A model generated the notes under the pieces. That model had not been told where the DNA came from. It saw nothing but the letters and a program-made list of their open reading frames with translations, and did not search any database. The position numbers and the translations under genes were made by a program. 64,000 bases of DNA, taken from NCBI GenBank assembly GCA_022653695.1, contig JALCSW010000001.1, positions 117,979-181,978 of the forward strand, in the 5' to 3' direction. This DNA is from Bacilli bacterium (GTDB lineage: Bacteria; Bacillota_I; Bacilli_A; RFN20; CAG-826). This document shows, piece after piece, positions 1-64,000 of the stretch (positions are counted from its first letter, which is position 1; every line of letters begins with the position of its first letter).

Positions 1-542
1 CGAGGCTTATACGAATCCCAATGATCTTTCATTTGCCGTGCCTCATTTTAGGGTTTGGAGCCAAGGCGCGATACCACATTATCAATGAAAACGCTTTTGC
101 TTGGAAAAGGTTGGCGAACGGGTCGCCGATGAGCCAAAATATAAGACCAGCCAAATATGATTTCCGGCTTTTGCTCAGGACGAAGACCCCGGATGCGAAG
201 TTCTTTAGTATACGCATTTCATAAAGGAATAACGAAGTGATATTGCGATGGCCGTGAGCGGAAGCGGCCTTCAAAGCAAACAAGCGGTTCTTCGCATTCC
301 GGGCCCATTCTTGCAAACACGATTTTTCCTTATGCCTTGATCCATTCAAAAAAACAATCGGCCATCCAACGTGAAAAAGGATAGATAAAAAACCGCAAGA
401 ACCGCATTCGAGCTTTTTTGTTTTGCCAGCCAACCGGATTACGGACCCAAGCCGATGGGGCTCTTAGGGAATATCGCAAACCACGAAAAGCGTGGTTGAC
501 AATGGCTTTGGTATTTTGATGGCGACTTAAAAAGACGCTTAT
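1..542. other. Gene-poor stretch, possible decayed coding sequence on the minus strand
   Basis: I see no gene I can defend. The minus strand can be read as a protein-like stretch interrupted by stops (for example around 30-240), which could be a decayed gene, and an open 134-codon frame at 29-433 gives no recognisable protein. A perfect 7-bp hairpin (AACCACG/CGTGGTT, 479-497) lies just left of the ATPase relic and could be an old terminator, although no T-run follows it on either strand. Confidence 0.3.
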
Positions 543-1534
543 CTAGGCTTTCAGAATATTCAATGGGACCACATGTATTCCTCCCTCGATCGTATAAGAA
601 GGCCCGCTGGCGGTGACAATCATCATGAACAACGGTTCTTTCTCCCCGGATTCTCTGATTCTTTGTCTTAGGGATAACAGGTTCTTTCTCCCTTCATTAA
701 TGAAACCCTCCCCACCGAGTTTTGCCTCGATTAAGGCATATTTGCCATTATCAAGCCTCATAACTGCGCCACACTCAAACCCGTTGCTGTCTCGATAATG
801 CTCGATTTGCCCAGAAAGATATTGCGCGTAAACCGACAGATCCCTAATGATCATATCTTCAAAAAAGAACCTGAATGTCTTATGGTCGTTAAGAAGGTCC
901 TCAGGTGAGATCTTAAGAGAACCTGCCGCGATAGAAGCATCGACAAAATGGCGAGTCGGAGTGGTAATTAACGCGGTTTTGCTCCTTAATTTGGGTTCCA
1001 TGCATTGATGTCGCTTATAACGTAAAGATCGTTTAATGCCTCCACGTATTCATCGAATGTCGATTGGTCTAGCAGCCTATCATCGTTTTTGTTGATATCA
1101 TTCAACATGCTTTTTCTGCGCGCCGACGTCGAGGCGTTCCGGGCATAGCCTCATAAAATCATCCTGAATATTTCCGGCTTCTTGTTTCTGAATTTCCTGT
1201 TTTCGGAATTCTCAAAGGCAAAAAGGGTCATGGGGCGCATTTCCGCCGTTACGATCCTCCTAGACCCCGAATGGATGATTCCGCTCATATCGGCTGGAGT
1301 GGAGTTTCCTGTGAAAATAAACTAGCCAAATTTATTTTCTCTATGGTCAATCTCGGTTTTGGTCACGTTCCATAGTTCTGGCACGTGCTGCCGTTCGTCT
1401 ATCATCCGTGGATTGTCACCAACCAAAATGGCTTCTGGGTCGCTATCCACAAGTTTGATTTTCGCTTTTGTGTCGATCGCGTATTCGCATTTTGCATACC
1501 TTTCACTTGTGGTTGTCTTGCCACTAAAAAACAT
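543..1534 (-). pseudogene. Decayed AAA ATPase with C-terminal DUF4143 domain
   Basis: The minus strand carries pieces of one AAA+ ATPase of the DUF4143 family, whose members are common cytoplasmic ATPases of unclear role. The Walker A end (GKTTTSERYAK) is at about 1,490-1,525. A middle section with stops and frame changes follows. The last 152 codons (543-1,001) are open and match the family's C-terminal domain (EAKLGGEG, then IHVVPLNILK at the end). In the middle, the frame breaks after DHRENKFG at 1,322 and again near 1,160. The N-terminus before Walker A is missing and runs straight into the end of the neighbouring lipoprotein gene, so the junction near 1,525 looks like a recombination or deletion point. 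Family assignment is confident; the gene is almost certainly non-functional. Confidence 0.75.
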
Positions 1535-2114
1535 ACTGTTTACTCAATTCAAACAAAGTAACAAGATTCTCCAACGAATCACTGATAGCCTCTTGATTAC
1601 TATCAAGAGAAGTTAGGGTCCCCTTAGCAACCTCAGCTTGTTTCACGGAGAAAGAAACATCATACGTGTTTTCTTCCTCGCCTTCCTCGAAAGCAAATGA
1701 TACATCGCCCAATTCCCAATTGGCTAAATGTAAGGCTAAAACCTCGAATTGAAGTGCCATCGCGATAGAATCGTTATTGAGTTCGGCTTTCATCTCTTGG
1801 CCTTTAAAACGAAGATCGTATCTTTTAGCCCTTAAATCCTCTAAAGAGATTGGAACAGTTTCAAAGTAATATACTATATCTATAGCATCAGAATTTTGAG
1901 GTACCCAATATCTTTCGTGATTATATACTTTGAAGATGTCGTAAAAATTACGATATTCCTCGAAAGTATTAAACGTATAGCGACCTCTTACTAGCCCGTG
2001 TTCTCCGCCTTCAATAACATCAGAACTTTGTGAAACGGATGGAAAATTAGTACATCCTGTTAATAATATTAAAAACGACAATGAAAATGTCATTGGTATT
2101 CGAGTTCTCTTCAT
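1524..2114 (-). CDS. Small surface lipoprotein, function unknown
   Basis: This predicted protein of about 196 residues starts with a type II signal peptide (MKRTRIPM, a hydrophobic run, then lipobox LLTGC at about residues 18-22), so it should be anchored on the outer face of the membrane. The rest is hydrophilic and acidic, with no domain I recognise. I chose the start at 2,114 because AAAGGGG lies 12 bases upstream and the lipoprotein signal begins exactly there; the frame stays open further upstream but without a signal. The 3' end overlaps the broken Walker A region of the ATPase relic by about 10 bases, so the C-terminus may itself be altered by the rearrangement. Lipoprotein identity is firm; the role is unknown. 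Confidence 0.65.
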   Translation of the reverse strand: MKRTRIPMTFSLSFLILLTGCTNFPSVSQSSDVIEGGEHGLVRGRYTFNTFEEYRNFYDIFKVYNHERYWVPQNSDAIDIVYYFETVPISLEDLRAKRYDLRFKGQEMKAELNNDSIAMALQFEVLALHLANWELGDVSFAFEEGEEENTYDVSFSVKQAEVAKGTLTSLDSNQEAISDSLENLVTLFELSKQYVF

Positions 2115-2204
2115 AAATCTCATCATCCCCTTTAAACAACTACAAAATGACGATTCGTTGACTAAATTTAGTATAGCAATAATTGTTAGCGCTTTCAAAT
2201 TTTA

Positions 2205-2525
2205 GTACTTATTCTTTGCTGTTGCAGTTTTTAGTGTGTTTATCCCAGCCTCAATCTGAGTGGTGATTCAAGTATCGAGGTCTCCGAAGTTCCTGCTAAT
2301 GTACTCTTTGATGTCATAGTTAAGCTGGGCAAGAACGATGTCTTTAGCCTTGTTGAGTGCAGTGATTTGAGCGTCTTTAACAAACTCGCCTTCTTTCTTT
2401 GAAACTTCAACATAGGTCTAGAACACGCACTTTACGACATCCAAGACTATGGTAGTAGCCTCAATCAGGCACTTCTCGGTCTTCTTGTTATCAATCTTGC
2501 TGGATATCCACTTGATGAGCAAGTG
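2205..2525 (-). pseudogene. Relic of a small phage-type protein (holin-LLH-like?)
   Basis: One minus-strand frame reads as a coherent small protein (KTEKCLIEATTIVLDV, then KKEGEFVKDAQITALNKAKD, then QLNYDIKEYISRNFGDLDT) but contains an in-frame TAG near 2,419 and a TGA near 2,264. The composition, with a helix followed by Lys/Ala-rich helices and a terminal aspartate-rich turn, resembles the cytoplasmic part of phage holins of the LL-H type, but the membrane segment is not visible. I am fairly sure it is a decayed coding sequence and unsure of the family. Confidence 0.4.
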
Positions 2526-2627
2526 GATTATATATAGTCCACTTTTTAAAAAACATACATGCGTATGTATTGATGTAATAAATAATGTCGGTTTGTATAA
2601 AATCGTTTAACGAGTGCAACCCCTAAC

Positions 2628-2790
2628 ACAATCCATTTAACGAGTGGGCCATATTTTTCTCTAAAAAGTGCATAAAAATTTAATTTAGCATGGTCTACAT
2701 CAGTTTCTTATTTAAAAAGACGATATAACGCCGTTATTGGCGCAAAAAAGCGACACCCATTTGTATCACATTTATCGTTCTAATATGGTG
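2628..2790. repeat. tRNA-Leu downstream flank, copy A
   Basis: This stretch is a diverged duplicate of 4,308-4,470. Shared blocks include AATCCATTTAACGAGTG, a conserved middle, and TTTATCGTTCTAATATGGTG running into a tRNA-Leu 3' end in both copies. The two copies are best explained as the same flank duplicated by successive integrations or duplications at a tRNA-Leu gene. No gene is visible within it. Confidence 0.6.
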
Positions 2791-2842
2791 CCCACCCAGC
2801 CGGACTCGAACCATCGGATTTCTACCAGCAAAGAATTTTGAG
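2786..2842 (-). pseudogene. Degenerate tRNA-Leu 3' remnant (oldest scar)
   Basis: Read on the minus strand this ends in an encoded CCA and keeps a recognisable T-arm loop (GGTTCGAGTCC) and the anticodon-loop block (CTCAAAA, plus-strand TTTTGAG at 2,836-2,842). The acceptor and T stems no longer pair well. It matches the better preserved 3' halves at 4,467 and 5,108 and shares the same downstream flank as the 4,467 copy. It is not a functional tRNA. Confidence 0.6.
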
Positions 2843-2848
2843 TCTGAT

Positions 2849-3337
2849 TCAGTAGAAAAAGCCTTCTTCAATCAGGAGTTTCAATAGAGCCAACAGAGAC
2901 TTCCCATCCTTATCGTTTGGCAAGGAAAAAGCGAATCCGATGTCTTTTTCCTTTGAGGCAAGGATGTTCTTCCGATATTGGTCTTCACTAACGCCTTTAG
3001 CGTAATAAGTCGAAAGATAATCGACGACTCCGAAAGCCTCAAACGTATATCCTTTCAATTGCCCGATGCCAAAGCCAAGAGCGTCTTCCCTTTTCAGTTT
3101 CGTGGAGACGGACGCGCCTTCCGTGCTGATTTCGATATCGCATAAACCATAGATGCTGATAACCGGTATGGGAAAATATTCGATCCGAAAACCCCCATTG
3201 CCATCTTTGGCGTAGTGACCATTAAACCAACCGTCTGTGATTTTATAACGGCCTTTTAAAAAGCCTAATGAAGAGACAACTTCTTTTCGTTTTGAATCCA
3301 GCGGTTTATAGAATGAATTCAATTCATCGGTATTCAT
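2849..3337 (-). CDS. Hypothetical protein
   Basis: A 162-residue predicted soluble protein with no signal peptide or membrane segment. It starts with MNTDELNSFYKPLDSKRK and has a balanced, natural-looking composition, including a glycine/aromatic middle (GRYKITDGWFNGHY) and a leucine-rich end (LLALLKLLIEEGFFY). I do not recognise the family. The Shine-Dalgarno is weak (only AAAAAAGAT upstream). The stop codon lies beside the decayed tRNA-Leu scar, so the gene probably belonged to an earlier element inserted at that site. Intact reading frame and protein-like sequence support a real gene; whether it is expressed is unclear. Confidence 0.5.
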   Translation of the reverse strand: MNTDELNSFYKPLDSKRKEVVSSLGFLKGRYKITDGWFNGHYAKDGNGGFRIEYFPIPVISIYGLCDIEISTEGASVSTKLKREDALGFGIGQLKGYTFEAFGVVDYLSTYYAKGVSEDQYRKNILASKEKDIGFAFSLPNDKDGKSLLALLKLLIEEGFFY

Positions 3338-3700
3338 GATCTTTTTTGCCTAACATTTCATTACTATATATCAATTTTATATCCACTGATGCAATTGTTT
3401 CGAAAGCAATCGGGTTTCGTTCTCCCAAGGCAAATCCTTTGCACCTCTTCCGTCTAATGAAATGGCAAGAAGCCTGAGCGAAAAGCCCCCGAAACTCCGA
3501 ACGAGACCACCAAAATCCTCTCAGCGGTATCATTCATGAAAAACAAAAAAAACGCCAAGACTTCGTTGCCTCGTCGTTCATCGAATCTCACGATGGAACC
3601 GTACGACACATTTGATACAAAACGCACCCCCCATCGAAGCAAACAACCCCCAAACACAGTATATGGATCAAATGAATTATCAAAGGGTGCTCATACATAA
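3338..3700. other. Non-coding stretch
   Basis: Two short overlapping minus-strand frames (3,324-3,533 and 3,454-3,657) do not look like proteins and lack ribosome binding sites. A short block near 3,609-3,634 (CATTTGATACAAAACGCACC) recurs with changes at about 4,277-4,308, another sign that this region was built from duplicated pieces. Confidence 0.4.
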
Positions 3701-3824
3701 TCAGTTCTTTAATGAAGTGATTGGGACGACATAAACGCCATCAGGTCTTTTATATGCTGCATTAGACAGCCCACAAATAACACATAGTGTTTTAGCTGAC
3801 TTTCCTCCGGTTTTCTTTATATCG
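3701..3824 (-). pseudogene. C-terminal fragment of a second DUF4143 ATPase
   Basis: The minus strand from 3,824 to 3,701 reads as the last 40 residues of a DUF4143-type ATPase (KTLCVICGLSNAAYKRPDG followed by VYVVPITSLK and a stop). It is a different copy from the relic at 543-1,534, because the residues differ at many positions. The rest of the gene is absent: the reading frame is cut off exactly where the 23-bp tandem repeats begin at 3,828, suggesting that an insertion element end interrupted the gene. Confidence 0.6.
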
Positions 3825-3827
3825 TTA

Positions 3828-3895
3828 TCAATTCTGTTCCGAGTGTTTTATCAATTCTGTTCCGAGCGTTTTGCAAATTCTGTTCCGAGTATTTA
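3828..3895. repeat. Three tandem 22-23 bp repeats
   Basis: Three near-identical head-to-tail copies of a 22-23 bp unit with the core AATTCTGTTCCGAG start at 3,828, 3,851 and 3,873. Multiple terminal repeats of about this size are typical of IS21-family ends, and the repeats abut a truncated ATPase gene, so a relic IS21-type terminus is a reasonable guess. No istA/istB genes are visible nearby. Confidence 0.5.
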
Positions 3896-3945
3896 TTGCT
3901 TTTTTATATTATAAACCATCAAAATTATCCCAAGATGCACTGAAT

Positions 3946-4149
3946 CTTCATTAGGTGTTCTTCTTAATAGAATGATTTTTCTATGCCGCACTCTTTTACT
4001 CCAAGCCCAAATCCTTCTTCATTTTTATAGGCAGAACCTATATCAATATGAATATAACCAACGCTTGCAGCGTCTTTTACGCATATTGCAGTATCTTCGT
4101 TCTTGATTTTTTAAGTGCCAAAACCGATTTTTGGTACTTTAAATTCGTT
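3946..4149 (-). pseudogene. N-terminal relic of an aldo/keto reductase
   Basis: The minus strand reads KVPKIGFGT, a stop, then a frame-consistent stretch with GYIHIDIGSAYKNEEGFGLG and VKECGIEKS. This is the signature start of the aldo/keto reductase family (G-FGT; GY-HID--Y-NE). An in-frame TAA follows GFGT and another stop follows about 45 residues later; the rest of the TIM barrel is missing. Only the catalytic aspartate/tyrosine region is left, so the fragment cannot be functional. Confidence 0.65.
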
Positions 4150-4198
4150 CTTTATACTTGTTAACACAATCAAGTTTGAATTCTGATGTGTATTTCAT
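4139..4198 (-). pseudogene. N-terminal fragment of a transposase OrfA-like protein
   Basis: A good ribosome binding site (GAAAGGGG, 7 bases before ATG at 4,198) precedes a 19-codon reading frame, MKYTSEFKLDCVNKYKERI, then a stop. This is the typical beginning of an IS3-type OrfA helix-turn-helix protein. The frame then runs into the aldo/keto reductase relic in another frame, so this is debris from an insertion sequence fused to a host gene fragment. Confidence 0.5.
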
Positions 4199-4307
4199 GA
4201 AAATACCCCTTTCCTGTTTTTGTTCAGGATTAGGGGTACAGTTCATCGGTGAGATTTTTTAATCGAACTGCACGACAAATTTGATACAAAATGCGCCCCC
4301 CCAGCAT

Positions 4308-4470
4308 AATCCATTTAACGAGTGAGCCTTATTTTCATCTGAAAAGGACGCAAAAGCATCGATCCTAACACGATCAAATTTACCTATTAACTAAAAAAGC
4401 CACTATATAGCGCCATTTTATACAAAAAAATATGACACGATTTGTGTCATATTTATCGTTCTAATATGGT
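4308..4470. repeat. tRNA-Leu downstream flank, copy B
   Basis: Diverged duplicate of 2,628-2,790 (ATCCATTTAACGAGTG at the start, TTTATCGTTCTAATATGGTG at the end, running into a tRNA-Leu 3' half). An imperfect dyad of TATGACAC and GTGTCATA at 4,429-4,452 lies just past the tRNA end on the minus strand and could be the old tRNA terminator. Confidence 0.55.
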
Positions 4471-4522
4471 GCCCCAGGCCGGACCCGAACCGGCACGAAT
4501 TATTCATTCATTGGATTTTGAG
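4467..4522 (-). pseudogene. tRNA-Leu(CAA) 3' half, second scar
   Basis: On the minus strand this holds the anticodon loop (CTCAAAA), the 3' anticodon stem TCCAA, a long variable arm, a perfect T-arm (GCCGG/CCGGC around TTCGGGT), acceptor strand CTGGGGC and encoded CCA. Sequence from the anticodon loop to CCA is nearly identical to 5,108-5,163, but beyond the loop (from 4,523) it continues into unrelated DNA, not a 5' half. It marks the end of an earlier integration. Confidence 0.8.
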
Positions 4523-5107
4523 TCCCTTGAGTCTGCCAATTGTCGTTTGACTTTGGATTAAGACAATGAAGGCTTCTCCAGAAGGCATCGGAATTCCCGT
4601 CGGAAGCTCCCTTTTTAAGCCCCTCTCGTTTGACGTTGTTTTAAGGCGTTTTTGGAGGTCGTGCGAGAACATCATGCGAGAACGTTTCCGAAGAATCCCA
4701 CGGACGCGGCATCGGATGGCATTATGCGAGAACAAAGGCCGGCGTTATATTGGCCTAACCTCTGCCCGAAATCATTATAGGCAATATGGTAAATACATTT
4801 AAATAATATTGCGTTTTGCTGTAGAACTTTAACATTTTTGCTGAGGTTCTACATCATTTCCATGGTTTGCGATCAAAAACGGGCAAAGCCGAGACTTCAG
4901 CCGTCTCCGTTCTCGCATAAATGCAGTACTCATAATGTTTCGTGCGCGACATTCCTACGCTCGTATGCCCACGTTTGGGTGGACGATTTTTCCGCAATCC
5001 GCTTTCCGACCCCGTTTTCGGGCCTCATGTCGGAGATCATGCGAGAACATCAAGGCATACATAATCAAAAATAAAACGCCGGTAATCCAGCGTTTGTCCA
5101 ATGTCTT
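4523..5107. repeat. Spacer between two tRNA scars, with five copies of ATGCGAGAAC
   Basis: No gene is visible in these 585 bp. The 10-mer ATGCGAGAAC (once GTGCGAGAAC) occurs at 4,661, 4,674, 4,724 and 5,039 on the plus strand and inverted at 4,909-4,918. Five copies of one 10-mer in under 400 bp, between two att-like tRNA fragments, suggest protein-binding sites such as integrase arm sites of a deleted element. Near 5,083-5,104 a GC-rich hairpin (CGCTGGATTACCGGCG on the minus strand) lies just after the tRNA 3' end and may be its terminator. Confidence 0.5.
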
Positions 5108-5163
5108 TGGTGCCCCAGGCCGGACTCGAACCGGCACGAATTATTCATTCATTGGATTTTGAG
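5108..5163 (-). pseudogene. tRNA-Leu(CAA) 3' half at the left ICE junction
   Basis: The 3' half of a class II tRNA: anticodon loop CTCAAAA (plus-strand TTTTGAG, 5,157-5,163), 3' anticodon stem (5,152-5,156), variable arm (GAAT/ATTC), perfect T-arm (5,119-5,135), acceptor strand CTGGGGC (5,112-5,118), discriminator A and encoded CCA (5,108-5,110). The matching 5' half lies at 38,714-38,751. Between them is the whole element, so the gene is split at the anticodon loop. The rejoined acceptor would have six of seven pairs (A7 opposite C66). Confidence 0.85.
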
Positions 5164-5309
5164 TTTCTTTTGAATCCAACGCTGGAATGATATGCGTAGG
5201 AGCCTAGTCGCCTAGAACCGAACAATTAGTTCGATGCTATCGGGCTATTTCAGGAATGCCATGTATTTCTTGCGAACCTTGCCGAACCTAATTACACGGA
5301 GATTTTTTC

Positions 5310-5380
5310 GATTTTGAGTGGAAAACCTGAGTGGAAGACGTTTCCACTACTGAGAGTGGAACTTTCGGTGCGCTTTGGTG
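5310..5380. promoter_or_regulatory. Left-end cluster of GAGTGGAA repeats (candidate integrase arm sites)
   Basis: Within about 60 bp occur TGAGTGGAAAAC, TGAGTGGAAGAC, an inverted TTTCCACT, and GAGAGTGGAACT. The same core recurs inside the right end (TTTGAGTGGAAATT near 38,585 and inverted TTTTTCCACTCA near 38,626). Shared short repeats just inside both ends, next to the crossover site, are expected of arm-type binding sites of tyrosine integrases. Binding itself is inferred. Confidence 0.55.
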
Positions 5381-5509
5381 CAGGAAACTGATGGTTTCGG
5401 ATGGCTGTCGGTTGGCTTTTTGACCTAACCAATTAGCCTATGGATAATATAACATTTTTTATAGGGAACTTCTATTAGTTAAACTTTATGAAGTAGACTT
5501 TTTTTAGAT

Positions 5510-6637
5510 TTATTTTGTGGGAATATGAACTTCTAATATTTGACTGGTTGCTAATTTTATCCATTCGAGTTTTTGAAATTGTCTTTGAATTTCCATACCC
5601 CAATTAATGCTAATTTTATCCATCTCTTTTTGAATGTTATCTTCGGTAAGCTCGTTAATAGGTAAAGGTTTATTGAGTTGATAAATACTACCATGCCATT
5701 GCTCACTATTAACCAATCTGTTTACTTTTTCTTTAAAGGGAAGGTTTTCTGGAATTGCTTTTCTTAATCGATATTTGGCCAGTTCCCAAATTTCCATTAC
5801 CCTATCGCCTTTTTTTGAAGCCTCTTCCTTAGCCTTAGATAATTGGTCTATAAAATCTTGTTCTTTTAATTCTGGCTGACTTCTCCAATACTCATTTAAA
5901 GATTCTTCTTCCTTTTTTTGAGCGCTTTCAATTTGGCGATAATCAGATTCTTTATAATTTGCTATATAAGGACTATCGCTAACTATTGGGTTGTTGCCAT
6001 ACCAAATCTCTTTGACTACTGGGGGCTTTACTGAGAAAAGCCTAGAACCTATACTAAAGTCAATTTTTGATATACCCAAATAACTTGTAATAAATGAATC
6101 TTTTCGATAATACAAATTTAATAAATATAGAGCAGCCATAGCATTAATCAAAGCTTTAATATTTCCTTTTGGTAAAGAAACATATCTATCGTGTTTCACT
6201 GCTTGATAAGCTCTTTCCCAATAAGTCCCTTGCCTTTTGTGAGCTTCTTTAAGCGGCTTTAGAATAAAATTCTCTTCCTTTGTTAAATTGAATCCTGGGT
6301 AAACTACCATAACAACCTTGTTGTGGGTTTGCCATTTAATATCAATAAGTTTTAAACAGTCTTCATCAAAATAAATAGAATTATCTCCTCTTGCCTTTGT
6401 GCCTCCATTTTCAAAGTATAGTTCTTTTGATATTGCTTCTATTTGAACACAACAATTTACAAGTAAATCAGCAATAAAAGGAGAGAAAGTCTCCAGTTGA
6501 GAATTGCAAGGAGCATTTTGAGTTCCTTCTTTAGATGATAATTGTATTTCATCAGTTACAAAAATGTACTTAGTAACTTCAAGCACTTCTTTTTCTAAAT
6601 TTAAATATGTTTGCCAAAATATTTCTGATTTATTCAT
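5510..6637 (-). CDS. HEPN-like protein with an Rx6H motif (possible toxin/defence RNase)
   Basis: A 375-residue soluble protein. Around residues 130-180 it has the run WERAYQAVKHDRY followed by a hydrophobic helix (NAMAALYLLNLYYR). R142-x6-H149 fits the Rx4-6H motif of HEPN-fold RNases, embedded in helices as in that superfamily. The C-terminal third is Lys/Glu-rich and probably helical. It stands alone at the extreme left of the element, divergent from no other gene, with only about 350 bp to the att site: the usual place for cargo. A role as a toxin or antiviral RNase is an inference from one motif and location; no antitoxin partner is evident, and the C-terminal half is unassigned. Start at 6,637 has a weak upstream GAACGGAG. 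Confidence 0.55.
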   Translation of the reverse strand: MNKSEIFWQTYLNLEKEVLEVTKYIFVTDEIQLSSKEGTQNAPCNSQLETFSPFIADLLVNCCVQIEAISKELYFENGGTKARGDNSIYFDEDCLKLIDIKWQTHNKVVMVVYPGFNLTKEENFILKPLKEAHKRQGTYWERAYQAVKHDRYVSLPKGNIKALINAMAALYLLNLYYRKDSFITSYLGISKIDFSIGSRLFSVKPPVVKEIWYGNNPIVSDSPYIANYKESDYRQIESAQKKEEESLNEYWRSQPELKEQDFIDQLSKAKEEASKKGDRVMEIWELAKYRLRKAIPENLPFKEKVNRLVNSEQWHGSIYQLNKPLPINELTEDNIQKEMDKISINWGMEIQRQFQKLEWIKLATSQILEVHIPTK

Positions 6638-6706
6638 AATTTAACTCCGTTCTTTTAGATATTTCTTATTATAATTTTACTTCAAGCCCTAGGTAATATC
6701 TATGGT

Positions 6707-7321
6707 TTATAGATTGATCCTATATTTACTGAAAAACATTTTTTCGGCTTGCTTTCTGGCTTTAATTGCTTCTCTTTTTAATTTAAATCTACCAATAAGG
6801 TGATTCTTTCTGGCTAGCATAATCTGAGCAACCCACTGTTCCCTATCTTTGTCATAATGAACGCCTGTAAATCCAGAGGTATTGTTCTTATTAATCTTTC
6901 TTCCTTTTTTGATCGAGGATAGGCATGTACCATCAATAAAATCATTCTTTAAAGAAGAAACATTAGACTGATTTTCTTTGTTCTTGCATCCACATGATTT
7001 GGTCTGCCCATGAGTAAGACAAGTGGATGAAACGATACACTCATTGCCACAGTCGCATTTGCATCTTCACCAGGTCTTATTCTTCTTTCTCCCGTCTAAA
7101 CCAATTACCAAAAGTCGACCGAATCTCTTTCCAGTTAGATCTTTGATTTCATGCTTTAAGCAACCGCAAGATTTAGTGTGGCCGCTATGTAGCTTATTGA
7201 CATCTACTTCAGTGAGATTTCCGCAATCACATTTACATAAGAAAACAGTAGTTTCATGAACTCTTTCCCCTGTGTCTTTGATAACTACCAGATGACCATA
7301 GCGTTTGCCAATCTCGTTCAT
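6707..7321 (-). pseudogene. AP2-like/zinc-ribbon DNA-binding protein, interrupted by one TGA
   Basis: Reading through a single in-frame TGA at 7,067-7,069 gives 204 residues in one frame. Two Cys-rich units (CKCDCGN...SCGC) in the first half are followed by an AP2-like DNA-binding unit (NTSGFTGVHYDKDREQWVA) near the C-terminus. Proteins with this layout accompany phages and mobile elements and are related to homing-endonuclease DNA-binding modules. The full-length homologue at 37,461-38,276 has tryptophan where this copy has TGA (RWVCKCECGN against W-stop-RCKCDCGN), so this is a TGG to TGA nonsense change. TGA is a normal stop elsewhere in the window, so read-through is unlikely. The truncated 84-residue product would keep only one Cys unit and part of the second. 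Confidence 0.7.
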
Positions 7322-7333
7322 CCTAAATCCTAA

Positions 7334-7486
7334 TCAGCACTCTTTCATTAAAACGGCAACATAGGTATCAATCTCGTTGTTATAAACGACAGATACACAC
7401 TTCCATCCACTTGAACCCCAAGTATTAAGTTCAGCTTCTAGTGATGACTTACTCGATTCTTGAATAACTTTGTATTTAAAAGACAT
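7334..7486 (-). CDS. Small DUF4177-like protein
   Basis: A 50-residue protein preceded by a near-perfect ribosome binding site (AGGAGG, 8 bases from ATG). The sequence MSFKYKVIQ...LEAELNTWGSSGWKCVSVV matches the pattern of DUF4177 proteins (short beta-strand, helix, then GWelvsV strand). DUF4177 proteins have no established role and are frequent on mobile elements. It lies 12 bp upstream of the AP2-like relic and in the same direction, so the two were probably co-transcribed. Confidence 0.65.
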   Translation of the reverse strand: MSFKYKVIQESSKSSLEAELNTWGSSGWKCVSVVYNNEIDTYVAVLMKEC

Positions 7487-7574
7487 TTTCAATTCCTCCT
7501 TATTCAATATTAATAGGATCTTTCCTTTATTAATATTTTACCATAAAACAGCCTATAAATCAGCACTATTTGGC

Positions 7575-7599
7575 AAAAAAGGCACGTTTTTGGCGTGCC
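7575..7599 (-). terminator. Rho-independent terminator after the integrase gene
   Basis: On the minus strand the stop codon of the integrase is followed by GGCACGCCAAAAACGTGCC (stem GGCACG/CGTGCC) and then TTTTTT. It should end the long leftward conjugation/integration transcript. Confidence 0.75.
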
Positions 7600-8922
7600 C
7601 TAATCCATTTGCTTATCTTTCTTTTTATCGATGTTTAATATGTAATCGCTAAGACTATCAACTGAGACTCTGTTTTGTTCCTCATCGAAGTGAGCATAGA
7701 TACCTTCAGTAGTTGTGATTGTAGAGTGACCAAGGTATTTTTGAATATCTTCCATTCTGATGCCAATATGTCTAAGCATTGTAGCACAACTGTGTCTAAG
7801 ATCGTGAAACCTGATTCTTCTAAATTCGTTCTTTTTAAGAAATGAAGCAAAGTTTTCGGTAAGCCAGTCGACTTTGTACCTATCACCATTCTCTCTAACA
7901 TAGATATAGTCATCAAATTCATGATTGTAGGAGTTACCAAATGTCTTTCTCCACTCATCCTGTTTCACCTTCATTCCTAAAAGCATGTTTTCAATGATTC
8001 CGTTCTTATCGAAAGGGAGTGATCTGAAGGATTTTTTAGTCTTGGTTGTGTCAGAACCTATCTCAACTCTCTTACCATCGACCACCGCTGCTGTGACTGT
8101 ATGTTTAATTGTGAACTTCCTATATTGGAAATCTATGGCATCCCATTTCAGCCCAACGATTTCTTCTCGTCTTAAGCCATAATAAGAAGCCATAAAGATA
8201 GGAAATTCTAAGGGCGTTCCTTTTGCTTTCTCTAGCAAGGCATCAATCTCTTCCTTGTTATAGTAACTATGTACGAACTCCTTCTTTTTAGGCTTTTCAG
8301 CTCGATCGGCGACATTGGTTAGGATAAATCCCTTTTTGAAGGCATATTGAAGGGCTTTTCTAATGTTGGCGTGAAATCTGATGACAGTATTTGGATTCCT
8401 TGTTTTCAGCATCTCAGCGTAGAACTGCTCTAAATCCTCAGGCGTAATATCTTGAAGATAGATTCTCTTTTTTCTGAAATAAGGATCGATTATGTTGTAG
8501 ATATTGAAATGGTAGCCAGTATATGTTGTTGGCTTAATTTCCGGTTTGACTTTGTCGAGCCAAATCTTCATGAAATCAGAGAAAAGAATTAAACCATTCT
8601 GAAGGTTTTGAGCAACCTCAGCAACACTATCTGATGCTGATTCTTCCTTGATTTTCTTCTGGACATCAAGCTTCTTCATCCTGCTCATATCCTCTTGAAT
8701 AGGGTTAAGACCCAATCTGAGTAATACTAGATTTGTCTTAACTATGTCCCCTGGTTGAAAACCGCTTTTTAGGGCGATAAGTATCCTTTTCGCTTTATTG
8801 GTGTTACCTTCTACATCGAGTTTAGTCGAAATCCATTTTTCGACTCTCTTTCCGTAGTTATCTCGCCAATACATAACGACAAAGTACTTGCCTTTTGATT
8901 TAACTAATCTCCCGGAAGTCAT
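7600..8922 (-). CDS. int: Tyrosine recombinase (ICE integrase)
   Basis: 440 residues, the usual size for Tn916/ICE-type integrases. It catalyses site-specific integration and excision through a 3'-phosphotyrosine intermediate. The N-terminal part (1-60) is an arm-binding-like domain, residues 110-195 a core-binding SAM-like domain, and the catalytic domain shows arginine R251 (YYGLRREEIVGL), H373-x2-R376 (FHDLRHS), H399 (YLGHS) and nucleophile Y409 (GIYAHF). The start overlaps the excisionase stop by one base (TAATG), implying translational coupling. The likely substrate is the TTTTGAG core in the tRNA-Leu anticodon loop. Unusually, int lies at the far downstream end of the conjugation gene array rather than under its own obvious promoter. 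Confidence 0.95.
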   Translation of the reverse strand: MTSGRLVKSKGKYFVVMYWRDNYGKRVEKWISTKLDVEGNTNKAKRILIALKSGFQPGDIVKTNLVLLRLGLNPIQEDMSRMKKLDVQKKIKEESASDSVAEVAQNLQNGLILFSDFMKIWLDKVKPEIKPTTYTGYHFNIYNIIDPYFRKKRIYLQDITPEDLEQFYAEMLKTRNPNTVIRFHANIRKALQYAFKKGFILTNVADRAEKPKKKEFVHSYYNKEEIDALLEKAKGTPLEFPIFMASYYGLRREEIVGLKWDAIDFQYRKFTIKHTVTAAVVDGKRVEIGSDTTKTKKSFRSLPFDKNGIIENMLLGMKVKQDEWRKTFGNSYNHEFDDYIYVRENGDRYKVDWLTENFASFLKKNEFRRIRFHDLRHSCATMLRHIGIRMEDIQKYLGHSTITTTEGIYAHFDEEQNRVSVDSLSDYILNIDKKKDKQMD

Positions 8923-9239
8923 TACATGTACGCCTCATTCGAAGCTTTGTTTCCGTCGGCTTTGTATGGATACATTGGGATATCGTTTTTAGGAGTGTTC
9001 CCTTTGCTCTCATCATCCAAGCCCATGAAGTTGACATCATCTGTCATATTAAAGACAAACTCTTTGACTTGTCCTTTGGTAAATCTCCTGCATCTACCAA
9101 TACGGAAACTCTTAATCTTATCGCTGGCAACAAGTTTATTAACCATTCTGTCACTTATAGTTAATAATTCCGCCACTTGGACGATATTAAGGATTTCTGG
9201 GCAGTTATCAAACGTCAACTTTTCTTTCTTTTCATTCAT
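8922..9239 (-). CDS. xis: Excisionase-like DNA-binding protein
   Basis: A 105-residue protein with a MerR/HTH_17-type winged helix in residues 15-60 (VQVAELLTISDRMVNKLV, then IKSFRIGRCRRFTKGQ). Such small proteins next to integrases bend att DNA and favour excision. A hydrophilic tail of 45 residues follows. It overlaps int by one base, and starts 9-10 bases after the SD-like AAAGGAGC. The location and fold make a recombination directionality factor the best guess; it could also act as a local transcription regulator. Confidence 0.8.
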   Translation of the reverse strand: MNEKKEKLTFDNCPEILNIVQVAELLTISDRMVNKLVASDKIKSFRIGRCRRFTKGQVKEFVFNMTDDVNFMGLDDESKGNTPKNDIPMYPYKADGNKASNEAYM

Positions 9240-9255
9240 GCTTTTTTAGCTCCTT

Positions 9256-9729
9256 TCATAGTCCAAGAACCTCAATGGCACTTGTGGCTATATCTACATA
9301 CCAACGTGGATCATCTTCATAACCCAAATTGGCATCCCTTGCACTTTTCATGTCTATTCCCATTTTGTAGGAATACGAATGAAAGGCTACTTCTGCTTCT
9401 AACGATTGGATTGACCTTCTATGAGGTATGCCCATTCTCTTCCATTCGTCATTTATGAATGAGCATATCTGAAGCCTTTCTTTCCTATTAAACGAATAAC
9501 AGTCAAAGACAACGGCTTCACAACTATCAAACTTTAATCGGCTTTCTTTCTCAGAATCGAGTCTCAGCACTACTTCGTTATCGTTTACTTGATAAGTATT
9601 GAAACAACTGTATCTGCTAATATCCAACGAGTTTCTTATGAAGAAACAAATAGATATAGATAACAACTGAATCAAAGCATAGCCGATTAGAAAACTAACC
9701 CATCTCTTGCTGTGATTTTTCCTTCTCAT
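9256..9729 (-). CDS. Single-pass membrane protein of the ICE
   Basis: About 157 residues. After a short basic N-terminus (MRRKNHSKRW) comes one membrane helix (residues 10-33, FLIGYALIQLLSISICFFI) followed by a soluble domain of about 120 residues. The start at 9,729 was chosen because the protein-like part and the positive-inside N-terminus begin there. The frame upstream only shadows the neighbouring gene, with which it overlaps by 35 bases. No family recognised. The close packing with xis/int and the conjugation genes suggests an accessory role such as exclusion or regulation at the membrane, but this is a guess. Confidence 0.55.
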   Translation of the reverse strand: MRRKNHSKRWVSFLIGYALIQLLSISICFFIRNSLDISRYSCFNTYQVNDNEVVLRLDSEKESRLKFDSCEAVVFDCYSFNRKERLQICSFINDEWKRMGIPHRRSIQSLEAEVAFHSYSYKMGIDMKSARDANLGYEDDPRWYVDIATSAIEVLGL

Positions 9730-10234
9730 AGGCATCTTTTCGAAATGCAATATCGTCTTTAGTGAAGAATCCGTAATATTCCTTAGGTCTAGGAAAACCA
9801 AGCTTTGAATATTCCTCTTCAAGACCTTCCTGCAAGTCCTTAAGACCATCCTGAAGCTTTCCGCACTCGAAGTATCTCCATCGATTGTCTTTCCCATAGA
9901 CATAGCAGTATTCAATCCAAGATGAGGGATCATTGATCTCTTCTAGACTCATCAGCTTTGCTTCCTGGTCTTTTTCTCCTCTATCTCTTCCATAGAAGAC
10001 CGTGACACCTTCTTGCCTATCATCAAATTTATGAGGTTTCGAGGGGTCTGGATCAATCATAGGGTTTAGGCAACTCATATTTCCTAATTCCATGAGACGA
10101 TCAACTCTTTCCCTCAGGTTGTAGTTGTCCATAAGCATGGCGCCGTTATAGGTGAGGTAGCCATCACTATGGCAATAGACGCCAGTGTAAGTCCCGTCTT
10201 CATTTTCACGGCATATATAGCTTCGTGTACTCAT
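9695..10234 (-). CDS. ICE-conserved hypothetical protein
   Basis: A 179-residue, acidic soluble protein starting MSTRSYICRENEDGTYTGVYCHSDGY. This beginning (short beta-strands, GVYCHSDGY, then YNGAMLMDNY) is typical of a small family seen in Firmicutes mobile elements and phages. Its function is not known. The ribosome binding site is good (AAAGGAG, 6 bases before ATG). A strong hairpin precedes it in the mRNA at 10,249-10,273. The last 35 bases overlap the next gene downstream. Confidence 0.65.
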   Translation of the reverse strand: MSTRSYICRENEDGTYTGVYCHSDGYLTYNGAMLMDNYNLRERVDRLMELGNMSCLNPMIDPDPSKPHKFDDRQEGVTVFYGRDRGEKDQEAKLMSLEEINDPSSWIEYCYVYGKDNRWRYFECGKLQDGLKDLQEGLEEEYSKLGFPRPKEYYGFFTKDDIAFRKDAYEKEKSQQEMG

Positions 10235-10248
10235 TAATTCTCCTTTCT

Positions 10249-10273
10249 GGAGGGAGGTTGTTGCCTCCCTCTA
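10249..10273 (-). terminator. Intergenic hairpin without T-run
   Basis: GAGGGAGG and CCTCCCTC form a perfect 8-bp stem with a six-base loop between two co-directional ICE genes. No T-run follows it on the minus strand, so mRNA processing or protection, or partial termination, is more likely than full termination. It sits upstream of the ribosome binding site of the gene ending at 9,695. Confidence 0.5.
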
Positions 10274-10290
10274 AACTGAATCTTTTCAAC

Positions 10291-11337
10291 TTAGAAAACG
10301 TGGTTTGTGACTCCTGTAGCTATCCCTGTGACAGGAATAGCATCCATAGATAATCCAAAGGTCTTCGTATAGGATTGGTTATTAATTGTGCAGGTAAAGT
10401 CGATGATTGGAGTCGTTCCGTTGAACTGTGTTAAGAACTCAGATCTAGCAGCCTTCCCTAAGTACCAAGTACTTTCACAGAAATTGTCTTCATCAGTGCT
10501 ATCGGCATCGGACCACTGCCAGTAATAGGAATAATTTTGTCCTTTAGTGGTTAGGAAGTCGTTGGATGAGAAGGCGGTTGAGAAGAAAGTAGCACAATCA
10601 CTTGCAGACAAACCAACGAGGTCTCCTAATGTCTCATCCCAAGTACTGCAATTCATTGCCATATCGTCACATTCGGCATCCATATAAGCTTTGGCTTGAG
10701 TACCAACCCAATTGGTGAAACTGGCATTCCACTTATAAGTTGCGTTTCTGATTTCCTTATCAACGCTGACAGAACCACCAGTAGTAACGATGGTCGGTTT
10801 GATAGTAGGAATCTCACCTTCGGTCAAGGCAATAGAGTCAGGTAAAGTCACAGTAAGCTTCTCTTTGAAGTCGAAATTGACGGTTCCTTTGATATCAGGA
10901 TTGCTTGCGGCATAAAGAGTAAGAATTGCTCTTTGTGTGAATACGGCTTTGCAATGAACCGTAATCTTGGTGTGAGTCGCATCATGATCAAAAGATAAGA
11001 CATCACTAGGTACTGCACTTCCGTCCGCATACTTTAGTTCTGCTTTGATTTCATCGGTGTAGATTACAGGCGTGACGGTATAAGTAATCTCAAATGAGCC
11101 ATAGGCATCACCGCTTTGACTGGCGGCATAGTATTTGGAAGTGATTGCGACACCAGAATTTTCATCGACATCAGCGACTGGCTCTTTGTCATCGCTTGTT
11201 TCAGAAGTGGTATTTTGCATTCTTCCGATTAGGTAGCCAGTCGTACCGGCAACACCTAAGGCGAGTAACGAAGCTAAGCTGATAAGAGCAATTTTGACAA
11301 CCTTCCCACCATTGAATTTTTTGTTTTGTTTTTCCAT
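10291..11337 (-). CDS. Membrane-anchored extracellular protein
   Basis: 348 residues. A basic cytoplasmic start (MEKQNKKFNGGKVVK) leads into one membrane helix (residues 15-40), then an acidic Thr/Ser-rich linker and an extracellular region of beta-rich Ig-like composition (GSFEITYTVTPVIY...; VTLPDSIALTEGEIPTIKP). It has several cysteines and tryptophans in the last 150 residues. There is no lipobox and no sortase motif. It lies in the conjugation array and may be part of the cell-surface contact apparatus, like the giant lipoprotein at 20,143, but no family is recognised. Confidence 0.6.
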   Translation of the reverse strand: MEKQNKKFNGGKVVKIALISLASLLALGVAGTTGYLIGRMQNTTSETSDDKEPVADVDENSGVAITSKYYAASQSGDAYGSFEITYTVTPVIYTDEIKAELKYADGSAVPSDVLSFDHDATHTKITVHCKAVFTQRAILTLYAASNPDIKGTVNFDFKEKLTVTLPDSIALTEGEIPTIKPTIVTTGGSVSVDKEIRNATYKWNASFTNWVGTQAKAYMDAECDDMAMNCSTWDETLGDLVGLSASDCATFFSTAFSSNDFLTTKGQNYSYYWQWSDADSTDEDNFCESTWYLGKAARSEFLTQFNGTTPIIDFTCTINNQSYTKTFGLSMDAIPVTGIATGVTNHVF

Positions 11338-11349
11338 TTTGTTTTTCCT

Positions 11350-12156
11350 TTAAGCCATCTCAGGTTGAGGCTTCTTGTTTTCCTCTTCCCATGGCTTCTT
11401 TTCGTATGTTCCTTTTTTCTCGTTGTATTCGAATTCGTCTCCACAACCCCAAAGGTCGAAAGCCAGTTTATAGGCATCTCTTCCTTGATCTGGGAATGTC
11501 CCCTGATAATCAACCCTTCCGTTTTGGAGGAGCATATAACCAACGTGTGAGCCGATTTCCTCATTGCTATAGAGGAAGGCAAGTTTCATATCAGGATGTT
11601 GCTTTGATAGTTCAATCACAACAGGAATGGCAGGATCCCAAGCCGTTTCAAAAGTGAAACTTTTCTTGTCCCACTCAGTGTTGGCAGAGTTCCATTTGGT
11701 ACCCCAATTCTTGACTGACCATTCATACCAATTCATGGCACCATGTTTCTCAACGTTATTGACCATCCTCTCTCCAAGAGACACGACTTCATCGATCTTG
11801 TCTTTGTATTTTTCTTGAAGGGATTTAACCTTTTCCTCATCTAGTTCCAATGTGTTGGAAACGAATAGATGGTTCTCCATCAGCTTTTTAATCCTGATGA
11901 CCTCTTTTTCAGCAGCTTTATCTTCATTGCTTCCGAAATAAGGGCATTTAGGACTCTTTTTAGTGATGAATAACGACAATCCGTCGTCACTTCTAGAACC
12001 AAATTCAAGATTCATGTCATCTGGCATCTTGACCACGGTATTGAAATCGAAGCAGTCCTTCTCTTCATCAGAACCTGTGGAAGCGTGCTTTTGTCTTATC
12101 TCATCGATGAATTCGCTTTTCCCAACGATGATTTTGTTTTTTACCCAATTAGGCAT
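11350..12156 (-). CDS. Api92/YubB-like ferredoxin-fold protein
   Basis: 268 residues. The start MPNWVKNKIIVG and the later block WYEWSVKNWGTKWN match the Api92-like/YubB ferredoxin-fold family found on plasmids, phages and ICEs; these proteins have no established biochemical role. The region between residues 75 and 135 is an acidic, probably helical insertion, and the C-terminus is Lys/Glu/Pro-rich. The ribosome binding site (AAAGGAG) is good. A second, shorter protein with the same MPNW start lies directly upstream, suggesting a duplicated pair. Confidence 0.7.
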   Translation of the reverse strand: MPNWVKNKIIVGKSEFIDEIRQKHASTGSDEEKDCFDFNTVVKMPDDMNLEFGSRSDDGLSLFITKKSPKCPYFGSNEDKAAEKEVIRIKKLMENHLFVSNTLELDEEKVKSLQEKYKDKIDEVVSLGERMVNNVEKHGAMNWYEWSVKNWGTKWNSANTEWDKKSFTFETAWDPAIPVVIELSKQHPDMKLAFLYSNEEIGSHVGYMLLQNGRVDYQGTFPDQGRDAYKLAFDLWGCGDEFEYNEKKGTYEKKPWEEENKKPQPEMA

Positions 12157-12183
12157 AGATTTTTAATCTCCTTTCGCCTATCT

Positions 12184-12666
12184 CTATTCGAGTTCAGGCT
12201 CTTTCTTAAGTGTCTCGTCTTTTTCGTCATCATCTAGGTATTCACACCAAGGGTCTTTATAGAGGTCTCTTGACTCATAACTGACGTCATCCCCCTCGTC
12301 TTTATCGAACACAGAGGATTCCTCGAATCCCATACCCGGTTCAACCGAATGAATGACAAGTCTTTTAACCTCGCATTCCTTGATGCTTTCTTTGATAGTT
12401 GGGCATACATGTCCATCTTCTTTAACGCCCGGATAGCCTTCGAATAAGCAGGAATAGATGCTCCAAGCGCAGTTACAACTGACTCTTAGGCAAGTCATTC
12501 CGTTCTTGTTGTTTTCTTCTTGAATGTCATTAAGGAATGTCCTAGCAAAGTATTTATTCTTCTTGTCGTTTTCTTCGGATTTTTCCGATAGGAACAACGA
12601 TTTGAAGTTAGGAACGTTTCTTGTGGGTAGGACTACAGCCATATCGGTTTCAGCCCAATTTGGCAT
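12184..12666 (-). CDS. Second MPNW-type ICE protein
   Basis: 160 residues with the same opening as its neighbour (MPNWAETDMAVVL), then a short domain with a CLRVSCNCAWS segment and a strongly acidic C-terminal tail (EYLDDDEKDETLKKEPELE). It is probably a divergent or shortened Api92/YubB-like protein. It sits 27 bp upstream of the longer relative and 12 bp downstream of the gene ending at 12,679, so all are likely one transcript. Function unknown. Confidence 0.6.
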   Translation of the reverse strand: MPNWAETDMAVVLPTRNVPNFKSLFLSEKSEENDKKNKYFARTFLNDIQEENNKNGMTCLRVSCNCAWSIYSCLFEGYPGVKEDGHVCPTIKESIKECEVKRLVIHSVEPGMGFEESSVFDKDEGDDVSYESRDLYKDPWCEYLDDDEKDETLKKEPELE

Positions 12667-12678
12667 ACGCTTCCTCCT

Positions 12679-13092
12679 CTAGGCGATAACGCTGCATTGA
12701 GCGGTAGCCTGTGCACAATCGACATAGCCAAGAATCATGTCTTCATCGAATCCTTCAAGTTCGTCATATTCCTCTTCCTCATCAGAGACTTTTAATCCAG
12801 AATCAGATTCGAACGCTTTCATAGAGAGGTAATAATCCTCAATGATTCCCTCGTTCAGGTAATAGCGGTAAAGCCATTTCCAAAGCCAAGGATCTAAATC
12901 TCCAATAATTACGACGATGATGTAGAAATGCCTGTAGAAGGCGATTCTTTCAGCATCGTTTACCATGGCGTTCATTCTTGCTTTTTCAGGGAAATCCCTG
13001 AATTTAGCCATAAATGAGCGATATTCGTTTCCGACCTTCTCTTGGATGAACTCTTTGCATTCGCCAACACTCTTTCGTTTGTTATCTTCCAT
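12679..13092 (-). CDS. Acidic hypothetical ICE protein
   Basis: 137 residues, helical in appearance, with an aromatic/hydrophobic stretch in the middle (FYIIVVIIGDLDPWLWKWLYRYYL) and a very acidic segment (DEEEEYDELEGFDED). The start codon overlaps the stop of the upstream gene (TAATG at 13,092), which indicates translational coupling. I do not recognise the family. Confidence 0.55.
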   Translation of the reverse strand: MEDNKRKSVGECKEFIQEKVGNEYRSFMAKFRDFPEKARMNAMVNDAERIAFYRHFYIIVVIIGDLDPWLWKWLYRYYLNEGIIEDYYLSMKAFESDSGLKVSDEEEEYDELEGFDEDMILGYVDCAQATAQCSVIA

Positions 13093-13544
13093 TAGCTGGC
13101 CTCCATTTCTTCTTTAGCCAAGGCATCTTCAGATTCTTGGAACGGACCGATTACCTTGGCGTATCGGTAGGCTCCTTCAATCGACATGTTGTGAAGCATG
13201 TTTCTCTTGCAGTATTTGAGAGTCATTTCAATCTGTTTATCAGTAAGTGATATTGAGTTTCCTGTCTCTTCGTCATATCCGCAGAAGATCAATGGTCCGC
13301 AATAGACTTCCTCTCTTTCAGGAACGACGATATTTGTCTTCATCCCATTCATAAGGAAATTGTCATTGCAGATAATGCTCATCTGGTCATCTTTAGGGTG
13401 TGAGGTCATATCAATCAGACCTTCGCAGAACTTCGAGATGGTCTTGTAGTCATTCTTCATCTTTGTGACTTGTGCTTCCTCATTGGGAAGCTTGGTCACG
13501 ACCGTGATTTTCACGGGCAAACTTTCTTCGTTTTCTTCGTCCAT
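13092..13544 (-). CDS. Hypothetical ICE protein
   Basis: 150 residues, acidic, soluble. The ribosome binding site is strong (GAAAGGAG, 9 bases before ATG). The sequence begins MDEENEESLPVKITVVTKLP and later has a helix with two cysteines. Its stop overlaps the start of the next gene, so both proteins are probably made in equal amounts and may act together. No family recognised. Confidence 0.55.
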   Translation of the reverse strand: MDEENEESLPVKITVVTKLPNEEAQVTKMKNDYKTISKFCEGLIDMTSHPKDDQMSIICNDNFLMNGMKTNIVVPEREEVYCGPLIFCGYDEETGNSISLTDKQIEMTLKYCKRNMLHNMSIEGAYRYAKVIGPFQESEDALAKEEMEAS

Positions 13545-13557
13545 AAGGGTTCTCCTT

Positions 13558-14433
13558 TCAATTCATTTCGTATCTTCGGACTGTGTTTGCGAGACTTGTT
13601 TCGATAGTCACTCTTCCATAAGTGGAATCACCTCTGGGCGAATCCCATTTGTCTCGCATAAGTCCGCTTGTTCGGAAAATAGCATCAATTTGGTCGGGAT
13701 TTTGAGTGTAGAAAGAAATCATGTTGACTAAGGCAAGGTCGGCACTGCTATGTGTTGCATACCCTGTTATGTCTCCAGAGAAGAGTCTTGAGAACTTATC
13801 TCCGCTTCTGCTCCTAAGAGCCTTTTCAATGACTCTTTGATCATCAAGAGTAGGAGTCATATAAACAGGTCTTGCTATAGGGTTTGGCTTTCTGACACCT
13901 AAGTATCTTTTTGCAACCTCACCAACCTTTTCCGTGTAGTCGATAAGCTCGTTATGACCAGCAATCATGTCACCAGTAACGCAACAGAATCTTTTGGTCT
14001 CGTATATCTCTAAGCCGATATTGTCATTACGCTTCATAACGCCATCTGGAAGCTTTCCTTTTAGGAGGATATGGATTCCAGTTCCGGAACAGCTTTTTTC
14101 GGCATAGGCTTTAGGAAATTCATTTAGCATCTTCGAGGCAAATTCAGATATGATACCGTTGTTATTGATTGAGTTGTCTATGTCTATGAAGACGATTCCT
14201 TCGGTTAGAACAAATGCTAAGCCGTCTAGATTGCCATTGGTTGCAGCGAAGCAATGTGCGGAATAGAAATCCGTCCAATCTGTAGGGTCGTTGCTCTTTG
14301 CGTGGCGGTAAGTTCGAGGAGAGATCATCACCTTTCCAAGATGTGAAACGCCTGGTTCTATCTTTTTAAAGTAGGCAACCCATTGCTTCTTGTCTTTAAG
14401 CTCCTGAGGAATGTTTCTTTCGAAGAATCTCAT
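13558..14433 (-). CDS. Primase-polymerase-like protein (stand-alone)
   Basis: 291 residues resembling the N-terminal primase-polymerase part of phage/plasmid primases. The motif VFIDIDNS (two metal-binding Asp) is at about residue 80-90, SGTGIHILLKG (the catalytic Ser/His strand) near 115-125, and the last 80 residues resemble the small domain of NrS-1 type primases (DQIDAIFRTSGLMRDKWD). Related proteins usually continue into a superfamily 3 helicase; here the gene stops after the primase part. It probably primes second-strand synthesis after conjugative transfer. It overlaps the ArdC-like gene by four bases (ATGA), so the two are coupled. Confidence 0.75.
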   Translation of the reverse strand: MRFFERNIPQELKDKKQWVAYFKKIEPGVSHLGKVMISPRTYRHAKSNDPTDWTDFYSAHCFAATNGNLDGLAFVLTEGIVFIDIDNSINNNGIISEFASKMLNEFPKAYAEKSCSGTGIHILLKGKLPDGVMKRNDNIGLEIYETKRFCCVTGDMIAGHNELIDYTEKVGEVAKRYLGVRKPNPIARPVYMTPTLDDQRVIEKALRSRSGDKFSRLFSGDITGYATHSSADLALVNMISFYTQNPDQIDAIFRTSGLMRDKWDSPRGDSTYGRVTIETSLANTVRRYEMN

Positions 14434-15497
14434 GCCATTTCCATTCCTCTCTGTTTCTGCTCCCCAGCCTGAGTCGGCAAGGGCATCGCAGGAGGATCTG
14501 GGCTCTCCTTCAACTTGGCTTTCCCCAAAGTTTTGTCCTCTTTGACGACATCCTTATAGATTTCTCTCTCGATGCCGCCAATCAGTCTTTTGCTGTGCTT
14601 AGAAATGACGTTTAGATTCTCTTTGAATTTAGAGATGTCGCCATCTGTCCAGCCTGAGATATAGCTGAAGTTGAAGTTCTGTGTATCAAGCCCTAAATAA
14701 GTGCAGACAACACAAGCAATTGACTCGGCCTCAACTTCTTTGATCTCTCGCTTTTCAAGCGGAGTGAGACCTTCAAAGTCTTTACGGTATTCGCTGTGAG
14801 CAAGAGCATGACCGCATTCATGAACGGTTGTGGAAACCTCCTGCAAATCGCTCATCCCTTCGAGGATTTTGATTTCCTTTGTCTGCTTATTGCATAGTCC
14901 ATAACATCCTTCGCCAAGTTCTTCTTTTGTGGCGTAAGAGATGGTGAACCCCTTCTCCTTAACTACTTCGGATAGACCCCTAAGAATCTTGTCCTTGTTC
15001 TCCACTATTTTTGACTCGTCGAATTTGAAGGCAGTGATTTCCGGTCCATCAGTTTGGGTGACGTCAAAGACGTAGCCTTGTTCAAACGCAACTGGAATCG
15101 GAGCTTTGACCTTCTTGGGATTTCCATCTTTATCAAGGACTGGATTTCCGTTTTCATCTTTCAGTTCTTTTTCGACATTCTTGAGAATCGGAGAGAAGAT
15201 CCTGATGGACTTTTCTCCAGGTATGACGTGTCGTCCCATCGTGTTCCATTTCTTCATTCCATGGACCGTTGATGCTTCTGGTTTCTGAATCAGAATATAG
15301 ATTTGGTTGTTGAGCGAGTACTTTCCAAGATTCCCCATTGCGATAAGTACTTCTTTGTACTTTCCGCTTGTGATGAAATCATGCAGTTTAAGGTCGATTT
15401 CACCAGTGATTGTGTCCATTTCCTTCTTGCTCAATCGTTTAGGGACATACTTCTTTTTAGGAGTCCCTTCTACTTTTTTAGTTTCTTTTTCTTCCAT
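14430..15497 (-). CDS. ArdC-like protein with zincin domain
   Basis: 355 residues. The N-terminal 100 residues are ArdC/LtrC-like, a ssDNA-binding domain (SLNNQIYILIQKPEASTVHGMKKW). The C-terminal part holds a zinc metallopeptidase motif HECGH at residues 226-230 with downstream Glu (EVEAESIACVVC). Proteins of this type travel with conjugative DNA and protect it from restriction in the recipient. I start the gene at 15,497 because GAAAGGAG lies 8 bases upstream and the protein begins with MEEKETKK; the open frame upstream (to 15,548) has no ribosome binding site. It precedes and overlaps the primase gene. Confidence 0.8.
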   Translation of the reverse strand: MEEKETKKVEGTPKKKYVPKRLSKKEMDTITGEIDLKLHDFITSGKYKEVLIAMGNLGKYSLNNQIYILIQKPEASTVHGMKKWNTMGRHVIPGEKSIRIFSPILKNVEKELKDENGNPVLDKDGNPKKVKAPIPVAFEQGYVFDVTQTDGPEITAFKFDESKIVENKDKILRGLSEVVKEKGFTISYATKEELGEGCYGLCNKQTKEIKILEGMSDLQEVSTTVHECGHALAHSEYRKDFEGLTPLEKREIKEVEAESIACVVCTYLGLDTQNFNFSYISGWTDGDISKFKENLNVISKHSKRLIGGIEREIYKDVVKEDKTLGKAKLKESPDPPAMPLPTQAGEQKQRGMEMA

Positions 15498-15592
15498 TGT
15501 TTTTCTCCTTTCAATCGGATTTTTAGTCAAAGTGAAAGCCACGCGCATGCGCGAGATTTGTTCTTTGCTTTCACCTCATTTTCTGAGGTAAA

Positions 15593-18178
15593 TTACATCG
15601 CCCATGTCCCCCTATCGAAGAGTTCTGAAGTGCATTCGTCAGTAACGATTGCTACATTCCCTCTTTCTTTTGGAGAGCTTATTAGGAAACAAGTTCCTCT
15701 TGGGTTGTGGATGATGCTGTCTTTCTCAAATTCATTTATTCCACCGCTATTCTCATAGAGTTTCATCAATTCGTTCATATCGTTTGGTGAGAGTGAGAAG
15801 ATCATCGAATACTGGGATACGTTTATGATGGCTGTAGACTTTCTAGCAATTTCAGGAGTTCCAGCAAAATCCCTGACGTTTTGTGTGATGATAATAAGCA
15901 TTCCATCGTATTTTCTGATTCGCTTTGCTAAGGAATACATAAAATCAAGGGCTATCGGATACTTCTCATCAATGAATAGATGGGCTTCGTCTATGGCAAC
16001 CACAATCTTTCTGTTGGTGCCATTTCTGGTATTGCTATCCTTGTTACGTATTACCTCGTTTTCAAGCCACCTAAGAAGCAATAACATCTGTGCATTGGCC
16101 GTTGCGTCATTCTTGTTCGCTAGTAATCTTTGGAAATCAAAGGTTATGAATGCTTCCGTTGGCGAGAACGTCGTATATCCGTTCCATAACGAAGAGTCCC
16201 TTCCACCGCTTTTGAATCTATATAGATAATTGACCAACACTCTCAAGCAGTTTTGCTCATAGGCATCGCTAGCTTCTTTAAGTTTCTTATCAGCTAGAAG
16301 GCATAAATCTTCGAATACTGGGAATTCTTCAGACTTGATTAAGCTAAGATTTCTTCCTGGTCTGATATCTTTAGACGCATAGACTTCTTCGGTAAGCTTA
16401 TTTAGAAGCTCCAAAGAATCCTGGTTGATTCCTTGTAACACCACCTTATAGAACTGTTCTAGAAATTGAAGATGAGCGTAATAACTGTTTGAACTTCCGC
16501 CTTCATCATCCATCGTTGTCATAATCTGAAACGGATTAATTCGACCCTTCTCACCATTAGAGGCGTCGATGACCGAGCCTCCAAGATTCTTTGCCAAAGT
16601 CCCATATTCAGATTCAGGATCAAGGACGTAAATCCTATCGCCTTCTGTAGCTAATCCAGAAAGGAGGGATTTTGTCGCATAACTCTTACCGCTTCCTGAC
16701 TGACCAATGATGATCATGTTGGAATTGACATGAGTCAAATCCCTTTTGAACACATTTAGGAACACTGGCTCGGAATTCTCTCCAATTAGCAATCCTTTAT
16801 CATCCGCAAGCAAATCATCAGAGAAAGGAAATGAGGCTGCTAATGTGGATGACTGAATGCCATAAGGCATCTTCACAAGGTCTTTAGTTGAAGGCATGGA
16901 AGTAATGTATCCATCCATTTGCCTTCCAAGCAATTCTGAGAAACCAAATCCCATTTCCCTTAAAGCATCCTTAACCAGCTTTTTGTTCGTGGCTTTCTTC
17001 TCTTCGTCATAGACCGTGACGATAACTGTCGTATCAAACAAAGTTTCATTGGACTGTTGAATGTCTTCTAGTAACTCTCTTAAGGTATCAAGATGAGTAT
17101 CCGATTCCTGAAGCTGGCTTTCTTTTGAAACGTTTTTTGTTCCTATCTCTAGAATGGCGTTATCGATTCGCTTGATAGCTTTGCTTTTCTCAATAGGTTT
17201 CATCCTCATCACTACTTTAGTATTAGGAAGGCTATACAATCTTTCAGCCCAGCCATTAGGAACGGAAAGAGGAAATCTGTTAATCACTAATTCCGAGGCA
17301 TTCTTTGTTTCTTGATGAAGACTCAATAGACCGAATTTTAGTGAAGTCGGATCAGAGACAATCTTCATCTCAGACCTAGGATCAAATTTTTCTCCATAGC
17401 CTGCTTTGATGAATGTGTATAGACTTTGCTCATCTAGCCTATTTGCCTTTATCCCACTTGCTACGAATGTTTCTATAGTCCTATCAAGTTTTTCGTTAAT
17501 CGAATTGACGCTATAACCATTCAGAACCAAATAATAATGAGGAATCATCGTCTCAGAAGAATTCATCTCATCAATGCTTACCATCCTGAATTGAACTAAG
17601 TCAGCTCTAGCCATAAATTCATGGTCAGAGAGTTTCTTATCGTTCTTCATTGCGTTAAGCGTGTCGACTCTAGACATCTCGTCTTTCATTCTTTGATCAA
17701 GGACTAATGGAAGCTCTAGTTTCATTAGAGACCACTCCTCACTGTCAGAGACTGAATTGAGAATTCTGGCAAAGCAGCCATCAATTAAGTCATCTTGCCT
17801 CGTTTCATCGAGTATCTTGAAGTTGATAGGAGATATCTCTATCACACCTAACACGCTTCCGTCTTTCTCGTAGATGATTGAGTCCTTAACTTCCTTATAA
17901 GGGACAAGCGTGGATGAATCGTCTTTAAATCTCTTTTTAGAGAACAGGAACCTGAATAGGTGCCATATCTGGACATAGAGTCGGTTATCCCCAAGAGGAA
18001 GATAAAGAACAACTCCAAGACAGAGAATTCCCGTTGCTAAGTAGAATCTGAAAGAGAAGTTGCTCGACAAGGTTAAGGCAATTAAAGCTAAGGCGATTAA
18101 ACCAATCACCATATCTGCAATCGTTATTCCTTTGTAGAAAGTAACCTTCACTTTGCTGTTCTTTGGAATTATTCTCAT
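15593..18178 (-). CDS. VirB4-type conjugation ATPase fused to a PrgI-like membrane domain
   Basis: 861 residues. It powers the type IV secretion channel at the inner face of the membrane. Residues 1-90 contain two membrane helices and a basic loop like the separate PrgI family protein (IADMVIGLIALALIAL; LATGILCLGVVLYL; IWHLFRFLFSKKRF). The ATPase core shows Walker A GQSGSGKS at about residue 490 and Walker B AIDEAHLFIDE at about 730, followed by IIITQNVRDF. Usually PrgI is a separate gene just before virB4. The start overlaps the VirB6-like gene stop by four bases (ATGA). High confidence as VirB4; the fusion is read directly from the single frame. Confidence 0.93.
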   Translation of the reverse strand: MRIIPKNSKVKVTFYKGITIADMVIGLIALALIALTLSSNFSFRFYLATGILCLGVVLYLPLGDNRLYVQIWHLFRFLFSKKRFKDDSSTLVPYKEVKDSIIYEKDGSVLGVIEISPINFKILDETRQDDLIDGCFARILNSVSDSEEWSLMKLELPLVLDQRMKDEMSRVDTLNAMKNDKKLSDHEFMARADLVQFRMVSIDEMNSSETMIPHYYLVLNGYSVNSINEKLDRTIETFVASGIKANRLDEQSLYTFIKAGYGEKFDPRSEMKIVSDPTSLKFGLLSLHQETKNASELVINRFPLSVPNGWAERLYSLPNTKVVMRMKPIEKSKAIKRIDNAILEIGTKNVSKESQLQESDTHLDTLRELLEDIQQSNETLFDTTVIVTVYDEEKKATNKKLVKDALREMGFGFSELLGRQMDGYITSMPSTKDLVKMPYGIQSSTLAASFPFSDDLLADDKGLLIGENSEPVFLNVFKRDLTHVNSNMIIIGQSGSGKSYATKSLLSGLATEGDRIYVLDPESEYGTLAKNLGGSVIDASNGEKGRINPFQIMTTMDDEGGSSNSYYAHLQFLEQFYKVVLQGINQDSLELLNKLTEEVYASKDIRPGRNLSLIKSEEFPVFEDLCLLADKKLKEASDAYEQNCLRVLVNYLYRFKSGGRDSSLWNGYTTFSPTEAFITFDFQRLLANKNDATANAQMLLLLRWLENEVIRNKDSNTRNGTNRKIVVAIDEAHLFIDEKYPIALDFMYSLAKRIRKYDGMLIIITQNVRDFAGTPEIARKSTAIINVSQYSMIFSLSPNDMNELMKLYENSGGINEFEKDSIIHNPRGTCFLISSPKERGNVAIVTDECTSELFDRGTWAM

Positions 18179-19680
18179 TTCTTATCTCCTCTTGGCTTTC
18201 GCCCGATTGTTTTTCTTTCCGAATCATCTCGTCTCATAACGCCATTAGTCTTCTTAGTCTTTTTGCTTTCGTTTCCAGTATTTCCTCCTTTTGCTTCCGT
18301 TCTAGCTTTAGGATCTAGCTTTCGTTTCTTGATATCGTCTGCATGGTTCATAACTGAATTGCCATGCAAGGCGTTTTTCAATCTAGGCATGAAATTCTTG
18401 CCCATAGCAATTACGCCGCCTTGAGAGACATCGTGGAGCATACCGGCTGGCATAGTCGCAAACCTTGTGACTCCACCAAGGACTTTTTGTGCTTTGTTTT
18501 GTTTCTTCTGTTTTTGAGGATCAACCTTTCTTCTATTGACGGTTCCAGAAGCTGAACTCTGTAAGGATTTAAGTCTGGTAGACCCTTTGGCACGGCTTTT
18601 GGAATAAGCAGTTCCGCCTACAAACTTTCCTATAGCTCCACCGACTTTGCTATTAACCGAGTGTGCTAGAGCCATTCCGCTTCGCATGTTGTAGACCATA
18701 GAAGCAAACTCATTTCTTCCTGATTCTGCTCCGCATAGTCTTGCGATGATGTCACTAGCTTTCGTAACGGCGAAACTTCCACCGATAAGGAAGAGCACAT
18801 CCACTACTCCGTTTTGGAAGTCATTCTCGAAGAACCTGATCTCATAGACTTGTGGGATTATTAGGAAGAAGAGATTCATGACAAGGATGATTCCATAGGC
18901 TGAGAGGATTTTTCCAATCATGGTGTCCTTCCAGACTTTGAATCTGTTTCCTTCATCAAGCGGTATGGTTGATATGGACACAGGACTTACTAGATAGAGA
19001 AGAATGATATCGAATATTCTTTGAACGAATGTGATGCTCGGTAAGACAAACATCACTAGCATCACGAACCCTCCAAGTATTCCAATCAGGTAGTTCATCG
19101 ACTGGATGTTGAAGTAGCTCTTCACCAAATCAATATTTCCATAGTCGAGTTCGCCAGAGACGAATTTCGAGATTATTTCATCCTTGTTTGAGCCAGTGAA
19201 ACTATCGGCTCCTATGGTTGCCAGGAACTCGCCTCCTATTGTTGCGTGGGCACTTCCTCCATAAGGATTCATTGCCATGTTGATGGAGCTCATCACTGTG
19301 TTTGTAAGAACTATTCCAGCAAGCACTGTGAACGGAATAAGCACTGCGATGATGAAACTCTGCCCGCTCTTCTTCAGAACACTAAGCCAGTTCTGTTTCT
19401 CTTGATAGTTGGCTTTGATGATTGCGATTATCGTGAATACGACAAGCAGGATTACGCCAATGACGAAGATGATTAGGAACGTTCTTTTAATGGCGTCCGA
19501 TTGAATGAGTGATGACAGTAAGTCGCTTTGCTCTCCGTTCACCTCGACAGTGTCTATGCCACATAGCATGTAGAAGATGTCCTTGATGAAATCGATGAGC
19601 TTGCAGATGAACATGAAGCACATATATAGGAAGCTGAAGAACATATCCTTCAAGGCTTCGATTAACTCACCGAGTATCAT
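18175..19680 (-). CDS. VirB6/TrbL-like polytopic membrane protein
   Basis: 501 residues. Several membrane helices lie within residues 1-330 (for example FLIIFVIGVILLVVFTII, FIIAVLIPFTVLAGIVL, FVMLVMFVLPSITFVQ, LFLIIPQVY). The C-terminal 170 residues are cytoplasmic and strongly basic (repeated KKQNK and KKTKK). This layout matches the ICE transmembrane protein of mollicute elements (Mbov_0396 type) and TrbL/VirB6 channel components. Position between the pilin-like gene and virB4 supports a channel role. The basic tail could bind the transferred DNA. Confidence 0.85.
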   Translation of the reverse strand: MILGELIEALKDMFFSFLYMCFMFICKLIDFIKDIFYMLCGIDTVEVNGEQSDLLSSLIQSDAIKRTFLIIFVIGVILLVVFTIIAIIKANYQEKQNWLSVLKKSGQSFIIAVLIPFTVLAGIVLTNTVMSSINMAMNPYGGSAHATIGGEFLATIGADSFTGSNKDEIISKFVSGELDYGNIDLVKSYFNIQSMNYLIGILGGFVMLVMFVLPSITFVQRIFDIILLYLVSPVSISTIPLDEGNRFKVWKDTMIGKILSAYGIILVMNLFFLIIPQVYEIRFFENDFQNGVVDVLFLIGGSFAVTKASDIIARLCGAESGRNEFASMVYNMRSGMALAHSVNSKVGGAIGKFVGGTAYSKSRAKGSTRLKSLQSSASGTVNRRKVDPQKQKKQNKAQKVLGGVTRFATMPAGMLHDVSQGGVIAMGKNFMPRLKNALHGNSVMNHADDIKKRKLDPKARTEAKGGNTGNESKKTKKTNGVMRRDDSERKTIGRKPRGDKK

Positions 19681-19693
19681 TGGGCTTCACCTC

Positions 19694-19984
19694 CTACATT
19701 TGGCTTTGTACCCAATTTTCAAGAATAGGTACGGCAATTTTTAGAGCTAGAATCAGAACGAATATGATTACGAATCCGACGATTGCTCCTAATAGATCCT
19801 TCTTGGCTTTCTCTCTGCTGTTCTGCTCATCTGCCTTGGAAATCTTTACTCCAAGGAATACGCAGTAGATCGTGCCTACCGCCACAACGACTGCGATAGT
19901 AGGCCAGAGAATGGCATCGAGTATTTCGAGAATCGGCTCTATGACCGGGTAGAAATCGATGCTAGATAAGACAACTGGTTTCAT
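19694..19984 (-). CDS. VirB2/pilin-like conjugation protein
   Basis: 96 residues with two membrane helices (residues 25-45, LWPTIAVVVAVGTIYCVFLGV; residues 65-90, LLGAIVGFVIIFVLILALKIA) linked by a short charged loop: the form of VirB2-like pilins and the Mbov_0395-type protein of mollicute ICEs. The start at 19,984 has an excellent ribosome binding site (AAAGGAGG, 7 bases). It is 13 bp before the VirB6-like gene. The 158 bp upstream hold a CCTCTAGAGAGG palindrome and no gene. Confidence 0.85.
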   Translation of the reverse strand: MKPVVLSSIDFYPVIEPILEILDAILWPTIAVVVAVGTIYCVFLGVKISKADEQNSREKAKKDLLGAIVGFVIIFVLILALKIAVPILENWVQSQM

Positions 19985-20142
19985 GAAATTTCCTCCTTTG
20001 CGTGAATGTTTTGTCTTCGTTATCGCCATGTGGGTTTCCCACTGCTGACGACAGTCAGAGATAAGGAGTGCTGCAGAATGCGGCACCCGCTTATCCTGTT
20101 CCCTTTTTTAGGTACTTTTTGACCTCTAGAGAGGGGGTTCTC

Positions 20143-23100
20143 TTACTTCTTGAAGGTCTTCTTCCTTTTTACGATTATGGTTACCGTGACACCCACGGCG
20201 GCAAGTATTCCTACCGCAATGAGAGCTATAGCCCAACCATTCATTTGGAAGGCTAAGTCGAAGGTGTAGGTTCTGGCATTTCCAAGGGCGTCAGTGACGA
20301 CAACCTTGTAGCTTCCATAATCCTTAATTTCATCTCCGAGATGGTATTCGATCTTCACTCCGTCTTTGTAGACTTCAACTGTTCCTTCTTCGGTCAAGCC
20401 ATCAATGATGACCGAACCGTCTACTTTGCCTCCGTCCTCCACTCCGTTAAGAGTGATTTCGGGAGCCGTGGTATCGAGCTTCAAGGTGAAGGTGTATTCT
20501 TTATCACCGACCTTATAGGTGATGACATAGGTTCCGTCTTCGGTGAAGCTGATGCGGTTTCCATCAACCTGGACGGCTTCTCCGTCTTTGGTGACTGAGA
20601 CAATTTCAACGTCGTCTCCTAACGTATAATCAAGACTGGTTTTGGCATCTGGATAGACGATTTGGAATGTCACTTCTTTGGTGTTCCCATATGCATCAGT
20701 GATGATGACTCTATAGGTACCTTCCTCAGTGATTTCGGTTCCTGCTTCATATCCATAAGCTTCGCCATTTCTTGTTACGATGACTGTTTCAGTTTCGCCT
20801 GAATCAATCACGACAGGCTCATTGCTGATACCACCATCGCCGACATTCATATCGAATGAGACAGACTTATCGATGACGATGGTAAATGAGGTTTTGTTGC
20901 CGTATGCATCCTCCACTGTGATGAGGTATGAACCTTCTTCAGTAAGAGTTTCTCCAAATGTGTAATCGTATTTTTCACCATCTTTTATGACGGTAATCTT
21001 TGCATCTTCTTTGGCGTTGATGATGACATCGTCAGAGGTTGTGGCATCTCCACCAATCTTCTTGCCTCCTGAAGTAGTAGCCTCATAGCTGACAGTCTTA
21101 TCGATGGTGAATGTCTTAGTTGTAACGTTGCCCATATCATCTATTACTTTGATGACATAGGTTCCTTCTTTGGAGAAGACAGTGTCTGAATTGAAGGAGA
21201 CCTCTTCTCCGCCATTGAGTGAATAGGTGCTTGAGCAAACATCTTCATCAGTCCAGCCGACCTTCACTGAGCCATTAGTAGTTCCGTTGTCTTCAACTCC
21301 TTCAATCCTCACATTAGGTGCGACTTTATCCATGGTGAAGTTATAGACTTGATAGTTTTCTTCATCAGTCTTATTGATGAGTTTAACTTCGTATGATCCA
21401 CTGTTTTCGGCATTGGATTCTATGGTGAATGAACCATCGTTGTTCTGACTGATGAGTTCGCCATCCTTATAGATCTCGGCATAGTATTTGGAGGCATTAA
21501 ATTCGAAGGTGACATTGTTGGAAGTTTTGCCACCATTAGCAACGCCGCTAATCACTCCCTGTGGCAATGCTTTATGGAAGTAATATTCCTTCTTGATGGT
21601 TCTCCCAAAATTGTCTTTGAGGACAACTCTGTACAACCCATCTTTGGTGAATTCGTAGTTAAGCTTATCAGTGCTCACGCCATCTAATTTCTGACCATTG
21701 CGGTAGATTTCAATTGAGGTGATTGTCTGATATGTTTCTCCCATCGAAACATCAATGGAGACTGCGGTATCATCTGAATTATTAGTGAAGTCGATTGTCT
21801 CGGCTTGGCTTGAGATATAGACAGTGAAGAAAATTGAATTTCCTAAGCGGTCATAAGCCTTGACCTCGTATTTGCCTCCATCGGTGATAGTTGGTAAAGC
21901 ATCGCCTTTGGTGTAATAAGAAGTCTTTCCACCTTTCGTAACGGATACAACTGCCCATGAATCACTATCGAGGATTTCACTGATAGAAAGACTCTTTAGG
22001 TAATAAGTTCCAGTAGAAGAAAGATTATCTTTGCTAATGGTGATGTCTTTTGAATCATCACCATAAGTTTCGGTATGGATAGAAAGCTTAGGACCTTCTA
22101 AATCAATGATGACTTGATAGGTACAGGCATTCCCGGCTTTGTCGGTTTCAGTGATGTCATAGACACCTGAATCTTTAAGCTGCTCACTTAACTTAACGCC
22201 ATAATCCAGGACAATAGTTTCATCAGAACCTTGCTTTTTGGCAGTAGCGCTGACTGACCCATAATTGGTAAGAACATAGTCGTTTCCAATCGGAGCACTC
22301 ACACCATCATCAGTCCAAATAGGATCAGAGACGTTTTCTCCTTCAGGGAAAGTCGTCCCATCATAGTAATGAGGACCAGTGACATAAGAACTCGCATAGA
22401 ATTTGAGAACATCTTCTAAGAGATTCTTATCAAAGTAATAAAGTTTGATGGAAGGATTAGACTTGGATTTGTAAAGCCAATATGTTCCGGTTCTCACTTC
22501 ATCATCGTGATTTTCAGGGTCTCCGTTTGAGGAGACCATATTAGTCTCGGTGAATAATGAGATATCGGATAGGCTTAACTCTTCAACACTTGAAGAATAT
22601 TCGTAATCGGCAGCCTTTTTGATAGCTTCATCATATGTCTTGAAGGAATCAATATGACCATTGAAATAGCACTCATACCACTTAGTAACGTAGTATCTGT
22701 CGAACGCATTTAAGGCATCTTCGTTACCAGTAGGAGCAGTTCTATCAATCTCGGCTTCATATGATGTTTCATTACCTGCTTTATCTTTGAGAACAAAACG
22801 GTAGATTCCCTCAGTATCAATGACGGCGTTCTTCTTGTAGGAAACACCATTCATCAAGCAGGTTTCATCTCCATCCCAGGTAAAGTAGATAGAAGAATTT
22901 GTGACACATCCGTTTTCTGCTTCTTTGTTATTGGCATAGATTGTTCCAGTAGGAGCAATGGTATCTAAGACGATACGGAATTCTGAGGTATTGCCCACAG
23001 AGTCTTTGAGAATGAAAGTATAACTTCCATCAGCAGTGATTTCAAAGCCAGTATAATCAGTAAATCCACTACCATCTTTGGACATAGTTGCTGTAGTTCC

Positions 23101-25038
23101 GGCTTTAGTCCAGGTGAAGGTAAATGGCTTATTGGTATAGCCACCATTTTCAACAACGGCACCACCACTTGTGAAGACACCGTTTGCAGGAGCTTTATCA
23201 ATATCAACTGTGAATGTGGATTCATTTCCAGCGGAATCAGTGATAAAAATCTGATAGACCTTCTCTTCATTAGCATCAGCGGTCAATGTGACTTCTCTAT
23301 TGCTAAGAAGGTCATATGTATTTGTCAATCCAGTCGATTTGACTGTTCCTTTAGAAGAACCACTTGTGATGATGGAATCAATGTTCATCGTCACGTTAGC
23401 ATCTTTGTTAAGTTTGATAACTGAGCCATTTGCGTATTGAGTACCATTCAAGGTGATAGTTGGCTTGTTTCTCACAATGTTGAACTTGTAGGTCGTTGAA
23501 ATTCCAACTGCCGAAGTGATGGTTTCACTATAGGTGTTGTTAGGATAAGAGGTTTTCTTCAAAGCATAGTTAGTACCAATACTGAAGGCACCAGTTGTGT
23601 ATTTGTTGCTAGAGGATGAATAATCGAATCTAATCGTGTCATCCTCGTTAAAGTAAAGACCAGTATTAAGAGTCTCGTTTTTAGTCATAGTATGACCAAA
23701 AGAGGTGATTCCGTTTCTCTTGATGCTGATTGTTGGATTTGAAGTCTCAAGGAACACTTTTAGGGTGCTAGAGACATTTCCAGCGTTGTCGACCGCATAG
23801 AACTGATACCAACCATCACCACTATTGCTAGGAATGATTGAACCAGATGAATAAGAAACGAAACTGGATGAACTTGGAGTCTTATATAAGACAGTGTTCA
23901 AACCTGATCCACTATCGGATACTGAATAGCTAAATGATGTGTTCACGTAGGAGCCGCTTGAAATAGCCACCCCATTTGCGTAAAGTTGGCCATTAGGTGA
24001 ATAAGTATCGACTCTTACGGTATAATCAGCACTTCTGTTACCTAATGAATCAACAGCATAAAAGCTATAGATTCCATCTCCAGCCGAAGTTGTACAAGAA
24101 CCACTTCCAGAGTATGTGTAATAACTGGAGCTAGGGATTTTGTAGTAAAGACCATTGAGGTTAGTATCCGAGGCAGTGACTTTCACAGTACTGTTGGAAG
24201 TTCCACCATTAGGGATAACAGTTCCCGAACTGGTTTTGACCATTGAAATAGTTGGACTTGTATAGTCGATTAGAAGGGTCGCGCTATTAGTGGCAGTCGA
24301 AGAGACCAATGCCATCTTGGCTCCTGAACCAGCAATCCATTCATAGGAATAGGTGACGTTAATCGTATAAGAGCCAGAATATAGAGAGGAAGAAATTCTC
24401 CCTAATTTGCTGTAATCAAATGGCGTGTAATTGGTTGTAGAAACCGAATCAACGATAGAACTGGAAACTGAGCCGTTTCGGTTATATGTAAGCTGAGTTT
24501 GCTTATTGTCTGTTCCAGTAGCTTTTGCCGTGGCTTCAGCAATGAAATATCTAGAACTTCCTTTGCAGATTTCAAACTTGAAATCAGCTACTGCACAAAC
24601 CCCTAAAGTTAATTGACTGCTATAGGAATAAGGCAACGAGAAATTGACTTCGTTGAAATCAATATATGGGCAAGATGATGCAATCTTAATGTCAGATGTC
24701 GACCCAACACTCGTGCTAGTATTTCCACCATAAATCTTGACACCAGTATCGTGGTAGAAAGAGACATCAGAAACTGTCGGAGCCGTTCCAAGTAGAACTG
24801 TAACGGTTGACTTATGTGTTTCTTTCCCATAAACGCTTGGATAACCAGTAGATTGGTAATTGCTAGCGCCTGAAGCGCTGCCTCCACCACCTCCGGCATC
24901 AACTACATAGGCGTTTTTGACTACGCTATTATTGGTCCCTATAGAGCCAAGGACCGTGGGCTTTATGGCCGATGAGCAACTGACCAATAAGGTCGGAAGC
25001 ATCAATACAGCCAAGAATTTAGACTTGTTACTTTTCAA
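20143..25038 (-). CDS. Giant Ig-repeat surface lipoprotein (conjugation adhesin candidate)
   Basis: 1,631 residues. The N-terminus is a type II signal (MKSNKSKFLAVLMLPTLLVSC, lipobox LVSC at 18-21). A glycine-rich linker and at least a dozen Ig-like repeats follow, each with the pattern of a beta-rich block ending ...GNxTSxxxxIDxxAP or ...GSYxVxVxDAxGN. The C-terminus has a membrane helix (WAIALIAVGILAAVGVTVTIIV) followed by KRKKTFKK. So the protein is potentially anchored in the membrane at both ends. Located between the coupling protein and the pilin in the transfer operon, it is the best candidate for mating-pair adhesion. Repeats are only moderately alike, so recombination is less likely than in perfect-repeat adhesins. 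Confidence 0.8.
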   Translation of the reverse strand: MKSNKSKFLAVLMLPTLLVSCSSAIKPTVLGSIGTNNSVVKNAYVVDAGGGGGSASGASNYQSTGYPSVYGKETHKSTVTVLLGTAPTVSDVSFYHDTGVKIYGGNTSTSVGSTSDIKIASSCPYIDFNEVNFSLPYSYSSQLTLGVCAVADFKFEICKGSSRYFIAEATAKATGTDNKQTQLTYNRNGSVSSSIVDSVSTTNYTPFDYSKLGRISSSLYSGSYTINVTYSYEWIAGSGAKMALVSSTATNSATLLIDYTSPTISMVKTSSGTVIPNGGTSNSTVKVTASDTNLNGLYYKIPSSSYYTYSGSGSCTTSAGDGIYSFYAVDSLGNRSADYTVRVDTYSPNGQLYANGVAISSGSYVNTSFSYSVSDSGSGLNTVLYKTPSSSSFVSYSSGSIIPSNSGDGWYQFYAVDNAGNVSSTLKVFLETSNPTISIKRNGITSFGHTMTKNETLNTGLYFNEDDTIRFDYSSSSNKYTTGAFSIGTNYALKKTSYPNNTYSETITSAVGISTTYKFNIVRNKPTITLNGTQYANGSVIKLNKDANVTMNIDSIITSGSSKGTVKSTGLTNTYDLLSNREVTLTADANEEKVYQIFITDSAGNESTFTVDIDKAPANGVFTSGGAVVENGGYTNKPFTFTWTKAGTTATMSKDGSGFTDYTGFEITADGSYTFILKDSVGNTSEFRIVLDTIAPTGTIYANNKEAENGCVTNSSIYFTWDGDETCLMNGVSYKKNAVIDTEGIYRFVLKDKAGNETSYEAEIDRTAPTGNEDALNAFDRYYVTKWYECYFNGHIDSFKTYDEAIKKAADYEYSSSVEELSLSDISLFTETNMVSSNGDPENHDDEVRTGTYWLYKSKSNPSIKLYYFDKNLLEDVLKFYASSYVTGPHYYDGTTFPEGENVSDPIWTDDGVSAPIGNDYVLTNYGSVSATAKKQGSDETIVLDYGVKLSEQLKDSGVYDITETDKAGNACTYQVIIDLEGPKLSIHTETYGDDSKDITISKDNLSSTGTYYLKSLSISEILDSDSWAVVSVTKGGKTSYYTKGDALPTITDGGKYEVKAYDRLGNSIFFTVYISSQAETIDFTNNSDDTAVSIDVSMGETYQTITSIEIYRNGQKLDGVSTDKLNYEFTKDGLYRVVLKDNFGRTIKKEYYFHKALPQGVISGVANGGKTSNNVTFEFNASKYYAEIYKDGELISQNNDGSFTIESNAENSGSYEVKLINKTDEENYQVYNFTMDKVAPNVRIEGVEDNGTTNGSVKVGWTDEDVCSSTYSLNGGEEVSFNSDTVFSKEGTYVIKVIDDMGNVTTKTFTIDKTVSYEATTSGGKKIGGDATTSDDVIINAKEDAKITVIKDGEKYDYTFGETLTEEGSYLITVEDAYGNKTSFTIVIDKSVSFDMNVGDGGISNEPVVIDSGETETVIVTRNGEAYGYEAGTEITEEGTYRVIITDAYGNTKEVTFQIVYPDAKTSLDYTLGDDVEIVSVTKDGEAVQVDGNRISFTEDGTYVITYKVGDKEYTFTLKLDTTAPEITLNGVEDGGKVDGSVIIDGLTEEGTVEVYKDGVKIEYHLGDEIKDYGSYKVVVTDALGNARTYTFDLAFQMNGWAIALIAVGILAAVGVTVTIIVKRKKTFKK

Positions 25039-25050
25039 ATGCTTTTCCTC

Positions 25051-27276
25051 CTATCTTTGGCTTAATGGAGACCTGCCCTCAAAACTAGCGAGGTCAATGA
25101 ATCTCTTACGAGCCGTCTCAATTGTTTCTTCTTTTGCGAGTTGACCTGTTTTATGGGCTCTCTGAGCGGCTTTATTCAGTAATTGAGTAACTGACTTGCC
25201 GTCGAATGCTTTAATCGATTCTTCCAAATCCTCTTTGTCTTGATCTGACAGTATTCCATCAACTGCTGTAATGGCTTCTTTGACAGCCTGATCGACCATA
25301 AGATTGAATTTTGCTTTTGATTGTTCCTGTCTTTCTGGAGGAGCAACGTTATTAGACTTTGCGGTTCCTCCTTGGCCTCCACTTCCATTTAGAAGTGCAT
25401 TGCGTTTTCTCATGTCGTAGAAGGCTTTTTCTTCATCAAACCATCTACCGACAGACAACTTCTGATTCACTCTTTTCATTGAGAACTGAGGAACCAAGAA
25501 GCAAGGTGTGAACGTGCTTTTTATCGGATTGAATCCGAAGATAGTCACAATCGCATGTCCCATGTCACCCGGCTTATTCAGAGTCTGAAGTTCAGATGGA
25601 TAGATAAGTGGTCGTTCTTTGATTTGCGAATTTGAGTTGATGTCTTCTCCTTTGGCAGAGTTGAAACCAACACTTCTTTGAACTATCGAATAGTTTCCGC
25701 ATCGTTTTGAGAAATCCTCAATTGTCTTTAAATCGGTTGTACCGATGAAGACTTGGATATTGCAATTTGATTTGATGATGTCGGCACTTTTGTCGTCGTA
25801 GACTTTCGCTAATTGCGAATAGCTTTGAATGACTAAGCTCAGCCAGATATTTCGGCTTCTTCCGACAGTAATCATCTGTTCGAGCTTATGAACCTTTGGA
25901 AGGTTTCCAAACTCATCAAGAATGAAGTAAACCGGCTTTGGAAGTGCTAACTCTGGGTAGGAATTGGCTTGATAGACGAGCTCTTTATAGGCTTGAAGAA
26001 TCACCATGCTCGCTAATGTATGTCTAGTTTCCTTTTCATCAGGAATCTGCAGGAACAAGGCGATAGGCTTTTCTCCCATTGATCCGAATTCAATCTCGTT
26101 TTCGGAGGTCAAGGCACATAGTGATAAGTCACTGAACATCGATATTTTGTCGAATGTAGATGAGAGGTAACTTCCTCTAGTTTTATCGCTAGAGTCCATA
26201 ACCTGACGTGAGAGTGATACTGCTTTAGAAAGAGGGCTTCTATGTCTGAAGTACTCAATGAGTTTTTCACAATCATTGTCCGTAGACGTAGCAACCTTCA
26301 TCAATGAATAAAAATTGTATTTTTCCTTAGTCATTTCAAGACTTGGATTAGCTGAATCCTCTAACATCGCTAGGGCAATGGCGAGAATGAAGTTCTTCGC
26401 TCCGCTTTCCCACATAGGCTCTTCTTTGTTGGTGACTGGGCATAAGACAGTACAGATATCGTTTAGGTCTTCATAGACCTGGTCATTAAGGGTTTGCCTT
26501 TTGACCTGGACTGCTGAGTCTTTTTCTTCTTCGGACCAATAGTCATTTCCATCAAATTCGAAGCATCCCTTCTCCTCGTTTTCCACTACTTCATCTTCGA
26601 GATGGAGTGAACGCTGATAGAGAAGATAAGGCTTCTCAAGTGGATTCCATCTAACTGAATTGTAAGGATTTCTTAGATCAAGGACTTTGACCTCATAGCC
26701 TTTTGACTTCAAGGCTTCTGAGTGGTCAGCGAACAATTCTCCTTTTGGATCACTAATTAGCATCGAAGGATGATTTTTAAGTTCACTTATAATCTGGATT
26801 GAAGGCGAGACATAAGTTGTCGTTTTGCCTGAACCGGTTGTTCCTATGACTAATGAATGAGCTGGTTTAGCAAATGTAACTTTAAGTTCTCCCGATGACT
26901 CTTTCTCCATGATGGGTGTTCCCACTATTTCATGGTCTTTAAGCTCATTGAAATTAAGGGTTTTGTAATTCTTTGCTAATTCTTCTTCGGATTGGAATCT
27001 TGCTTCCTCAAGGTTCGCTTTTAGATGTAGATCACCATCCTTTCCTTTCATGATGTTTTTAGAGTTTAGAAGCCAATAATGGGAGTAGAGATAGAAGAGA
27101 ATCATCGCTAGCGCAATTCCTGCCAATAATGCGAAGAATCCGATTGTTTCACCGCTAATTAGATAGCGGATATCGAATCCTTTCTTAATGGCGCAGGTGA
27201 TAGCGAATGCTCCTATATAACAGACCCAGAAGGCGACTATCGCCGTTATTGCAATCTTTGTTCCTTTCTTTTTCAT
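25051..27276 (-). CDS. VirD4/TraG-type coupling protein
   Basis: 741 residues. It links the relaxosome to the secretion channel and pumps DNA. Two N-terminal membrane helices lie in residues 8-65. The Walker A motif GTTGSGKT is at about residue 149 and Walker B YFILDEFGNLPK at about 450, followed by SRNIWLSLVIQSYSQL. It is longer than a minimal VirD4 by a hydrophilic C-terminal tail of about 120 residues, probably for substrate recognition. The start overlaps the relaxase stop by four bases, so DNA processing and coupling proteins are made together. Confidence 0.93.
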   Translation of the reverse strand: MKKKGTKIAITAIVAFWVCYIGAFAITCAIKKGFDIRYLISGETIGFFALLAGIALAMILFYLYSHYWLLNSKNIMKGKDGDLHLKANLEEARFQSEEELAKNYKTLNFNELKDHEIVGTPIMEKESSGELKVTFAKPAHSLVIGTTGSGKTTTYVSPSIQIISELKNHPSMLISDPKGELFADHSEALKSKGYEVKVLDLRNPYNSVRWNPLEKPYLLYQRSLHLEDEVVENEEKGCFEFDGNDYWSEEEKDSAVQVKRQTLNDQVYEDLNDICTVLCPVTNKEEPMWESGAKNFILAIALAMLEDSANPSLEMTKEKYNFYSLMKVATSTDNDCEKLIEYFRHRSPLSKAVSLSRQVMDSSDKTRGSYLSSTFDKISMFSDLSLCALTSENEIEFGSMGEKPIALFLQIPDEKETRHTLASMVILQAYKELVYQANSYPELALPKPVYFILDEFGNLPKVHKLEQMITVGRSRNIWLSLVIQSYSQLAKVYDDKSADIIKSNCNIQVFIGTTDLKTIEDFSKRCGNYSIVQRSVGFNSAKGEDINSNSQIKERPLIYPSELQTLNKPGDMGHAIVTIFGFNPIKSTFTPCFLVPQFSMKRVNQKLSVGRWFDEEKAFYDMRKRNALLNGSGGQGGTAKSNNVAPPERQEQSKAKFNLMVDQAVKEAITAVDGILSDQDKEDLEESIKAFDGKSVTQLLNKAAQRAHKTGQLAKEETIETARKRFIDLASFEGRSPLSQR

Positions 27277-28463
27277 TCGGCCTCAATCACCCCCTCTTCA
27301 ACGAGTCTTTCAAACTCGGCTTTCTTTAACAGCCATTGGAATGTTTCATAGATGCTTTCTCTTTCTTTTCTAACCTCCTCATTGAGTCTGGCGTTCCTTT
27401 TGAAGAGCCAGCCTCTTCTGACTTTTTCATCCCAGCGTTGTCTTTCTTCTTCGGTTGTCCCTTTATGGAATTCTCCTTTCCTTTCCTGAACCTTTCTTAG
27501 GTAAGCTAGAATCTTATTTCCGCATCGCCTATACAGGTCTTGTTGGAAGGAATCTGAGATGAGATGACCATTAGGACTTGTCTTATGTGAAAGACATATT
27601 TCTTTCGTTTCTTCATCTCGCTTTTTGAGCTTCCTTCTTAGTTCTAGATAAGCCGACATTGAAACATCATCGTGGGTCAGCATGTAGTTAGTTATTTGGT
27701 CTATCTGTGGTCTTATTTCGTCCAGTTCGTGGCTTTCATAACCTGCTTTGTTCTTAGGAAAGACCCTATAGAGAGAAAGAAGCATTTGCTTAAGGTCTTT
27801 ATCGTAGATGGCAGTCAAGTCTGGCTTTAGAAACTTGTTCTCCTCTTGCTTAAGAATCTGATTCCTGAACTTATGGAGACTGTATTCGTTCCCATCCATC
27901 CTTTTCTCAATCCTCAATTTGAAGTCTGTTATGGAATCGTTAGAGATCATCCCTTGGTGGTATCTCATTTTTTGTTTCTTATAGTCGAAGGTCTGAGGCT
28001 CCTTTTCAAAGAAACTAAGATGGATGTGTCGATTGTCAGTGTTCTCGTGAAGACCGGCGTACCATAGGATGTTTTCGTATGACATGTTGTTGTCTTTAAG
28101 AAGCTTGGGAAATTCTTTCTCAATGAGTTCTTTGGCTGAACGCCAGGATTTCATCTTTTCTTTCCCATACTTCTCCTCGAAGGTGATGAGCGAATCCCAA
28201 ATGACGGATTCTGTCGTTGAGAGCTTCTCCCTCATCACCTTTTTCTCATCCATCGTCAAAAGCCCATTTCTAGAGAAGACACCTGACGATTTCTCGCGGT
28301 TACCCGCATAATCCATGTAGTCTTGATACTTCCCGGATTTAACGCCAGTGTCCACATACTTCAAGTAGTCGGAGCTGGAATCTTTCGAGGAGTAATAGTT
28401 CCTTTTTCTTGACCCCGGTCCGTAATACCTAGTTTTGTAGATTACGTTCGGGGTTTTACTCAT
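27273..28463 (-). CDS. Relaxase, probable MobL family
   Basis: 396 residues. It nicks the element at oriT and leads the strand into the recipient. The histidine triad is HENTDNRHIHLSFF (about residues 137-150), the metal site of HUH-type relaxases. The N-terminal segment YQDYMDYAGNREKSSGVF resembles MobL proteins of Firmicutes and Mollicutes, and a long basic helical C-terminal part (KRDEETKE..., RRGWLFKRNARL) follows. Family placement rests on these two segments; a MobP-type assignment cannot be excluded. It overlaps both neighbours by four bases. Confidence 0.85.
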   Translation of the reverse strand: MSKTPNVIYKTRYYGPGSRKRNYYSSKDSSSDYLKYVDTGVKSGKYQDYMDYAGNREKSSGVFSRNGLLTMDEKKVMREKLSTTESVIWDSLITFEEKYGKEKMKSWRSAKELIEKEFPKLLKDNNMSYENILWYAGLHENTDNRHIHLSFFEKEPQTFDYKKQKMRYHQGMISNDSITDFKLRIEKRMDGNEYSLHKFRNQILKQEENKFLKPDLTAIYDKDLKQMLLSLYRVFPKNKAGYESHELDEIRPQIDQITNYMLTHDDVSMSAYLELRRKLKKRDEETKEICLSHKTSPNGHLISDSFQQDLYRRCGNKILAYLRKVQERKGEFHKGTTEEERQRWDEKVRRGWLFKRNARLNEEVRKERESIYETFQWLLKKAEFERLVEEGVIEAE

Positions 28464-28924
28464 TTACGAACGCTCCTATTGCTTCTAAATTCTTCTGGAA
28501 TGCCTTCCACTCCTTTTGCAAGGTACAATTTGACCGTCATTTCGTCTTGATCCAAACTGATGAGATTGAAGACCGCCGAAAGTAGAATCAATAAGTTGAG
28601 ATTGTCATCAGATAGAGAATCTAGCGCCTTAATCTCGGCATCGCTCTTCTCTAAAAGAAGCTCGATTAATTCATCAATACGTTTCTCAATGTTTTCCCCT
28701 TGAACCCTTTTAACAGAATCACCCACAGGCAAATCCTTATGCAGGTACATTGGAGCCAAACACTTATATCCTTCTCTTAGTAAAGTCATATAGAACTCAC
28801 TAGCATTGCAGTCCATCTTGTTATAAAGATCGACCAACTTATTGCAGAATTCACCATCACGGCAACGGAAGAAACCTTCATGACTCTCTCCCACGCTCAA
28901 TGGCTTTCGATTGTTTATAGACAT
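28460..28924 (-). CDS. Probable relaxosome accessory protein
   Basis: 154 residues, soluble, helical, no recognised family. I place the start at 28,924 because AGGAGG lies nine bases upstream; the open frame continues upstream without a ribosome binding site. The protein has an ERF-like Cys cluster (FFRCRDGEFCNKL) and an acidic/Leu-rich C-terminal half. It immediately precedes and overlaps the relaxase, and the 196-bp region upstream is rich in inverted repeats, as expected if this protein binds oriT, but this is inferred only from position. Confidence 0.6.
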   Translation of the reverse strand: MSINNRKPLSVGESHEGFFRCRDGEFCNKLVDLYNKMDCNASEFYMTLLREGYKCLAPMYLHKDLPVGDSVKRVQGENIEKRIDELIELLLEKSDAEIKALDSLSDDNLNLLILLSAVFNLISLDQDEMTVKLYLAKGVEGIPEEFRSNRSVRK

Positions 28925-29120
28925 TTGTTTATTACCTCCTGTAATTAGATAGATGGGGAATCCCTCAACCTCAACCATTAGGACAACAAGTCCTTTTTGT
29001 AGTTACTAGATGGATATTTACTTCCACTAGGTCTGACACTGTGATTGTTGGTATCGCTGGGACTCCCCTCACTTAAAAGGCTGGAAAAAGACTAAAACTT
29101 TCCATTTTCAGCAAAACTTT
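28925..29120. other. Inverted-repeat-rich gap, candidate oriT
   Basis: No gene. It contains the near-complementary pair GGGGAATCCC (28,955-28,964) and GGGACTCCCC (29,059-29,068, one mismatch), a short hairpin AGGAC/GTCCT with a T-run (28,980-28,998), and a CTAG...CTAG dyad near 29,008-29,031. A gap with nested inverted repeats right before the relaxosome genes is where an oriT is expected. No nick-site consensus is known to me for this family. Confidence 0.4.
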
Positions 29121-29588
29121 TTAAAATTTCCTATCGAGATATTCTTTTAGCTTTGCTAATGCTCTATCAAGAAGCTTTGAAACCGCGGCTTCTTGGACAC
29201 CCATTTCTAAAGCTGTTTCACGTTGGGACATTTCTTTGAAATAGATGCAAACAACCACTTCTCTTTGCTTAGAATTAAGTTTATTAACAGCATTTCGTAT
29301 GATTTCATTCTTCTCGTTTTCTAAAGCAAATTCTTCAGGATTCAAAGATGAATCAATCTGCATAAATACTTCGCAGTCATCATCATCAATTTCATCAATA
29401 GAGCTGGTACGACGCTGGTACTTTCTTTCTTGGATATGGTCGTAATATTCAAGTGCAAAATGATATCGTTGAGAATCAATCTCTAAAGTCTTAATAGCCT
29501 TATAGAGTTCTTCGTCAATTGGTAGTTTTACGGTCTTAACCTCACCGGATTTTGTGAAGATTTCTACTTCATGAATCTTAATGCTCAT
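29121..29588 (-). CDS. Sigma-70 region 4-like regulator
   Basis: 155 residues. The C-terminal 60 residues form a sigma-region-4-like helix-turn-helix (AVNKLNSKQREVVVCIYF, then EMSQRETALEMGVQEAAVSKLL). The N-terminal part has no region 2, so this is a region-4-only regulator as in many phages and ICEs, likely acting on transfer-gene transcription. It is the first gene of the leftward transfer array. Its ribosome binding site is buried in a perfect hairpin (see 29,594), so its production may be controlled at translation. Confidence 0.8.
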   Translation of the reverse strand: MSIKIHEVEIFTKSGEVKTVKLPIDEELYKAIKTLEIDSQRYHFALEYYDHIQERKYQRRTSSIDEIDDDDCEVFMQIDSSLNPEEFALENEKNEIIRNAVNKLNSKQREVVVCIYFKEMSQRETALEMGVQEAAVSKLLDRALAKLKEYLDRKF

Positions 29589-29593
29589 GTTGA

Positions 29594-29765
29594 GCCTCCT
29601 TTGCGGAGGCCCATGACGAAAACAGCCTATTAAATTGCCTGTTCCATCAGTGGGTCTTACCGCTGATTTGTGCAGGCAGCTTTTGCAAATAAGCTACTTA
29701 CGATAGAAAGACGTTTTGCATACTCGAGATCGTCTTTCCAACACCTAGTTCTTCTAGGTACGATT
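29594..29765 (-). promoter_or_regulatory. Structured leader with ribosome-binding-site hairpin
   Basis: The mRNA leader of the sigma-like gene ends in GCCTCCGCAAAGGAGGC (29,594-29,610), a 6-bp perfect stem whose 3' arm is the Shine-Dalgarno AAAGGAGG. Further upstream come three more dyads: TCAGCGG/CCCACTGA with one mismatch (about 29,647-29,668), GAAAGACG/CGTCTTTC (about 29,706-29,736), and ACCTAG/CTAGGT (about 29,742-29,759). Four consecutive hairpins in 170 bases argue for a regulatory RNA leader. The ligand or signal is unknown. Confidence 0.6.
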
Positions 29766-29795
29766 GAATTTTACATAAATAAAAAGAAACTCCAA

Positions 29796-29911
29796 AGACA
29801 GGGGTTGTCTATCAAAAAAACATCGACAAATGCTATGTTTTTTCATAAAAAAAGGCTCGCCGATTCATTGCGAGTCTTGGTTAAACTGAATTTAGAGACA
29901 AGGGTTGTCTA
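29796..29911. promoter_or_regulatory. Two AGACA-N5-TGTCT dyads exactly 100 bp apart
   Basis: AGACAGGGGTTGTCTA (29,796-29,811) and AGACAAGGGTTGTCTA (29,896-29,911) differ at one base. Each is an inverted repeat (AGACA/TGTCT, five-base centre), the form of a dimeric repressor site. They flank the terminator after the ImmA-like gene and face the sigma-like gene leader. Likely operators for the element's own HTH regulators. Confidence 0.5.
29847..29877 (-). terminator. Terminator of the cargo operon
   Basis: Minus strand: CTCGC, a nine-base loop, GCGAG, then CCTTTTTTT. It lies about 45 bases past the stop of the ImmA/IrrE gene and should end the five-gene operon. A second possible stem, AAAAAACAT/ATGTTTTTT, overlaps 29,814-29,843. 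Confidence 0.7.
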
Positions 29912-29918
29912 CTATTTT

Positions 29919-31814
29919 CTATTTTTTCTTTTTGGTAAGAGGCTCATAGCCAAGGTTTGTGAGATATTTGTTAACATATTCAGGTTCCTTGTCTCCCATA
30001 TAGATAACAACCAATTGAAGAATATCGTGTTCAGGGTTGTTTTGCTGGAAACTTACACCAGCAATCTTAAATATGGTTTCGACGTTTTTAGGATATAATT
30101 CCAATCCTCTGCACAAAGCAATAACCGTTCGTAAATCAGGTTCCTTGTTAATTCCTTTAACATAACGCTCAACTGTTTTCTTATCTAAATCGCAGGCTAC
30201 AGCAAGATCAATTTGTGAAAGACCTCTTAACTTCATCAAATAAGTGAACGCTTCAGGTAAAGCCATTCCACTTATTGCCGAATTAATCTCTCTTATTTCC
30301 TTCGAATAATTTTCCATCACTTCTTTTGTATTTTCGCTATCCATCAACTGGCTATTGTCAGAAATCTTTATATCAAACGAAAGACCTACTCCACAGTTTC
30401 TACATAGGTAACAAGCGTTCACAAACGAAGAGTCAAAATGCGTGTAATTTTTGGTATGACAGGATACTTTGACGCAGCACTCATCCATATGGCTTCTAGC
30501 ATAATCGGTAAGTTTGTAGTCTCCACAGATACCTTTCCTTATGTATTTTTCCGAGTTTAAGCAGATATGGTTCTCAATGAATCTGAAATTTCCTTTGTAG
30601 AAGAATTGAAAGAAAGAAGGATCTTTTGTGAGTTTTTCTTCTAAATCATCCGAACTTAGTGAAAATGACTCATTTTCTTTTAAAGAACCATTTTTAAATT
30701 TGTATGGTCTTAGGTAGCTTCCATCTATCCAGTTCTTAGCACCAATAGCGTCGGTAAACCCAAGTTCAATTAGCCTTTTTCTTATTGAATAAACTGTAAC
30801 TCCAAATTTTGACGCTAAAGAGTCAATGACACTTGGCATATACTCGAGGTCGTTGTAGCCAATCTGATGGCTTATTGCTATTTCTCTTTTAGCCTCGCAA
30901 ACAAAACGTTCGGTTTGGAGCAATAGTTTTGGTGCAATTCCATTAGCTTGACACTCCATGTAATTTAATGTCTCATTGAAAAAACCGTTAACCGTTTCTA
31001 CACCTCTTTGGCATTCGATATGTGTAACCTCTCCATTAATCATTTTTTCAAATCTAAAAGCTAACTCGTGCAAAAAAGCGTGAACGCATTCGTGGAGAAT
31101 GGTTATTGCCTTGCTTCCAAGGGAATAGAAATTATTGGCATTAGGGTCGATAACTATTGTATGAGCAGAAACTTCTTCCAAATAAGTATCTTTTTTACAA
31201 GGATCAAAAAAACTAGCTTCGGTTCTTTCAAAATAGTATTGCCCAAAAGTTGATGAATCGGAGGTAATTGTTCTCTCAATCAAGTTAAGACCCATTCTCT
31301 TTACCAAAACTAAGGGATTAACAATACACCCTTTTTCTCCTAAAGACTCTGGATAATACTTCTCAAGAATCTCATCTGCATATTTGTCGTATTCTTCTTT
31401 TCTTATGTATGGCACAAGAGATTGATCTAAAGGCTTTTTAGAAGGACATTTGCCATTATAAAAATCGACAAAAGTTATTTTAAAATCAGCAAGCTTCTTA
31501 AGTATATCGCCTTGACACGATAGAGTAATCCAAGTGGATCCTAATTCCTGTCTTTCTTGATAGTCTCCTCTTTCTTTCACTTCCAAAGAAGCATCGGGGA
31601 CAACGACAACGTCAAAAGATATTTTTCCACCACCAATTAGTTCGATAGATACTTTTTTTATTTCAAAGTCTTCAACTTCGACATCATAACAGGTTTTCCC
31701 ATCAAAAAATTTGTCCGACAATTCTTCTCTGTGTTTTACCAGAAAAGCTGTTAGCATCGCACTAAATTTGTTATAGAAAGTGTTATATAGAAAACCTGAA
31801 AAATTTTTATTCAT
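29919..31814 (-). CDS. ImmA/IrrE-type metalloprotease with C-terminal HTH
   Basis: 631 residues. The zinc protease motif is HECVH at 241-245 with a downstream glutamate (MECQA, about residue 287). Residues 425-475 contain a zinc-binding-like cluster (CCVKVSC ... CYLCRNC). Residues 520-575 form an XRE-type helix-turn-helix (LSQIDLAVACDLDKKTVERYVKG). ImmA proteins cleave phage-type repressors in response to DNA damage or to signals from other cells; IrrE is similar. This protein is roughly four times the size of ImmA and joins protease and DNA-binding parts. It is the last gene of an operon that starts with a small XRE repressor, a natural substrate. That pairing is inferred. Confidence 0.8.
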   Translation of the reverse strand: MNKNFSGFLYNTFYNKFSAMLTAFLVKHREELSDKFFDGKTCYDVEVEDFEIKKVSIELIGGGKISFDVVVVPDASLEVKERGDYQERQELGSTWITLSCQGDILKKLADFKITFVDFYNGKCPSKKPLDQSLVPYIRKEEYDKYADEILEKYYPESLGEKGCIVNPLVLVKRMGLNLIERTITSDSSTFGQYYFERTEASFFDPCKKDTYLEEVSAHTIVIDPNANNFYSLGSKAITILHECVHAFLHELAFRFEKMINGEVTHIECQRGVETVNGFFNETLNYMECQANGIAPKLLLQTERFVCEAKREIAISHQIGYNDLEYMPSVIDSLASKFGVTVYSIRKRLIELGFTDAIGAKNWIDGSYLRPYKFKNGSLKENESFSLSSDDLEEKLTKDPSFFQFFYKGNFRFIENHICLNSEKYIRKGICGDYKLTDYARSHMDECCVKVSCHTKNYTHFDSSFVNACYLCRNCGVGLSFDIKISDNSQLMDSENTKEVMENYSKEIREINSAISGMALPEAFTYLMKLRGLSQIDLAVACDLDKKTVERYVKGINKEPDLRTVIALCRGLELYPKNVETIFKIAGVSFQQNNPEHDILQLVVIYMGDKEPEYVNKYLTNLGYEPLTKKKK

Positions 31815-31822
31815 AATGACGC

Positions 31823-32614
31823 CTAGAAGAAATCCCCACCTGAATCTTTTCCTTCAACAATATAAGTTCCTGTTTTTATATGGCATTTGATTTTATTCGT
31901 CATACAAAAACTAATTACTTTCTTTGCGCATGAATTGTAGAACTCCTGGTAATCTTTGTATTTTCCAACTATTTTATTGTAATGAAGTCGTCCAAAAACA
32001 ATATAGTCTACAAAATTTATTTTTTTTAAAATATCTTCAATTGCGGTTTTGCCCATATTTGGGGTGGGGAACGGTTCAATGCTAACCCAAGTTTTGTACC
32101 CTTTATCATGAAGAGCCTTAAGGGCATTTACTCTTTCTTTATAACTTGTTGAAAGCGGCTCATATTGTTTCTTAAATGAATCATCAAGAGAAACAAGCGT
32201 AATACCATATTCATTAATCTTTTTGGTTGTTTGAAGGTATTCTGGCAATGTTCCCTTTGTTAGAATTCTGCACATAATATTATCCTGGTTGATACGATTT
32301 ATGATTTTAAGCGTCATCTCCCCTACTTCTGGATAATCATCCATAAAAGGATCTGTAGTAAAGCAAAGCTGAACAGATTTGATTTTTCCTTTAAGTTTTG
32401 GAAGTTCCTTATCAAGTAATTCAATCGAGTTAGACACCAATTTTGGTTTAATCCAATCCGCATAAGTTTTCACATGGCCAAAACGCTTTGCCATGTTAAA
32501 GGCATAACAAGGAAAGAGGCACCCATGAGAGCATCCGGTTACGTGGTTTACAGTATAGTCTCCATACTCAACATCGGTTTTGTATAGTAATGATTTTCTA
32601 GTTGTCTGATCCAT
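31823..32614 (-). CDS. Radical SAM protein with C-x3-C-x3-C motif (TcmP partner)
   Basis: 263 residues. The cluster motif HVTGCSHGCLFPCYAF has cysteines at 28, 32 and 36: C-x3-C-x3-C rather than the classical C-x3-C-x2-C. The surrounding sequence (TGCSHGC...CYA) is of the spore photoproduct lyase-like radical SAM type. Later segments (VQLCFTTDPFMDDYPEVG; RILTKGT; LVSLD; WVSIEPFP) follow the TIM-barrel strand order of that superfamily. Start at 32,614: the AGGAG is eight bases before this ATG; the TTG six bases earlier is too close to it. It overlaps the TcmP gene by 17 bases. Substrate unknown; DNA or RNA is plausible given the relatives and the neighbours. Confidence 0.75.
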   Translation of the reverse strand: MDQTTRKSLLYKTDVEYGDYTVNHVTGCSHGCLFPCYAFNMAKRFGHVKTYADWIKPKLVSNSIELLDKELPKLKGKIKSVQLCFTTDPFMDDYPEVGEMTLKIINRINQDNIMCRILTKGTLPEYLQTTKKINEYGITLVSLDDSFKKQYEPLSTSYKERVNALKALHDKGYKTWVSIEPFPTPNMGKTAIEDILKKINFVDYIVFGRLHYNKIVGKYKDYQEFYNSCAKKVISFCMTNKIKCHIKTGTYIVEGKDSGGDFF

Positions 32615-33821
32615 TTTCAATTCTCCTAATTAATAATGTTTGTTCATGCTGCTTTTCGCTGTAAAACGTTGACTCTCTACCAGTGGACGTTCTTGGAGGA
32701 TATCTTAATTCTTCTGTAAGATTACTTTTTTTGTATTTAGCTAAAAAATTGGTTAGTGTTTTCTTACTAATTACAACACCGTATTTTTGATAGAAATCAA
32801 TTAGAATGTTGTTAAAGTGAGTGCTTTCATATGGAATCATTTCAAGCAATTGCTTTTCAATTTGCTCCATATTTACAGGGTCATCTTCTACTCCTCTTTC
32901 AAACAAGCAAGTTTGTCCATGGTTTCTTTCGTCTTGTGACTCTTGCGATCGATTAAACATGTTTTCTGCCATTATGATGCATCCTTCTTCGTGATTAGTA
33001 GCATGAATCATTCTATATTTTGGTTGAGTATCATTAGTAGCCCTAATAGGCATACTTAAAACATATTTAAACTCTCCATATTTGCCACGAAGTTGATTAC
33101 AAAATAAATCCGTTAATCTTTTTTCCGCTTCAAAAGAAGTAAATTCGTTGGCTTTTCTTGCTTCTATAATCCCTTCCCATCGATCTGTACCGAAGATAGC
33201 ATTAATTCCTTCTTTAGTCCCAACGTTTGTAGGGTCGTATTCTTCAAGTCCAGTCAACTCTGTCTCTTTTTCAGTATAATCTAAGACTTTGCAACAGTTC
33301 CTATACAGCCCAAAGGAATTAAAATTGATGAGAAGCTCAGCTGAGCATCTATTTGAATTTTTCCTATTTCCCATAGCTAAGAAGGTCTTCATATTCAAGG
33401 CTTTGATTCCATAAGGGTCAAAATAAACAAAGAGATTGTGGTTTTCAGACTCTTTAAGGATTTTTTCAATGTTATCTTCAAACTTCCCGGCAATGACAGC
33501 ACACCTGGAATAATTTCCATCAGCCAAGTTTTCTTTCAAATCGTCATAGTATTCACTCTCGATAAAAACATTGGTTGTTGTAATATAACTTCTCTTGCTT
33601 AGTGATTTTGCCTTATTCAAACATTCCATGGCAATTAATGGAGAACCCGGATTTCCATCATCAAATTTTCCTTTTCCAGCAAAGCAATCAACATAGAAAA
33701 GAGGTCTTCCACTACAAACAATCTTTTGGAAATAAGGGACTAAATAGCAACCTAATAACTTATCTTTATAAAATGACCAAGGTTTCTTTGCAACAAAGAA
33801 ATCATCGTTCTTTTTTGACAT
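32598..33821 (-). CDS. tcmP: TcmP-like (three-Cys-motif partner) protein
   Basis: 407 residues. It matches the pattern of the three-Cys-motif partner family, named for being encoded beside altered radical SAM proteins, exactly the arrangement here. VDCFAGKGKFDDGNPGSPL (about 44-62) resembles an AdoMet-binding loop and FVYFDPYG (about 131-138) resembles the DPPY-like motif of Rossmann methyltransferases. The C-terminal quarter looks like a winged helix (TLTNFLAKYKKSNLTEELRYPP). A role as nucleic-acid-modifying partner in defence is my inference; no member has a function I can cite with certainty. Confidence 0.75.
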   Translation of the reverse strand: MSKKNDDFFVAKKPWSFYKDKLLGCYLVPYFQKIVCSGRPLFYVDCFAGKGKFDDGNPGSPLIAMECLNKAKSLSKRSYITTTNVFIESEYYDDLKENLADGNYSRCAVIAGKFEDNIEKILKESENHNLFVYFDPYGIKALNMKTFLAMGNRKNSNRCSAELLINFNSFGLYRNCCKVLDYTEKETELTGLEEYDPTNVGTKEGINAIFGTDRWEGIIEARKANEFTSFEAEKRLTDLFCNQLRGKYGEFKYVLSMPIRATNDTQPKYRMIHATNHEEGCIIMAENMFNRSQESQDERNHGQTCLFERGVEDDPVNMEQIEKQLLEMIPYESTHFNNILIDFYQKYGVVISKKTLTNFLAKYKKSNLTEELRYPPRTSTGRESTFYSEKQHEQTLLIRRIENGSDN

Positions 33822-33833
33822 GCCTTAATCCTC

Positions 33834-35696
33834 TTAATTCAAATCAGGAGAATTAAAAAGTAATTCTGCTAATTTGCCACATCTATCAATAATCTGACCA
33901 TAAGTTGTAAAATCTTGATGGTCTGGCAAATGAAGAACTTCATTGCCTTTCTCACTATTCAGTTGAGGCAAGAACAAACGAATATTACCTATTCTATGCA
34001 AGGTTCTCGCTTCAAATTCGGAATATTCCATACCATCGAAAACCCCATCAGGGAAATCATTTCCTTCTTTCAAACACAATAAATCAGAACCGTTAATATT
34101 CTTTTTGTAATATTTTAAATTTGGATTGTCCTCATCTGGAGTTTGTGGCAACATATGGTCAAGTTGAAAAGTGGAATCTTTTATATGCGAAAGCATCATA
34201 GTTGCTTGAGAAAAAAGCAATTTATTCTTATTACTAGTATCTACTGATTCTAAAAGAGATAAAACACTATAAGCTAAATCGTGCTTTGAATAAAAATCCA
34301 TTGCAACAAATCTTCCTTTAATGGCGTTCATATCAATGCCGTTCTTAATCAATGAATCAGTGAAAAATTTTTCAATTTCCTTCGAGTCGAGTTTATCTTT
34401 ATTGTAATAAGATCTAGTAATTGAATCAAAGGTAGGTATAGCATCTTTGCTATCCCCTCCATTTATAGATTGAAATTTGAACATAAACAACGTTGAAGAC
34501 TTTATTATTCTTGTTACATCATCGCCACTTATAATACCCTTTGAAAGTTCACAAAATGACCTAAAGATTAAAGCTCTAGGGTGTGTATATCCATTTATCA
34601 AATTAAGTTTATAAAAAGTCGCAAAGCTTTGCTTTTTAACAATTGAAGTAGCTGTTTTCTCATCGAATAAAAGCTTATATTGGTCAACAAGTGAAAGCAT
34701 ATCGTTAATTAACTTCTTCAGGGATTCAGCAACACTAGAAACATGATAAATGCTTGGAAGTTGATTACTGATCCATCTAAAATTATTTATATTGATTGAT
34801 ACTTTGTAATAGAAAAGGAATGCCTTAATATATGTTTGTAAATAATCGGCTAAATTATCATCAGTCCTTATTATTAACTGACCCCATTTCACTAAATAAG
34901 AGTCATAATCAGATTCGTCTAGAACTGAGAAAATATAAGTCTTTATTAAGTCTATATTTTCAAGCGGTTTCCCTTTGCTATTGATTGACTCAAAAACAGA
35001 AAATACTTTGGGCATAGAAACAGAAGATTCAATTGCGATAAATTGAGTTCTGTCCTGAATAAAAGACAAAAAATTCAGCGCTTCATTTGGGTTGGCTTCA
35101 TTTAAAGGGAATTCCGTCAAGACTCTGTCATAGATTTTGTTAAACATAGCAATTAAATTTACTTCTGTTTGACATTTAGGAGTGTATTTTTTAACTGTAG
35201 ATTGAATATCAATTGGAGCAGAAAAAGATGCATCAAAAATAAAAGAAAAAACATCTTTATCTATACTCGAAAGGCTTAATAATCTTTCTTCCTTTATATA
35301 CTTTCTTTGGCTTTTGTTGTATTTCCAAAGACATTTTTTTAGTCCTGAAATTTCAACATCTGTGTCATCAAGTCCTCTACTTCTACATATTGAATATAAA
35401 GACAAAAGTAGCATTGAATAGGTGGCTAAACGTTGCTGCCCATCAACAACCTCAAATTCGTTTGTGATTCCGTTTGAACCTTTATCGTGCTTTCTCAAAA
35501 ACAAAGTACCCACAAATAATGAATCTTCAGGATTCTCCGCCCTTTTTCGATAAGCACCAAAAATATCATCAAGCAAAGCCTCTACTTCATTTGTAGACCA
35601 TTTATATGGTCTTTGATACACTGGCACCTCATAAAAGTTATTTTCAATAGCATCTTGAAGCGTCCAAGCAAATGGCTTAAATTGTTCATCGTTCAT
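33834..35696 (-). CDS. GmrSD-like DUF262/DUF1524 nuclease
   Basis: 620 residues. DUF262 N-terminal motifs are clear: VPVYQRPYKW (about 23-32) and VVDGQQRLATYSML (about 83-97), the nucleotide-binding DGQQR of GmrS/ParB-like folds. The C-terminus has the DUF1524 His-Me nuclease motif: LDHMLPQTP (about 512-520) and RIGNIRLFLPQLNSEKGN (about 568-585). Such fused proteins are type IV restriction enzymes that attack modified phage DNA. It is 12 bp upstream of the TcmP gene. Since type IV enzymes have no own methylase, the neighbouring methyltransferase- and radical-SAM-like proteins are notable. All key residues appear present. Confidence 0.85.
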   Translation of the reverse strand: MNDEQFKPFAWTLQDAIENNFYEVPVYQRPYKWSTNEVEALLDDIFGAYRKRAENPEDSLFVGTLFLRKHDKGSNGITNEFEVVDGQQRLATYSMLLLSLYSICRSRGLDDTDVEISGLKKCLWKYNKSQRKYIKEERLLSLSSIDKDVFSFIFDASFSAPIDIQSTVKKYTPKCQTEVNLIAMFNKIYDRVLTEFPLNEANPNEALNFLSFIQDRTQFIAIESSVSMPKVFSVFESINSKGKPLENIDLIKTYIFSVLDESDYDSYLVKWGQLIIRTDDNLADYLQTYIKAFLFYYKVSININNFRWISNQLPSIYHVSSVAESLKKLINDMLSLVDQYKLLFDEKTATSIVKKQSFATFYKLNLINGYTHPRALIFRSFCELSKGIISGDDVTRIIKSSTLFMFKFQSINGGDSKDAIPTFDSITRSYYNKDKLDSKEIEKFFTDSLIKNGIDMNAIKGRFVAMDFYSKHDLAYSVLSLLESVDTSNKNKLLFSQATMMLSHIKDSTFQLDHMLPQTPDEDNPNLKYYKKNINGSDLLCLKEGNDFPDGVFDGMEYSEFEARTLHRIGNIRLFLPQLNSEKGNEVLHLPDHQDFTTYGQIIDRCGKLAELLFNSPDLN

Positions 35697-35729
35697 TTCG
35701 AATACTCCCTTTTTTTGTTAACCTTTTAT

Positions 35730-35915
35730 TCACTTAATAATACCTTCTTTCCTTAATATCTCTTGAAGCTTTCTTTTTTGTTTCATTGTTGGCTCATAAT
35801 GACCTTTTTCCCAACGATTAACAGTTCCATAAGAAACACCCAAGAACTCACTAAGTTCCATTTGAGTTAACAATAGTTTCTCTCGAAGTTTTTTAACTAA
35901 CATGGCCCAATTCAT
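35730..35915 (-). CDS. Small XRE-family repressor
   Basis: About 61 residues, nearly all an XRE helix-turn-helix (VKKLREKLLLTQMELSEFLG, then VSYGTVNRWEKGHYEPTMKQ). Start at 35,915 is chosen because AGAGGA lies four bases upstream; an open frame goes further up but crosses the operator-like repeats. It is the first gene of the cargo operon, 33 bp before the nuclease gene, and probably represses its own operon. It is of the kind cleaved by ImmA proteins in ICEs, and an ImmA-type protease ends the same operon. Confidence 0.75.
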   Translation of the reverse strand: MNWAMLVKKLREKLLLTQMELSEFLGVSYGTVNRWEKGHYEPTMKQKRKLQEILRKEGIIK

Positions 35916-35925
35916 AAAATCCTCT

Positions 35926-35943
35926 ATAATTGTCATAATTGTA
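35926..35943. promoter_or_regulatory. Tandem ATAATTGT repeats upstream of the cargo operon
   Basis: Two adjacent 9-bp copies (ATAATTGTC, ATAATTGTA). The second overlaps an extended -10-like element on the minus strand (TGTTACAAT, minus sense). An operator for the XRE repressor encoded immediately downstream is the simplest reading. Confidence 0.45.
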
Positions 35944-36075
35944 ACATTTTTGTGCGATATTTCATATAGTTTATGCATCGGTATACTAATTTCGGACAAT
36001 GAATTTTAATTTATGAACAGTTAATACAAAAGTAAAGACTGTTAAGTTAAAATTATGTACTAGGAGGAAATAATT

Positions 36076-36414
36076 ATGTACATTAATCCGAAACCAAGAT
36101 TAGAGCTTGGAAAAAAAGTTTTTTTAAAAGAACTAACTAAAGATTCAGTTATGAAGGAATATGACGTCACCGAAGCAACTGTCAATCAATGGGTAAAAGA
36201 ATACCTTCAATCGGAAGGTATAAATCCTATTCCTGAAGTAATTTCAGCACCAAATGACAACATTGAGACGTATAAAGAAATGTCCAAAGAACAACTTATT
36301 AATGAACTTATGTTAAAAGATATCGAGATTGAAAGATCAAAAAAAGGGTATGCGGTAAAAGGAGGTGGTCGAACAAAGGAATTTATTTCTATAAACAGCA
36401 AGAATTCGAAATAG
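36076..36414 (+). CDS. IS3-family transposase OrfA
   Basis: 112 residues, with a helix-turn-helix in the first 50 residues (KELTKDSVMKEYDVTEATVNQWVKEYL) and a helical/leucine-rich end. The ribosome binding site is strong (TAGGAGG, 8 bases). The A7 run at 36,339-36,345 (tcA AAA AAA GGG) is a classical -1 slippery site; shifting there moves the ribosome into the orfB frame and makes the fused transposase. Confidence 0.8.
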   Translation: MYINPKPRLELGKKVFLKELTKDSVMKEYDVTEATVNQWVKEYLQSEGINPIPEVISAPNDNIETYKEMSKEQLINELMLKDIEIERSKKGYAVKGGGRTKEFISINSKNSK

Positions 36415-36461
36415 TCGCAATATTATCTTCTAAATGGCCAGTTTATAGGTTATGTGAAAAC

Positions 36462-37286
36462 ATGATGGTTTCTAAATCGGGGTTTTATAGTTGGAAGAAA
36501 AGGATGATCAATCCTAGTAAAACGATTAGAAGACGAATTGAATCGTTAAAACTCTTTCAAGAATATCATGATAAATTTCCGTCACACGGATATAAATGGC
36601 TAAATGCAAAAATCAAACTAGATCTTGGGGTTTATATGTCAGATGTTTATGCACATAGGTGCTGTATGTATTCCGGAATAAAATCAAAAGCAAAGAAATG
36701 TAACTATTCCAGACCAGGTGAAAGATTTAAAATATTTGATAATATAGTTCTTGCTTCCCTTAATATAAATAAACCAATGGAAGTAATTGTCTCGGATATG
36801 ACGGCGTTTTGGGCCAACAAAACCTATTACGAATTAACTCTTTACATGGATTTATTTAATAATGAAATTGTTAGTTATGGTCTATCATCTAGAAGAGGAG
36901 ACAGGAATTCTTATTTCGATGGTTTAGAAAAACTAATTGATAAAAAAGAAAGAATGGGCAGCCTTAATATGATTTTGCACACAGATCAAGGATCAGTCTA
37001 TTCTTCTAAAAGTTACAATGAACTTTTACCTTTTTATCATATCACACATTCGATGTCTCGTGCCGGAACACCAACTGATAATGGCGCGATGGAAGCAATA
37101 AATGGATGGATAAAAGAGGAATTGTTTATAGATTTCAAAATTAATGAAGTAGAAAATGTATTTAACCAAATCGAAGATTATATTCACTTCTTCAATTACG
37201 AAAGACCAGCTTCTTCGTTAAAATATGAAACACCAATTCAGTTTAAAGAAAAATATTTGAAAAATTGTCCGAATTCTGTTTACTAA
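36462..37286 (+). CDS. IS3-family transposase OrfB (DDE integrase)
   Basis: 274 residues from the first in-frame ATG. The DDE residues are in VIVSDMTAFW, LHTDQGSVY and NGAMEAINGW (D, D, E), with correct spacing for the rve integrase fold, and HSMSRAGTPTDNG is typical of IS3. In the fused OrfAB product the frame begins upstream at the slippery run, adding about 40 residues (RWSNKGIYFYKQQEFEIVAI). It looks intact, so the element may be active. Confidence 0.85.
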   Translation: MMVSKSGFYSWKKRMINPSKTIRRRIESLKLFQEYHDKFPSHGYKWLNAKIKLDLGVYMSDVYAHRCCMYSGIKSKAKKCNYSRPGERFKIFDNIVLASLNINKPMEVIVSDMTAFWANKTYYELTLYMDLFNNEIVSYGLSSRRGDRNSYFDGLEKLIDKKERMGSLNMILHTDQGSVYSSKSYNELLPFYHITHSMSRAGTPTDNGAMEAINGWIKEELFIDFKINEVENVFNQIEDYIHFFNYERPASSLKYETPIQFKEKYLKNCPNSVY

Positions 37287-37309
37287 TGCATAATAAACTA
37301 AATAAGAAA

Positions 37310-37450
37310 GCTCTTCATTTAAGAAGAGCCTAGGTGGTTTAAGCACCACCCAAACTGCGAACTCTAGCATTTAACGTGCCCTAGGTTCTGCTCGAAACAC
37401 GTGATTGTTATTACTAACATCAAATGGCTAGAGATCATACGTCCTCTAGA
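37310..37450. ncRNA. Highly structured intergenic RNA candidate
   Basis: Between orfB and the AP2-like gene are stems GCTCTTC/GAAGAGC (37,310-37,329), GGTGGT/ACCACC (37,333-37,350), ACGTG/CACGT (37,374-37,402), GTTA/TAAC (37,407-37,418) and CTAGAG/CTCTAG (37,428-37,449). The segment GCTAGAG (37,427-37,433) can instead pair with CTCTAGC (37,362-37,368), so two exclusive folds exist. On the minus strand the first stem is followed by TTTCTTATTT, suiting a 3' terminator of the AP2 gene. I cannot name an RNA family. Confidence 0.4.
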
Positions 37451-37460
37451 TGACGCATAT

Positions 37461-38276
37461 TTATCTTACCATACTTCTTTCTTTTCTTTTAACTTTGGCC
37501 ATTATTTTTCTATGCTTCTTCATAAAAGGGAGATAATACTCCTGCTCCAATCTTGCCCTGGCTTTTATCGCTTCTTCTTTTGTAGAACATTTAATTCGAT
37601 GGTCTACACCTTGAAAGGTTAGTTTTGCGTACCATGATCCTCTTCTTGGTTTATATACGCCTCTCACTTTAGATGTTTCATTGCTTAAATAAGGGACATT
37701 CTTATTCATACTATAAAGATTAGTGCCATCAACGAAGATATCTTTGTAATTACTGAATAAATGATGCGAATAAATCTTTCGTTCTTCACTCACACATCCA
37801 CAAGATATTATTTTGTTGTTTTTAATCTCTGAGGACGTGGCTATAAAGGTATTTCCGCACTCGCATTTGCAAACCCATCTACACGTTGTTCTATCTCTTC
37901 CGGCAAACTCGATTACTTCATAATGTGGTTTCTTCACACCCGTAAGGTCAACAATAGAAGTTCCGGGAAGATGCTTTAAACATGGTTTTGCTTTTACTGG
38001 ATGCTCGGAAAGAACTAATGAGTACACTGCCTTCTTCTTTTCTTTTGTAGATTTAATAGCATCCTCAAGATCAGCGAATCGTCCAACCCAATAATGAACT
38101 CCCTGAAAACGAAAGTGAGCCTTCCACATATTGAATTTAGAGTCCCAACTGACTCCAGAGCATCCTGACTTATTAAGCCTAGATAATTGCCTGTTAGGGT
38201 CAATCTCGCTGATCCTTGTTCCTTTATATCGGTCATACCCCAAGTGTCGATGCTCATAATCTTTTTCTTTATCCAT
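37461..38276 (-). CDS. AP2-like/zinc-ribbon DNA-binding protein
   Basis: 271 residues. Two AP2-like units, SGCSGVSWDSKFNMWKAHF (about 37-55) and SKVRGVYKPRRGSWYAKLTF (about 207-226), flank a central Cys unit (CRWVCKCECGN, later SCGC). Each AP2 unit is a three-stranded sheet plus helix, the DNA-binding part of certain mobile-element and homing proteins. No HNH or other nuclease motif is visible. A good ribosome binding site (AGGAGG) precedes the start. It is the intact relative of the broken gene at 6,707 near the other ICE end, so the two ends carry related proteins. It may bind the element ends or regulate. Confidence 0.7.
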   Translation of the reverse strand: MDKEKDYEHRHLGYDRYKGTRISEIDPNRQLSRLNKSGCSGVSWDSKFNMWKAHFRFQGVHYWVGRFADLEDAIKSTKEKKKAVYSLVLSEHPVKAKPCLKHLPGTSIVDLTGVKKPHYEVIEFAGRDRTTCRWVCKCECGNTFIATSSEIKNNKIISCGCVSEERKIYSHHLFSNYKDIFVDGTNLYSMNKNVPYLSNETSKVRGVYKPRRGSWYAKLTFQGVDHRIKCSTKEEAIKARARLEQEYYLPFMKKHRKIMAKVKRKERSMVR

Positions 38277-38329
38277 AAAACAAAAACCTCCTAGTTGTTT
38301 AAGCTAAGAGGTTAGGTCTTTAAATTTGG

Positions 38330-38412
38330 TGCAGGTGGAGGGAGTTGAACCCTCACGAACTCACGTTCAACAGATTTTGAGTCTGTCGCGGCTGCCATTA
38401 CGCCACACCTGC
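38330..38412 (-). tRNA. tRNA-Leu(CAA), complete, carried by the ICE
   Basis: Complete class II tRNA on the minus strand: acceptor GCAGGTG/CACCTGC (7 pairs), D-arm, anticodon stem ACAGA/TCTGT with loop CTCAAAA (anticodon CAA), long variable arm, T-stem GAGGG/CCCTC, discriminator A (38,330). CCA is encoded at 38,327-38,329. Sequence differs strongly from the split chromosomal tRNA-Leu except for the anticodon loop. It lies about 300 bp inside the right ICE end, suiting a replacement for the gene that the element destroys. Confidence 0.93.
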
Positions 38413-38713
38413 ATAAGTTAGATTCTATCACACTTTTTATAGTGTTCCACTACCATTTTTTTGGAGCGAAACTCTTCTAAGTGTTAACGAACCAACACGA
38501 ACCGAATCAGGCACATCCGAATTTTTCTGAACACCCCTATTTTTTGACCGATTTCAGGTAAATTCGACCCTGCTTTTAGTCATTTGAGTGGAAATTTAGG
38601 GGTAATTTTGCCATTTTAGTGGCTTTTTCCACTCAGCCCTCGTTTGGCGTAATCTCAATAAGTTCGATGATATCGGTCTTTTTTGAAATTGCGTTTTTGG
38701 CGACCCGAGACTC
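38413..38713. promoter_or_regulatory. Right ICE end with GAGTGGAA arm-like sites
   Basis: No gene. It contains TTTGAGTGGAAATT (about 38,583-38,596) and inverted TTTTTCCACTCA (about 38,624-38,636), matching the repeats inside the left end, plus CGAACC repeats (ACGAACCAACACGAACCG) that also occur at the left end (GCGAACCTTGCCGAACC, near 5,270-5,290). At the junction, GAGACTC precedes TTTTGAGTC, an extended dyad around the crossover. Confidence 0.5.
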
Positions 38714-38751
38714 TTTTGAGTCCAACGCGTCTACCATTCCGCCATTGGGGC
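38714..38751 (-). pseudogene. tRNA-Leu(CAA) 5' half at the right ICE junction
   Basis: Minus strand: acceptor strand GCCCCAA (38,745-38,751), TG, D-arm (GCG...CGC), anticodon stem strand TTGGA (38,721-38,725) and anticodon loop CTCAAAA (38,714-38,720), then the ICE begins with GAGTCTCGGG, which cannot complete the stem. The missing half is at 5,108-5,163. The chromosomal gene is therefore broken unless a hybrid could fold, and I see no complementary acceptor strand on the ICE side. Confidence 0.85.
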
Positions 38752-38921
38752 ATTTTATAGAGGCTTCACCTCTATTTCGGCTTAATGATTATGCTACGCT
38801 TTCAAAAGAGTTTCCACCCCCGTTTTGGGGTTTTGTCAATCGCGTTTGTCTTACCGGTTTCCATGGGGTTGCCGCGAAAAGGCGCCTAGGCGAGGAAAAA
38901 GCCATAAAAAGAGGCGTTTCT
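38752..38921. other. Chromosomal gap before the first host gene
   Basis: No gene. On the minus strand it holds the upstream region of the split tRNA (a TTGAAA element and a TATAAA very close to the tRNA end; promoter placement uncertain). The palindrome CGCCTAGGCG (38,883-38,892) lies downstream of the lipoprotein gene and may be part of its terminator. Confidence 0.35.
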
Positions 38922-40553
38922 CTATTTGACGTATGTCGTCAACTCGCCAGCGTAAACGATGGACCCCACCGTGACGATGGCCTTGAAGTCATAGTTATCC
39001 GAAGCGGAAAGCACTTGGCCCGTATGAATATTGACGTACCAGCAATCGTGATCGAAGAACGAACTCAGGAGAACGTGCCACTCCGCGCCCAGGTCCCCGG
39101 TTATCCCGATCTGGATGGTGGCCTCGCCCGAACGGATCTTGTCGCCGATGAAGGGATCGACGCCGGTTTCGGTCCTAACATAATAAATGATGTTCCGAGC
39201 CCCGTCCTGATAAGCCTGGATGTTGAGCGGAAGGCCGCCGGAAGGCAAAGCCAAGGCGATGCCGTCTGGGTCCGATTTCGAAGCGCTGCTGATAGTGTTC
39301 TCGCCGTTGATCCGATTCACCTGCAGGGCATAGCTGTACCGGGAATCGGAATAGGCCTTGCCGCCATAGGTCCCGCCCATGGCCTGAAGGAAGAAATAAA
39401 AGGTCCCGTTTTCGGAAATCTCCGGAATCCGCTCGCCGTTATCGATCGCGCGAGGGAAGTTAGGCAAAACGTCGCCCGAAGCGTCGATGGCATAGATGTC
39501 GATCGAATAATCGGTCGTGGTGAAAGTGACGTTGTAATACGTCTCATCTTTCCCATCTTGGTCAGTGTCCTCCTTTGCCACGCCCATCTGAAAACCCGAG
39601 GGGGCGACCAGTTCCCCGGGCTTGCCCTCGGTGGTTATTTTCTCGTCGGGAACAGGGACCTGATTGGCGTTCGTCTCGGTTATCTTGACCGAAACGCTGA
39701 GAGGCGAATCCAAATAGCCGCCCTCGCCGCCCATGGCCTGAAGATAGACGTAATAATCGCCCGTTTCCTTGAAATTAGGGAAACTGTAACTGTTGTCGAT
39801 GGCACGCGGATAGCCCGGGACAATCGACCCATCCGCCAGGCAGGCGAAAAGACGGTAGCCGCTTTGGTGGCCGGAAATGACGCCTGGAGGAAGCGTTTCG
39901 CCGGTGGAGAACTGAAGCTGCCAGCCATAGCCGATCGAGGTGACTTTGATGTTGGTCGGGGCGGGCAGGTTGTTGCCCGAAGGAACCTCGACGGCAGGAG
40001 AGACCACGCCGGTGGCGTTTTTCTCCGTCAGGGCATATCCCTCAGAGAGGGGCGACTGTCCCACCGCGTTCCTCGCTTGGATCTTTATGAGGTAATCGCC
40101 ATTGGCGAAAAAATGGCTTATCACGCCGCCGTTAGCGATGACTCTGGGGAAATGGCCCTGAAGGGCATCGCTTTGATACGCATAAATAAGGTAGGACGTC
40201 GCGCCGGAGACTTCCTCGAAATTTATTTGGTAACCATTCCTCACTCCGGTGACGACGATTCCGCTTGGGGCGACTAGCGTTTCGGGAAGGGAAGAAAACG
40301 ATGACGAGCTTGAAGAGCCATCCGAAGAGCCGCTGGACGAAGATCCCGCGTAAGAAGAGGAAGACGAAGATACCCCCGATGAATCGGAGGAAGAAGACGA
40401 GGCGAGGCCGCCGCCTTGGGAAGAACCGGAAAGGCCTGAATCGGTCGACGAAGACGAAACTGACGAAGGAATAGGAGCCAAACTGACGCTACCACAGCCG
40501 CTTAATGCCAAAAAGGAGGCGGCAAACAGTCCCAAACGAGAACATTTTTTCAT
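38922..40553 (-). CDS. Surface lipoprotein with Ser-rich linker and FN3-like repeats
   Basis: About 543 residues. Signal peptide with lipobox LALSGC, then a 65-residue serine/glycine-rich linker, then two or three fibronectin III-like modules (APSGIVVTGVRNGYQINFEEVSGA; APTNIKVTSIGYGWQLQF; APSGFQMGVAKED) and a distinct C-terminal domain of about 130 residues. I start at MKKCSRLG (40,553), since the GGGG element eight bases upstream serves that ATG. The neighbourhood of starch-related lipoproteins suggests a surface glycan-binding role, but no carbohydrate-binding motif is certain. It is divergent from the lipoprotein at 40,861. Confidence 0.75.
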   Translation of the reverse strand: MKKCSRLGLFAASFLALSGCGSVSLAPIPSSVSSSSTDSGLSGSSQGGGLASSSSSDSSGVSSSSSSYAGSSSSGSSDGSSSSSSFSSLPETLVAPSGIVVTGVRNGYQINFEEVSGATSYLIYAYQSDALQGHFPRVIANGGVISHFFANGDYLIKIQARNAVGQSPLSEGYALTEKNATGVVSPAVEVPSGNNLPAPTNIKVTSIGYGWQLQFSTGETLPPGVISGHQSGYRLFACLADGSIVPGYPRAIDNSYSFPNFKETGDYYVYLQAMGGEGGYLDSPLSVSVKITETNANQVPVPDEKITTEGKPGELVAPSGFQMGVAKEDTDQDGKDETYYNVTFTTTDYSIDIYAIDASGDVLPNFPRAIDNGERIPEISENGTFYFFLQAMGGTYGGKAYSDSRYSYALQVNRINGENTISSASKSDPDGIALALPSGGLPLNIQAYQDGARNIIYYVRTETGVDPFIGDKIRSGEATIQIGITGDLGAEWHVLLSSFFDHDCWYVNIHTGQVLSASDNYDFKAIVTVGSIVYAGELTTYVK

Positions 40554-40739
40554 AAGATACCCCATCGATTAGGAAATCGGTTTCTTAATTTATTTTATCT
40601 GATTTCGGGCCAAAGTAAAGGAAAGGCCGCAAAAGCCACGGAAGAGTTCCGCCTCCAGCAAGGGCCATTCGAACTTGCGGATTCAAAGGAAAACAAAATC
40701 CCCCACTTAACAAAACACCGTTTGCGAAGCATCCATCGA

Positions 40740-40839
40740 CTTAAATGTTTAAGTATTGATTAAATGTGACTTGTTACCGCTTACATATTATCGTTGACAG
40801 CCATTTTGCCAATGCTAAACTTGTTGTACTTAAACGTAT
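40740..40839 (+). promoter_or_regulatory. Promoter and LacI-type operators of the starch lipoprotein gene
   Basis: TTGACA (40,794-40,799) with TAAACT (40,816-40,821, preceded by TGC as an extended -10), 16 bp apart. Upstream are the palindrome CTTAAATGTTTAAG (40,740-40,753) and TGTTACCGCTTACA (40,772-40,785), the latter close to the LacI-family consensus TGTAANCGNTTACA. The half site ACTTAAAYGT recurs at 40,828-40,837 downstream of the -10. The LacI-type regulator at 42,438 is the obvious candidate to bind. Confidence 0.55.
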
Positions 40840-40860
40840 AGGTAGGAGGAAGAAAATACC

Positions 40861-42387
40861 ATGTTTAAGAAGAACATTTCGATCCTATTGCTTTCCGCAG
40901 GCGCGGCCATGGCGCTCGTCGCTTGCGGATCCACCTCAAGCCCCTCAAGCGAGGCCTCTTCGGCTCCCTCGGACAAGATCACGGTCTCTTTCATGGATGG
41001 AAGCGCCGTCCTGAAGACCGAGGAAATCGAGAAAGGAACCAAGGTTGCGTCCTATACACCTGTTAAGGATGGCACGAGCTTCATCGACTGGTATCTGACG
41101 CCCTCATTCTCCCGCTACTTCGATTTTGATGCGTCCCTCAACGCGGACACGCAAATCTACGGAGCGTTCTCGACCTACGCCGAGGATACGCGAAATTACT
41201 TCATCGCCGGTTCGGGAACCAGCAAAACCCTGACCGAATCAAATTGGGGTAAAGTCGCCACCGACAACCTTAAGTTCGCCAAAGCATCAGATGCCAACGT
41301 CAACAAATACACGTATACGGCGAACCTGTTCAGCGGCGATATGTTCCAAGTGACGGAACTCTCAGGGGATCCGCTCGCCTGGGGATGGCAATTCGGGTAC
41401 GGCTACATCAAGAACGTGACGGAAGTGGCCGATTTCACCAAATCATCCGGAGGATTGGCCGATTCCACGCGCAAGAATAACATCCAGTTGACCAAGGACG
41501 GCAATTACACCATTACCTTGGTCACCTATCCCGACCACGATAACGACAGCGAGGACAACGCCGCCGCGAAGATCAACAACTGCGATCGCCTGACGATAGT
41601 GAGAAACGGCGACTCAACCGAAGAAAAAGCGACCGGGACAACCGATTTCTACATCAAAGGTAACAAAATCACGAATTGGCAGAACGTCTACGATCCCCAG
41701 GCCAAGATGAGCTATGACAAAGCCACGAACTTATACTCATTGACCACTTTCCTCGACCAGGGCGATGAGTTCATGTTCTTTTCGCGTTTCACCGACAGCG
41801 CCACCAACGTGACGACCGACGGCAACGAATTCATCAAGGGCGAGAACCTCGCCGCCGATGAAGACACCGCCGCGGCCCTCAGTGCCAACGCCAACGGGAA
41901 CATCCTCGCCGTCGTCAAAGGCCAATATGCCTTCGTATACGATGCCACGACGAAAAAACTGTCGGCGAAAGCCGACGCCAGCAAATACATCGCCGAGGGC
42001 AAATACTATCTCAACAGCAATCTCCTCGCCGACGATTGGTCGATCAGCACTTGCTTCAACGAGAGCTATCGCCTGACCGAAACCACCGAGGGTTCGTTCG
42101 TCTATACGGCTTCCGGAATCGAGATGGCGGAAGGCAAGCAGTTCGCCATCGCCAAATTCACCGCGGACGCCACCGAACCGGGAGAAGGCTGGGCGAATAG
42201 TTTGGGAAGCTTCAATTTCCAGAACCTCGCCGCCAGCGGCGAAGCCAACGCCAACGACCAGTTCGAGGCCGCCGACCTGTCCGGGGATTACCCCAACTAC
42301 AACCTCAAAGTCAAAACCGCGGGAACCTACGACGTGACTTTCGACGCCTACAGTTCCCTCATCACCATCGCCGTCCACGCGAGCTGA
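40861..42387 (+). CDS. Starch/maltodextrin-binding surface lipoprotein (SusE/F-like modules)
   Basis: 508 residues. Lipobox ALVACGS after a signal peptide and a Ser-rich linker. Residues 40-105 form an InlB B-repeat-like domain (KITVSFMDGSAVLKTEEIEK...GTSFIDWY). Three related modules follow (YFIAGSGTSKTLTESNWG; DFYIKGNKITNWQN; YYLNSNLLADDW), the pattern of SusE/SusF-like starch-binding domains. It probably gathers alpha-glucan at the cell surface for the GH13 enzyme and ABC importer encoded next door. Strong ribosome binding site (GTAGGAGGA), a good promoter and LacI-type operators are seen upstream. Confidence 0.8.
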   Translation: MFKKNISILLLSAGAAMALVACGSTSSPSSEASSAPSDKITVSFMDGSAVLKTEEIEKGTKVASYTPVKDGTSFIDWYLTPSFSRYFDFDASLNADTQIYGAFSTYAEDTRNYFIAGSGTSKTLTESNWGKVATDNLKFAKASDANVNKYTYTANLFSGDMFQVTELSGDPLAWGWQFGYGYIKNVTEVADFTKSSGGLADSTRKNNIQLTKDGNYTITLVTYPDHDNDSEDNAAAKINNCDRLTIVRNGDSTEEKATGTTDFYIKGNKITNWQNVYDPQAKMSYDKATNLYSLTTFLDQGDEFMFFSRFTDSATNVTTDGNEFIKGENLAADEDTAAALSANANGNILAVVKGQYAFVYDATTKKLSAKADASKYIAEGKYYLNSNLLADDWSISTCFNESYRLTETTEGSFVYTASGIEMAEGKQFAIAKFTADATEPGEGWANSLGSFNFQNLAASGEANANDQFEAADLSGDYPNYNLKVKTAGTYDVTFDAYSSLITIAVHAS

Positions 42388-42406
42388 TCGCGCGAATTGG
42401 CAAGGC

Positions 42407-42435
42407 AAGGCGCGCGCCCTCAAAGCGCGCGCCTT
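42407..42435. terminator. Bidirectional terminator
   Basis: Eleven-base perfect stem AAGGCGCGCGC/GCGCGCGCCTT between the convergent lipoprotein and LacI-type genes. It has only short T-runs, but the stem is very strong and can serve both directions. Confidence 0.75.
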
Positions 42436-42437
42436 CC

Positions 42438-43223
42438 TTAACGGACGAGAAGACGCCGGGCCTGAGGTTCCTTCGAACGAGTGACCTCAAGAAAGCACTT
42501 CAGCAACGAGTCGATCTTGTCCTCGCTATAAGCGCTAAGGAACGCCGGATGCAACCCGTGTTGGCGGCAATGCTCGTAAACGGCTTCGTCCCGGACGAAA
42601 AAAGGGACGCCGGAAGGGGGCAAAGACGAGAAGATGTCATCCGAAGAGGAGACGTAGCGGGTCTTGAAGTGGGCTTCGACGTATTTCCGATAGTTTTCGT
42701 TGGCAAGAGGAAGGGAAATCATGATTCCCGTTCCGTCGTATGAGGAGAAATCGTCGCTGATCTCGTAAAAAAGCGGGTCGTTGACCAGGCAATCCAGCGC
42801 GATGACGGGAACGAGGTTGTTGCTCGCGATCTCGCGGAAGAAGGCGTCCTCGGCCCCGACGACGACGATGGCGTCGACGTCGTTGATCGAAGAGGTTTCC
42901 TTGGAGGAGACGAAATACGTCCTGAAACCGATTCTCCCGAAAGAAGAGGTCAGTTTCTCAAAGGAAAGGAAGGCGTTGGCCTCCGCCAAAAGGCTATTCG
43001 GGCTGCCAAAGTAGAAGGCCACCGCGTTGCTTCGCCCCATCGCCAAAGAACGGGCCGCGCCGTTGCTCCGATAGTGATAAAGGTTGGCGATCTGAAGGAT
43101 CTTCTTCTTCGCCGAAGCGCTGATCTTCTGGTCCTTGCGATCGTTAAGGACATAAGAAACGGTCGCGATCGAAAATCCCGATTCCTTAGCGATTTCCTTG
43201 ATCGTCACCCGCTTCTTGACCAT
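42438..43223 (-). CDS. LacI-family regulator (short)
   Basis: 261 residues. The helix-turn-helix and hinge are typical (TIKEIAKESGFSIATVSYVL, NDRKDQKISASAKKKI, NYHYRSNGAARSLAMGRSN). The effector-binding part is about 70-80 residues shorter than in usual LacI proteins (330-340), losing part of the second lobe, though no frameshift is visible. It is divergent from the GH13 gene with only 53 bp between and likely represses the maltodextrin genes. A reduced sensor might respond to another signal or act constitutively. Confidence 0.85.
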   Translation of the reverse strand: MVKKRVTIKEIAKESGFSIATVSYVLNDRKDQKISASAKKKILQIANLYHYRSNGAARSLAMGRSNAVAFYFGSPNSLLAEANAFLSFEKLTSSFGRIGFRTYFVSSKETSSINDVDAIVVVGAEDAFFREIASNNLVPVIALDCLVNDPLFYEISDDFSSYDGTGIMISLPLANENYRKYVEAHFKTRYVSSSDDIFSSLPPSGVPFFVRDEAVYEHCRQHGLHPAFLSAYSEDKIDSLLKCFLEVTRSKEPQARRLLVR

Positions 43224-43276
43224 TTGTTTGATTATATACCATCACCAAGCTGAGAAAAAAAGAAAGAAGGCTTCCC

Positions 43277-44968
43277 ATGAAACGAACTTTGATCGAACAC
43301 CGCATGGATTCCCCCGATGCTTTTCCCCTGTCGGAGAATTCGTTTTACGTGCGCCTGCGAATAGGCAAGGGCGGGCGGTTCGACAAAGTGGAGATTCTTT
43401 ATAACGACAAATACGATTTCCCCAAAAAACAATATCGTTTGGAGATGAAAAAAAAGGGCGGCGACGCCACGTGGGATAACTACGAGGCCGTCTTGCCCCT
43501 TCAAGACCGCCGTCTCGCCTATATTTTCCGGTTGTCTCGCGCCGGGAGGAAAAGTTTCTTCAGCGAGGACGGCCTCAAGGACAACTACGATTTCCCCCAA
43601 TCGTATTTCAATTTCTTCCAATACGCCTTCATCAACGAAACGGACATCGTGAAAATCCCCTCATGGGCCAAGAAAGCCTGTTTCTACGAGATTTTCGTCG
43701 ATCGCTTCAATCGCGGAGACAAGAGCAAGGACGACTCTTACGTCAACATCCGCTGGGGCAACAAAGTCAAAACGAACTCTTTCGCCGGGGGCGACCTTAA
43801 AGGGATCTCGGATAGGCTCGATTACCTCGCTGGTTTAGGGATCAACGCCCTTTACCTGACCCCGATTTTCCTCTCGAAGAGCAACCACAAATACGACACG
43901 ATCGATTATTTCCGAATCGATCCCGAGTTCGGGAGCGCGAACGATTTGAAAGAGTTGGTTTCCTCGGCCCACGAAAAAGGCATGCACGTGGTTTTGGACG
44001 CGGTCTTCAACCACTGCTCCTCCGCTTGCAAGGAATTTCAGGACGTCATAAAAAACGGGAGCAGATCGCCATACTACGATTGGTTCATAATACATGGGGC
44101 GGAAGTGGACGTGAGGAAGCCCAACTACGAGATGTTCGCCTCCTGCTCCTACATGCCGAAGATCAATACCGCCAATCCCGGGGCGGCGGCCAAACTCATC
44201 GAAGTGGGGACCCGCTACATCAAGGATTTCGGCATCGACGGCTGGCGCCTCGACGTCAGCGACGAGGTCTCCCATTCCTTTTGGCGGGCCTTCCGCCTCG
44301 CGATGAAGAAAGCCAACCCCGATTGCCTTTTGATCGGGGAGAACTGGCACGACAGCTATTCCTACCTGGAGGGCGACCAATTCGACTCGATCATGAATTA
44401 CGCCCTCACCAAGGCCTGCCTCGACTACTTCGCAAGCAGACGGTTCGACGCCGCGGCGATGGCGGAGCGGTGCAATCATTTGCTGATGAGAAACAAGGCC
44501 CCCGTCAACTCCATGATGCTCAACTTGCTGGATTCCCACGACACGACGCGCTTCCTCACGAGCCTAGGCGGGAACCGTTCCCGCTTCTACGCGGCTTTGA
44601 CGTTCCTTTATTTCTACCAAGGGATGCCATGCCTATACTATGGCGACGAAATCCCCCTCGAAGGGGATTACGATCCGGACAACCGCCGCTGCTTCCCCTC
44701 GAAAATACCCGAGGACTCATTCTTGGAACGGATAAAGGGGCTGACGGCCCTTCGGCGGATGCCTCTTCTTCAAGAAGGAGACATCAACGTCGAGGAAGAG
44801 AACGGGATGCTCAAAGTCAGAAGAGGCCTCGGGCGAAACGAAATGTCGCTCTTCATCAATCTGACGGACGAAAGGAAACGTCCGAAAATAGGGGAAAGGG
44901 TCCTCGAAAGCGGATGGAAAGACGGATTTTTGGAACCCAATGGGTTCGTCATAGCGAAAGGAGAATAG
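43277..44968 (+). CDS. GH13 alpha-glucan hydrolase (neopullulanase/cyclomaltodextrinase type)
   Basis: 563 residues. N-terminal beta domain (1-120) typical of the GH13_20 group, then a TIM barrel with conserved regions DAVFNHC (about 240), DGWRLDVSDEV (nucleophile Asp), LIGENWHD (acid Glu) and NLLDSHDTTR (third Asp), plus YYGDEI. No signal peptide, so it probably acts in the cytoplasm on imported maltodextrins or cyclodextrins. The ribosome binding site is AGAAGG. Immediately followed by the maltodextrin ABC transporter with 7 bp between, so one operon. Confidence 0.9.
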   Translation: MKRTLIEHRMDSPDAFPLSENSFYVRLRIGKGGRFDKVEILYNDKYDFPKKQYRLEMKKKGGDATWDNYEAVLPLQDRRLAYIFRLSRAGRKSFFSEDGLKDNYDFPQSYFNFFQYAFINETDIVKIPSWAKKACFYEIFVDRFNRGDKSKDDSYVNIRWGNKVKTNSFAGGDLKGISDRLDYLAGLGINALYLTPIFLSKSNHKYDTIDYFRIDPEFGSANDLKELVSSAHEKGMHVVLDAVFNHCSSACKEFQDVIKNGSRSPYYDWFIIHGAEVDVRKPNYEMFASCSYMPKINTANPGAAAKLIEVGTRYIKDFGIDGWRLDVSDEVSHSFWRAFRLAMKKANPDCLLIGENWHDSYSYLEGDQFDSIMNYALTKACLDYFASRRFDAAAMAERCNHLLMRNKAPVNSMMLNLLDSHDTTRFLTSLGGNRSRFYAALTFLYFYQGMPCLYYGDEIPLEGDYDPDNRRCFPSKIPEDSFLERIKGLTALRRMPLLQEGDINVEEENGMLKVRRGLGRNEMSLFINLTDERKRPKIGERVLESGWKDGFLEPNGFVIAKGE

Positions 44969-44975
44969 GAAAACC

Positions 44976-46430
44976 ATGACAAAACATTTGAAGATGAGGC
45001 TCCTAGCGACCGGAATGATCGCCATAGGTCTGGCCGGCTGCTCGGGCAGAGGCTCCGATAGCGTCGTTTCTTCGGGCGGCAACGACGCCGTTTTTGACAA
45101 ATTCGACGGGGACATCGAGCAAAACGTCACGTTGCACATCCTCGAGAACGACACGGCCAAGAGCTTAGGGTACCTCGATGAGTTGCTGAGCGACTTCAAC
45201 GCCGCCTACGCCGACAAGGGAATCAAGGCCGTCGACGCCAACATCGACCAGTACACCGACCTCGCCCAAGATGGGCCGGCGGGATACGGTCCCGATCTCA
45301 TCTACCAAGCCAACGACATGATAATGAAGAACGTGGCCGGGCATCACATCCTTCCGCTTCCGACCGAGAAAATCGAAGCGGAAAGCGAGTTGCCCGAGGA
45401 AGCCGCCAAGGCTTTCCGCGGGACCATAAACGGAAACACCTACACTTTCGGGGTGCCGGTCAACATCCAAGCCCCCTTCCTTTTCTATCGGAAGGACATG
45501 CTGCCTGAAGGCTGCGACAAGAATGGCAACGGGGTTCCCGACATGATCGAATCGTGGAACAATCTCTATTCCTACAGCCAAGCGATCAAAGCGCAAGGCG
45601 GGACGAAGCGGGGCTACATGAAGGCCCTCTACGACGTCTATTTCTCAAGCGGCTTCCTCTTCAGTTACGGGGGCTACGTCTTCGGGGATAACGGCACCGA
45701 CCCCAACGACATCGGATTCAATAAGGGAGAGGCGTACAAAGGTGCGCGGGAGATCCGTCAGCTGGCCAGCGCCATGGACAAGACCTGCAGCGACACCTCC
45801 ATCAACACCACCTGCTACAGCAAGCTCGCCCAAGGCGAGTTCTTCGCGACCATGACGACCCCCGACGTCAAGAACAACTTCATCAACGAGATGGCCAACC
45901 AATACGAGACGACCGAGGGCCTAAGCAAAAACGATGCCTTGCAAAAGGCCGAGGACAACCTCGTGATCGCCGACTTGCCGAAACTGCCCTCCTCCGGTGA
46001 CCTGACCGAGGATAGCCCGACCCTCATCGACATGAAGACGATGGGCGGCATCAACGGCTACGCCATCTCGAGTTACACCAAAGCGCCGAAGGCCTGCTTG
46101 GCTTTCCTCAATTTCGCCACATCCTACGACATGATAATGAAACGCAGCCAGATGATGGGCATCGCCCCCTGCCGCGACGACGCCGTCAAAGAGGCCGGCG
46201 GATTGTCGGGCCGGCTCTTCTCCCGCCTCACCAAAGGGGATATCTATCTCATGCCCTCCATCACCCAAGTGGCTCAGATCTGGACGCCGGCCGAGACCCT
46301 TAATAAGGATTTGGCCATGGATCCCTACCGCCCCGCCTCCGAGCAGAAATACACCACGGACGCCGCCCTTCAAAAAGGGCTCGACAAAGTCGTGAGCGAC
46401 ATCGCCGCCGCGATTTCCACCCTGCAATAA
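44976..46430 (+). CDS. malE: Maltodextrin-type ABC solute-binding lipoprotein
   Basis: 484 residues. Signal peptide with lipobox GLAGCSG. Mature part is a class I sugar-binding protein (ENDTAKSLGYLDELLSDFNAAY; YGVPVNIQAPFLFYRKDML-like block; GGINGYAISSYTKAPKACLAFLNF). Ribosome binding site AAAGGAG. The gene order GH13-malE-malF-malG-ATPase gives the substrate guess (maltodextrin). Confidence 0.88.
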   Translation: MTKHLKMRLLATGMIAIGLAGCSGRGSDSVVSSGGNDAVFDKFDGDIEQNVTLHILENDTAKSLGYLDELLSDFNAAYADKGIKAVDANIDQYTDLAQDGPAGYGPDLIYQANDMIMKNVAGHHILPLPTEKIEAESELPEEAAKAFRGTINGNTYTFGVPVNIQAPFLFYRKDMLPEGCDKNGNGVPDMIESWNNLYSYSQAIKAQGGTKRGYMKALYDVYFSSGFLFSYGGYVFGDNGTDPNDIGFNKGEAYKGAREIRQLASAMDKTCSDTSINTTCYSKLAQGEFFATMTTPDVKNNFINEMANQYETTEGLSKNDALQKAEDNLVIADLPKLPSSGDLTEDSPTLIDMKTMGGINGYAISSYTKAPKACLAFLNFATSYDMIMKRSQMMGIAPCRDDAVKEAGGLSGRLFSRLTKGDIYLMPSITQVAQIWTPAETLNKDLAMDPYRPASEQKYTTDAALQKGLDKVVSDIAAAISTLQ

Positions 46431-46436
46431 CGGTTT

Positions 46437-47798
46437 ATGAAAGCCTCCTTTGCCAATTGGGTCGAAAAGCGGAAAGGCCACCGTTCGCGGCTGATCGACT
46501 TTTTGGCGACGGCGGATTGGAAAACCCGGTGCTCGATGGGGCTCATGGGCCTCGGCCAGCTCTTTCACCGCCAATTTCTCAAAGGTGGCATCTATCTCGC
46601 CATCGAGGCCGCTTTCGTTTATTTCATGGTGGCTTACGGAGGCCGCGATCTCGTTGGCCTCGTCACCCTTGGCACCGTGAAGGCCGACCCGTGGCTCGGC
46701 ACTCCGGGCGACAATTCGGTCACCATGATGCTGAAAGGGCTCTTGAGCGTTTTCGCGGTCGTTTTCTTCCTTGCGCTATACGTAGGAAACGTCAAAGGAT
46801 GCTATCGGACCTCGCTCAACGAGGCGAGGGGGATCGCGCCCAATTCCTTCGCCGACGACCTTGCCAACCTCGCGGGGGCGGATTTCCCGAAAATCGCGCT
46901 GTTCGTCCCGATCCTCGGCGTCGTCGTTTTCTCCCTCGTTCCCATCGTGATGATGATCTTGATCGCCTTCACCAACTATGGGGGAAGCGTCGTCCCCCCA
47001 GAATTGGTCAGCTGGATCGGACTAGGCAATTTCGAAACGATTTTCTCCCTTGGCAACGTCGGCCCCACGTTTGGAAAAATCTTGGGTTGGAACCTTCTAT
47101 GGGCCTTTTCCTCGACCTTCCTCAATTATTTCCTCGGCATTGGGCTGGCGTTATTGATCAACAAAAAATGCGTGAAACTGAAAGGGCTCTTCCGCGTCTT
47201 CCCGGTCCTCGCCTACGCCATTCCGGGATTCATCACCCTCATTGGTTTCCGTTTCATGTTCTCCCTCGGCGGGCCGATCAACTACTACCTTTCCAACGGC
47301 GGGGCCAACCAAGCCGCCATCGTCGATTTCCTCGGGCTCGACTCCAAGTGGAGCGCCCGCCTCATCGGTTTGCTCGTCAATGCCTGGCTTTCCATTCCGA
47401 CCACGATGCTCCTGGCGACGGGTTTGCTAAGCAACATCAACGGGGACCTTTACGAAGCGGCCTCGATCGACGGGGCGGGCAAAACCAAGCAGTTCTTCGA
47501 CATCACCCTGCCCTACATCATCTTCGCCACCACCCCCACGCTCATCAGCCAGTTCATCGGGAACTTCAATAACTTCGGCATCTTTTATTTTTTGAGGGGC
47601 GGGCTTTATAGCGACGGGTATTTCCTTTCCAGCGACACCGATCTTCTCATCAACTGGCTTTATAACCTCTCCATCAGCAACAACTATTACTCGATCGGCG
47701 CGGCCATCTCGCTCATCATCTTCCTATTGACCTCGACCTTTTCCCTCATCGTCTACGTCCGTTCCAACGCCTACAAAAAGGAGGACACGTACCGTTAA
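46437..47798 (+). CDS. malF: ABC sugar permease MalF-type
   Basis: 453 residues with about eight membrane helices. The EAA loop is EAASIDGAGKTKQFFDITLP near residue 345. The extra 150-residue N-terminal part contains two helices and a soluble loop, as in MalF proteins of Firmicutes. It starts 7 bases after malE with no clear ribosome binding site, so translation is probably coupled. Confidence 0.88.
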   Translation: MKASFANWVEKRKGHRSRLIDFLATADWKTRCSMGLMGLGQLFHRQFLKGGIYLAIEAAFVYFMVAYGGRDLVGLVTLGTVKADPWLGTPGDNSVTMMLKGLLSVFAVVFFLALYVGNVKGCYRTSLNEARGIAPNSFADDLANLAGADFPKIALFVPILGVVVFSLVPIVMMILIAFTNYGGSVVPPELVSWIGLGNFETIFSLGNVGPTFGKILGWNLLWAFSSTFLNYFLGIGLALLINKKCVKLKGLFRVFPVLAYAIPGFITLIGFRFMFSLGGPINYYLSNGGANQAAIVDFLGLDSKWSARLIGLLVNAWLSIPTTMLLATGLLSNINGDLYEAASIDGAGKTKQFFDITLPYIIFATTPTLISQFIGNFNNFGIFYFLRGGLYSDGYFLSSDTDLLINWLYNLSISNNYYSIGAAISLIIFLLTSTFSLIVYVRSNAYKKEDTYR

Positions 47799-47799
47799 T

Positions 47800-48633
47800 A
47801 TGAATCCCCGCGTCAAGAAAATCCTCGATATCCTTCTGACTTACTGCGTTTTGATCGTCGTTTCCGCGATTTTCGTCTTCCCCTGCCTTTGGCTCGTCCT
47901 CGCCTCCTTCTCCAAATCCGGCTCGATCTATTCCTTCAACGGCTTCTTCCCTTCCTCCTACAGTTTCGATTCCTTCGCCCGGCTCTTCGCCGACACGACG
48001 ATGTACAACTACCCCCGCTGGCTCCTCAACACCCTTTTCGTCGCCACCCTCAGTTGCCTTTTCTCGACGCTTTCGCTGATCCTGACTTCCTACACGATCT
48101 CACGCTTCGAGTTCCGAGCCCGCCGCCCTCTCATGAAAGGGGCGCTGGTTCTCGGGATGTTCCCAGCCTTCATGGCGATGACCATCATCTACGTCCTCAT
48201 GACTCAGTTCAACCTCATCAACAACCTTTGGGGGCTGATCCTCATCTATTCCGGCACGGCCCCGATGGGCTATCTCGTCCAAAAGGGGTTTTTCGACACC
48301 ATCCCCAGCTCGATTTACGAGGCGGCGGCGATTGACGGGGCGAGCAACGCCAGGATCTTCCGCACGATAACCCTGCCTCTCGCCAAGCCGATCATCGTCT
48401 ACACCGCCCTGACCTCCTTCACCTGGCCTTGGAGCGATTTCATTTTGCCGAAATTGCTATTGAAGGACAAAAACATGTACACCGTCGCGGTCGGCCTCAT
48501 GGGGCTCGACGAGACGGAGTTCTCCCGTTTCGCCGCCGGGGCGGTCTTCATCGCCATCCCGATCGTGGTTCTTTATTTCATTTTGGTCAAAGACATGGTC
48601 AACGGGCTCACCAACGGGGCCGTGAAAGGATAA
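47800..48633 (+). CDS. malG: ABC sugar permease MalG-type
   Basis: 277 residues with six membrane helices. The EAA motif is EAAAIDGASNARIFRTITLP near residue 170. It directly follows malF (1 bp between) and precedes the ATPase gene, so it completes the membrane part of the importer. Confidence 0.9.
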   Translation: MNPRVKKILDILLTYCVLIVVSAIFVFPCLWLVLASFSKSGSIYSFNGFFPSSYSFDSFARLFADTTMYNYPRWLLNTLFVATLSCLFSTLSLILTSYTISRFEFRARRPLMKGALVLGMFPAFMAMTIIYVLMTQFNLINNLWGLILIYSGTAPMGYLVQKGFFDTIPSSIYEAAAIDGASNARIFRTITLPLAKPIIVYTALTSFTWPWSDFILPKLLLKDKNMYTVAVGLMGLDETEFSRFAAGAVFIAIPIVVLYFILVKDMVNGLTNGAVKG

Positions 48634-48639
48634 AAACAT

Positions 48640-50373
48640 ATGGCTAACGTGCGTTTGGAGAATGTCTGCAAAATCTATAAGGGCGGGGTCAGGGCGGTCA
48701 CCGACTTCTCCCTCGACGTCAAGGATGGGGAATTCGTTGTCTTCGTCGGCCCCTCCGGATGCGGCAAGTCCACCACTTTGCGCATGATCGCCGGGCTGGA
48801 AGCCATCACGAGCGGGAACGTTTTCATCGGCGGGAAATACATGAATGACCTCGAGCCGAAGGACCGCAACATCGCGATGGTTTTCCAGAACTACGCCCTC
48901 TATCCCCATCTTAGCGTCTACGAGAACATCGCCTACCCTCTCCGCTGCCACCGCATGAAGAGAGAGGAGATCGACAAACGGGTGAAGGACAGCGCGGCGG
49001 TTCTAGGAATCACGGAATACCTGCAACGGAAGCCCAAGGAACTCTCCGGAGGCCAGCGGCAGCGCGTGGCCCTCGGCCGGGCGATCGTGAGGCAGCCCCA
49101 GGCCTTCCTGCTCGACGAGCCCCTGAGCAACCTCGACGCCAAACTTCGCGTCCAAATGAGGGCGGAGATATCCAAACTCCACGAAAAACTGCGCGCCACC
49201 TTCATCTACGTGACCCACGACCAAACGGAAGCCATGACCATGGGCGACCGCATCGTGGTGATGAAGGACGGCTTCATCCAGCAAGTGGACACGCCGACCA
49301 ACCTCTACCGCCACCCCGCCAACGTTTTCGTGGCGACCTTCCTCGGCTCGCCCCAAATGAACGTCTTCGAAGGGGAGCTCCGCAAAAAAGAGGCGAAAAC
49401 CTTTTTCCTCAGCAAAGGCGAAGACGCCTTTTCGATTCCCCTTAACCCCCTCCTCGAAGGGCAGTTGGAAGACGAGGCTTTCCCGATCAAAGCCAAACTT
49501 GGCGTCAGACCAAACGATGTGATGGTCTCGAAGGGCAAAGGAATGGCCAAAGCCAAAATCGAACTTGTGGAAAAACTGGGTGACCAAACATTGGTCTATC
49601 TGCGGGTTCCCGGACGCGACGATTACACGATTTCCTTGGCAAACGGGGATAACGATTACGCCACTGGAGAAATGGTTTCGGTCTCGTTTGAGGAAGGGAA
49701 ACTCAACCTTTTTGACGGAGAAACCGAAAAAAGCCTCACCGAGGCTCGGCCGCTGTGCTTCTTGGACAATGCCGACAACGCCTATTTGGATCAAAGCCAA
49801 GTGGCGGAAGTGGAACGAAGGCTTATCGAAAAGAACCATTCCTCCTCAATGATCGCGATCCCAAGTTCCTCGGTTTCCCTCAATAGAGCCAATGGCAGCG
49901 ATCTGAGTTTGCCTTTGCTTCTGGATTGTCGGAAAGACTATGGCGACCGCTCCGTTTTCTTCTGCCACGAGTCTTCGTCGGGAAAAGGGATCTCGTTTTC
50001 CGCCGACTCCCAAAAGGGCCCAAAGGAACCGGGAGAGGCCTTCAATGCTTTTGTGCCCCTTAAAAGCATCGAGATCGTCGACGAAAAGACCCAAAGCAAA
50101 CTGACGGACACCGAGCCGCTAAGCACGCCAATATCAAAGGGCGAGCTTTCCTTCAGGAGAGGCGGTTGCTTTATGGAAGGGGACGAGCGGATCAATCACG
50201 AAAAAGCCTACGTCGTCAAACGGATGAACCGCCTCGGGACAACGAATCTCATTGTCCTGGAGGGGAGCAAAACCAAGGAAAAACTGACCTATCTCGTCCC
50301 TGATTCCGCCTTGATATACGTTTCCATGCTGGTGCTCTTCCGCAAAAGAATCCATGCGAAGAAAAGCGACTAG
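48640..50373 (+). CDS. msmK: MsmK/MalK-type ATPase with unusual long C-terminal extension
   Basis: 577 residues, about 200 longer than ordinary MsmK/MalK (365-375). The ABC core is complete: GPSGCGKST (38-46), VFQNYALYPH, LSGGQRQRVALGRAI, DEPLSNLDA and THDQTEA. The MOBE-like domain (about 235-370) is followed by a region of about 200 residues with no recognised fold, rich in Ser and ending with a basic hydrophobic tail (ALIYVSMLVLFRKRIHAKKSD). It drives maltodextrin uptake; the extension might carry a regulatory function or a second TOBE-like domain. Confidence 0.88.
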   Translation: MANVRLENVCKIYKGGVRAVTDFSLDVKDGEFVVFVGPSGCGKSTTLRMIAGLEAITSGNVFIGGKYMNDLEPKDRNIAMVFQNYALYPHLSVYENIAYPLRCHRMKREEIDKRVKDSAAVLGITEYLQRKPKELSGGQRQRVALGRAIVRQPQAFLLDEPLSNLDAKLRVQMRAEISKLHEKLRATFIYVTHDQTEAMTMGDRIVVMKDGFIQQVDTPTNLYRHPANVFVATFLGSPQMNVFEGELRKKEAKTFFLSKGEDAFSIPLNPLLEGQLEDEAFPIKAKLGVRPNDVMVSKGKGMAKAKIELVEKLGDQTLVYLRVPGRDDYTISLANGDNDYATGEMVSVSFEEGKLNLFDGETEKSLTEARPLCFLDNADNAYLDQSQVAEVERRLIEKNHSSSMIAIPSSSVSLNRANGSDLSLPLLLDCRKDYGDRSVFFCHESSSGKGISFSADSQKGPKEPGEAFNAFVPLKSIEIVDEKTQSKLTDTEPLSTPISKGELSFRRGGCFMEGDERINHEKAYVVKRMNRLGTTNLIVLEGSKTKEKLTYLVPDSALIYVSMLVLFRKRIHAKKSD

Positions 50374-50557
50374 GCAAAAGACGGAATCCTGATTTCTCCG
50401 TTTCGCTGTCATGCGGTTTCCAAGAAACGCATTTGACGCTTCGATCGACAAAATGCCCCTTTTTCCCTTCAAAAACGTCGATGGCAGTCAGAAAAGCCAG
50501 CAGGGACGGTGAAAGCTTTGAGGAAAAAGATTACGAACGGGTTGATCAAAGCCATGA
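50374..50557. other. Gap between convergent genes
   Basis: No gene. A weak dyad (ACGGA/TCCGT at about 50,382-50,402) may act as terminator for the maltodextrin operon. Confidence 0.3.
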
Positions 50558-51094
50558 TCAGGGACGCCGAACGAAGAGGCTTTTTCTGTTTCTCTCCAGC
50601 TTCTTCGACGAGATGTTGATCAATAGCTCCTCAAGGGCCGAAAGACCGGTGAACGCGAATATGATTATCGCCGTGGCCGTAAGGCCGAAAAGCGCGTAAA
50701 GCGCCGGGGACAGGAAAACAGCCAAACCCGCCGCTTTGTTCGCATAGGTATGCAGAAACCCAAGGGCGTGGAACCTTGCCAAGGAAACGGCGAGGCTTGC
50801 GATCCTTATCGAGGCGACCGCGGCGATGCCGACCCAAACCCACCATGAGACGCTGACGGCAACGACGAAAACGATGACGATCGAAACGCCAAAGACCAAA
50901 TCGGCAAAACTGTCCAATTTGGCCCCGAAAATGCTTTCCGAATGGAATTTCCTCGCCACGAAACCATCGAGGGCGTCGGATGAGCCCGCAAGCGCGTAGA
51001 CAATCCAAAAAGCGATGGGAAAAGGCACAAGGAAAACCATCGCCACCGACAAGGGAATCCGAAGCAACGTTATGATGTTGGCCGCGTTTTTCAT
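50558..51094 (-). CDS. CDP-alcohol phosphatidyltransferase
   Basis: 178 residues with about five membrane helices. The family signature D-G-x2-A-R-x8-G-x3-D-x3-D is complete (DGFVARKFHSESIFGAKLDS, then FAD). These enzymes join CDP-diacylglycerol (or another CDP-lipid) to an alcohol in phospholipid synthesis. It is a little shorter than PgsA, and the alcohol cannot be told; phosphatidylglycerophosphate or cardiolipin synthesis would be usual. Confidence 0.88.
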   Translation of the reverse strand: MKNAANIITLLRIPLSVAMVFLVPFPIAFWIVYALAGSSDALDGFVARKFHSESIFGAKLDSFADLVFGVSIVIVFVVAVSVSWWVWVGIAAVASIRIASLAVSLARFHALGFLHTYANKAAGLAVFLSPALYALFGLTATAIIIFAFTGLSALEELLINISSKKLERNRKSLFVRRP

Positions 51095-51182
51095 CTTTTC
51101 CCGAAAGGAAAGGCGGATGTCTTCCTCTTCGTCATTAGACTATGCCTACAGAAGCAAGGGGACAATCAAATAGCCGAAACGA

Positions 51183-51213
51183 AAAGCCCCGCCATCGAGG
51201 ATAACGGGGCAAA
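51183..51213 (-). terminator. Terminator after the reductase gene
   Basis: GCCCCG/CGGGGC stem with a 13-base loop followed on the minus strand by CTTTTCGTTT; it lies about 50 bases after the reductase stop. Confidence 0.6.
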
Positions 51214-51261
51214 GACTCGGCTTTTTATGGGAAAAGGCAACTTAGCCGACGAGAAACTCCC

Positions 51262-52461
51262 TCAGGGCTTGAAGTGAGGAACTTCGACCTCGACGTCGCT
51301 CAAAGGGAAACTCACGCAGGGATGGATGTAGCCATAGAGTTTGTCGGCCATCCTCCGGCCATCGACCTTCTCCGGGACGTAGACGTTGCCGGAAATAAGG
51401 CGCGAATGGCAGAAGCCGCATTCGCCGGAGCGGCAATGGGTGGGAACGGAAATGCCAGCCTTTTCCATGCTGACGAGCAAAGATTCGTCGGCGGAGCAAG
51501 GAATCGTCTTCGTTTCGTCGTCGATATGGACTTTCAGCTGGTAATGGCCGTTTTTCTTCTCCGAAGGATACGATGGATCCTTTGAGGGATCGTGGATCTC
51601 GCCGAAGAGCTCGTGGCGGATGTCTTTTCTCCTTAGCCCGAGCTTCGGCGTTTCCTTTTCGAGGAAATCGTACATGGCCTGAGGCCCGCAGATGAAGAGG
51701 GAATACTCGCCTTTCGGAGCGTACTTCTTGATGAGATCGGCGCCTAGGAAGCCATGTTCGCAGCCGGCCAGGCTTTCATTCGAAAGAACGTTGACGAGCT
51801 TGAACTTCGGGCAACGCTTCTCCAAAGCCTTGAATTCCTTTTCGAACAAAGCCTCGCTTAGCGTCTTGCTGCCATATAGAAGTATGAGCGAGCAATCCTC
51901 ATCTCCGTCCGCGATGGCCTGAGCCAAGGAGTAGAAAGGCGTGATGCCGCTTCCGCCAGCGAGGCCGACGACGACTTTCTGGTCGCGGATCGGGCTATAC
52001 GTGAATTGCCCAAGGGGCGCGGAGGCTTCGACGACGTCGCCTTTCTTCCATTTGTCGAGCATGAAATTGGAAGCCAAGCCGCCAAAGGCCCGCTTGACGG
52101 TAAGGCAATACGTCCCCGACAAAGAGTCGCGAGGCGAGGACGAGAGCGAATATGGCCTGGTCAGGTGAACCCCGTCAATCGAGAGCACGACGGAGAGATA
52201 GCTGCCGGCGTTGAAGTAAGCCAGCTCTTTCGTTTTCTTTCCGTCGGGGCCGAAAACGAAGGTCTTGGCGTCTCCTCCCCTGTCGATGACATCCTTTATC
52301 TTCAGATACTGAACGTAAGGATGGAGCGCCTCGGCAAGTCGGTTGGCAATATAGGCGTTGTTAGGCAAAGCGTCGGCGGTCGAGGCGTCGGCTATCTTGG
52401 CTTCGCGATCCGGGATCATCTTCGTGAAGTCCATCTTGTTCAAAGAACGAATGTTTGGCAT
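51262..52461 (-). CDS. Ferredoxin-NAD(P)H reductase-like flavoprotein with C-terminal 2Fe-2S domain
   Basis: 399 residues. FAD-binding motif RPYSLSSSP (about 120), NAD(P)-binding GGSGITPF (about 170), and CGPQAMYDF (about 260). The last 90 residues are a plant-type [2Fe-2S] ferredoxin (CRSGECGFC ... HPCVSF). The protein should move electrons between NAD(P)H, FAD and the iron-sulfur cluster. It is in one operon with a CrtI-like oxidoreductase, 15 bp downstream, so it may feed or drain that enzyme. The substrate is unknown. An unusual N-terminal 60 residues precede the FAD domain. Confidence 0.85.
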   Translation of the reverse strand: MPNIRSLNKMDFTKMIPDREAKIADASTADALPNNAYIANRLAEALHPYVQYLKIKDVIDRGGDAKTFVFGPDGKKTKELAYFNAGSYLSVVLSIDGVHLTRPYSLSSSPRDSLSGTYCLTVKRAFGGLASNFMLDKWKKGDVVEASAPLGQFTYSPIRDQKVVVGLAGGSGITPFYSLAQAIADGDEDCSLILLYGSKTLSEALFEKEFKALEKRCPKFKLVNVLSNESLAGCEHGFLGADLIKKYAPKGEYSLFICGPQAMYDFLEKETPKLGLRRKDIRHELFGEIHDPSKDPSYPSEKKNGHYQLKVHIDDETKTIPCSADESLLVSMEKAGISVPTHCRSGECGFCHSRLISGNVYVPEKVDGRRMADKLYGYIHPCVSFPLSDVEVEVPHFKP

Positions 52462-52476
52462 ATTGTTTTCCTCCTG

Positions 52477-54036
52477 TTATTTCTGCTGCGCTTTCGCGGC
52501 CTTGGTGCCCGGTTGCAGCTGGGCGATGTCGGCGCCTTTGAGCTTTTTGACGAGCCGGTGGCCGATGAGGTTGCCGGTGTAGTAGGCGACGTTGAAGCCA
52601 TCGCCCCTCATGTAGTGCCCGCCGCAATAGGATAAATGCGGGACCGTGATGTCTTTCCGCTCCTCAGCTATGCGGGCCATCAGGTTGTCCCAACCCGAAA
52701 GCTTGTAGCCATAAATCGTCCCGGTCGGCGTGCCCAGATAACGGGCCATGGTGACGGGGGTCGCTATCTCAATCTCCTCAATGTGGGGGATGATGGAAAG
52801 GTGGAGGGTCTCCTCGGTGTCCTTGATATATTTGAGGGCAATCTCGTTTTTCCATTTCTCGTAACGCTCCGGCGTCATGTCGCTCGGGATGTCATCGCCG
52901 AAGATCGGCATCGTGAGGAAAAGGGTGCAGGTTCCTTTCGGGGTCGCGTCCGGAATGACTTTATTCAGGCAGTTCACGATGTAGATGTCGCGCTTCTCGT
53001 ATTGGGCCCTGGCGCCGCGGGAAGAGGAAATGAAAACCGTATAGTCGTCGAATCCCAACTCCTCGCGCGAGCAATCGAGGCCAAGATAGACCGTCGCCGT
53101 CGAAATGCCGAACGAACGGGCATTGATGAGGCGCTTGGTCCGCTCCGGCACCGCCGAAGAGGGCGAAAGGTTGGCGACCCGGTTAGGAATCAAATTGCTG
53201 ACGATTTCCTTTGCGTAGATTTTCCTCTCGTGGTTGATCTCCACCCCGATGGCCTCGCCCTTCTCATTATAAAGGAAGCCGGTGACCTCGGAATTGTACC
53301 AAACGTCCCCGCCATGGTCGAGTATGACCTTGCAAAGGGAAAGCGAGAGTTCGTGCGAGCGGTATTTCGGCATGGCGGCCCCGTCGATAATATAGGTCGA
53401 CATCATGTTCCAGTAATGGAAGGCGCTCAACTCGTCGGTCGGAACGCCCAGATACCCCCAGTAAGTGCAAAGGATATCGATGGCTTTCGGCGAGAGTTTA
53501 AGCGCAGTTAGGACATCCTCCATCGAATGCGATGCCATTCTCATGAAGTTGCCGTACTTGAAAGCCATGACCAGAGGATTGGGCTTGCCTTTCATTTTCG
53601 TGACGTATTGGGTGGCTTGCCAATCGTTGGTCTGGTATTCGAAAAGTTTTCTGACGGCCTTCTTCGATCCGGGGCAGCATTCCTCCATCGAGGCGATGAA
53701 GGGTTCGACGCCGGCTTTGAGGGTCACGTCATATCCGTCTTTTCCTTTTACGATAGTCCGGAAGAGATTCCGTTCGTATTGCCAATCGGGCTTAGCGCCC
53801 AATTCTTGGAAAATGTTGTAAACCAAATCCGGCTTCTCTTTGCTTCCGACCATGCATAGCTCATGAAGGGATGGCTCGAACTCGAAGCGGCCCCGAACGA
53901 AACTGGTGGCGCAGCCTCCTGGCAGATTGTGCTTCTCGAGAAGAAGGGTCTTCAACCCCCCTTTCGCGGTTGTGGCTGCGGCAGCCAAGCCGCCATTGCC
54001 AGCGCCTACGACGATGACATCAAAGGACTCGTCCAT
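52477..54036 (-). CDS. CrtI-like FAD-dependent oxidoreductase
   Basis: 519 residues of the phytoene desaturase/CrtISO type. The FAD-binding dinucleotide motif is VIVVGAGNGGLAAAATTAKGG (6-26), followed by LLEKHNLPGGCATSF. The C-terminal FAD contact region is SYCGGHYMRGDGFNVAYYTG. A fatty-acid or isoprenoid-like double bond is the usual substrate in the family; no carotenoid genes are near. It has a good ribosome binding site (CGGAGG) and begins 17 bp from a GntR operator. It is co-transcribed with the reductase gene. Confidence 0.85.
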   Translation of the reverse strand: MDESFDVIVVGAGNGGLAAAATTAKGGLKTLLLEKHNLPGGCATSFVRGRFEFEPSLHELCMVGSKEKPDLVYNIFQELGAKPDWQYERNLFRTIVKGKDGYDVTLKAGVEPFIASMEECCPGSKKAVRKLFEYQTNDWQATQYVTKMKGKPNPLVMAFKYGNFMRMASHSMEDVLTALKLSPKAIDILCTYWGYLGVPTDELSAFHYWNMMSTYIIDGAAMPKYRSHELSLSLCKVILDHGGDVWYNSEVTGFLYNEKGEAIGVEINHERKIYAKEIVSNLIPNRVANLSPSSAVPERTKRLINARSFGISTATVYLGLDCSREELGFDDYTVFISSSRGARAQYEKRDIYIVNCLNKVIPDATPKGTCTLFLTMPIFGDDIPSDMTPERYEKWKNEIALKYIKDTEETLHLSIIPHIEEIEIATPVTMARYLGTPTGTIYGYKLSGWDNLMARIAEERKDITVPHLSYCGGHYMRGDGFNVAYYTGNLIGHRLVKKLKGADIAQLQPGTKAAKAQQK

Positions 54037-54052
54037 AATTGACCTCCGTTAT

Positions 54053-54063
54053 TGGTATGACCA
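54053..54063. promoter_or_regulatory. GntR operator copy 1
   Basis: TGGTATGACCA, a near palindrome TGGT-N3-ACCA, 17 bp upstream of the CrtI-like gene start. Identical to the second copy at 54,172-54,182. FadR-type GntR proteins bind TGGTnnnACCA sites. Confidence 0.7.
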
Positions 54064-54171
54064 CATATAAAACTAGAATAGTTTTGGCTGTTTTGCAACA
54101 TGATGAAAGAAAAGCGTCTAAATTCGGATGTTTTACTTGATAGTTTTCTGTATTAGAATAATCTTTGCATC

Positions 54172-54182
54172 TGGTATGACCA
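54172..54182. promoter_or_regulatory. GntR operator copy 2
   Basis: TGGTATGACCA again, 18 bp upstream of the regulator's start, so the regulator probably controls itself and the divergent redox operon. The shared flank (ATTGG... and ...CCAATA) extends the symmetry to about 15 bp. Confidence 0.7.
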
Positions 54183-54200
54183 ATAACATGGAGATAAGAA

Positions 54201-54905
54201 ATGGGCTTTGACAAAATCAAGAACGTCTCGTTGACGGATCTGTTCGTGGAGCAGATCGAAAACATGATTCTTTCAGGCCAGCTGTCCGTCGGCGAAAAGC
54301 TTCCTTCCTCGCGTGACCTTTGCATAAAAATGGGCGTCTCCCGACAGGTCGTTTCGGCCGGGCTCATCAAACTCGGCCAACTTGGTTTCGTCAAAATAAA
54401 GGCCAGGAAGGGCGTCTTCGTTTCCGATTACCGGGAGCAAGGCACGATCGAAACGCTTCTCGCCATCATGCGTTATCACGGAGGAACGATGAGAGAAGGC
54501 GAGGTGCGTTCCCTTTTGGAAGTGCGAGGATCGCTGGAGCAACTTTGCTGCAAGCTCGCCATCGAGAACGAGACGGAAAGCAAGCTTCAGAAGCTCAAGG
54601 CTATTTTGGAACATATAGAAACCGCGCCCGATTCTCAGACGGCCGCGGAAGAGATCTTCGCCTTCCACCACCAAATCGCTGTGATGTCCAACAACGTTCT
54701 TCTGCCACTGATGTATTACTCGTTTAGAGGCGAGGCTGAATACTTGTGGGCTTTGGCTTACAAACACGTGGGACTAGAAAGCCTTTATGAAGAAAAGAAA
54801 TCCCTTTTCGAGGCCATAAGGAACAAAGACGCCTCATCCGCGGAACGGCAGGTCAAAGACACCATCGAGGCCTCGCTTAGGGATCTGAAGGTATACTCAA
54901 GCTGA
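54201..54905 (+). CDS. FadR-subfamily GntR regulator
   Basis: 234 residues. The winged helix is N-terminal (FVEQIENMILSGQLSVGEKL, then PSSRDLCIKMGVSRQVVS), and the C-terminal helical FCD domain (RSLLEVRGSLEQLCCKLAIE, FHHQIAVMSNN) binds an acid effector and metal. It is divergent from the reductase/CrtI operon with paired operators in the 164-bp gap. Confidence 0.9.
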   Translation: MGFDKIKNVSLTDLFVEQIENMILSGQLSVGEKLPSSRDLCIKMGVSRQVVSAGLIKLGQLGFVKIKARKGVFVSDYREQGTIETLLAIMRYHGGTMREGEVRSLLEVRGSLEQLCCKLAIENETESKLQKLKAILEHIETAPDSQTAAEEIFAFHHQIAVMSNNVLLPLMYYSFRGEAEYLWALAYKHVGLESLYEEKKSLFEAIRNKDASSAERQVKDTIEASLRDLKVYSS

Positions 54906-54966
54906 ATTTTATTTTCGAAAAACGAAAACGCATTTTGCTATAATAAAGAAAAAGGGGACATCTTAT

Positions 54967-55431
54967 ATGAAAAAACGACTGCCGTTTTTGCTCTTCATCT
55001 CTTTCTTTCTCGTCGGTTGCTCTTCGAGCGGAGGCATCGCTCTGACAAAAGACAATGTCGCGACCTACATCGGTTTTTCGGGCGGAAAATCGAGCACGAC
55101 CCTGACTTCCGACCCCACCGAGCAAGACGATGGGAGTTACCTCGTCGTTTTCTACCTTTATCCTTTGACATACGACATCAATTCCGACGTCAATGGCCGC
55201 TGCGCGGTTTCCTTCACCCCTTGGTACACGGATATGACTTCCTCGGCAACGCTGGAGAACAAGTTCGACGCCGCCTTTTCCTACAAAGCCGGCGGAACCG
55301 ATTCGGACGGAATCAAGGAAGCGAACTCGCTTGAAGCCAGTTTCGTCGTCGAATCGGAAAAAGCCCTTTCAGCCCTCAGCGTCATCTCGAATCTGACTTT
55401 CGCCGATATATCCGGATCGGTCCAAGGCTAA
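54967..55431 (+). CDS. Small lipoprotein
   Basis: 154 residues. Lipobox FLVGCSS after a short signal peptide; the mature part is small, beta-rich, with no recognised domain. Ribosome binding site AAAGGGGA. It ends before a strong terminator and so stands alone. Confidence 0.75.
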   Translation: MKKRLPFLLFISFFLVGCSSSGGIALTKDNVATYIGFSGGKSSTTLTSDPTEQDDGSYLVVFYLYPLTYDINSDVNGRCAVSFTPWYTDMTSSATLENKFDAAFSYKAGGTDSDGIKEANSLEASFVVESEKALSALSVISNLTFADISGSVQG

Positions 55432-55480
55432 TCAAGCCAAATAAAGAACGTAAGAAACGCTGATTTTTTCCCACGATCGA

Positions 55481-55506
55481 AAAGCCGGTTTCGTTGCCGG
55501 CTTTTT
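55481..55506. terminator. Bidirectional terminator
   Basis: AAAGCCGG/CCGGCTTT stem, an eight-base loop and a following TTTTT on the plus strand; the same stem with A/T runs serves the convergent amino-acid transporter operon. Confidence 0.85.
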
Positions 55507-55544
55507 ATTGATGTGGATTGATGACGGGGAAATCCGCTGCGCCT

Positions 55545-56315
55545 TCACAGGACGGCATCGATGAAATCCTTGGTCCTTTGGTTTTGAGGATGGGAGAAAA
55601 GATCCGCCGGTTTGCCTTTCTCGACGACGTGGCCGCCATCCATGAAGATGACCTCGTCGGCGACGTCGCGGGCAAAGGCCATCTCATGAGTCACGATAAT
55701 CATCGAAATTCCGGTTTCAGCCAAGGACTTGATCACCCCTAGAACTCCCTTGACCATCTCCGGGTCGAGCGCGCTTGTGGGTTCGTCAAGCAAAATGACG
55801 TCCGGATCGTTGGCGAGAGCCCTCGCGATGGCAACGCGCTGCTTCTGGCCGCCGGACAGTTTGATTGGATACTCGTTAGCTTTTTCCTTGACCCCGACTT
55901 GGGCTAGAAGAGCCAATCCTTTTTCCTTGGCTTGTTCCTTAGGCATTTTCTTAAGATCGATCAGCGACAGGATCACGTTATCGAGAACGGTGTAGTTGTT
56001 GAACAAATTGAAAGATTGAAAGACCATGGCCATTTTTGAGCGCGCGGCGCATAGCTCTTTTGGCCCAAGAAGAATCGCCGGCTTCCCTTTGGCGTTGAGC
56101 CCGAAAACCTTTTTTCCTTCGAATATCACTTCGCCCGAAGTCGGGGTTTCCAGCAGATTGAGGCAACGGAGGAACGTCGATTTGCCGGACCCGGAAGGGC
56201 CGATGATGGCGTAGACGCCGTTCCGCTCGAAGGAAAGGTCGATGCCATCGAGGACGATAAGGTCCTTAAATGACTTATGGAGGCCCTTAACCTCTATGAT
56301 GCTATCGAGTGGCAT
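55545..56315 (-). CDS. glnQ: Polar amino-acid ABC ATPase
   Basis: 256 residues of the GlnQ/ArtP group. Walker [10 protein letters not shown] (38-46), signature [15 protein letters not shown], Walker [15 protein letters not shown] and the His switch IVTHEMAFA are all seen. An extra run between the first and second blocks ([16 protein letters not shown]) is slightly longer than usual. It overlaps the permease gene by 14 bases. Confidence 0.92.
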
Positions 56316-56979
56316 AAACGTTGAACCTCTTTTCCAGCAAATTGATGAGTTTGCTTAACGTGAAAGTTATGGCGAAATAGAGGCCGGCGGCCAGAATCAG
56401 GGTCTCGAAGACCTTCAGCGTGTTGGCCTTGACGATGTTAGCGACGCCCGTGATGTCGTAAATCCCGAGGACCGAAACGATCGAGGACTCCTTCACGACC
56501 GTGATGAACTCCCCGCCGATGGAAGGGAGGATGTTCCGGAAAGCCTGCGGGAAGATGATCTTCCGCATGGTATACCGATACGAAAAGCCCATCGATGTCG
56601 CGGCCTCGAACTGGCCAACGTCGACGGCTTGGACCCCCGAGCGGTATATCTCGGCGGAATAGGCGGTCGAATTGAGGCCGAGGGCGATTATCCCGGAAAC
56701 GGTGAAATCGATGGTTATGGAGCGCATGAAAATCGTTTGGAGCAGCATCGGGATGCCAAAAGCGAAGATATAGAGCTGAATTAAGGTTGGCGTTCCGCGA
56801 ACGACCGAAATGTAGGCTTTGGCAGGCATATTCAGCCACTTATGACGCGACATGCGGGCTAAGCACATCAAAAACCCTAAAGTCGCGCCGATAAAAATGG
56901 AGGCGGCCGAGAGGCCGATCGTCATGCCGACTCCATACAAAAACTGGTTGAAATACCTGAAAACCGGACCGAAATCCAT
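56302..56979 (-). CDS. Amino-acid ABC permease
   Basis: 225 residues with five membrane helices and the amino-acid-type EAA loop ([20 protein letters not shown]). A HisM/GlnP-type partner of the ATPase. It is directly preceded (1 bp overlap) by the solute-binding gene. Confidence 0.92.
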
Positions 56980-57785
56980 CAGTTGCTAGCGGCCGTGGCG
57001 ACCGCGTCCTCGTACATGGTCTCCAAAGCCCCGCTGGCTTTGTTGACCGCGATGACTTTGTTGACGAGGCCGATGAGATCGCTTTCTCCGAGGTTGGTCG
57101 CGATGCCGTATCCGCCATCGTCATTGAAATCGAGGCTATCGATGAGGGCTAAACCGCTGTTTTTGCCGACGATGTTCTCCCCGACCGCGTCCTCGACCAT
57201 CAAAGCGCCGATGTTCCCGGTCTTAAGCATCGTGATGAGGGAATCCAGCGCGGCGACGGTGACGACGCTGCCGCTGTAGTCGGCGGCTTTGTCGGCCTGA
57301 ATGGTTCCGAGTTGGGCTCCGATGGTCAGGCTAGCCAAATCGTCGACGTTGCCTATCGTGACCCCTGATTTGACGACAAGAACCGTCTGGGCTTGATAAT
57401 ACACATCGGAGAAAAGCACGCTTTTGGCCCGTTCGGCATTGATTGAGAAGGCGGCGGCGATGAGGTCGATCTGATTGGTGGTCATCGAGCCAAGCAGGGA
57501 ATCGAATTCCATGTTCTTGACGACGAGGTTGAGCGCGATGCCATACTCCGATTCGATCTCACTGGCGATAAGCCCGCAAAAATCGATGTCGAAACCGACC
57601 GGCTCGTTCGTCGAGGAACTGACGTACTCAAACGGTGGGTACTCAGCGTTCGTGCCGATGACCAAGGTTTTGCTGCTGAGAATCTCATCAAGAGAACCGC
57701 CGTGGGCGGTCACGGTCGAGCAACTCGTCGCGAAAGTCATGGCTCCGACTAGAAGAAGAGCGGCGGAAACTGACGTGCGTTTCAT
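56979..57785 (-). CDS. Amino-acid solute-binding lipoprotein
   Basis: 268 residues. Lipobox ATSCST. The SBP type 3 core is clear (LVIGTNAEYPPFEYV; VGFDIDFCGLIASEIE; NQIDLIAAAFSINAERAKSV). Good ribosome binding site (AAGGAGG, nine bases). Preceded by a T-box leader, so transport of an amino acid whose uncharged tRNA is sensed. Confidence 0.92.
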   Translation of the reverse strand: MKRTSVSAALLLVGAMTFATSCSTVTAHGGSLDEILSSKTLVIGTNAEYPPFEYVSSSTNEPVGFDIDFCGLIASEIESEYGIALNLVVKNMEFDSLLGSMTTNQIDLIAAAFSINAERAKSVLFSDVYYQAQTVLVVKSGVTIGNVDDLASLTIGAQLGTIQADKAADYSGSVVTVAALDSLITMLKTGNIGALMVEDAVGENIVGKNSGLALIDSLDFNDDGGYGIATNLGESDLIGLVNKVIAVNKASGALETMYEDAVATAASN

Positions 57786-57835
57786 AATTTTTACCTCCTT
57801 GTTGGCAGTTATGAAACAGTTTGCCGAAGGATAAG

Positions 57836-58093
57836 AAAAATCCTTAGGCGTAAGAGCCTAAGGACGCTTCGATGCGTGGTGCCACCTTAGTTTGCCGGCT
57901 TTTCGCAAAACCAGCCTCGCCGAGTACCTATCGATACCCGCTCGCGCTAAACGGGCGAACCCGTCATCCCATACTATCGAGTTCAGGGATGCAGCTCCAG
58001 GATGCGTTCATAACCCGCTCCGCGCCGCATTTCCACCGTCAGCGGCTCACTATGGCTAGCTTGGGCTACTACTTCTTCCCTTCTTGGCTTTAT
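57836..58093 (-). promoter_or_regulatory. T-box leader of the amino-acid ABC operon
   Basis: The minus-strand leader has the T-box core GGTGGCACCACG (57,875-57,886), CGTCC, and a terminator TCCTTAGG/CCTAAGGA followed by TTTTT (57,836-57,864) which overlaps the antiterminator strand. Upstream is a long Stem I-like region (GGTGGAAA apical loop, AGTA, and the ACGGG/CCCGT stem). It lets uncharged tRNA stop termination. I could not fix the specifier codon. Confidence 0.85.
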
Positions 58094-58099
58094 GCACGA

Positions 58100-58127
58100 A
58101 TGATAGCCCCAAAAAACGGCATGTCAA
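58100..58127 (-). promoter_or_regulatory. Promoter of the T-box leader
   Basis: On the minus strand TTGACA (58,122-58,127) and TATCAT (58,100-58,105) are 16 bp apart, matching a housekeeping sigma promoter. It places the transcript start near 58,093, at the 5' end of the T-box. Confidence 0.7.
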
Positions 58128-58296
58128 TCAGTTTCTTTCGATTCCCCACGAACGGGGCCGCCTCTATCAAAGGGTTGGTTAGGGATGGGAAAACCGGTTG
58201 GCCATAATGGCGATCGCATTTAAAATAGGCGGAACGAGATCTTCCAACAACAACCGAAAAGACGGGAGACCGTTCGCCAAAGAACGGCCAGCGAAG

Positions 58297-59877
58297 TTAT
58301 ATCAGCCCCGAGGAAAGCAGGAAGTCGTGGGCGACGGCTTCCGGGGTCTTCTGCTCCTCGTCAACCTCGTAGTTAAGCTCCTGCATGACTTCGTCCGTCA
58401 GGCAATCGCCGAGAGTCCGTAGAAGACCTTCAAGCTCAGGATGCTTGCCATACGCCTCCTCCCTCATGAGGGGCATGGCGTAGTAAGGAGGGAAGAAACG
58501 CCTATCATCCTCCAAGACCGTCAAATCGTATTTCTTCAAAAGACCGTCGGTCGAAAAGGCATCGATAATGTCGACGTCCCCGTTGGCGAGGGCGAGGTAG
58601 CGGAGCGCGCCGTCCTGATTCGAGACGCTGCCGATATGGAAGCCATATGTCGCTTCGACGCCCGCAAGGCCGTCCTCGCGATTGCTGAACTCGAAAGTGA
58701 AACCGCCTTTGAGGCTGGAGGCGCAAGCGACCAAATCCGATATTTTCGACAAGCCGTACTGCTCGGCGGTGTCCTGCCGGACGGCGAAGCAATAGGTGTT
58801 GTTGAAGGCCGTCTGCGACAGCATCTCGATGCCGTACTGCTCCTTCAGCTCCTCCTTGGAGGTTTCATAAACCTTCTCCACGTCGGAAATCGGATCGTGC
58901 CCAAGCAAATTGACGTAAGCCGTGCCGGAATAATCGTAATAGAAGTCAAGCTCGTCGTTTTGAAGGGCCTCGAAGCACACTTTCGTGCCGCCCAAACCGA
59001 ACTTCCTCTCCACCTTCAGGTCCGTTTTGTCCTCGATGTATTCCGCGGCCAGGTTGCCAATGACCTTCTGCTCCGTGAAATCCTTGCTCCCTATCGTGAG
59101 ATCGTAGGATCCCGCGACGGCCTTCTTGATCGGGCTGAAGGCGAGGGCGGCCACGATAAGGACGGTGGAAACGCCCAAGAGGACGCGCTCGTTGACGCGA
59201 ATGAACCTCTCGCTGAAGAGCGGTTTGCGGTTCGTTGCCTTGGCTTTCTGGAAGCTTTTCGGCGTGACGAGCTTCTCGACGAGGCCCAAGATGAAGTCGA
59301 CGAACAAGGCCAAAAGGCAGGCCGGGATGGCGCCGGCGAGGATTTGGTTGGTGTTGACGGACTGAATGCCCGAAAAGACCAGATACCCCAAACCGCCCGC
59401 GCCGATATAGGCGGCGATGGTCATGAGGCCGACCGCCGTGACGGAAGCGATGCGGACGCCGCCCATGATGACCGGAAGGGCCAAAGGTATCTGGATTTTG
59501 AAAAGAACCTGAGCCTTGTTGAGGCCAATCCCTTTCGCGGCCTCCAGCGTATCGGGCGTGACGTTGCTGATGCCGATATAGGTGTTTTTGATGATCGGAA
59601 GCAACGAATAGAGAACCACCGCGAATACGGCGGGCACGACCCCTATGCCCATTAAAGGGATAAGAAAGCCCAAAAGGGCCAAGGACGGGATCGCCTGAAT
59701 GACGTTAGCCACGGCCAATACCGGTTTGCTCGTCTTCGAGAACCGCGCGATGAGGATGCCAAGTGGCACCCCGATCGCGATGGCGAACAGCACCGCGACG
59801 ATCGTCAGTTCGATATGCTCGACGAGGAGGGAGAAAATCTCGCTGATGTTTTGGGCGAAATACTCAAAGAAATTCAT
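58297..59877 (-). CDS. OpuC-type permease fused to glycine-betaine-binding domain
   Basis: 526 residues. The N-terminal 215 residues are a permease with five or six helices (EAAKGIGLNKAQVLFKIQIP as the EAA loop) and the last 290 residues are an OpuAC/ProX-type binding domain (LTIGSKDFTEQKVIGNLAAEYI). Such fused OpuFB-like proteins take up glycine betaine, choline or related osmolytes. Its ATPase gene lies 2 bp upstream. Confidence 0.9.
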   Translation of the reverse strand: MNFFEYFAQNISEIFSLLVEHIELTIVAVLFAIAIGVPLGILIARFSKTSKPVLAVANVIQAIPSLALLGFLIPLMGIGVVPAVFAVVLYSLLPIIKNTYIGISNVTPDTLEAAKGIGLNKAQVLFKIQIPLALPVIMGGVRIASVTAVGLMTIAAYIGAGGLGYLVFSGIQSVNTNQILAGAIPACLLALFVDFILGLVEKLVTPKSFQKAKATNRKPLFSERFIRVNERVLLGVSTVLIVAALAFSPIKKAVAGSYDLTIGSKDFTEQKVIGNLAAEYIEDKTDLKVERKFGLGGTKVCFEALQNDELDFYYDYSGTAYVNLLGHDPISDVEKVYETSKEELKEQYGIEMLSQTAFNNTYCFAVRQDTAEQYGLSKISDLVACASSLKGGFTFEFSNREDGLAGVEATYGFHIGSVSNQDGALRYLALANGDVDIIDAFSTDGLLKKYDLTVLEDDRRFFPPYYAMPLMREEAYGKHPELEGLLRTLGDCLTDEVMQELNYEVDEEQKTPEAVAHDFLLSSGLI

Positions 59878-59879
59878 GA

Positions 59880-61027
59880 TCAGTCATCCTCCTCTTCCCC
59901 ATCGGGATCGTGCGTGGCGTACTGGGCGCTCAGGATGCTCACAAGACCGCTGCGGGTCAAAAGCCCTTTCAGAACGCCGTCCTTCCCCACGACGGGTAAG
60001 GAACTCCGATGATGGTCGTTCATGATCTCCAGAACTTTCAGGATCTTGTCATCCTCATCCAAGATGTGCTTGCTTTTGTGCATCAACGCGGAGGCCGGAA
60101 GCGTGTCGTCGGAGATGCCGCGCATATGGCTGGCCTTCACGATGCCGAGATAGCGATGCGTGGAGGGTTCCACCACCAAAAGCGAGTCGACCCGCTTGTG
60201 CATCATGAGACTCAGGCATTTGAAGCCAGGGGTGCTGGGATCGATGCAAATGGGGTCTTTGATCATGACATCCTTCACCTTGATGTATTCCGGCGAAGAC
60301 CAAAGGCGGTTCTCGCCGACGAAAGAGGAAGCGAATTCGTTGGCCGGATGGCGGAGTATTTCCTCCGGGGTTCCGTACTGGGAGATCCTCCCATCTCGCA
60401 AAAGGCAGATTTTGTCCGCCAACTTGATGGCCTCATCCATGTCGTGGGTGACGAAGATGATGGTCTTCTTGACTTTGCTTTGCAACTCCAGCATCTGATT
60501 CTGAAGATCGGAGCGGGTGATGGGATCCAAAGCCGAAAAGGGCTCGTCCATCAAAATGATTTTGGGGTCGTTGGCAAAAGCGCGCGCGCGATGCCGACGC
60601 GCTGCTTTTGACCGCCGGAGAGCTCGCTGGGGTAACGGGAAGCGTAGGATTTCTCGAGACCGACCATCTCCAAAAGGCCCATGACTTTCTCATGCAGCCA
60701 CCGCTTATCCCCCTTCTTTTCCAACGCCGGGATAATCTGAATGTTCTGCTCCACCGTCATGTGAGGGAAAAGGCCCATGGACTGTATGACGTAGCCGATG
60801 CCTCGCCTCAATTCGACCTCGTTCATGTCGGCGATGTTCTTGCCGTCGATCAGGATCTCGCCCGAGGTCGGCTCGATGAGACGGTTGATCATGCGAATCG
60901 TCGTGGTCTTGCCACAGCCGGACTCGCCGATAAGAACCATGAACTCGCCATCGCTGACGGTCAAAGAAATGTCATCGATGACGAGATGGTTCTTGAATAG
61001 TTTTTTTAGATGCCTGATTTCTATCAT
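59880..61027 (-). pseudogene. OpuC-type ATPase with CBS domains, frameshifted
   Basis: Two frames make one OpuCA-like ATPase. From 61,027 to about 60,585: Walker A GESGCGKTT and signature [14 protein letters not shown]. From about 60,585 to 59,880: MDEPFSALDP, THDMDEA and two CBS domains. They join at GCGCGCGCGCG (60,580-60,590). Removing one GC unit gives ARAFANDPKIILMDEP across the join, the expected sequence; with the present length the first frame reads on to a stop shortly after LLPTTPKSF. The mutation is a +2 dinucleotide slip. All other motifs are intact, so it may be recent, phase-variable or a sequencing error. Confidence 0.85.
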
Positions 61028-61382
61028 ATGTGACTTTCTCCTTCCCGATGCGCTTTAATAACAAAAAAGGCCCTTTGAAGAGGAATCGGCCGGCAAATAA
61101 TGCAAATAAAGATTAAAGACAGCTGAACTCTATGCGCGAAAGGCTATATTGCCAAAGCGTAGTGAAGGCCGCGGTAAGCGGCTCTTCAAGGCGTGTCCCG
61201 ATTCTCATCGACCACAAGACAAGGATAAAGGCCGAAATCCTTTTTGTCAAACGACGGGAAAATCAAGACGGCGTCAAGCGAACTCACGAAAATGCAGATA
61301 AAAACGGCATGGGGGCCGAAAGAGACGAACAAACGATTCACGATGGGTTCCGTTTCCATGGAAAGCCGATATAAAAAACCGA
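61028..61382. other. Intergenic region
   Basis: No supportable gene. Two opposite short frames (61,132-61,374 plus; 61,186-61,386 minus) do not resemble known proteins. It carries the leader of the osmolyte transporter operon; I could not place its promoter. Confidence 0.35.
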
Positions 61383-61949
61383 TCAATACCTTCCTTGGTA
61401 TTTCTTTTTGCCCAGCGCGGTCGTTCTTGCCACGAATCCGCCCTTCGCGTCGGTGTATCCGTCCCTGTCGTGCTCAAAACGGTGCCACAAAGACAGTTTT
61501 AGTTTTTCGTATTCCTTCGCTTTCTTTGGCTCGCCGTTCAGATAATCTCGGAAATAGAGTTCGTCGTTGTCCCCGAAAACCCTTAGGTGCAAGTGAAAAA
61601 CCTTATCCGCGAAACCGTCTTTCGTATACCCTTTGTTGAAATCTTTTCGGCCACTGCTTTCCGCCATGCAAAGATACCCATGGGCAAGAAGAACGTCTTT
61701 GACACGATCCATCGAAACGGAAGAAGGGATTTCCACAAGAATGTCGACGATCGGTTTCGCCCATATCTTTTTTATGGCGGTGCTGCCGATGTGGCTGATC
61801 CGAATCGCTTCCATGGATGGCAAAAAAGAAAGCAGGTTCTTCCTCTCGCCCTCGTATTGCCCCTTCCAATTCGGATTCGGCGGGACAAGGAAAATCGGAA
61901 ACAGATCCCACAGTTCCTTCAAAGTCATTTCGGATAGCTCTTTTTTCAT
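61383..61949 (-). CDS. GrpB/UPF0157 family protein
   Basis: 188 residues. The block RISHIGSTAIKKIWAKPIVDILVEI is the signature of the GrpB family, nucleotidyltransferase-fold proteins of unclear role, and HLHLRVFGD...LYFRDYL is typical of the second half. The start was set at 61,949 because a GAGG lies seven bases upstream; the open frame upstream is non-coding-like. The catalytic GS...D.D pattern is complete, so it is probably active. Confidence 0.85.
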   Translation of the reverse strand: MKKELSEMTLKELWDLFPIFLVPPNPNWKGQYEGERKNLLSFLPSMEAIRISHIGSTAIKKIWAKPIVDILVEIPSSVSMDRVKDVLLAHGYLCMAESSGRKDFNKGYTKDGFADKVFHLHLRVFGDNDELYFRDYLNGEPKKAKEYEKLKLSLWHRFEHDRDGYTDAKGGFVARTTALGKKKYQGRY

Positions 61950-62331
61950 TCGGAATCCTCGCTGTTGACGATCGATCGGGGGGACGTTGCCTTCTTCCCG
62001 CGTTTCATTCGCCGATTGATATATAAAGGCCGCTTCCTCAAAATCCGCGGTTAGGAGGCGTCTGAACTCCGCCGCAACAGACAAACGGGCACGAGACCAT
62101 TTTACAGCGTTTTTCCTTCTACGAAGAAATGGCGTATGGGGATCCACGTTGTTTCTCTCATGGCCGTCTTGTGGCTCTCCTTTCAAAAACAGAATTCAGA
62201 ACGAAACCCATAACGGCTCTCTCTTCTTGCGAATAAATCCCGATTTCAAAGGACGAAGGAAACATAAAAGTGTCTCTTTTTGGTTGATTTGCGCTTCTTT
62301 CGTCATAGATTACTAGTAAGGAGATTCCCAT

Positions 62332-63753
62332 ATGATCACTCTTTTCATCGTCTGCCTCATCCGCGCCTTCCTCTTCAAGCCCAAGAAACAGCGGACCGGG
62401 CCGATCGAAAAAGTCCGACTCGACAAAGAAAAAGCGGTCGAGGACCTTCAGGCCCTCATCCGTTGCAAAACCGTGTCCCATCGCGACATGAAGGATGATG
62501 ACGAGGGGGAATTCGAGAAGTTGGAGAAAACGCTTCAAAGCAACTATCCTAACGTTTTTAAATCCGCCGAGTTCAAGAAACTGGGAAAAAGGGAGATCAT
62601 GCTTCGCCTTCTTGGGAAAAGCGGCGACAGAAGCCATGCCTCCGTTCTGATGGCCCATTACGACGTCGTGGACGTGGAGGAAAAGAACTGGAAGGAAGAG
62701 GCTTTCGCGGGGGTTAGGAAAAACGGCGAACTATGGGGTCGGGGGACCATCGACACCAAAGGGACCCTCAACGGGGTCCTGTGCGCGGCCGATCAGCTTC
62801 TGTCTCAGGGCTGGGTCCCCGAAAACGACATGTTTTTCTGCTTTTCGGGAAACGAGGAAGTCGCCGGGGACGGGGCCGAATCGGCGGTTCGGTTCTTCGT
62901 GGACAACAAAATAGAGCCGATCGTCGTCCTCGATGAGGGCGGAGGCCTCGTGAACGGCATCTTCCCGGGCGTCGATAACGACACCGCGGTTATCGGAACG
63001 ACCGAAAAGGGCGGGCTTTCGCTGGAGTTCCATATCGATGGGGAGGGAGGGCACGCCTCCGCGCCCGCCCCGCACACCCCGGTCGGGGAACTGGCCAAGT
63101 TGGCCGTCGAGATCGAAAGGCGGCCCTTCCCTTTCCGCCTTACCAAGGCGACCCGCGAAATGTTCGACGTCCTGGGCCGCCACTCCTCCTTCAAATACCG
63201 GATCGTCTTCGCGAACCTGTGGCTGTTTTGGCCCCTTCTGAATTCGTTTGCGAAGAAAAAGGGAGGCCAAATGAACGCCGTGGTCCGCACGACGGGCGCG
63301 CTTACCATGATGCAAGGGTCGCCCGTGTCGAACGTCGTTCCCTCGAGGGCGATGATCGGCATGAACCTTCGGCTTCTCCCTGGGGAGACGATAGAACGGG
63401 TCAAGGCCAAATACGAGAGGATGCTGCGGAAACTCCGGATAAACGCCTCGATGGCCTCGCCTTACGGATGGGAGGCCTCAAACATATCCTCAACCGAAAC
63501 GGAATCGTATCGGAAAGTGTCGAAGGCCATCGAGGACACGTGGGGGCGGGAAACGATCGTCGCCCCCTTCGTTATGACGGCCTGCGCCGACGCCCGGTTC
63601 TGGAGCCGGATCAGCGACAAGGTTTATCGCTTTTCGGCCATGCGTTTGCGAAGCGACCAATTGCGGATGATCCATGGCGACAACGAACGCCTGAAGGAAG
63701 AGCAAATCGCCGAAACGGTCGAGTTCTACTACAGGCTCGAGCGATCCTTATAG
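62332..63753 (+). CDS. M20-family zinc carboxypeptidase-like protein
   Basis: 473 residues. M20 (PM20D1/CPS1-like) zinc ligands: LMAHYDVVDV (His/Asp), WGRGTIDTKG (Asp), SGNEEVAGDG (catalytic Glu pair), VVLDEGGG, and the C-terminal IHGDNERL. The dimerisation domain contains GGHASAPAPHTP. An N-terminal hydrophobic stretch (MITLFIVCLIRAFLF) is likely a membrane anchor. It should hydrolyse an N-acyl amino acid or peptide. Ribosome binding site TAAGGAG. Confidence 0.9.
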   Translation: MITLFIVCLIRAFLFKPKKQRTGPIEKVRLDKEKAVEDLQALIRCKTVSHRDMKDDDEGEFEKLEKTLQSNYPNVFKSAEFKKLGKREIMLRLLGKSGDRSHASVLMAHYDVVDVEEKNWKEEAFAGVRKNGELWGRGTIDTKGTLNGVLCAADQLLSQGWVPENDMFFCFSGNEEVAGDGAESAVRFFVDNKIEPIVVLDEGGGLVNGIFPGVDNDTAVIGTTEKGGLSLEFHIDGEGGHASAPAPHTPVGELAKLAVEIERRPFPFRLTKATREMFDVLGRHSSFKYRIVFANLWLFWPLLNSFAKKKGGQMNAVVRTTGALTMMQGSPVSNVVPSRAMIGMNLRLLPGETIERVKAKYERMLRKLRINASMASPYGWEASNISSTETESYRKVSKAIEDTWGRETIVAPFVMTACADARFWSRISDKVYRFSAMRLRSDQLRMIHGDNERLKEEQIAETVEFYYRLERSL

Positions 63754-63818
63754 GATGTTCTTTAAAAGCAAAAAATAAATAAGGAAACCAACATCGCGGT
63801 GACCTGAAAAAGCGATAC
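63754..63818. other. Gap between convergent genes
   Basis: No gene or clear terminator in the 65 bp between the peptidase and the partial gene. Confidence 0.3.
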
Positions 63819-63998
63819 CTAACCTAAAGAGTAGAAGGAGCCGTATTTGTCGAGTAAGGAACGCCACGTAGCGAAATTCGTTTCCGCCGAAGTGTAGTCG
63901 CTGGAAGAGGAGTAGCCGCTGACGGGGCAAAAGAAATTCAATCCGCATGGTTTGGGATCGTCTTCGTAATGGGGTCCGTAACTATCATGGATAACGTA
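63819..63998 (-). CDS. C-terminal part of a protein that runs past the window end
   Basis: The minus strand from 63,998 to the TAG at 63,819-63,821 gives 59 residues ending SLLDKYGSFYSLG. It has Tyr, Asp, Pro and two Cys (CGLNFFCPVSGY); the remainder lies beyond the window. Aromatic-rich composition fits a surface or extracellular protein, but no family can be given. Confidence 0.55.
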   Translation of the reverse strand, partial: YVIHDSYGPHYEDDPKPCGLNFFCPVSGYSSSSDYTSAETNFATWRSLLDKYGSFYSLG

Positions 63999-64000
63999 AT

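Follow-up and report, generated by a model that had tools for sequence, protein, structure and literature searches.

Most discussion of how quiet conjugative elements commit to transfer centres on repressors and on transcription attenuation. Translational riboswitches rely on an anti-Shine-Dalgarno (anti-SD) arm that competes between the Shine-Dalgarno sequence (SD) and an upstream segment, and the tetQ leader of CTnDOT is said to bury its SD and to act by translational attenuation. For this Bacteroides conjugative transposon, the excerpted text of PMC5418344, citing Wang et al. 2005, describes translational control by the tetQ leader and, through it, control of conjugation; the same excerpt presents the ermC-type translational attenuators, in which the ribosome-binding site (RBS) is sequestered in one fold and free in an alternative one. 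The excerpted text of PMC9632896 describes, for Tn916, a transcriptional attenuation in which an RNA leader controls the ICE and is relieved by translation inhibitors.

The locus described here lies in a window of 64,000 nucleotides (the whole stretch of DNA that was analysed, i.e. positions 117,979 to 181,978 of contig JALCSW010000001.1) from a Bacilli bacterium, and consists of a structured leader in front of a small sigma-like regulator gene. Its proposed likeness to CTnDOT, as far as the excerpt goes, is that of a conjugative element whose RNA leader controls translation and thereby conjugation; however, in CTnDOT the first gene confers resistance and is inducible by tetracycline, whereas the window leader sits on a sigma-like regulator, with no leader peptide or drug indicated. 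The sequestered and free states of the RBS in the excerpted account of the ermC-type attenuators resemble the two predicted folds of the window leader, but these attenuators are defined by a leader ORF with ribosome stalling, and no such ORF was found in the window leader. With translational riboswitches the leader shares the predicted sequestor/antisequestor arrangement, although it matches no Rfam class and contains no recognised ligand-binding core. Tn916, as excerpted, resembles the proposed system in that an RNA leader controls the ICE, yet its attenuation acts on transcription, whereas the SD hairpin of the window has no U-tract (unlike the window, a remote clade of the L059 type, considered below, joins a terminator-like hairpin to SD burial). 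We searched the open literature for regulators of ICEs or of conjugation that are controlled by a leader or by burial of their SD, and recognised no paper describing such a leader type; subscription papers lay mostly outside the scope of this search, so we make no claim that the type is unpublished.

The host genome assembly (GCA_022653695.1) is incomplete at 1.29 Mb, and the window carries an ICE with a MobL relaxase, in which integrase, relaxase, coupling protein and VirB4-like ATPase are all present (along with ArdC-like and primase-polymerase-like genes):

7600-8922: tyrosine integrase
15593-18178: TraG/VirB4-like P-loop ATPase
25051..27276, minus strand: VirD4/TraG coupling protein (Pfam PF02534, 1.7e-49)
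27273..28463, minus strand: MobL (MobP2-type) relaxase (Pfam PF18555, 8e-27; relatives annotated MobP2)
29083..29061, minus strand: oriT-like conserved core CAGCCTTTTAAGTGAGGGGAGTC, between the regulator and the mob genes (function from position)
29121..29588, minus strand: sigma-70 region 4-like regulator, 155 aa (profile matches, AlphaFold model)
57857-58094: T-box leader (Rfam RF00230, 109.8 bits), upstream of a 268-aa gene

The regulator (Pfam PF08281 8e-12 and PF04545 2.9e-11; NCBIfam TIGR02937 2.3e-18; AlphaFold mean pLDDT 77.3, pTM 0.44) lies upstream of the VirD4 and MobL genes, all three on the minus strand, and the order regulator, oriT-like core, accessory gene, MobL, VirD4 is common to the window and L035. 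A core similar to CAGCCTTTTAAGTGAGGGGAGTC stands at the same place in L032/L035 (with a short DNA match in L025), and we regard it, by its position, as a putative oriT-like site. The ends of the ICE were not found: a search for an attachment site at the tRNA-Leu gave no repeat longer than 12 bases, and this tRNA was rejected as the attachment site. A second MobL relaxase of the same genome (G000:C3 2230-3405, L030) lies, as judged by eye, beside a replication-initiator-like gene, and the window bears defence-like cargo at 31823-35696 (a PDC-M30-like pair and a HEC-06-like gene, by PADLOC).

The start codon of the regulator (ATG at 29588, minus strand) is preceded by the SD AGGAGG (29600-29595) and by a leader in and around which the following features were delineated:

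29896..29910, plus strand: second copy of the palindrome AGACA-N5-TGTCT
29796..29810, plus strand: palindrome AGACA-N5-TGTCT, operator-like, adjoining the presumed promoter of the leader
29742..29760, minus strand: first leader hairpin, 7 bp (z -4.62)
29704..29740, minus strand: second leader hairpin, 10 bp with a 17-nt loop (z -1.47 for 29739-29706, not above chance alone)
29701-29672, minus strand: dyad (scored as 29700-29668, z -0.71)
29667-29646, minus strand: dyad (scored as 29675-29630, z -1.61)
29617..29702, minus strand: upstream domain of the SD-buried fold (minimum free energy fold of the 182-nt leader)
29603..29663, minus strand: predicted antisequestor, 22 bp, imperfect (29663-29637 with 29627-29603)
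29591..29613, minus strand: SD-burying hairpin, or sequestor (29613-29605 with 29599-29591, loop GCAAA)
29585..29614, minus strand: mini-ORF MGLRKGGST, its stop overlapping the sigma start (ATGA)

The sequence-only reading of this DNA had placed a perfect hairpin, GCCTCC-GCAAA-GGAGGC, over the SD of the regulator; it is indeed present (29610..29594, minus strand), and folding lengthens it to 9 bp at -17.1 kcal/mol (z -5.13 for the hairpin alone, with 0 of 200 shuffles equally good). As in the general class of SD-sequestering leaders, the SD is thus paired in a predicted stable fold beyond chance. When the pairing of each gene's SD with the 60 nt upstream was evaluated (for genes whose SD matches at least 5/6 bases), the regulator showed the strongest SD:upstream helix among the 27 window genes with a good SD (p 0.002, in a comparison that drew on 52 of 80 sources), and its helix ranked third by energy among 168 genes from 75 of 96 sources (the other 21 being duplicates, redundant copies, or L093-L095, which were found via a DNA pattern). 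The unpaired probability of the SD, taken alone, does not separate the genes, since the homologues L037 and L040 score low too. The exact 19-base hairpin of the window recurs in three viral contigs (L096:601-619, L097:2894-2912 and L098:7550-7568), where it overlies the SD of a different small gene in the first two and is terminator-like in the third.

The whole leader (29775-29580) folds at -64.7 kcal/mol, against -44.99 +/- 4.06 for 200 shuffles (z -4.85). It had been described as a four-hairpin leader, a description that holds in so far as the dyads are present; singly, only the SD hairpin and, among the dyads preceding it, the first clearly exceed the shuffles, and the four-hairpin arrangement is one among several near-degenerate folds. 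The optimum of the 182-nt leader pairs 29702-29688 with 29631-29617 instead (and, in the same upstream domain, 29683-29673 with 29641-29632 and 29667-29660 with 29653-29646), this domain being near-degenerate with the separate-hairpin fold of 29775-29580. No Rfam match reached the gathering score in the leader, for which a known riboswitch or T-box class was rejected on that ground; the whole window gives only the T-box listed above and a tRNA.

In the computed folds the SD is buried, and a competing fold exists. The antisequestor takes up the anti-SD arm while leaving the SD free; when the SD is constrained to stay open, the window leader folds best in this way. By itself it exceeds the shuffles modestly (z -1.80; p 0.096 for its core in the duplex search); with the window's upstream RNA present, opening the SD costs 7.1 instead of 13.8 kcal/mol, as compared to 12.5 +/- 2.1 with shuffled upstream RNA (p 0.026, 150 shuffles). 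In the finished leader the SD-buried fold is better by ~7 kcal/mol, and in the 164- and 172-nt prefixes, where the SD arm is still incomplete, the antisequestor is the predicted best fold. The same shuffle test was applied to 14 leaders having an SD helix of interest (a set that includes neither the negatives L037, L040 and L031 nor L079), and the competing fold reached p<0.05 in 8 of them (window, L036, L043, L046, L055, L059, L089 and L090), the remaining values being 0.06 (L035), 0.053 (L092), 0.146 (L091), 0.265 (L081), 0.563 (L063) and 0.821 (L041). L035 and L036, being nearly identical, are to be taken as one case.

From these predicted folds we propose, with about as much confidence as doubt, that the leader keeps translation of the sigma-like regulator locked off by default, and that it is probably a two-state switch. 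By default the SD would be buried in the very stable local hairpin and translation would be off; the same anti-SD arm could instead pair with RNA starting ~50 nt upstream, thereby freeing the SD, and during transcription this upstream pairing could form first. Were the SD-free fold held in trans, whether by a protein, a small molecule, a ribosome or an RNA, ribosomes could load, and the regulator then made would help turn on the adjacent mob genes. The earlier suggestion of a translational switch that controls entry to transfer is reasonable in this light, since the regulator that bears the structured leader precedes oriT-like DNA, the MobL relaxase and VirD4; the SD-burying hairpin is real and an SD-freeing alternative fold is predicted, the control itself being what we infer.

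Full-length relatives of the regulator were found at three places in two other genomes among the 279 of the order (L032/L035, L033/L036 and L034/L037), with a partial match in a fourth genome, and further relatives in the class (395 genomes sampled) are L040 and L041; viral contigs and genome contigs gave nothing close to the sigma protein or to the leader. By DNA, the leader was recovered from 1 of 117 genomes (the window's own) and matched nothing in plasmids or phages. The nearest syntenic homologue (L035/L036, leader z -4.88) also hides its SD in a stem, of different sequence (UGUGUCCUUCUU paired with AAGGAGGACA), and a helix competing from upstream gives p 0.002-0.003 in the duplex test and 0.046-0.06 in the SD-opening test. 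L041 has a long stem over the SD (leader z -6.90; duplex test alone p 0.08-0.12), while no stable SD stem is found in L037 (leader z +0.50) and L040. The sequence-only reading would be contradicted by homologues that lack the stem, and here the outcome is divided: with changed letters (and no alignable set) the stem is kept in L035/L036 and in the L041 fold, and is absent from L037 and L040. Moreover, L031:5518-9463 carries a mob module 95% identical in DNA to window 25001-28947 alongside another sigma-like gene, the SD of which is no more buried than chance would allow, and other cargo, which suggests that regulator and leader are swapped together as one module. Upstream of the L035 regulator (L035:4749-4875) we noticed by eye two tandem terminator-like hairpins with long loops, which seem to contain the complementary hexamers GAGCTA/TAGCTC.

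Competition between SD and upstream RNA for the anti-SD arm shows more clearly, in the predicted folds, in the remote clade than in the window. Its leader is common to L043, L046, L055, L059, L081, L089, L090 and L093 (from genome contigs, streptococcal and enterococcal plasmid records, and viral contigs) and contains a terminator-like hairpin, GAGGACT...AGTCCTCC-TTTTTT, whose 3' arm doubles as the anti-SD arm and is predicted to pair with the SD of the sigma-like gene that follows; in all of these leaders but L081 the upstream arm and the SD were noted to be partial direct repeats. In L043, L046, L055, L059, L089 and L090 the compensation by upstream RNA has p 0.007-0.02. In an alignment of 8 of 9 leaders (L091 was dropped for its mismatched upstream arm, and L092 left out) covariation is absent from the SD helix and nearly so from the terminator arm; since the arms hardly vary, this neither supports nor refutes the pairings.

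Across the wider family, 26 small sigma-like genes gathered by protein similarity were compared with the other genes of the same sources: an SD helix at p<0.05 is found in 10/26 of the former versus 14/142 of the latter (Fisher 7e-4), and per-gene rank tests give 1.5e-7 on energy and 1.6e-5 on z. Collapsed to 11 clades, the rank test gives p 0.058 on z and 0.005 on energy, and a Fisher test on clade medians 0.24; the enrichment is strong per gene and marginal per clade because relatedness inflates the per-gene figures. Within the window's own clade, the stem occurs in the window and L035 and in neither L037 nor L040. The family-wide trend is accordingly to be read as suggestive, not settled.

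The main rival to a switch, one that we hold to be rather unlikely, is a constant lock: the stem would do no more than hold a costly regulator at a very low level of translation, or prevent read-through transcripts from being translated, and a repressor acting at AGACA-N5-TGTCT would control transcription. Such a lock agrees with the great stability of the SD hairpin (and the ~7 kcal/mol advantage of the sequestered fold), with the strong stem of L063 (-12.2 kcal/mol, p 0.032 to 0.044), which has no competing fold, and with the pair of operator-like palindromes close to the presumed promoter (placed by eye and absent from the listing of promoter-like sites), which stand 100 bp apart where 0.08 copies are expected in the window; that competing folds exceed shuffles in the window, in L036 and in 6/9 members of the remote clade speaks for the switch instead. 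Improbable, in our view, is control by a leader peptide or by coupled translation, in which ribosomes on the mini-ORF would open the hairpin and re-initiate (translational attenuation or coupling). The mini-ORF does pass exactly through the hairpin to end in the ATGA overlap, and in the remote-clade leaders L055 and L059 the upstream arm resembles, by eye, an SD followed by an ATG; but the SD of the mini-ORF is weak (-2.5 kcal/mol), the SD-like look of anti-anti-SD arms arises by necessity, and no conserved leader peptide is apparent across L035, L041, L089 and L090, where it was rejected on a by-eye comparison of the leaders. The conserved leader ORF with a good SD that typifies the ermC type is lacking, the best leader ORFs having SDs of -2.5 to -3.3 kcal/mol (with conservation judged by eye).

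That a stable hairpin merely happens to fall on the SD is very improbable: 14/142 other genes reach p<0.05 in the same test, and the same 19-mer occurs in the unrelated viral contigs L096, L097 and L098, but against chance stand the first rank among the 27 window genes, the z of -5.13, and the stem of the syntenic homologue, which lies at the same place with other letters. Almost no weight remains for an RNA thermosensor or an antisense target, both proposed in the sequence-only reading and in keeping with the several near-degenerate hairpins. At 50 C the opening of the SD still has a computed cost of 12.4 kcal/mol (local) or 6.7 kcal/mol (full leader), energies that make melting in the growth range unlikely; as for an antisense RNA, no antisense promoter-like site rises above chance, the leader has no Rfam match at the gathering score, and a weak pT181 ctRNA match (E 1.6, far below that score) lies upstream.

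Beyond the lock and probable switch of the window, it is possible, though we would sooner doubt it, that fast-evolving bistable leaders widely gate the small sigma-region-4 regulators found on Gram-positive mobile elements, with the SD and an upstream decoy competing for the anti-SD arm, and that in one clade the same arm closes an intrinsic terminator, setting both transcription and translation. If both pairings of the remote clade are real, one arm would govern termination as well as translation. A translational lock on the sigma-like regulator that recurs with different letters would, if true, represent an added RNA checkpoint, and such a checkpoint would help to predict the inducers of transfer for these elements.
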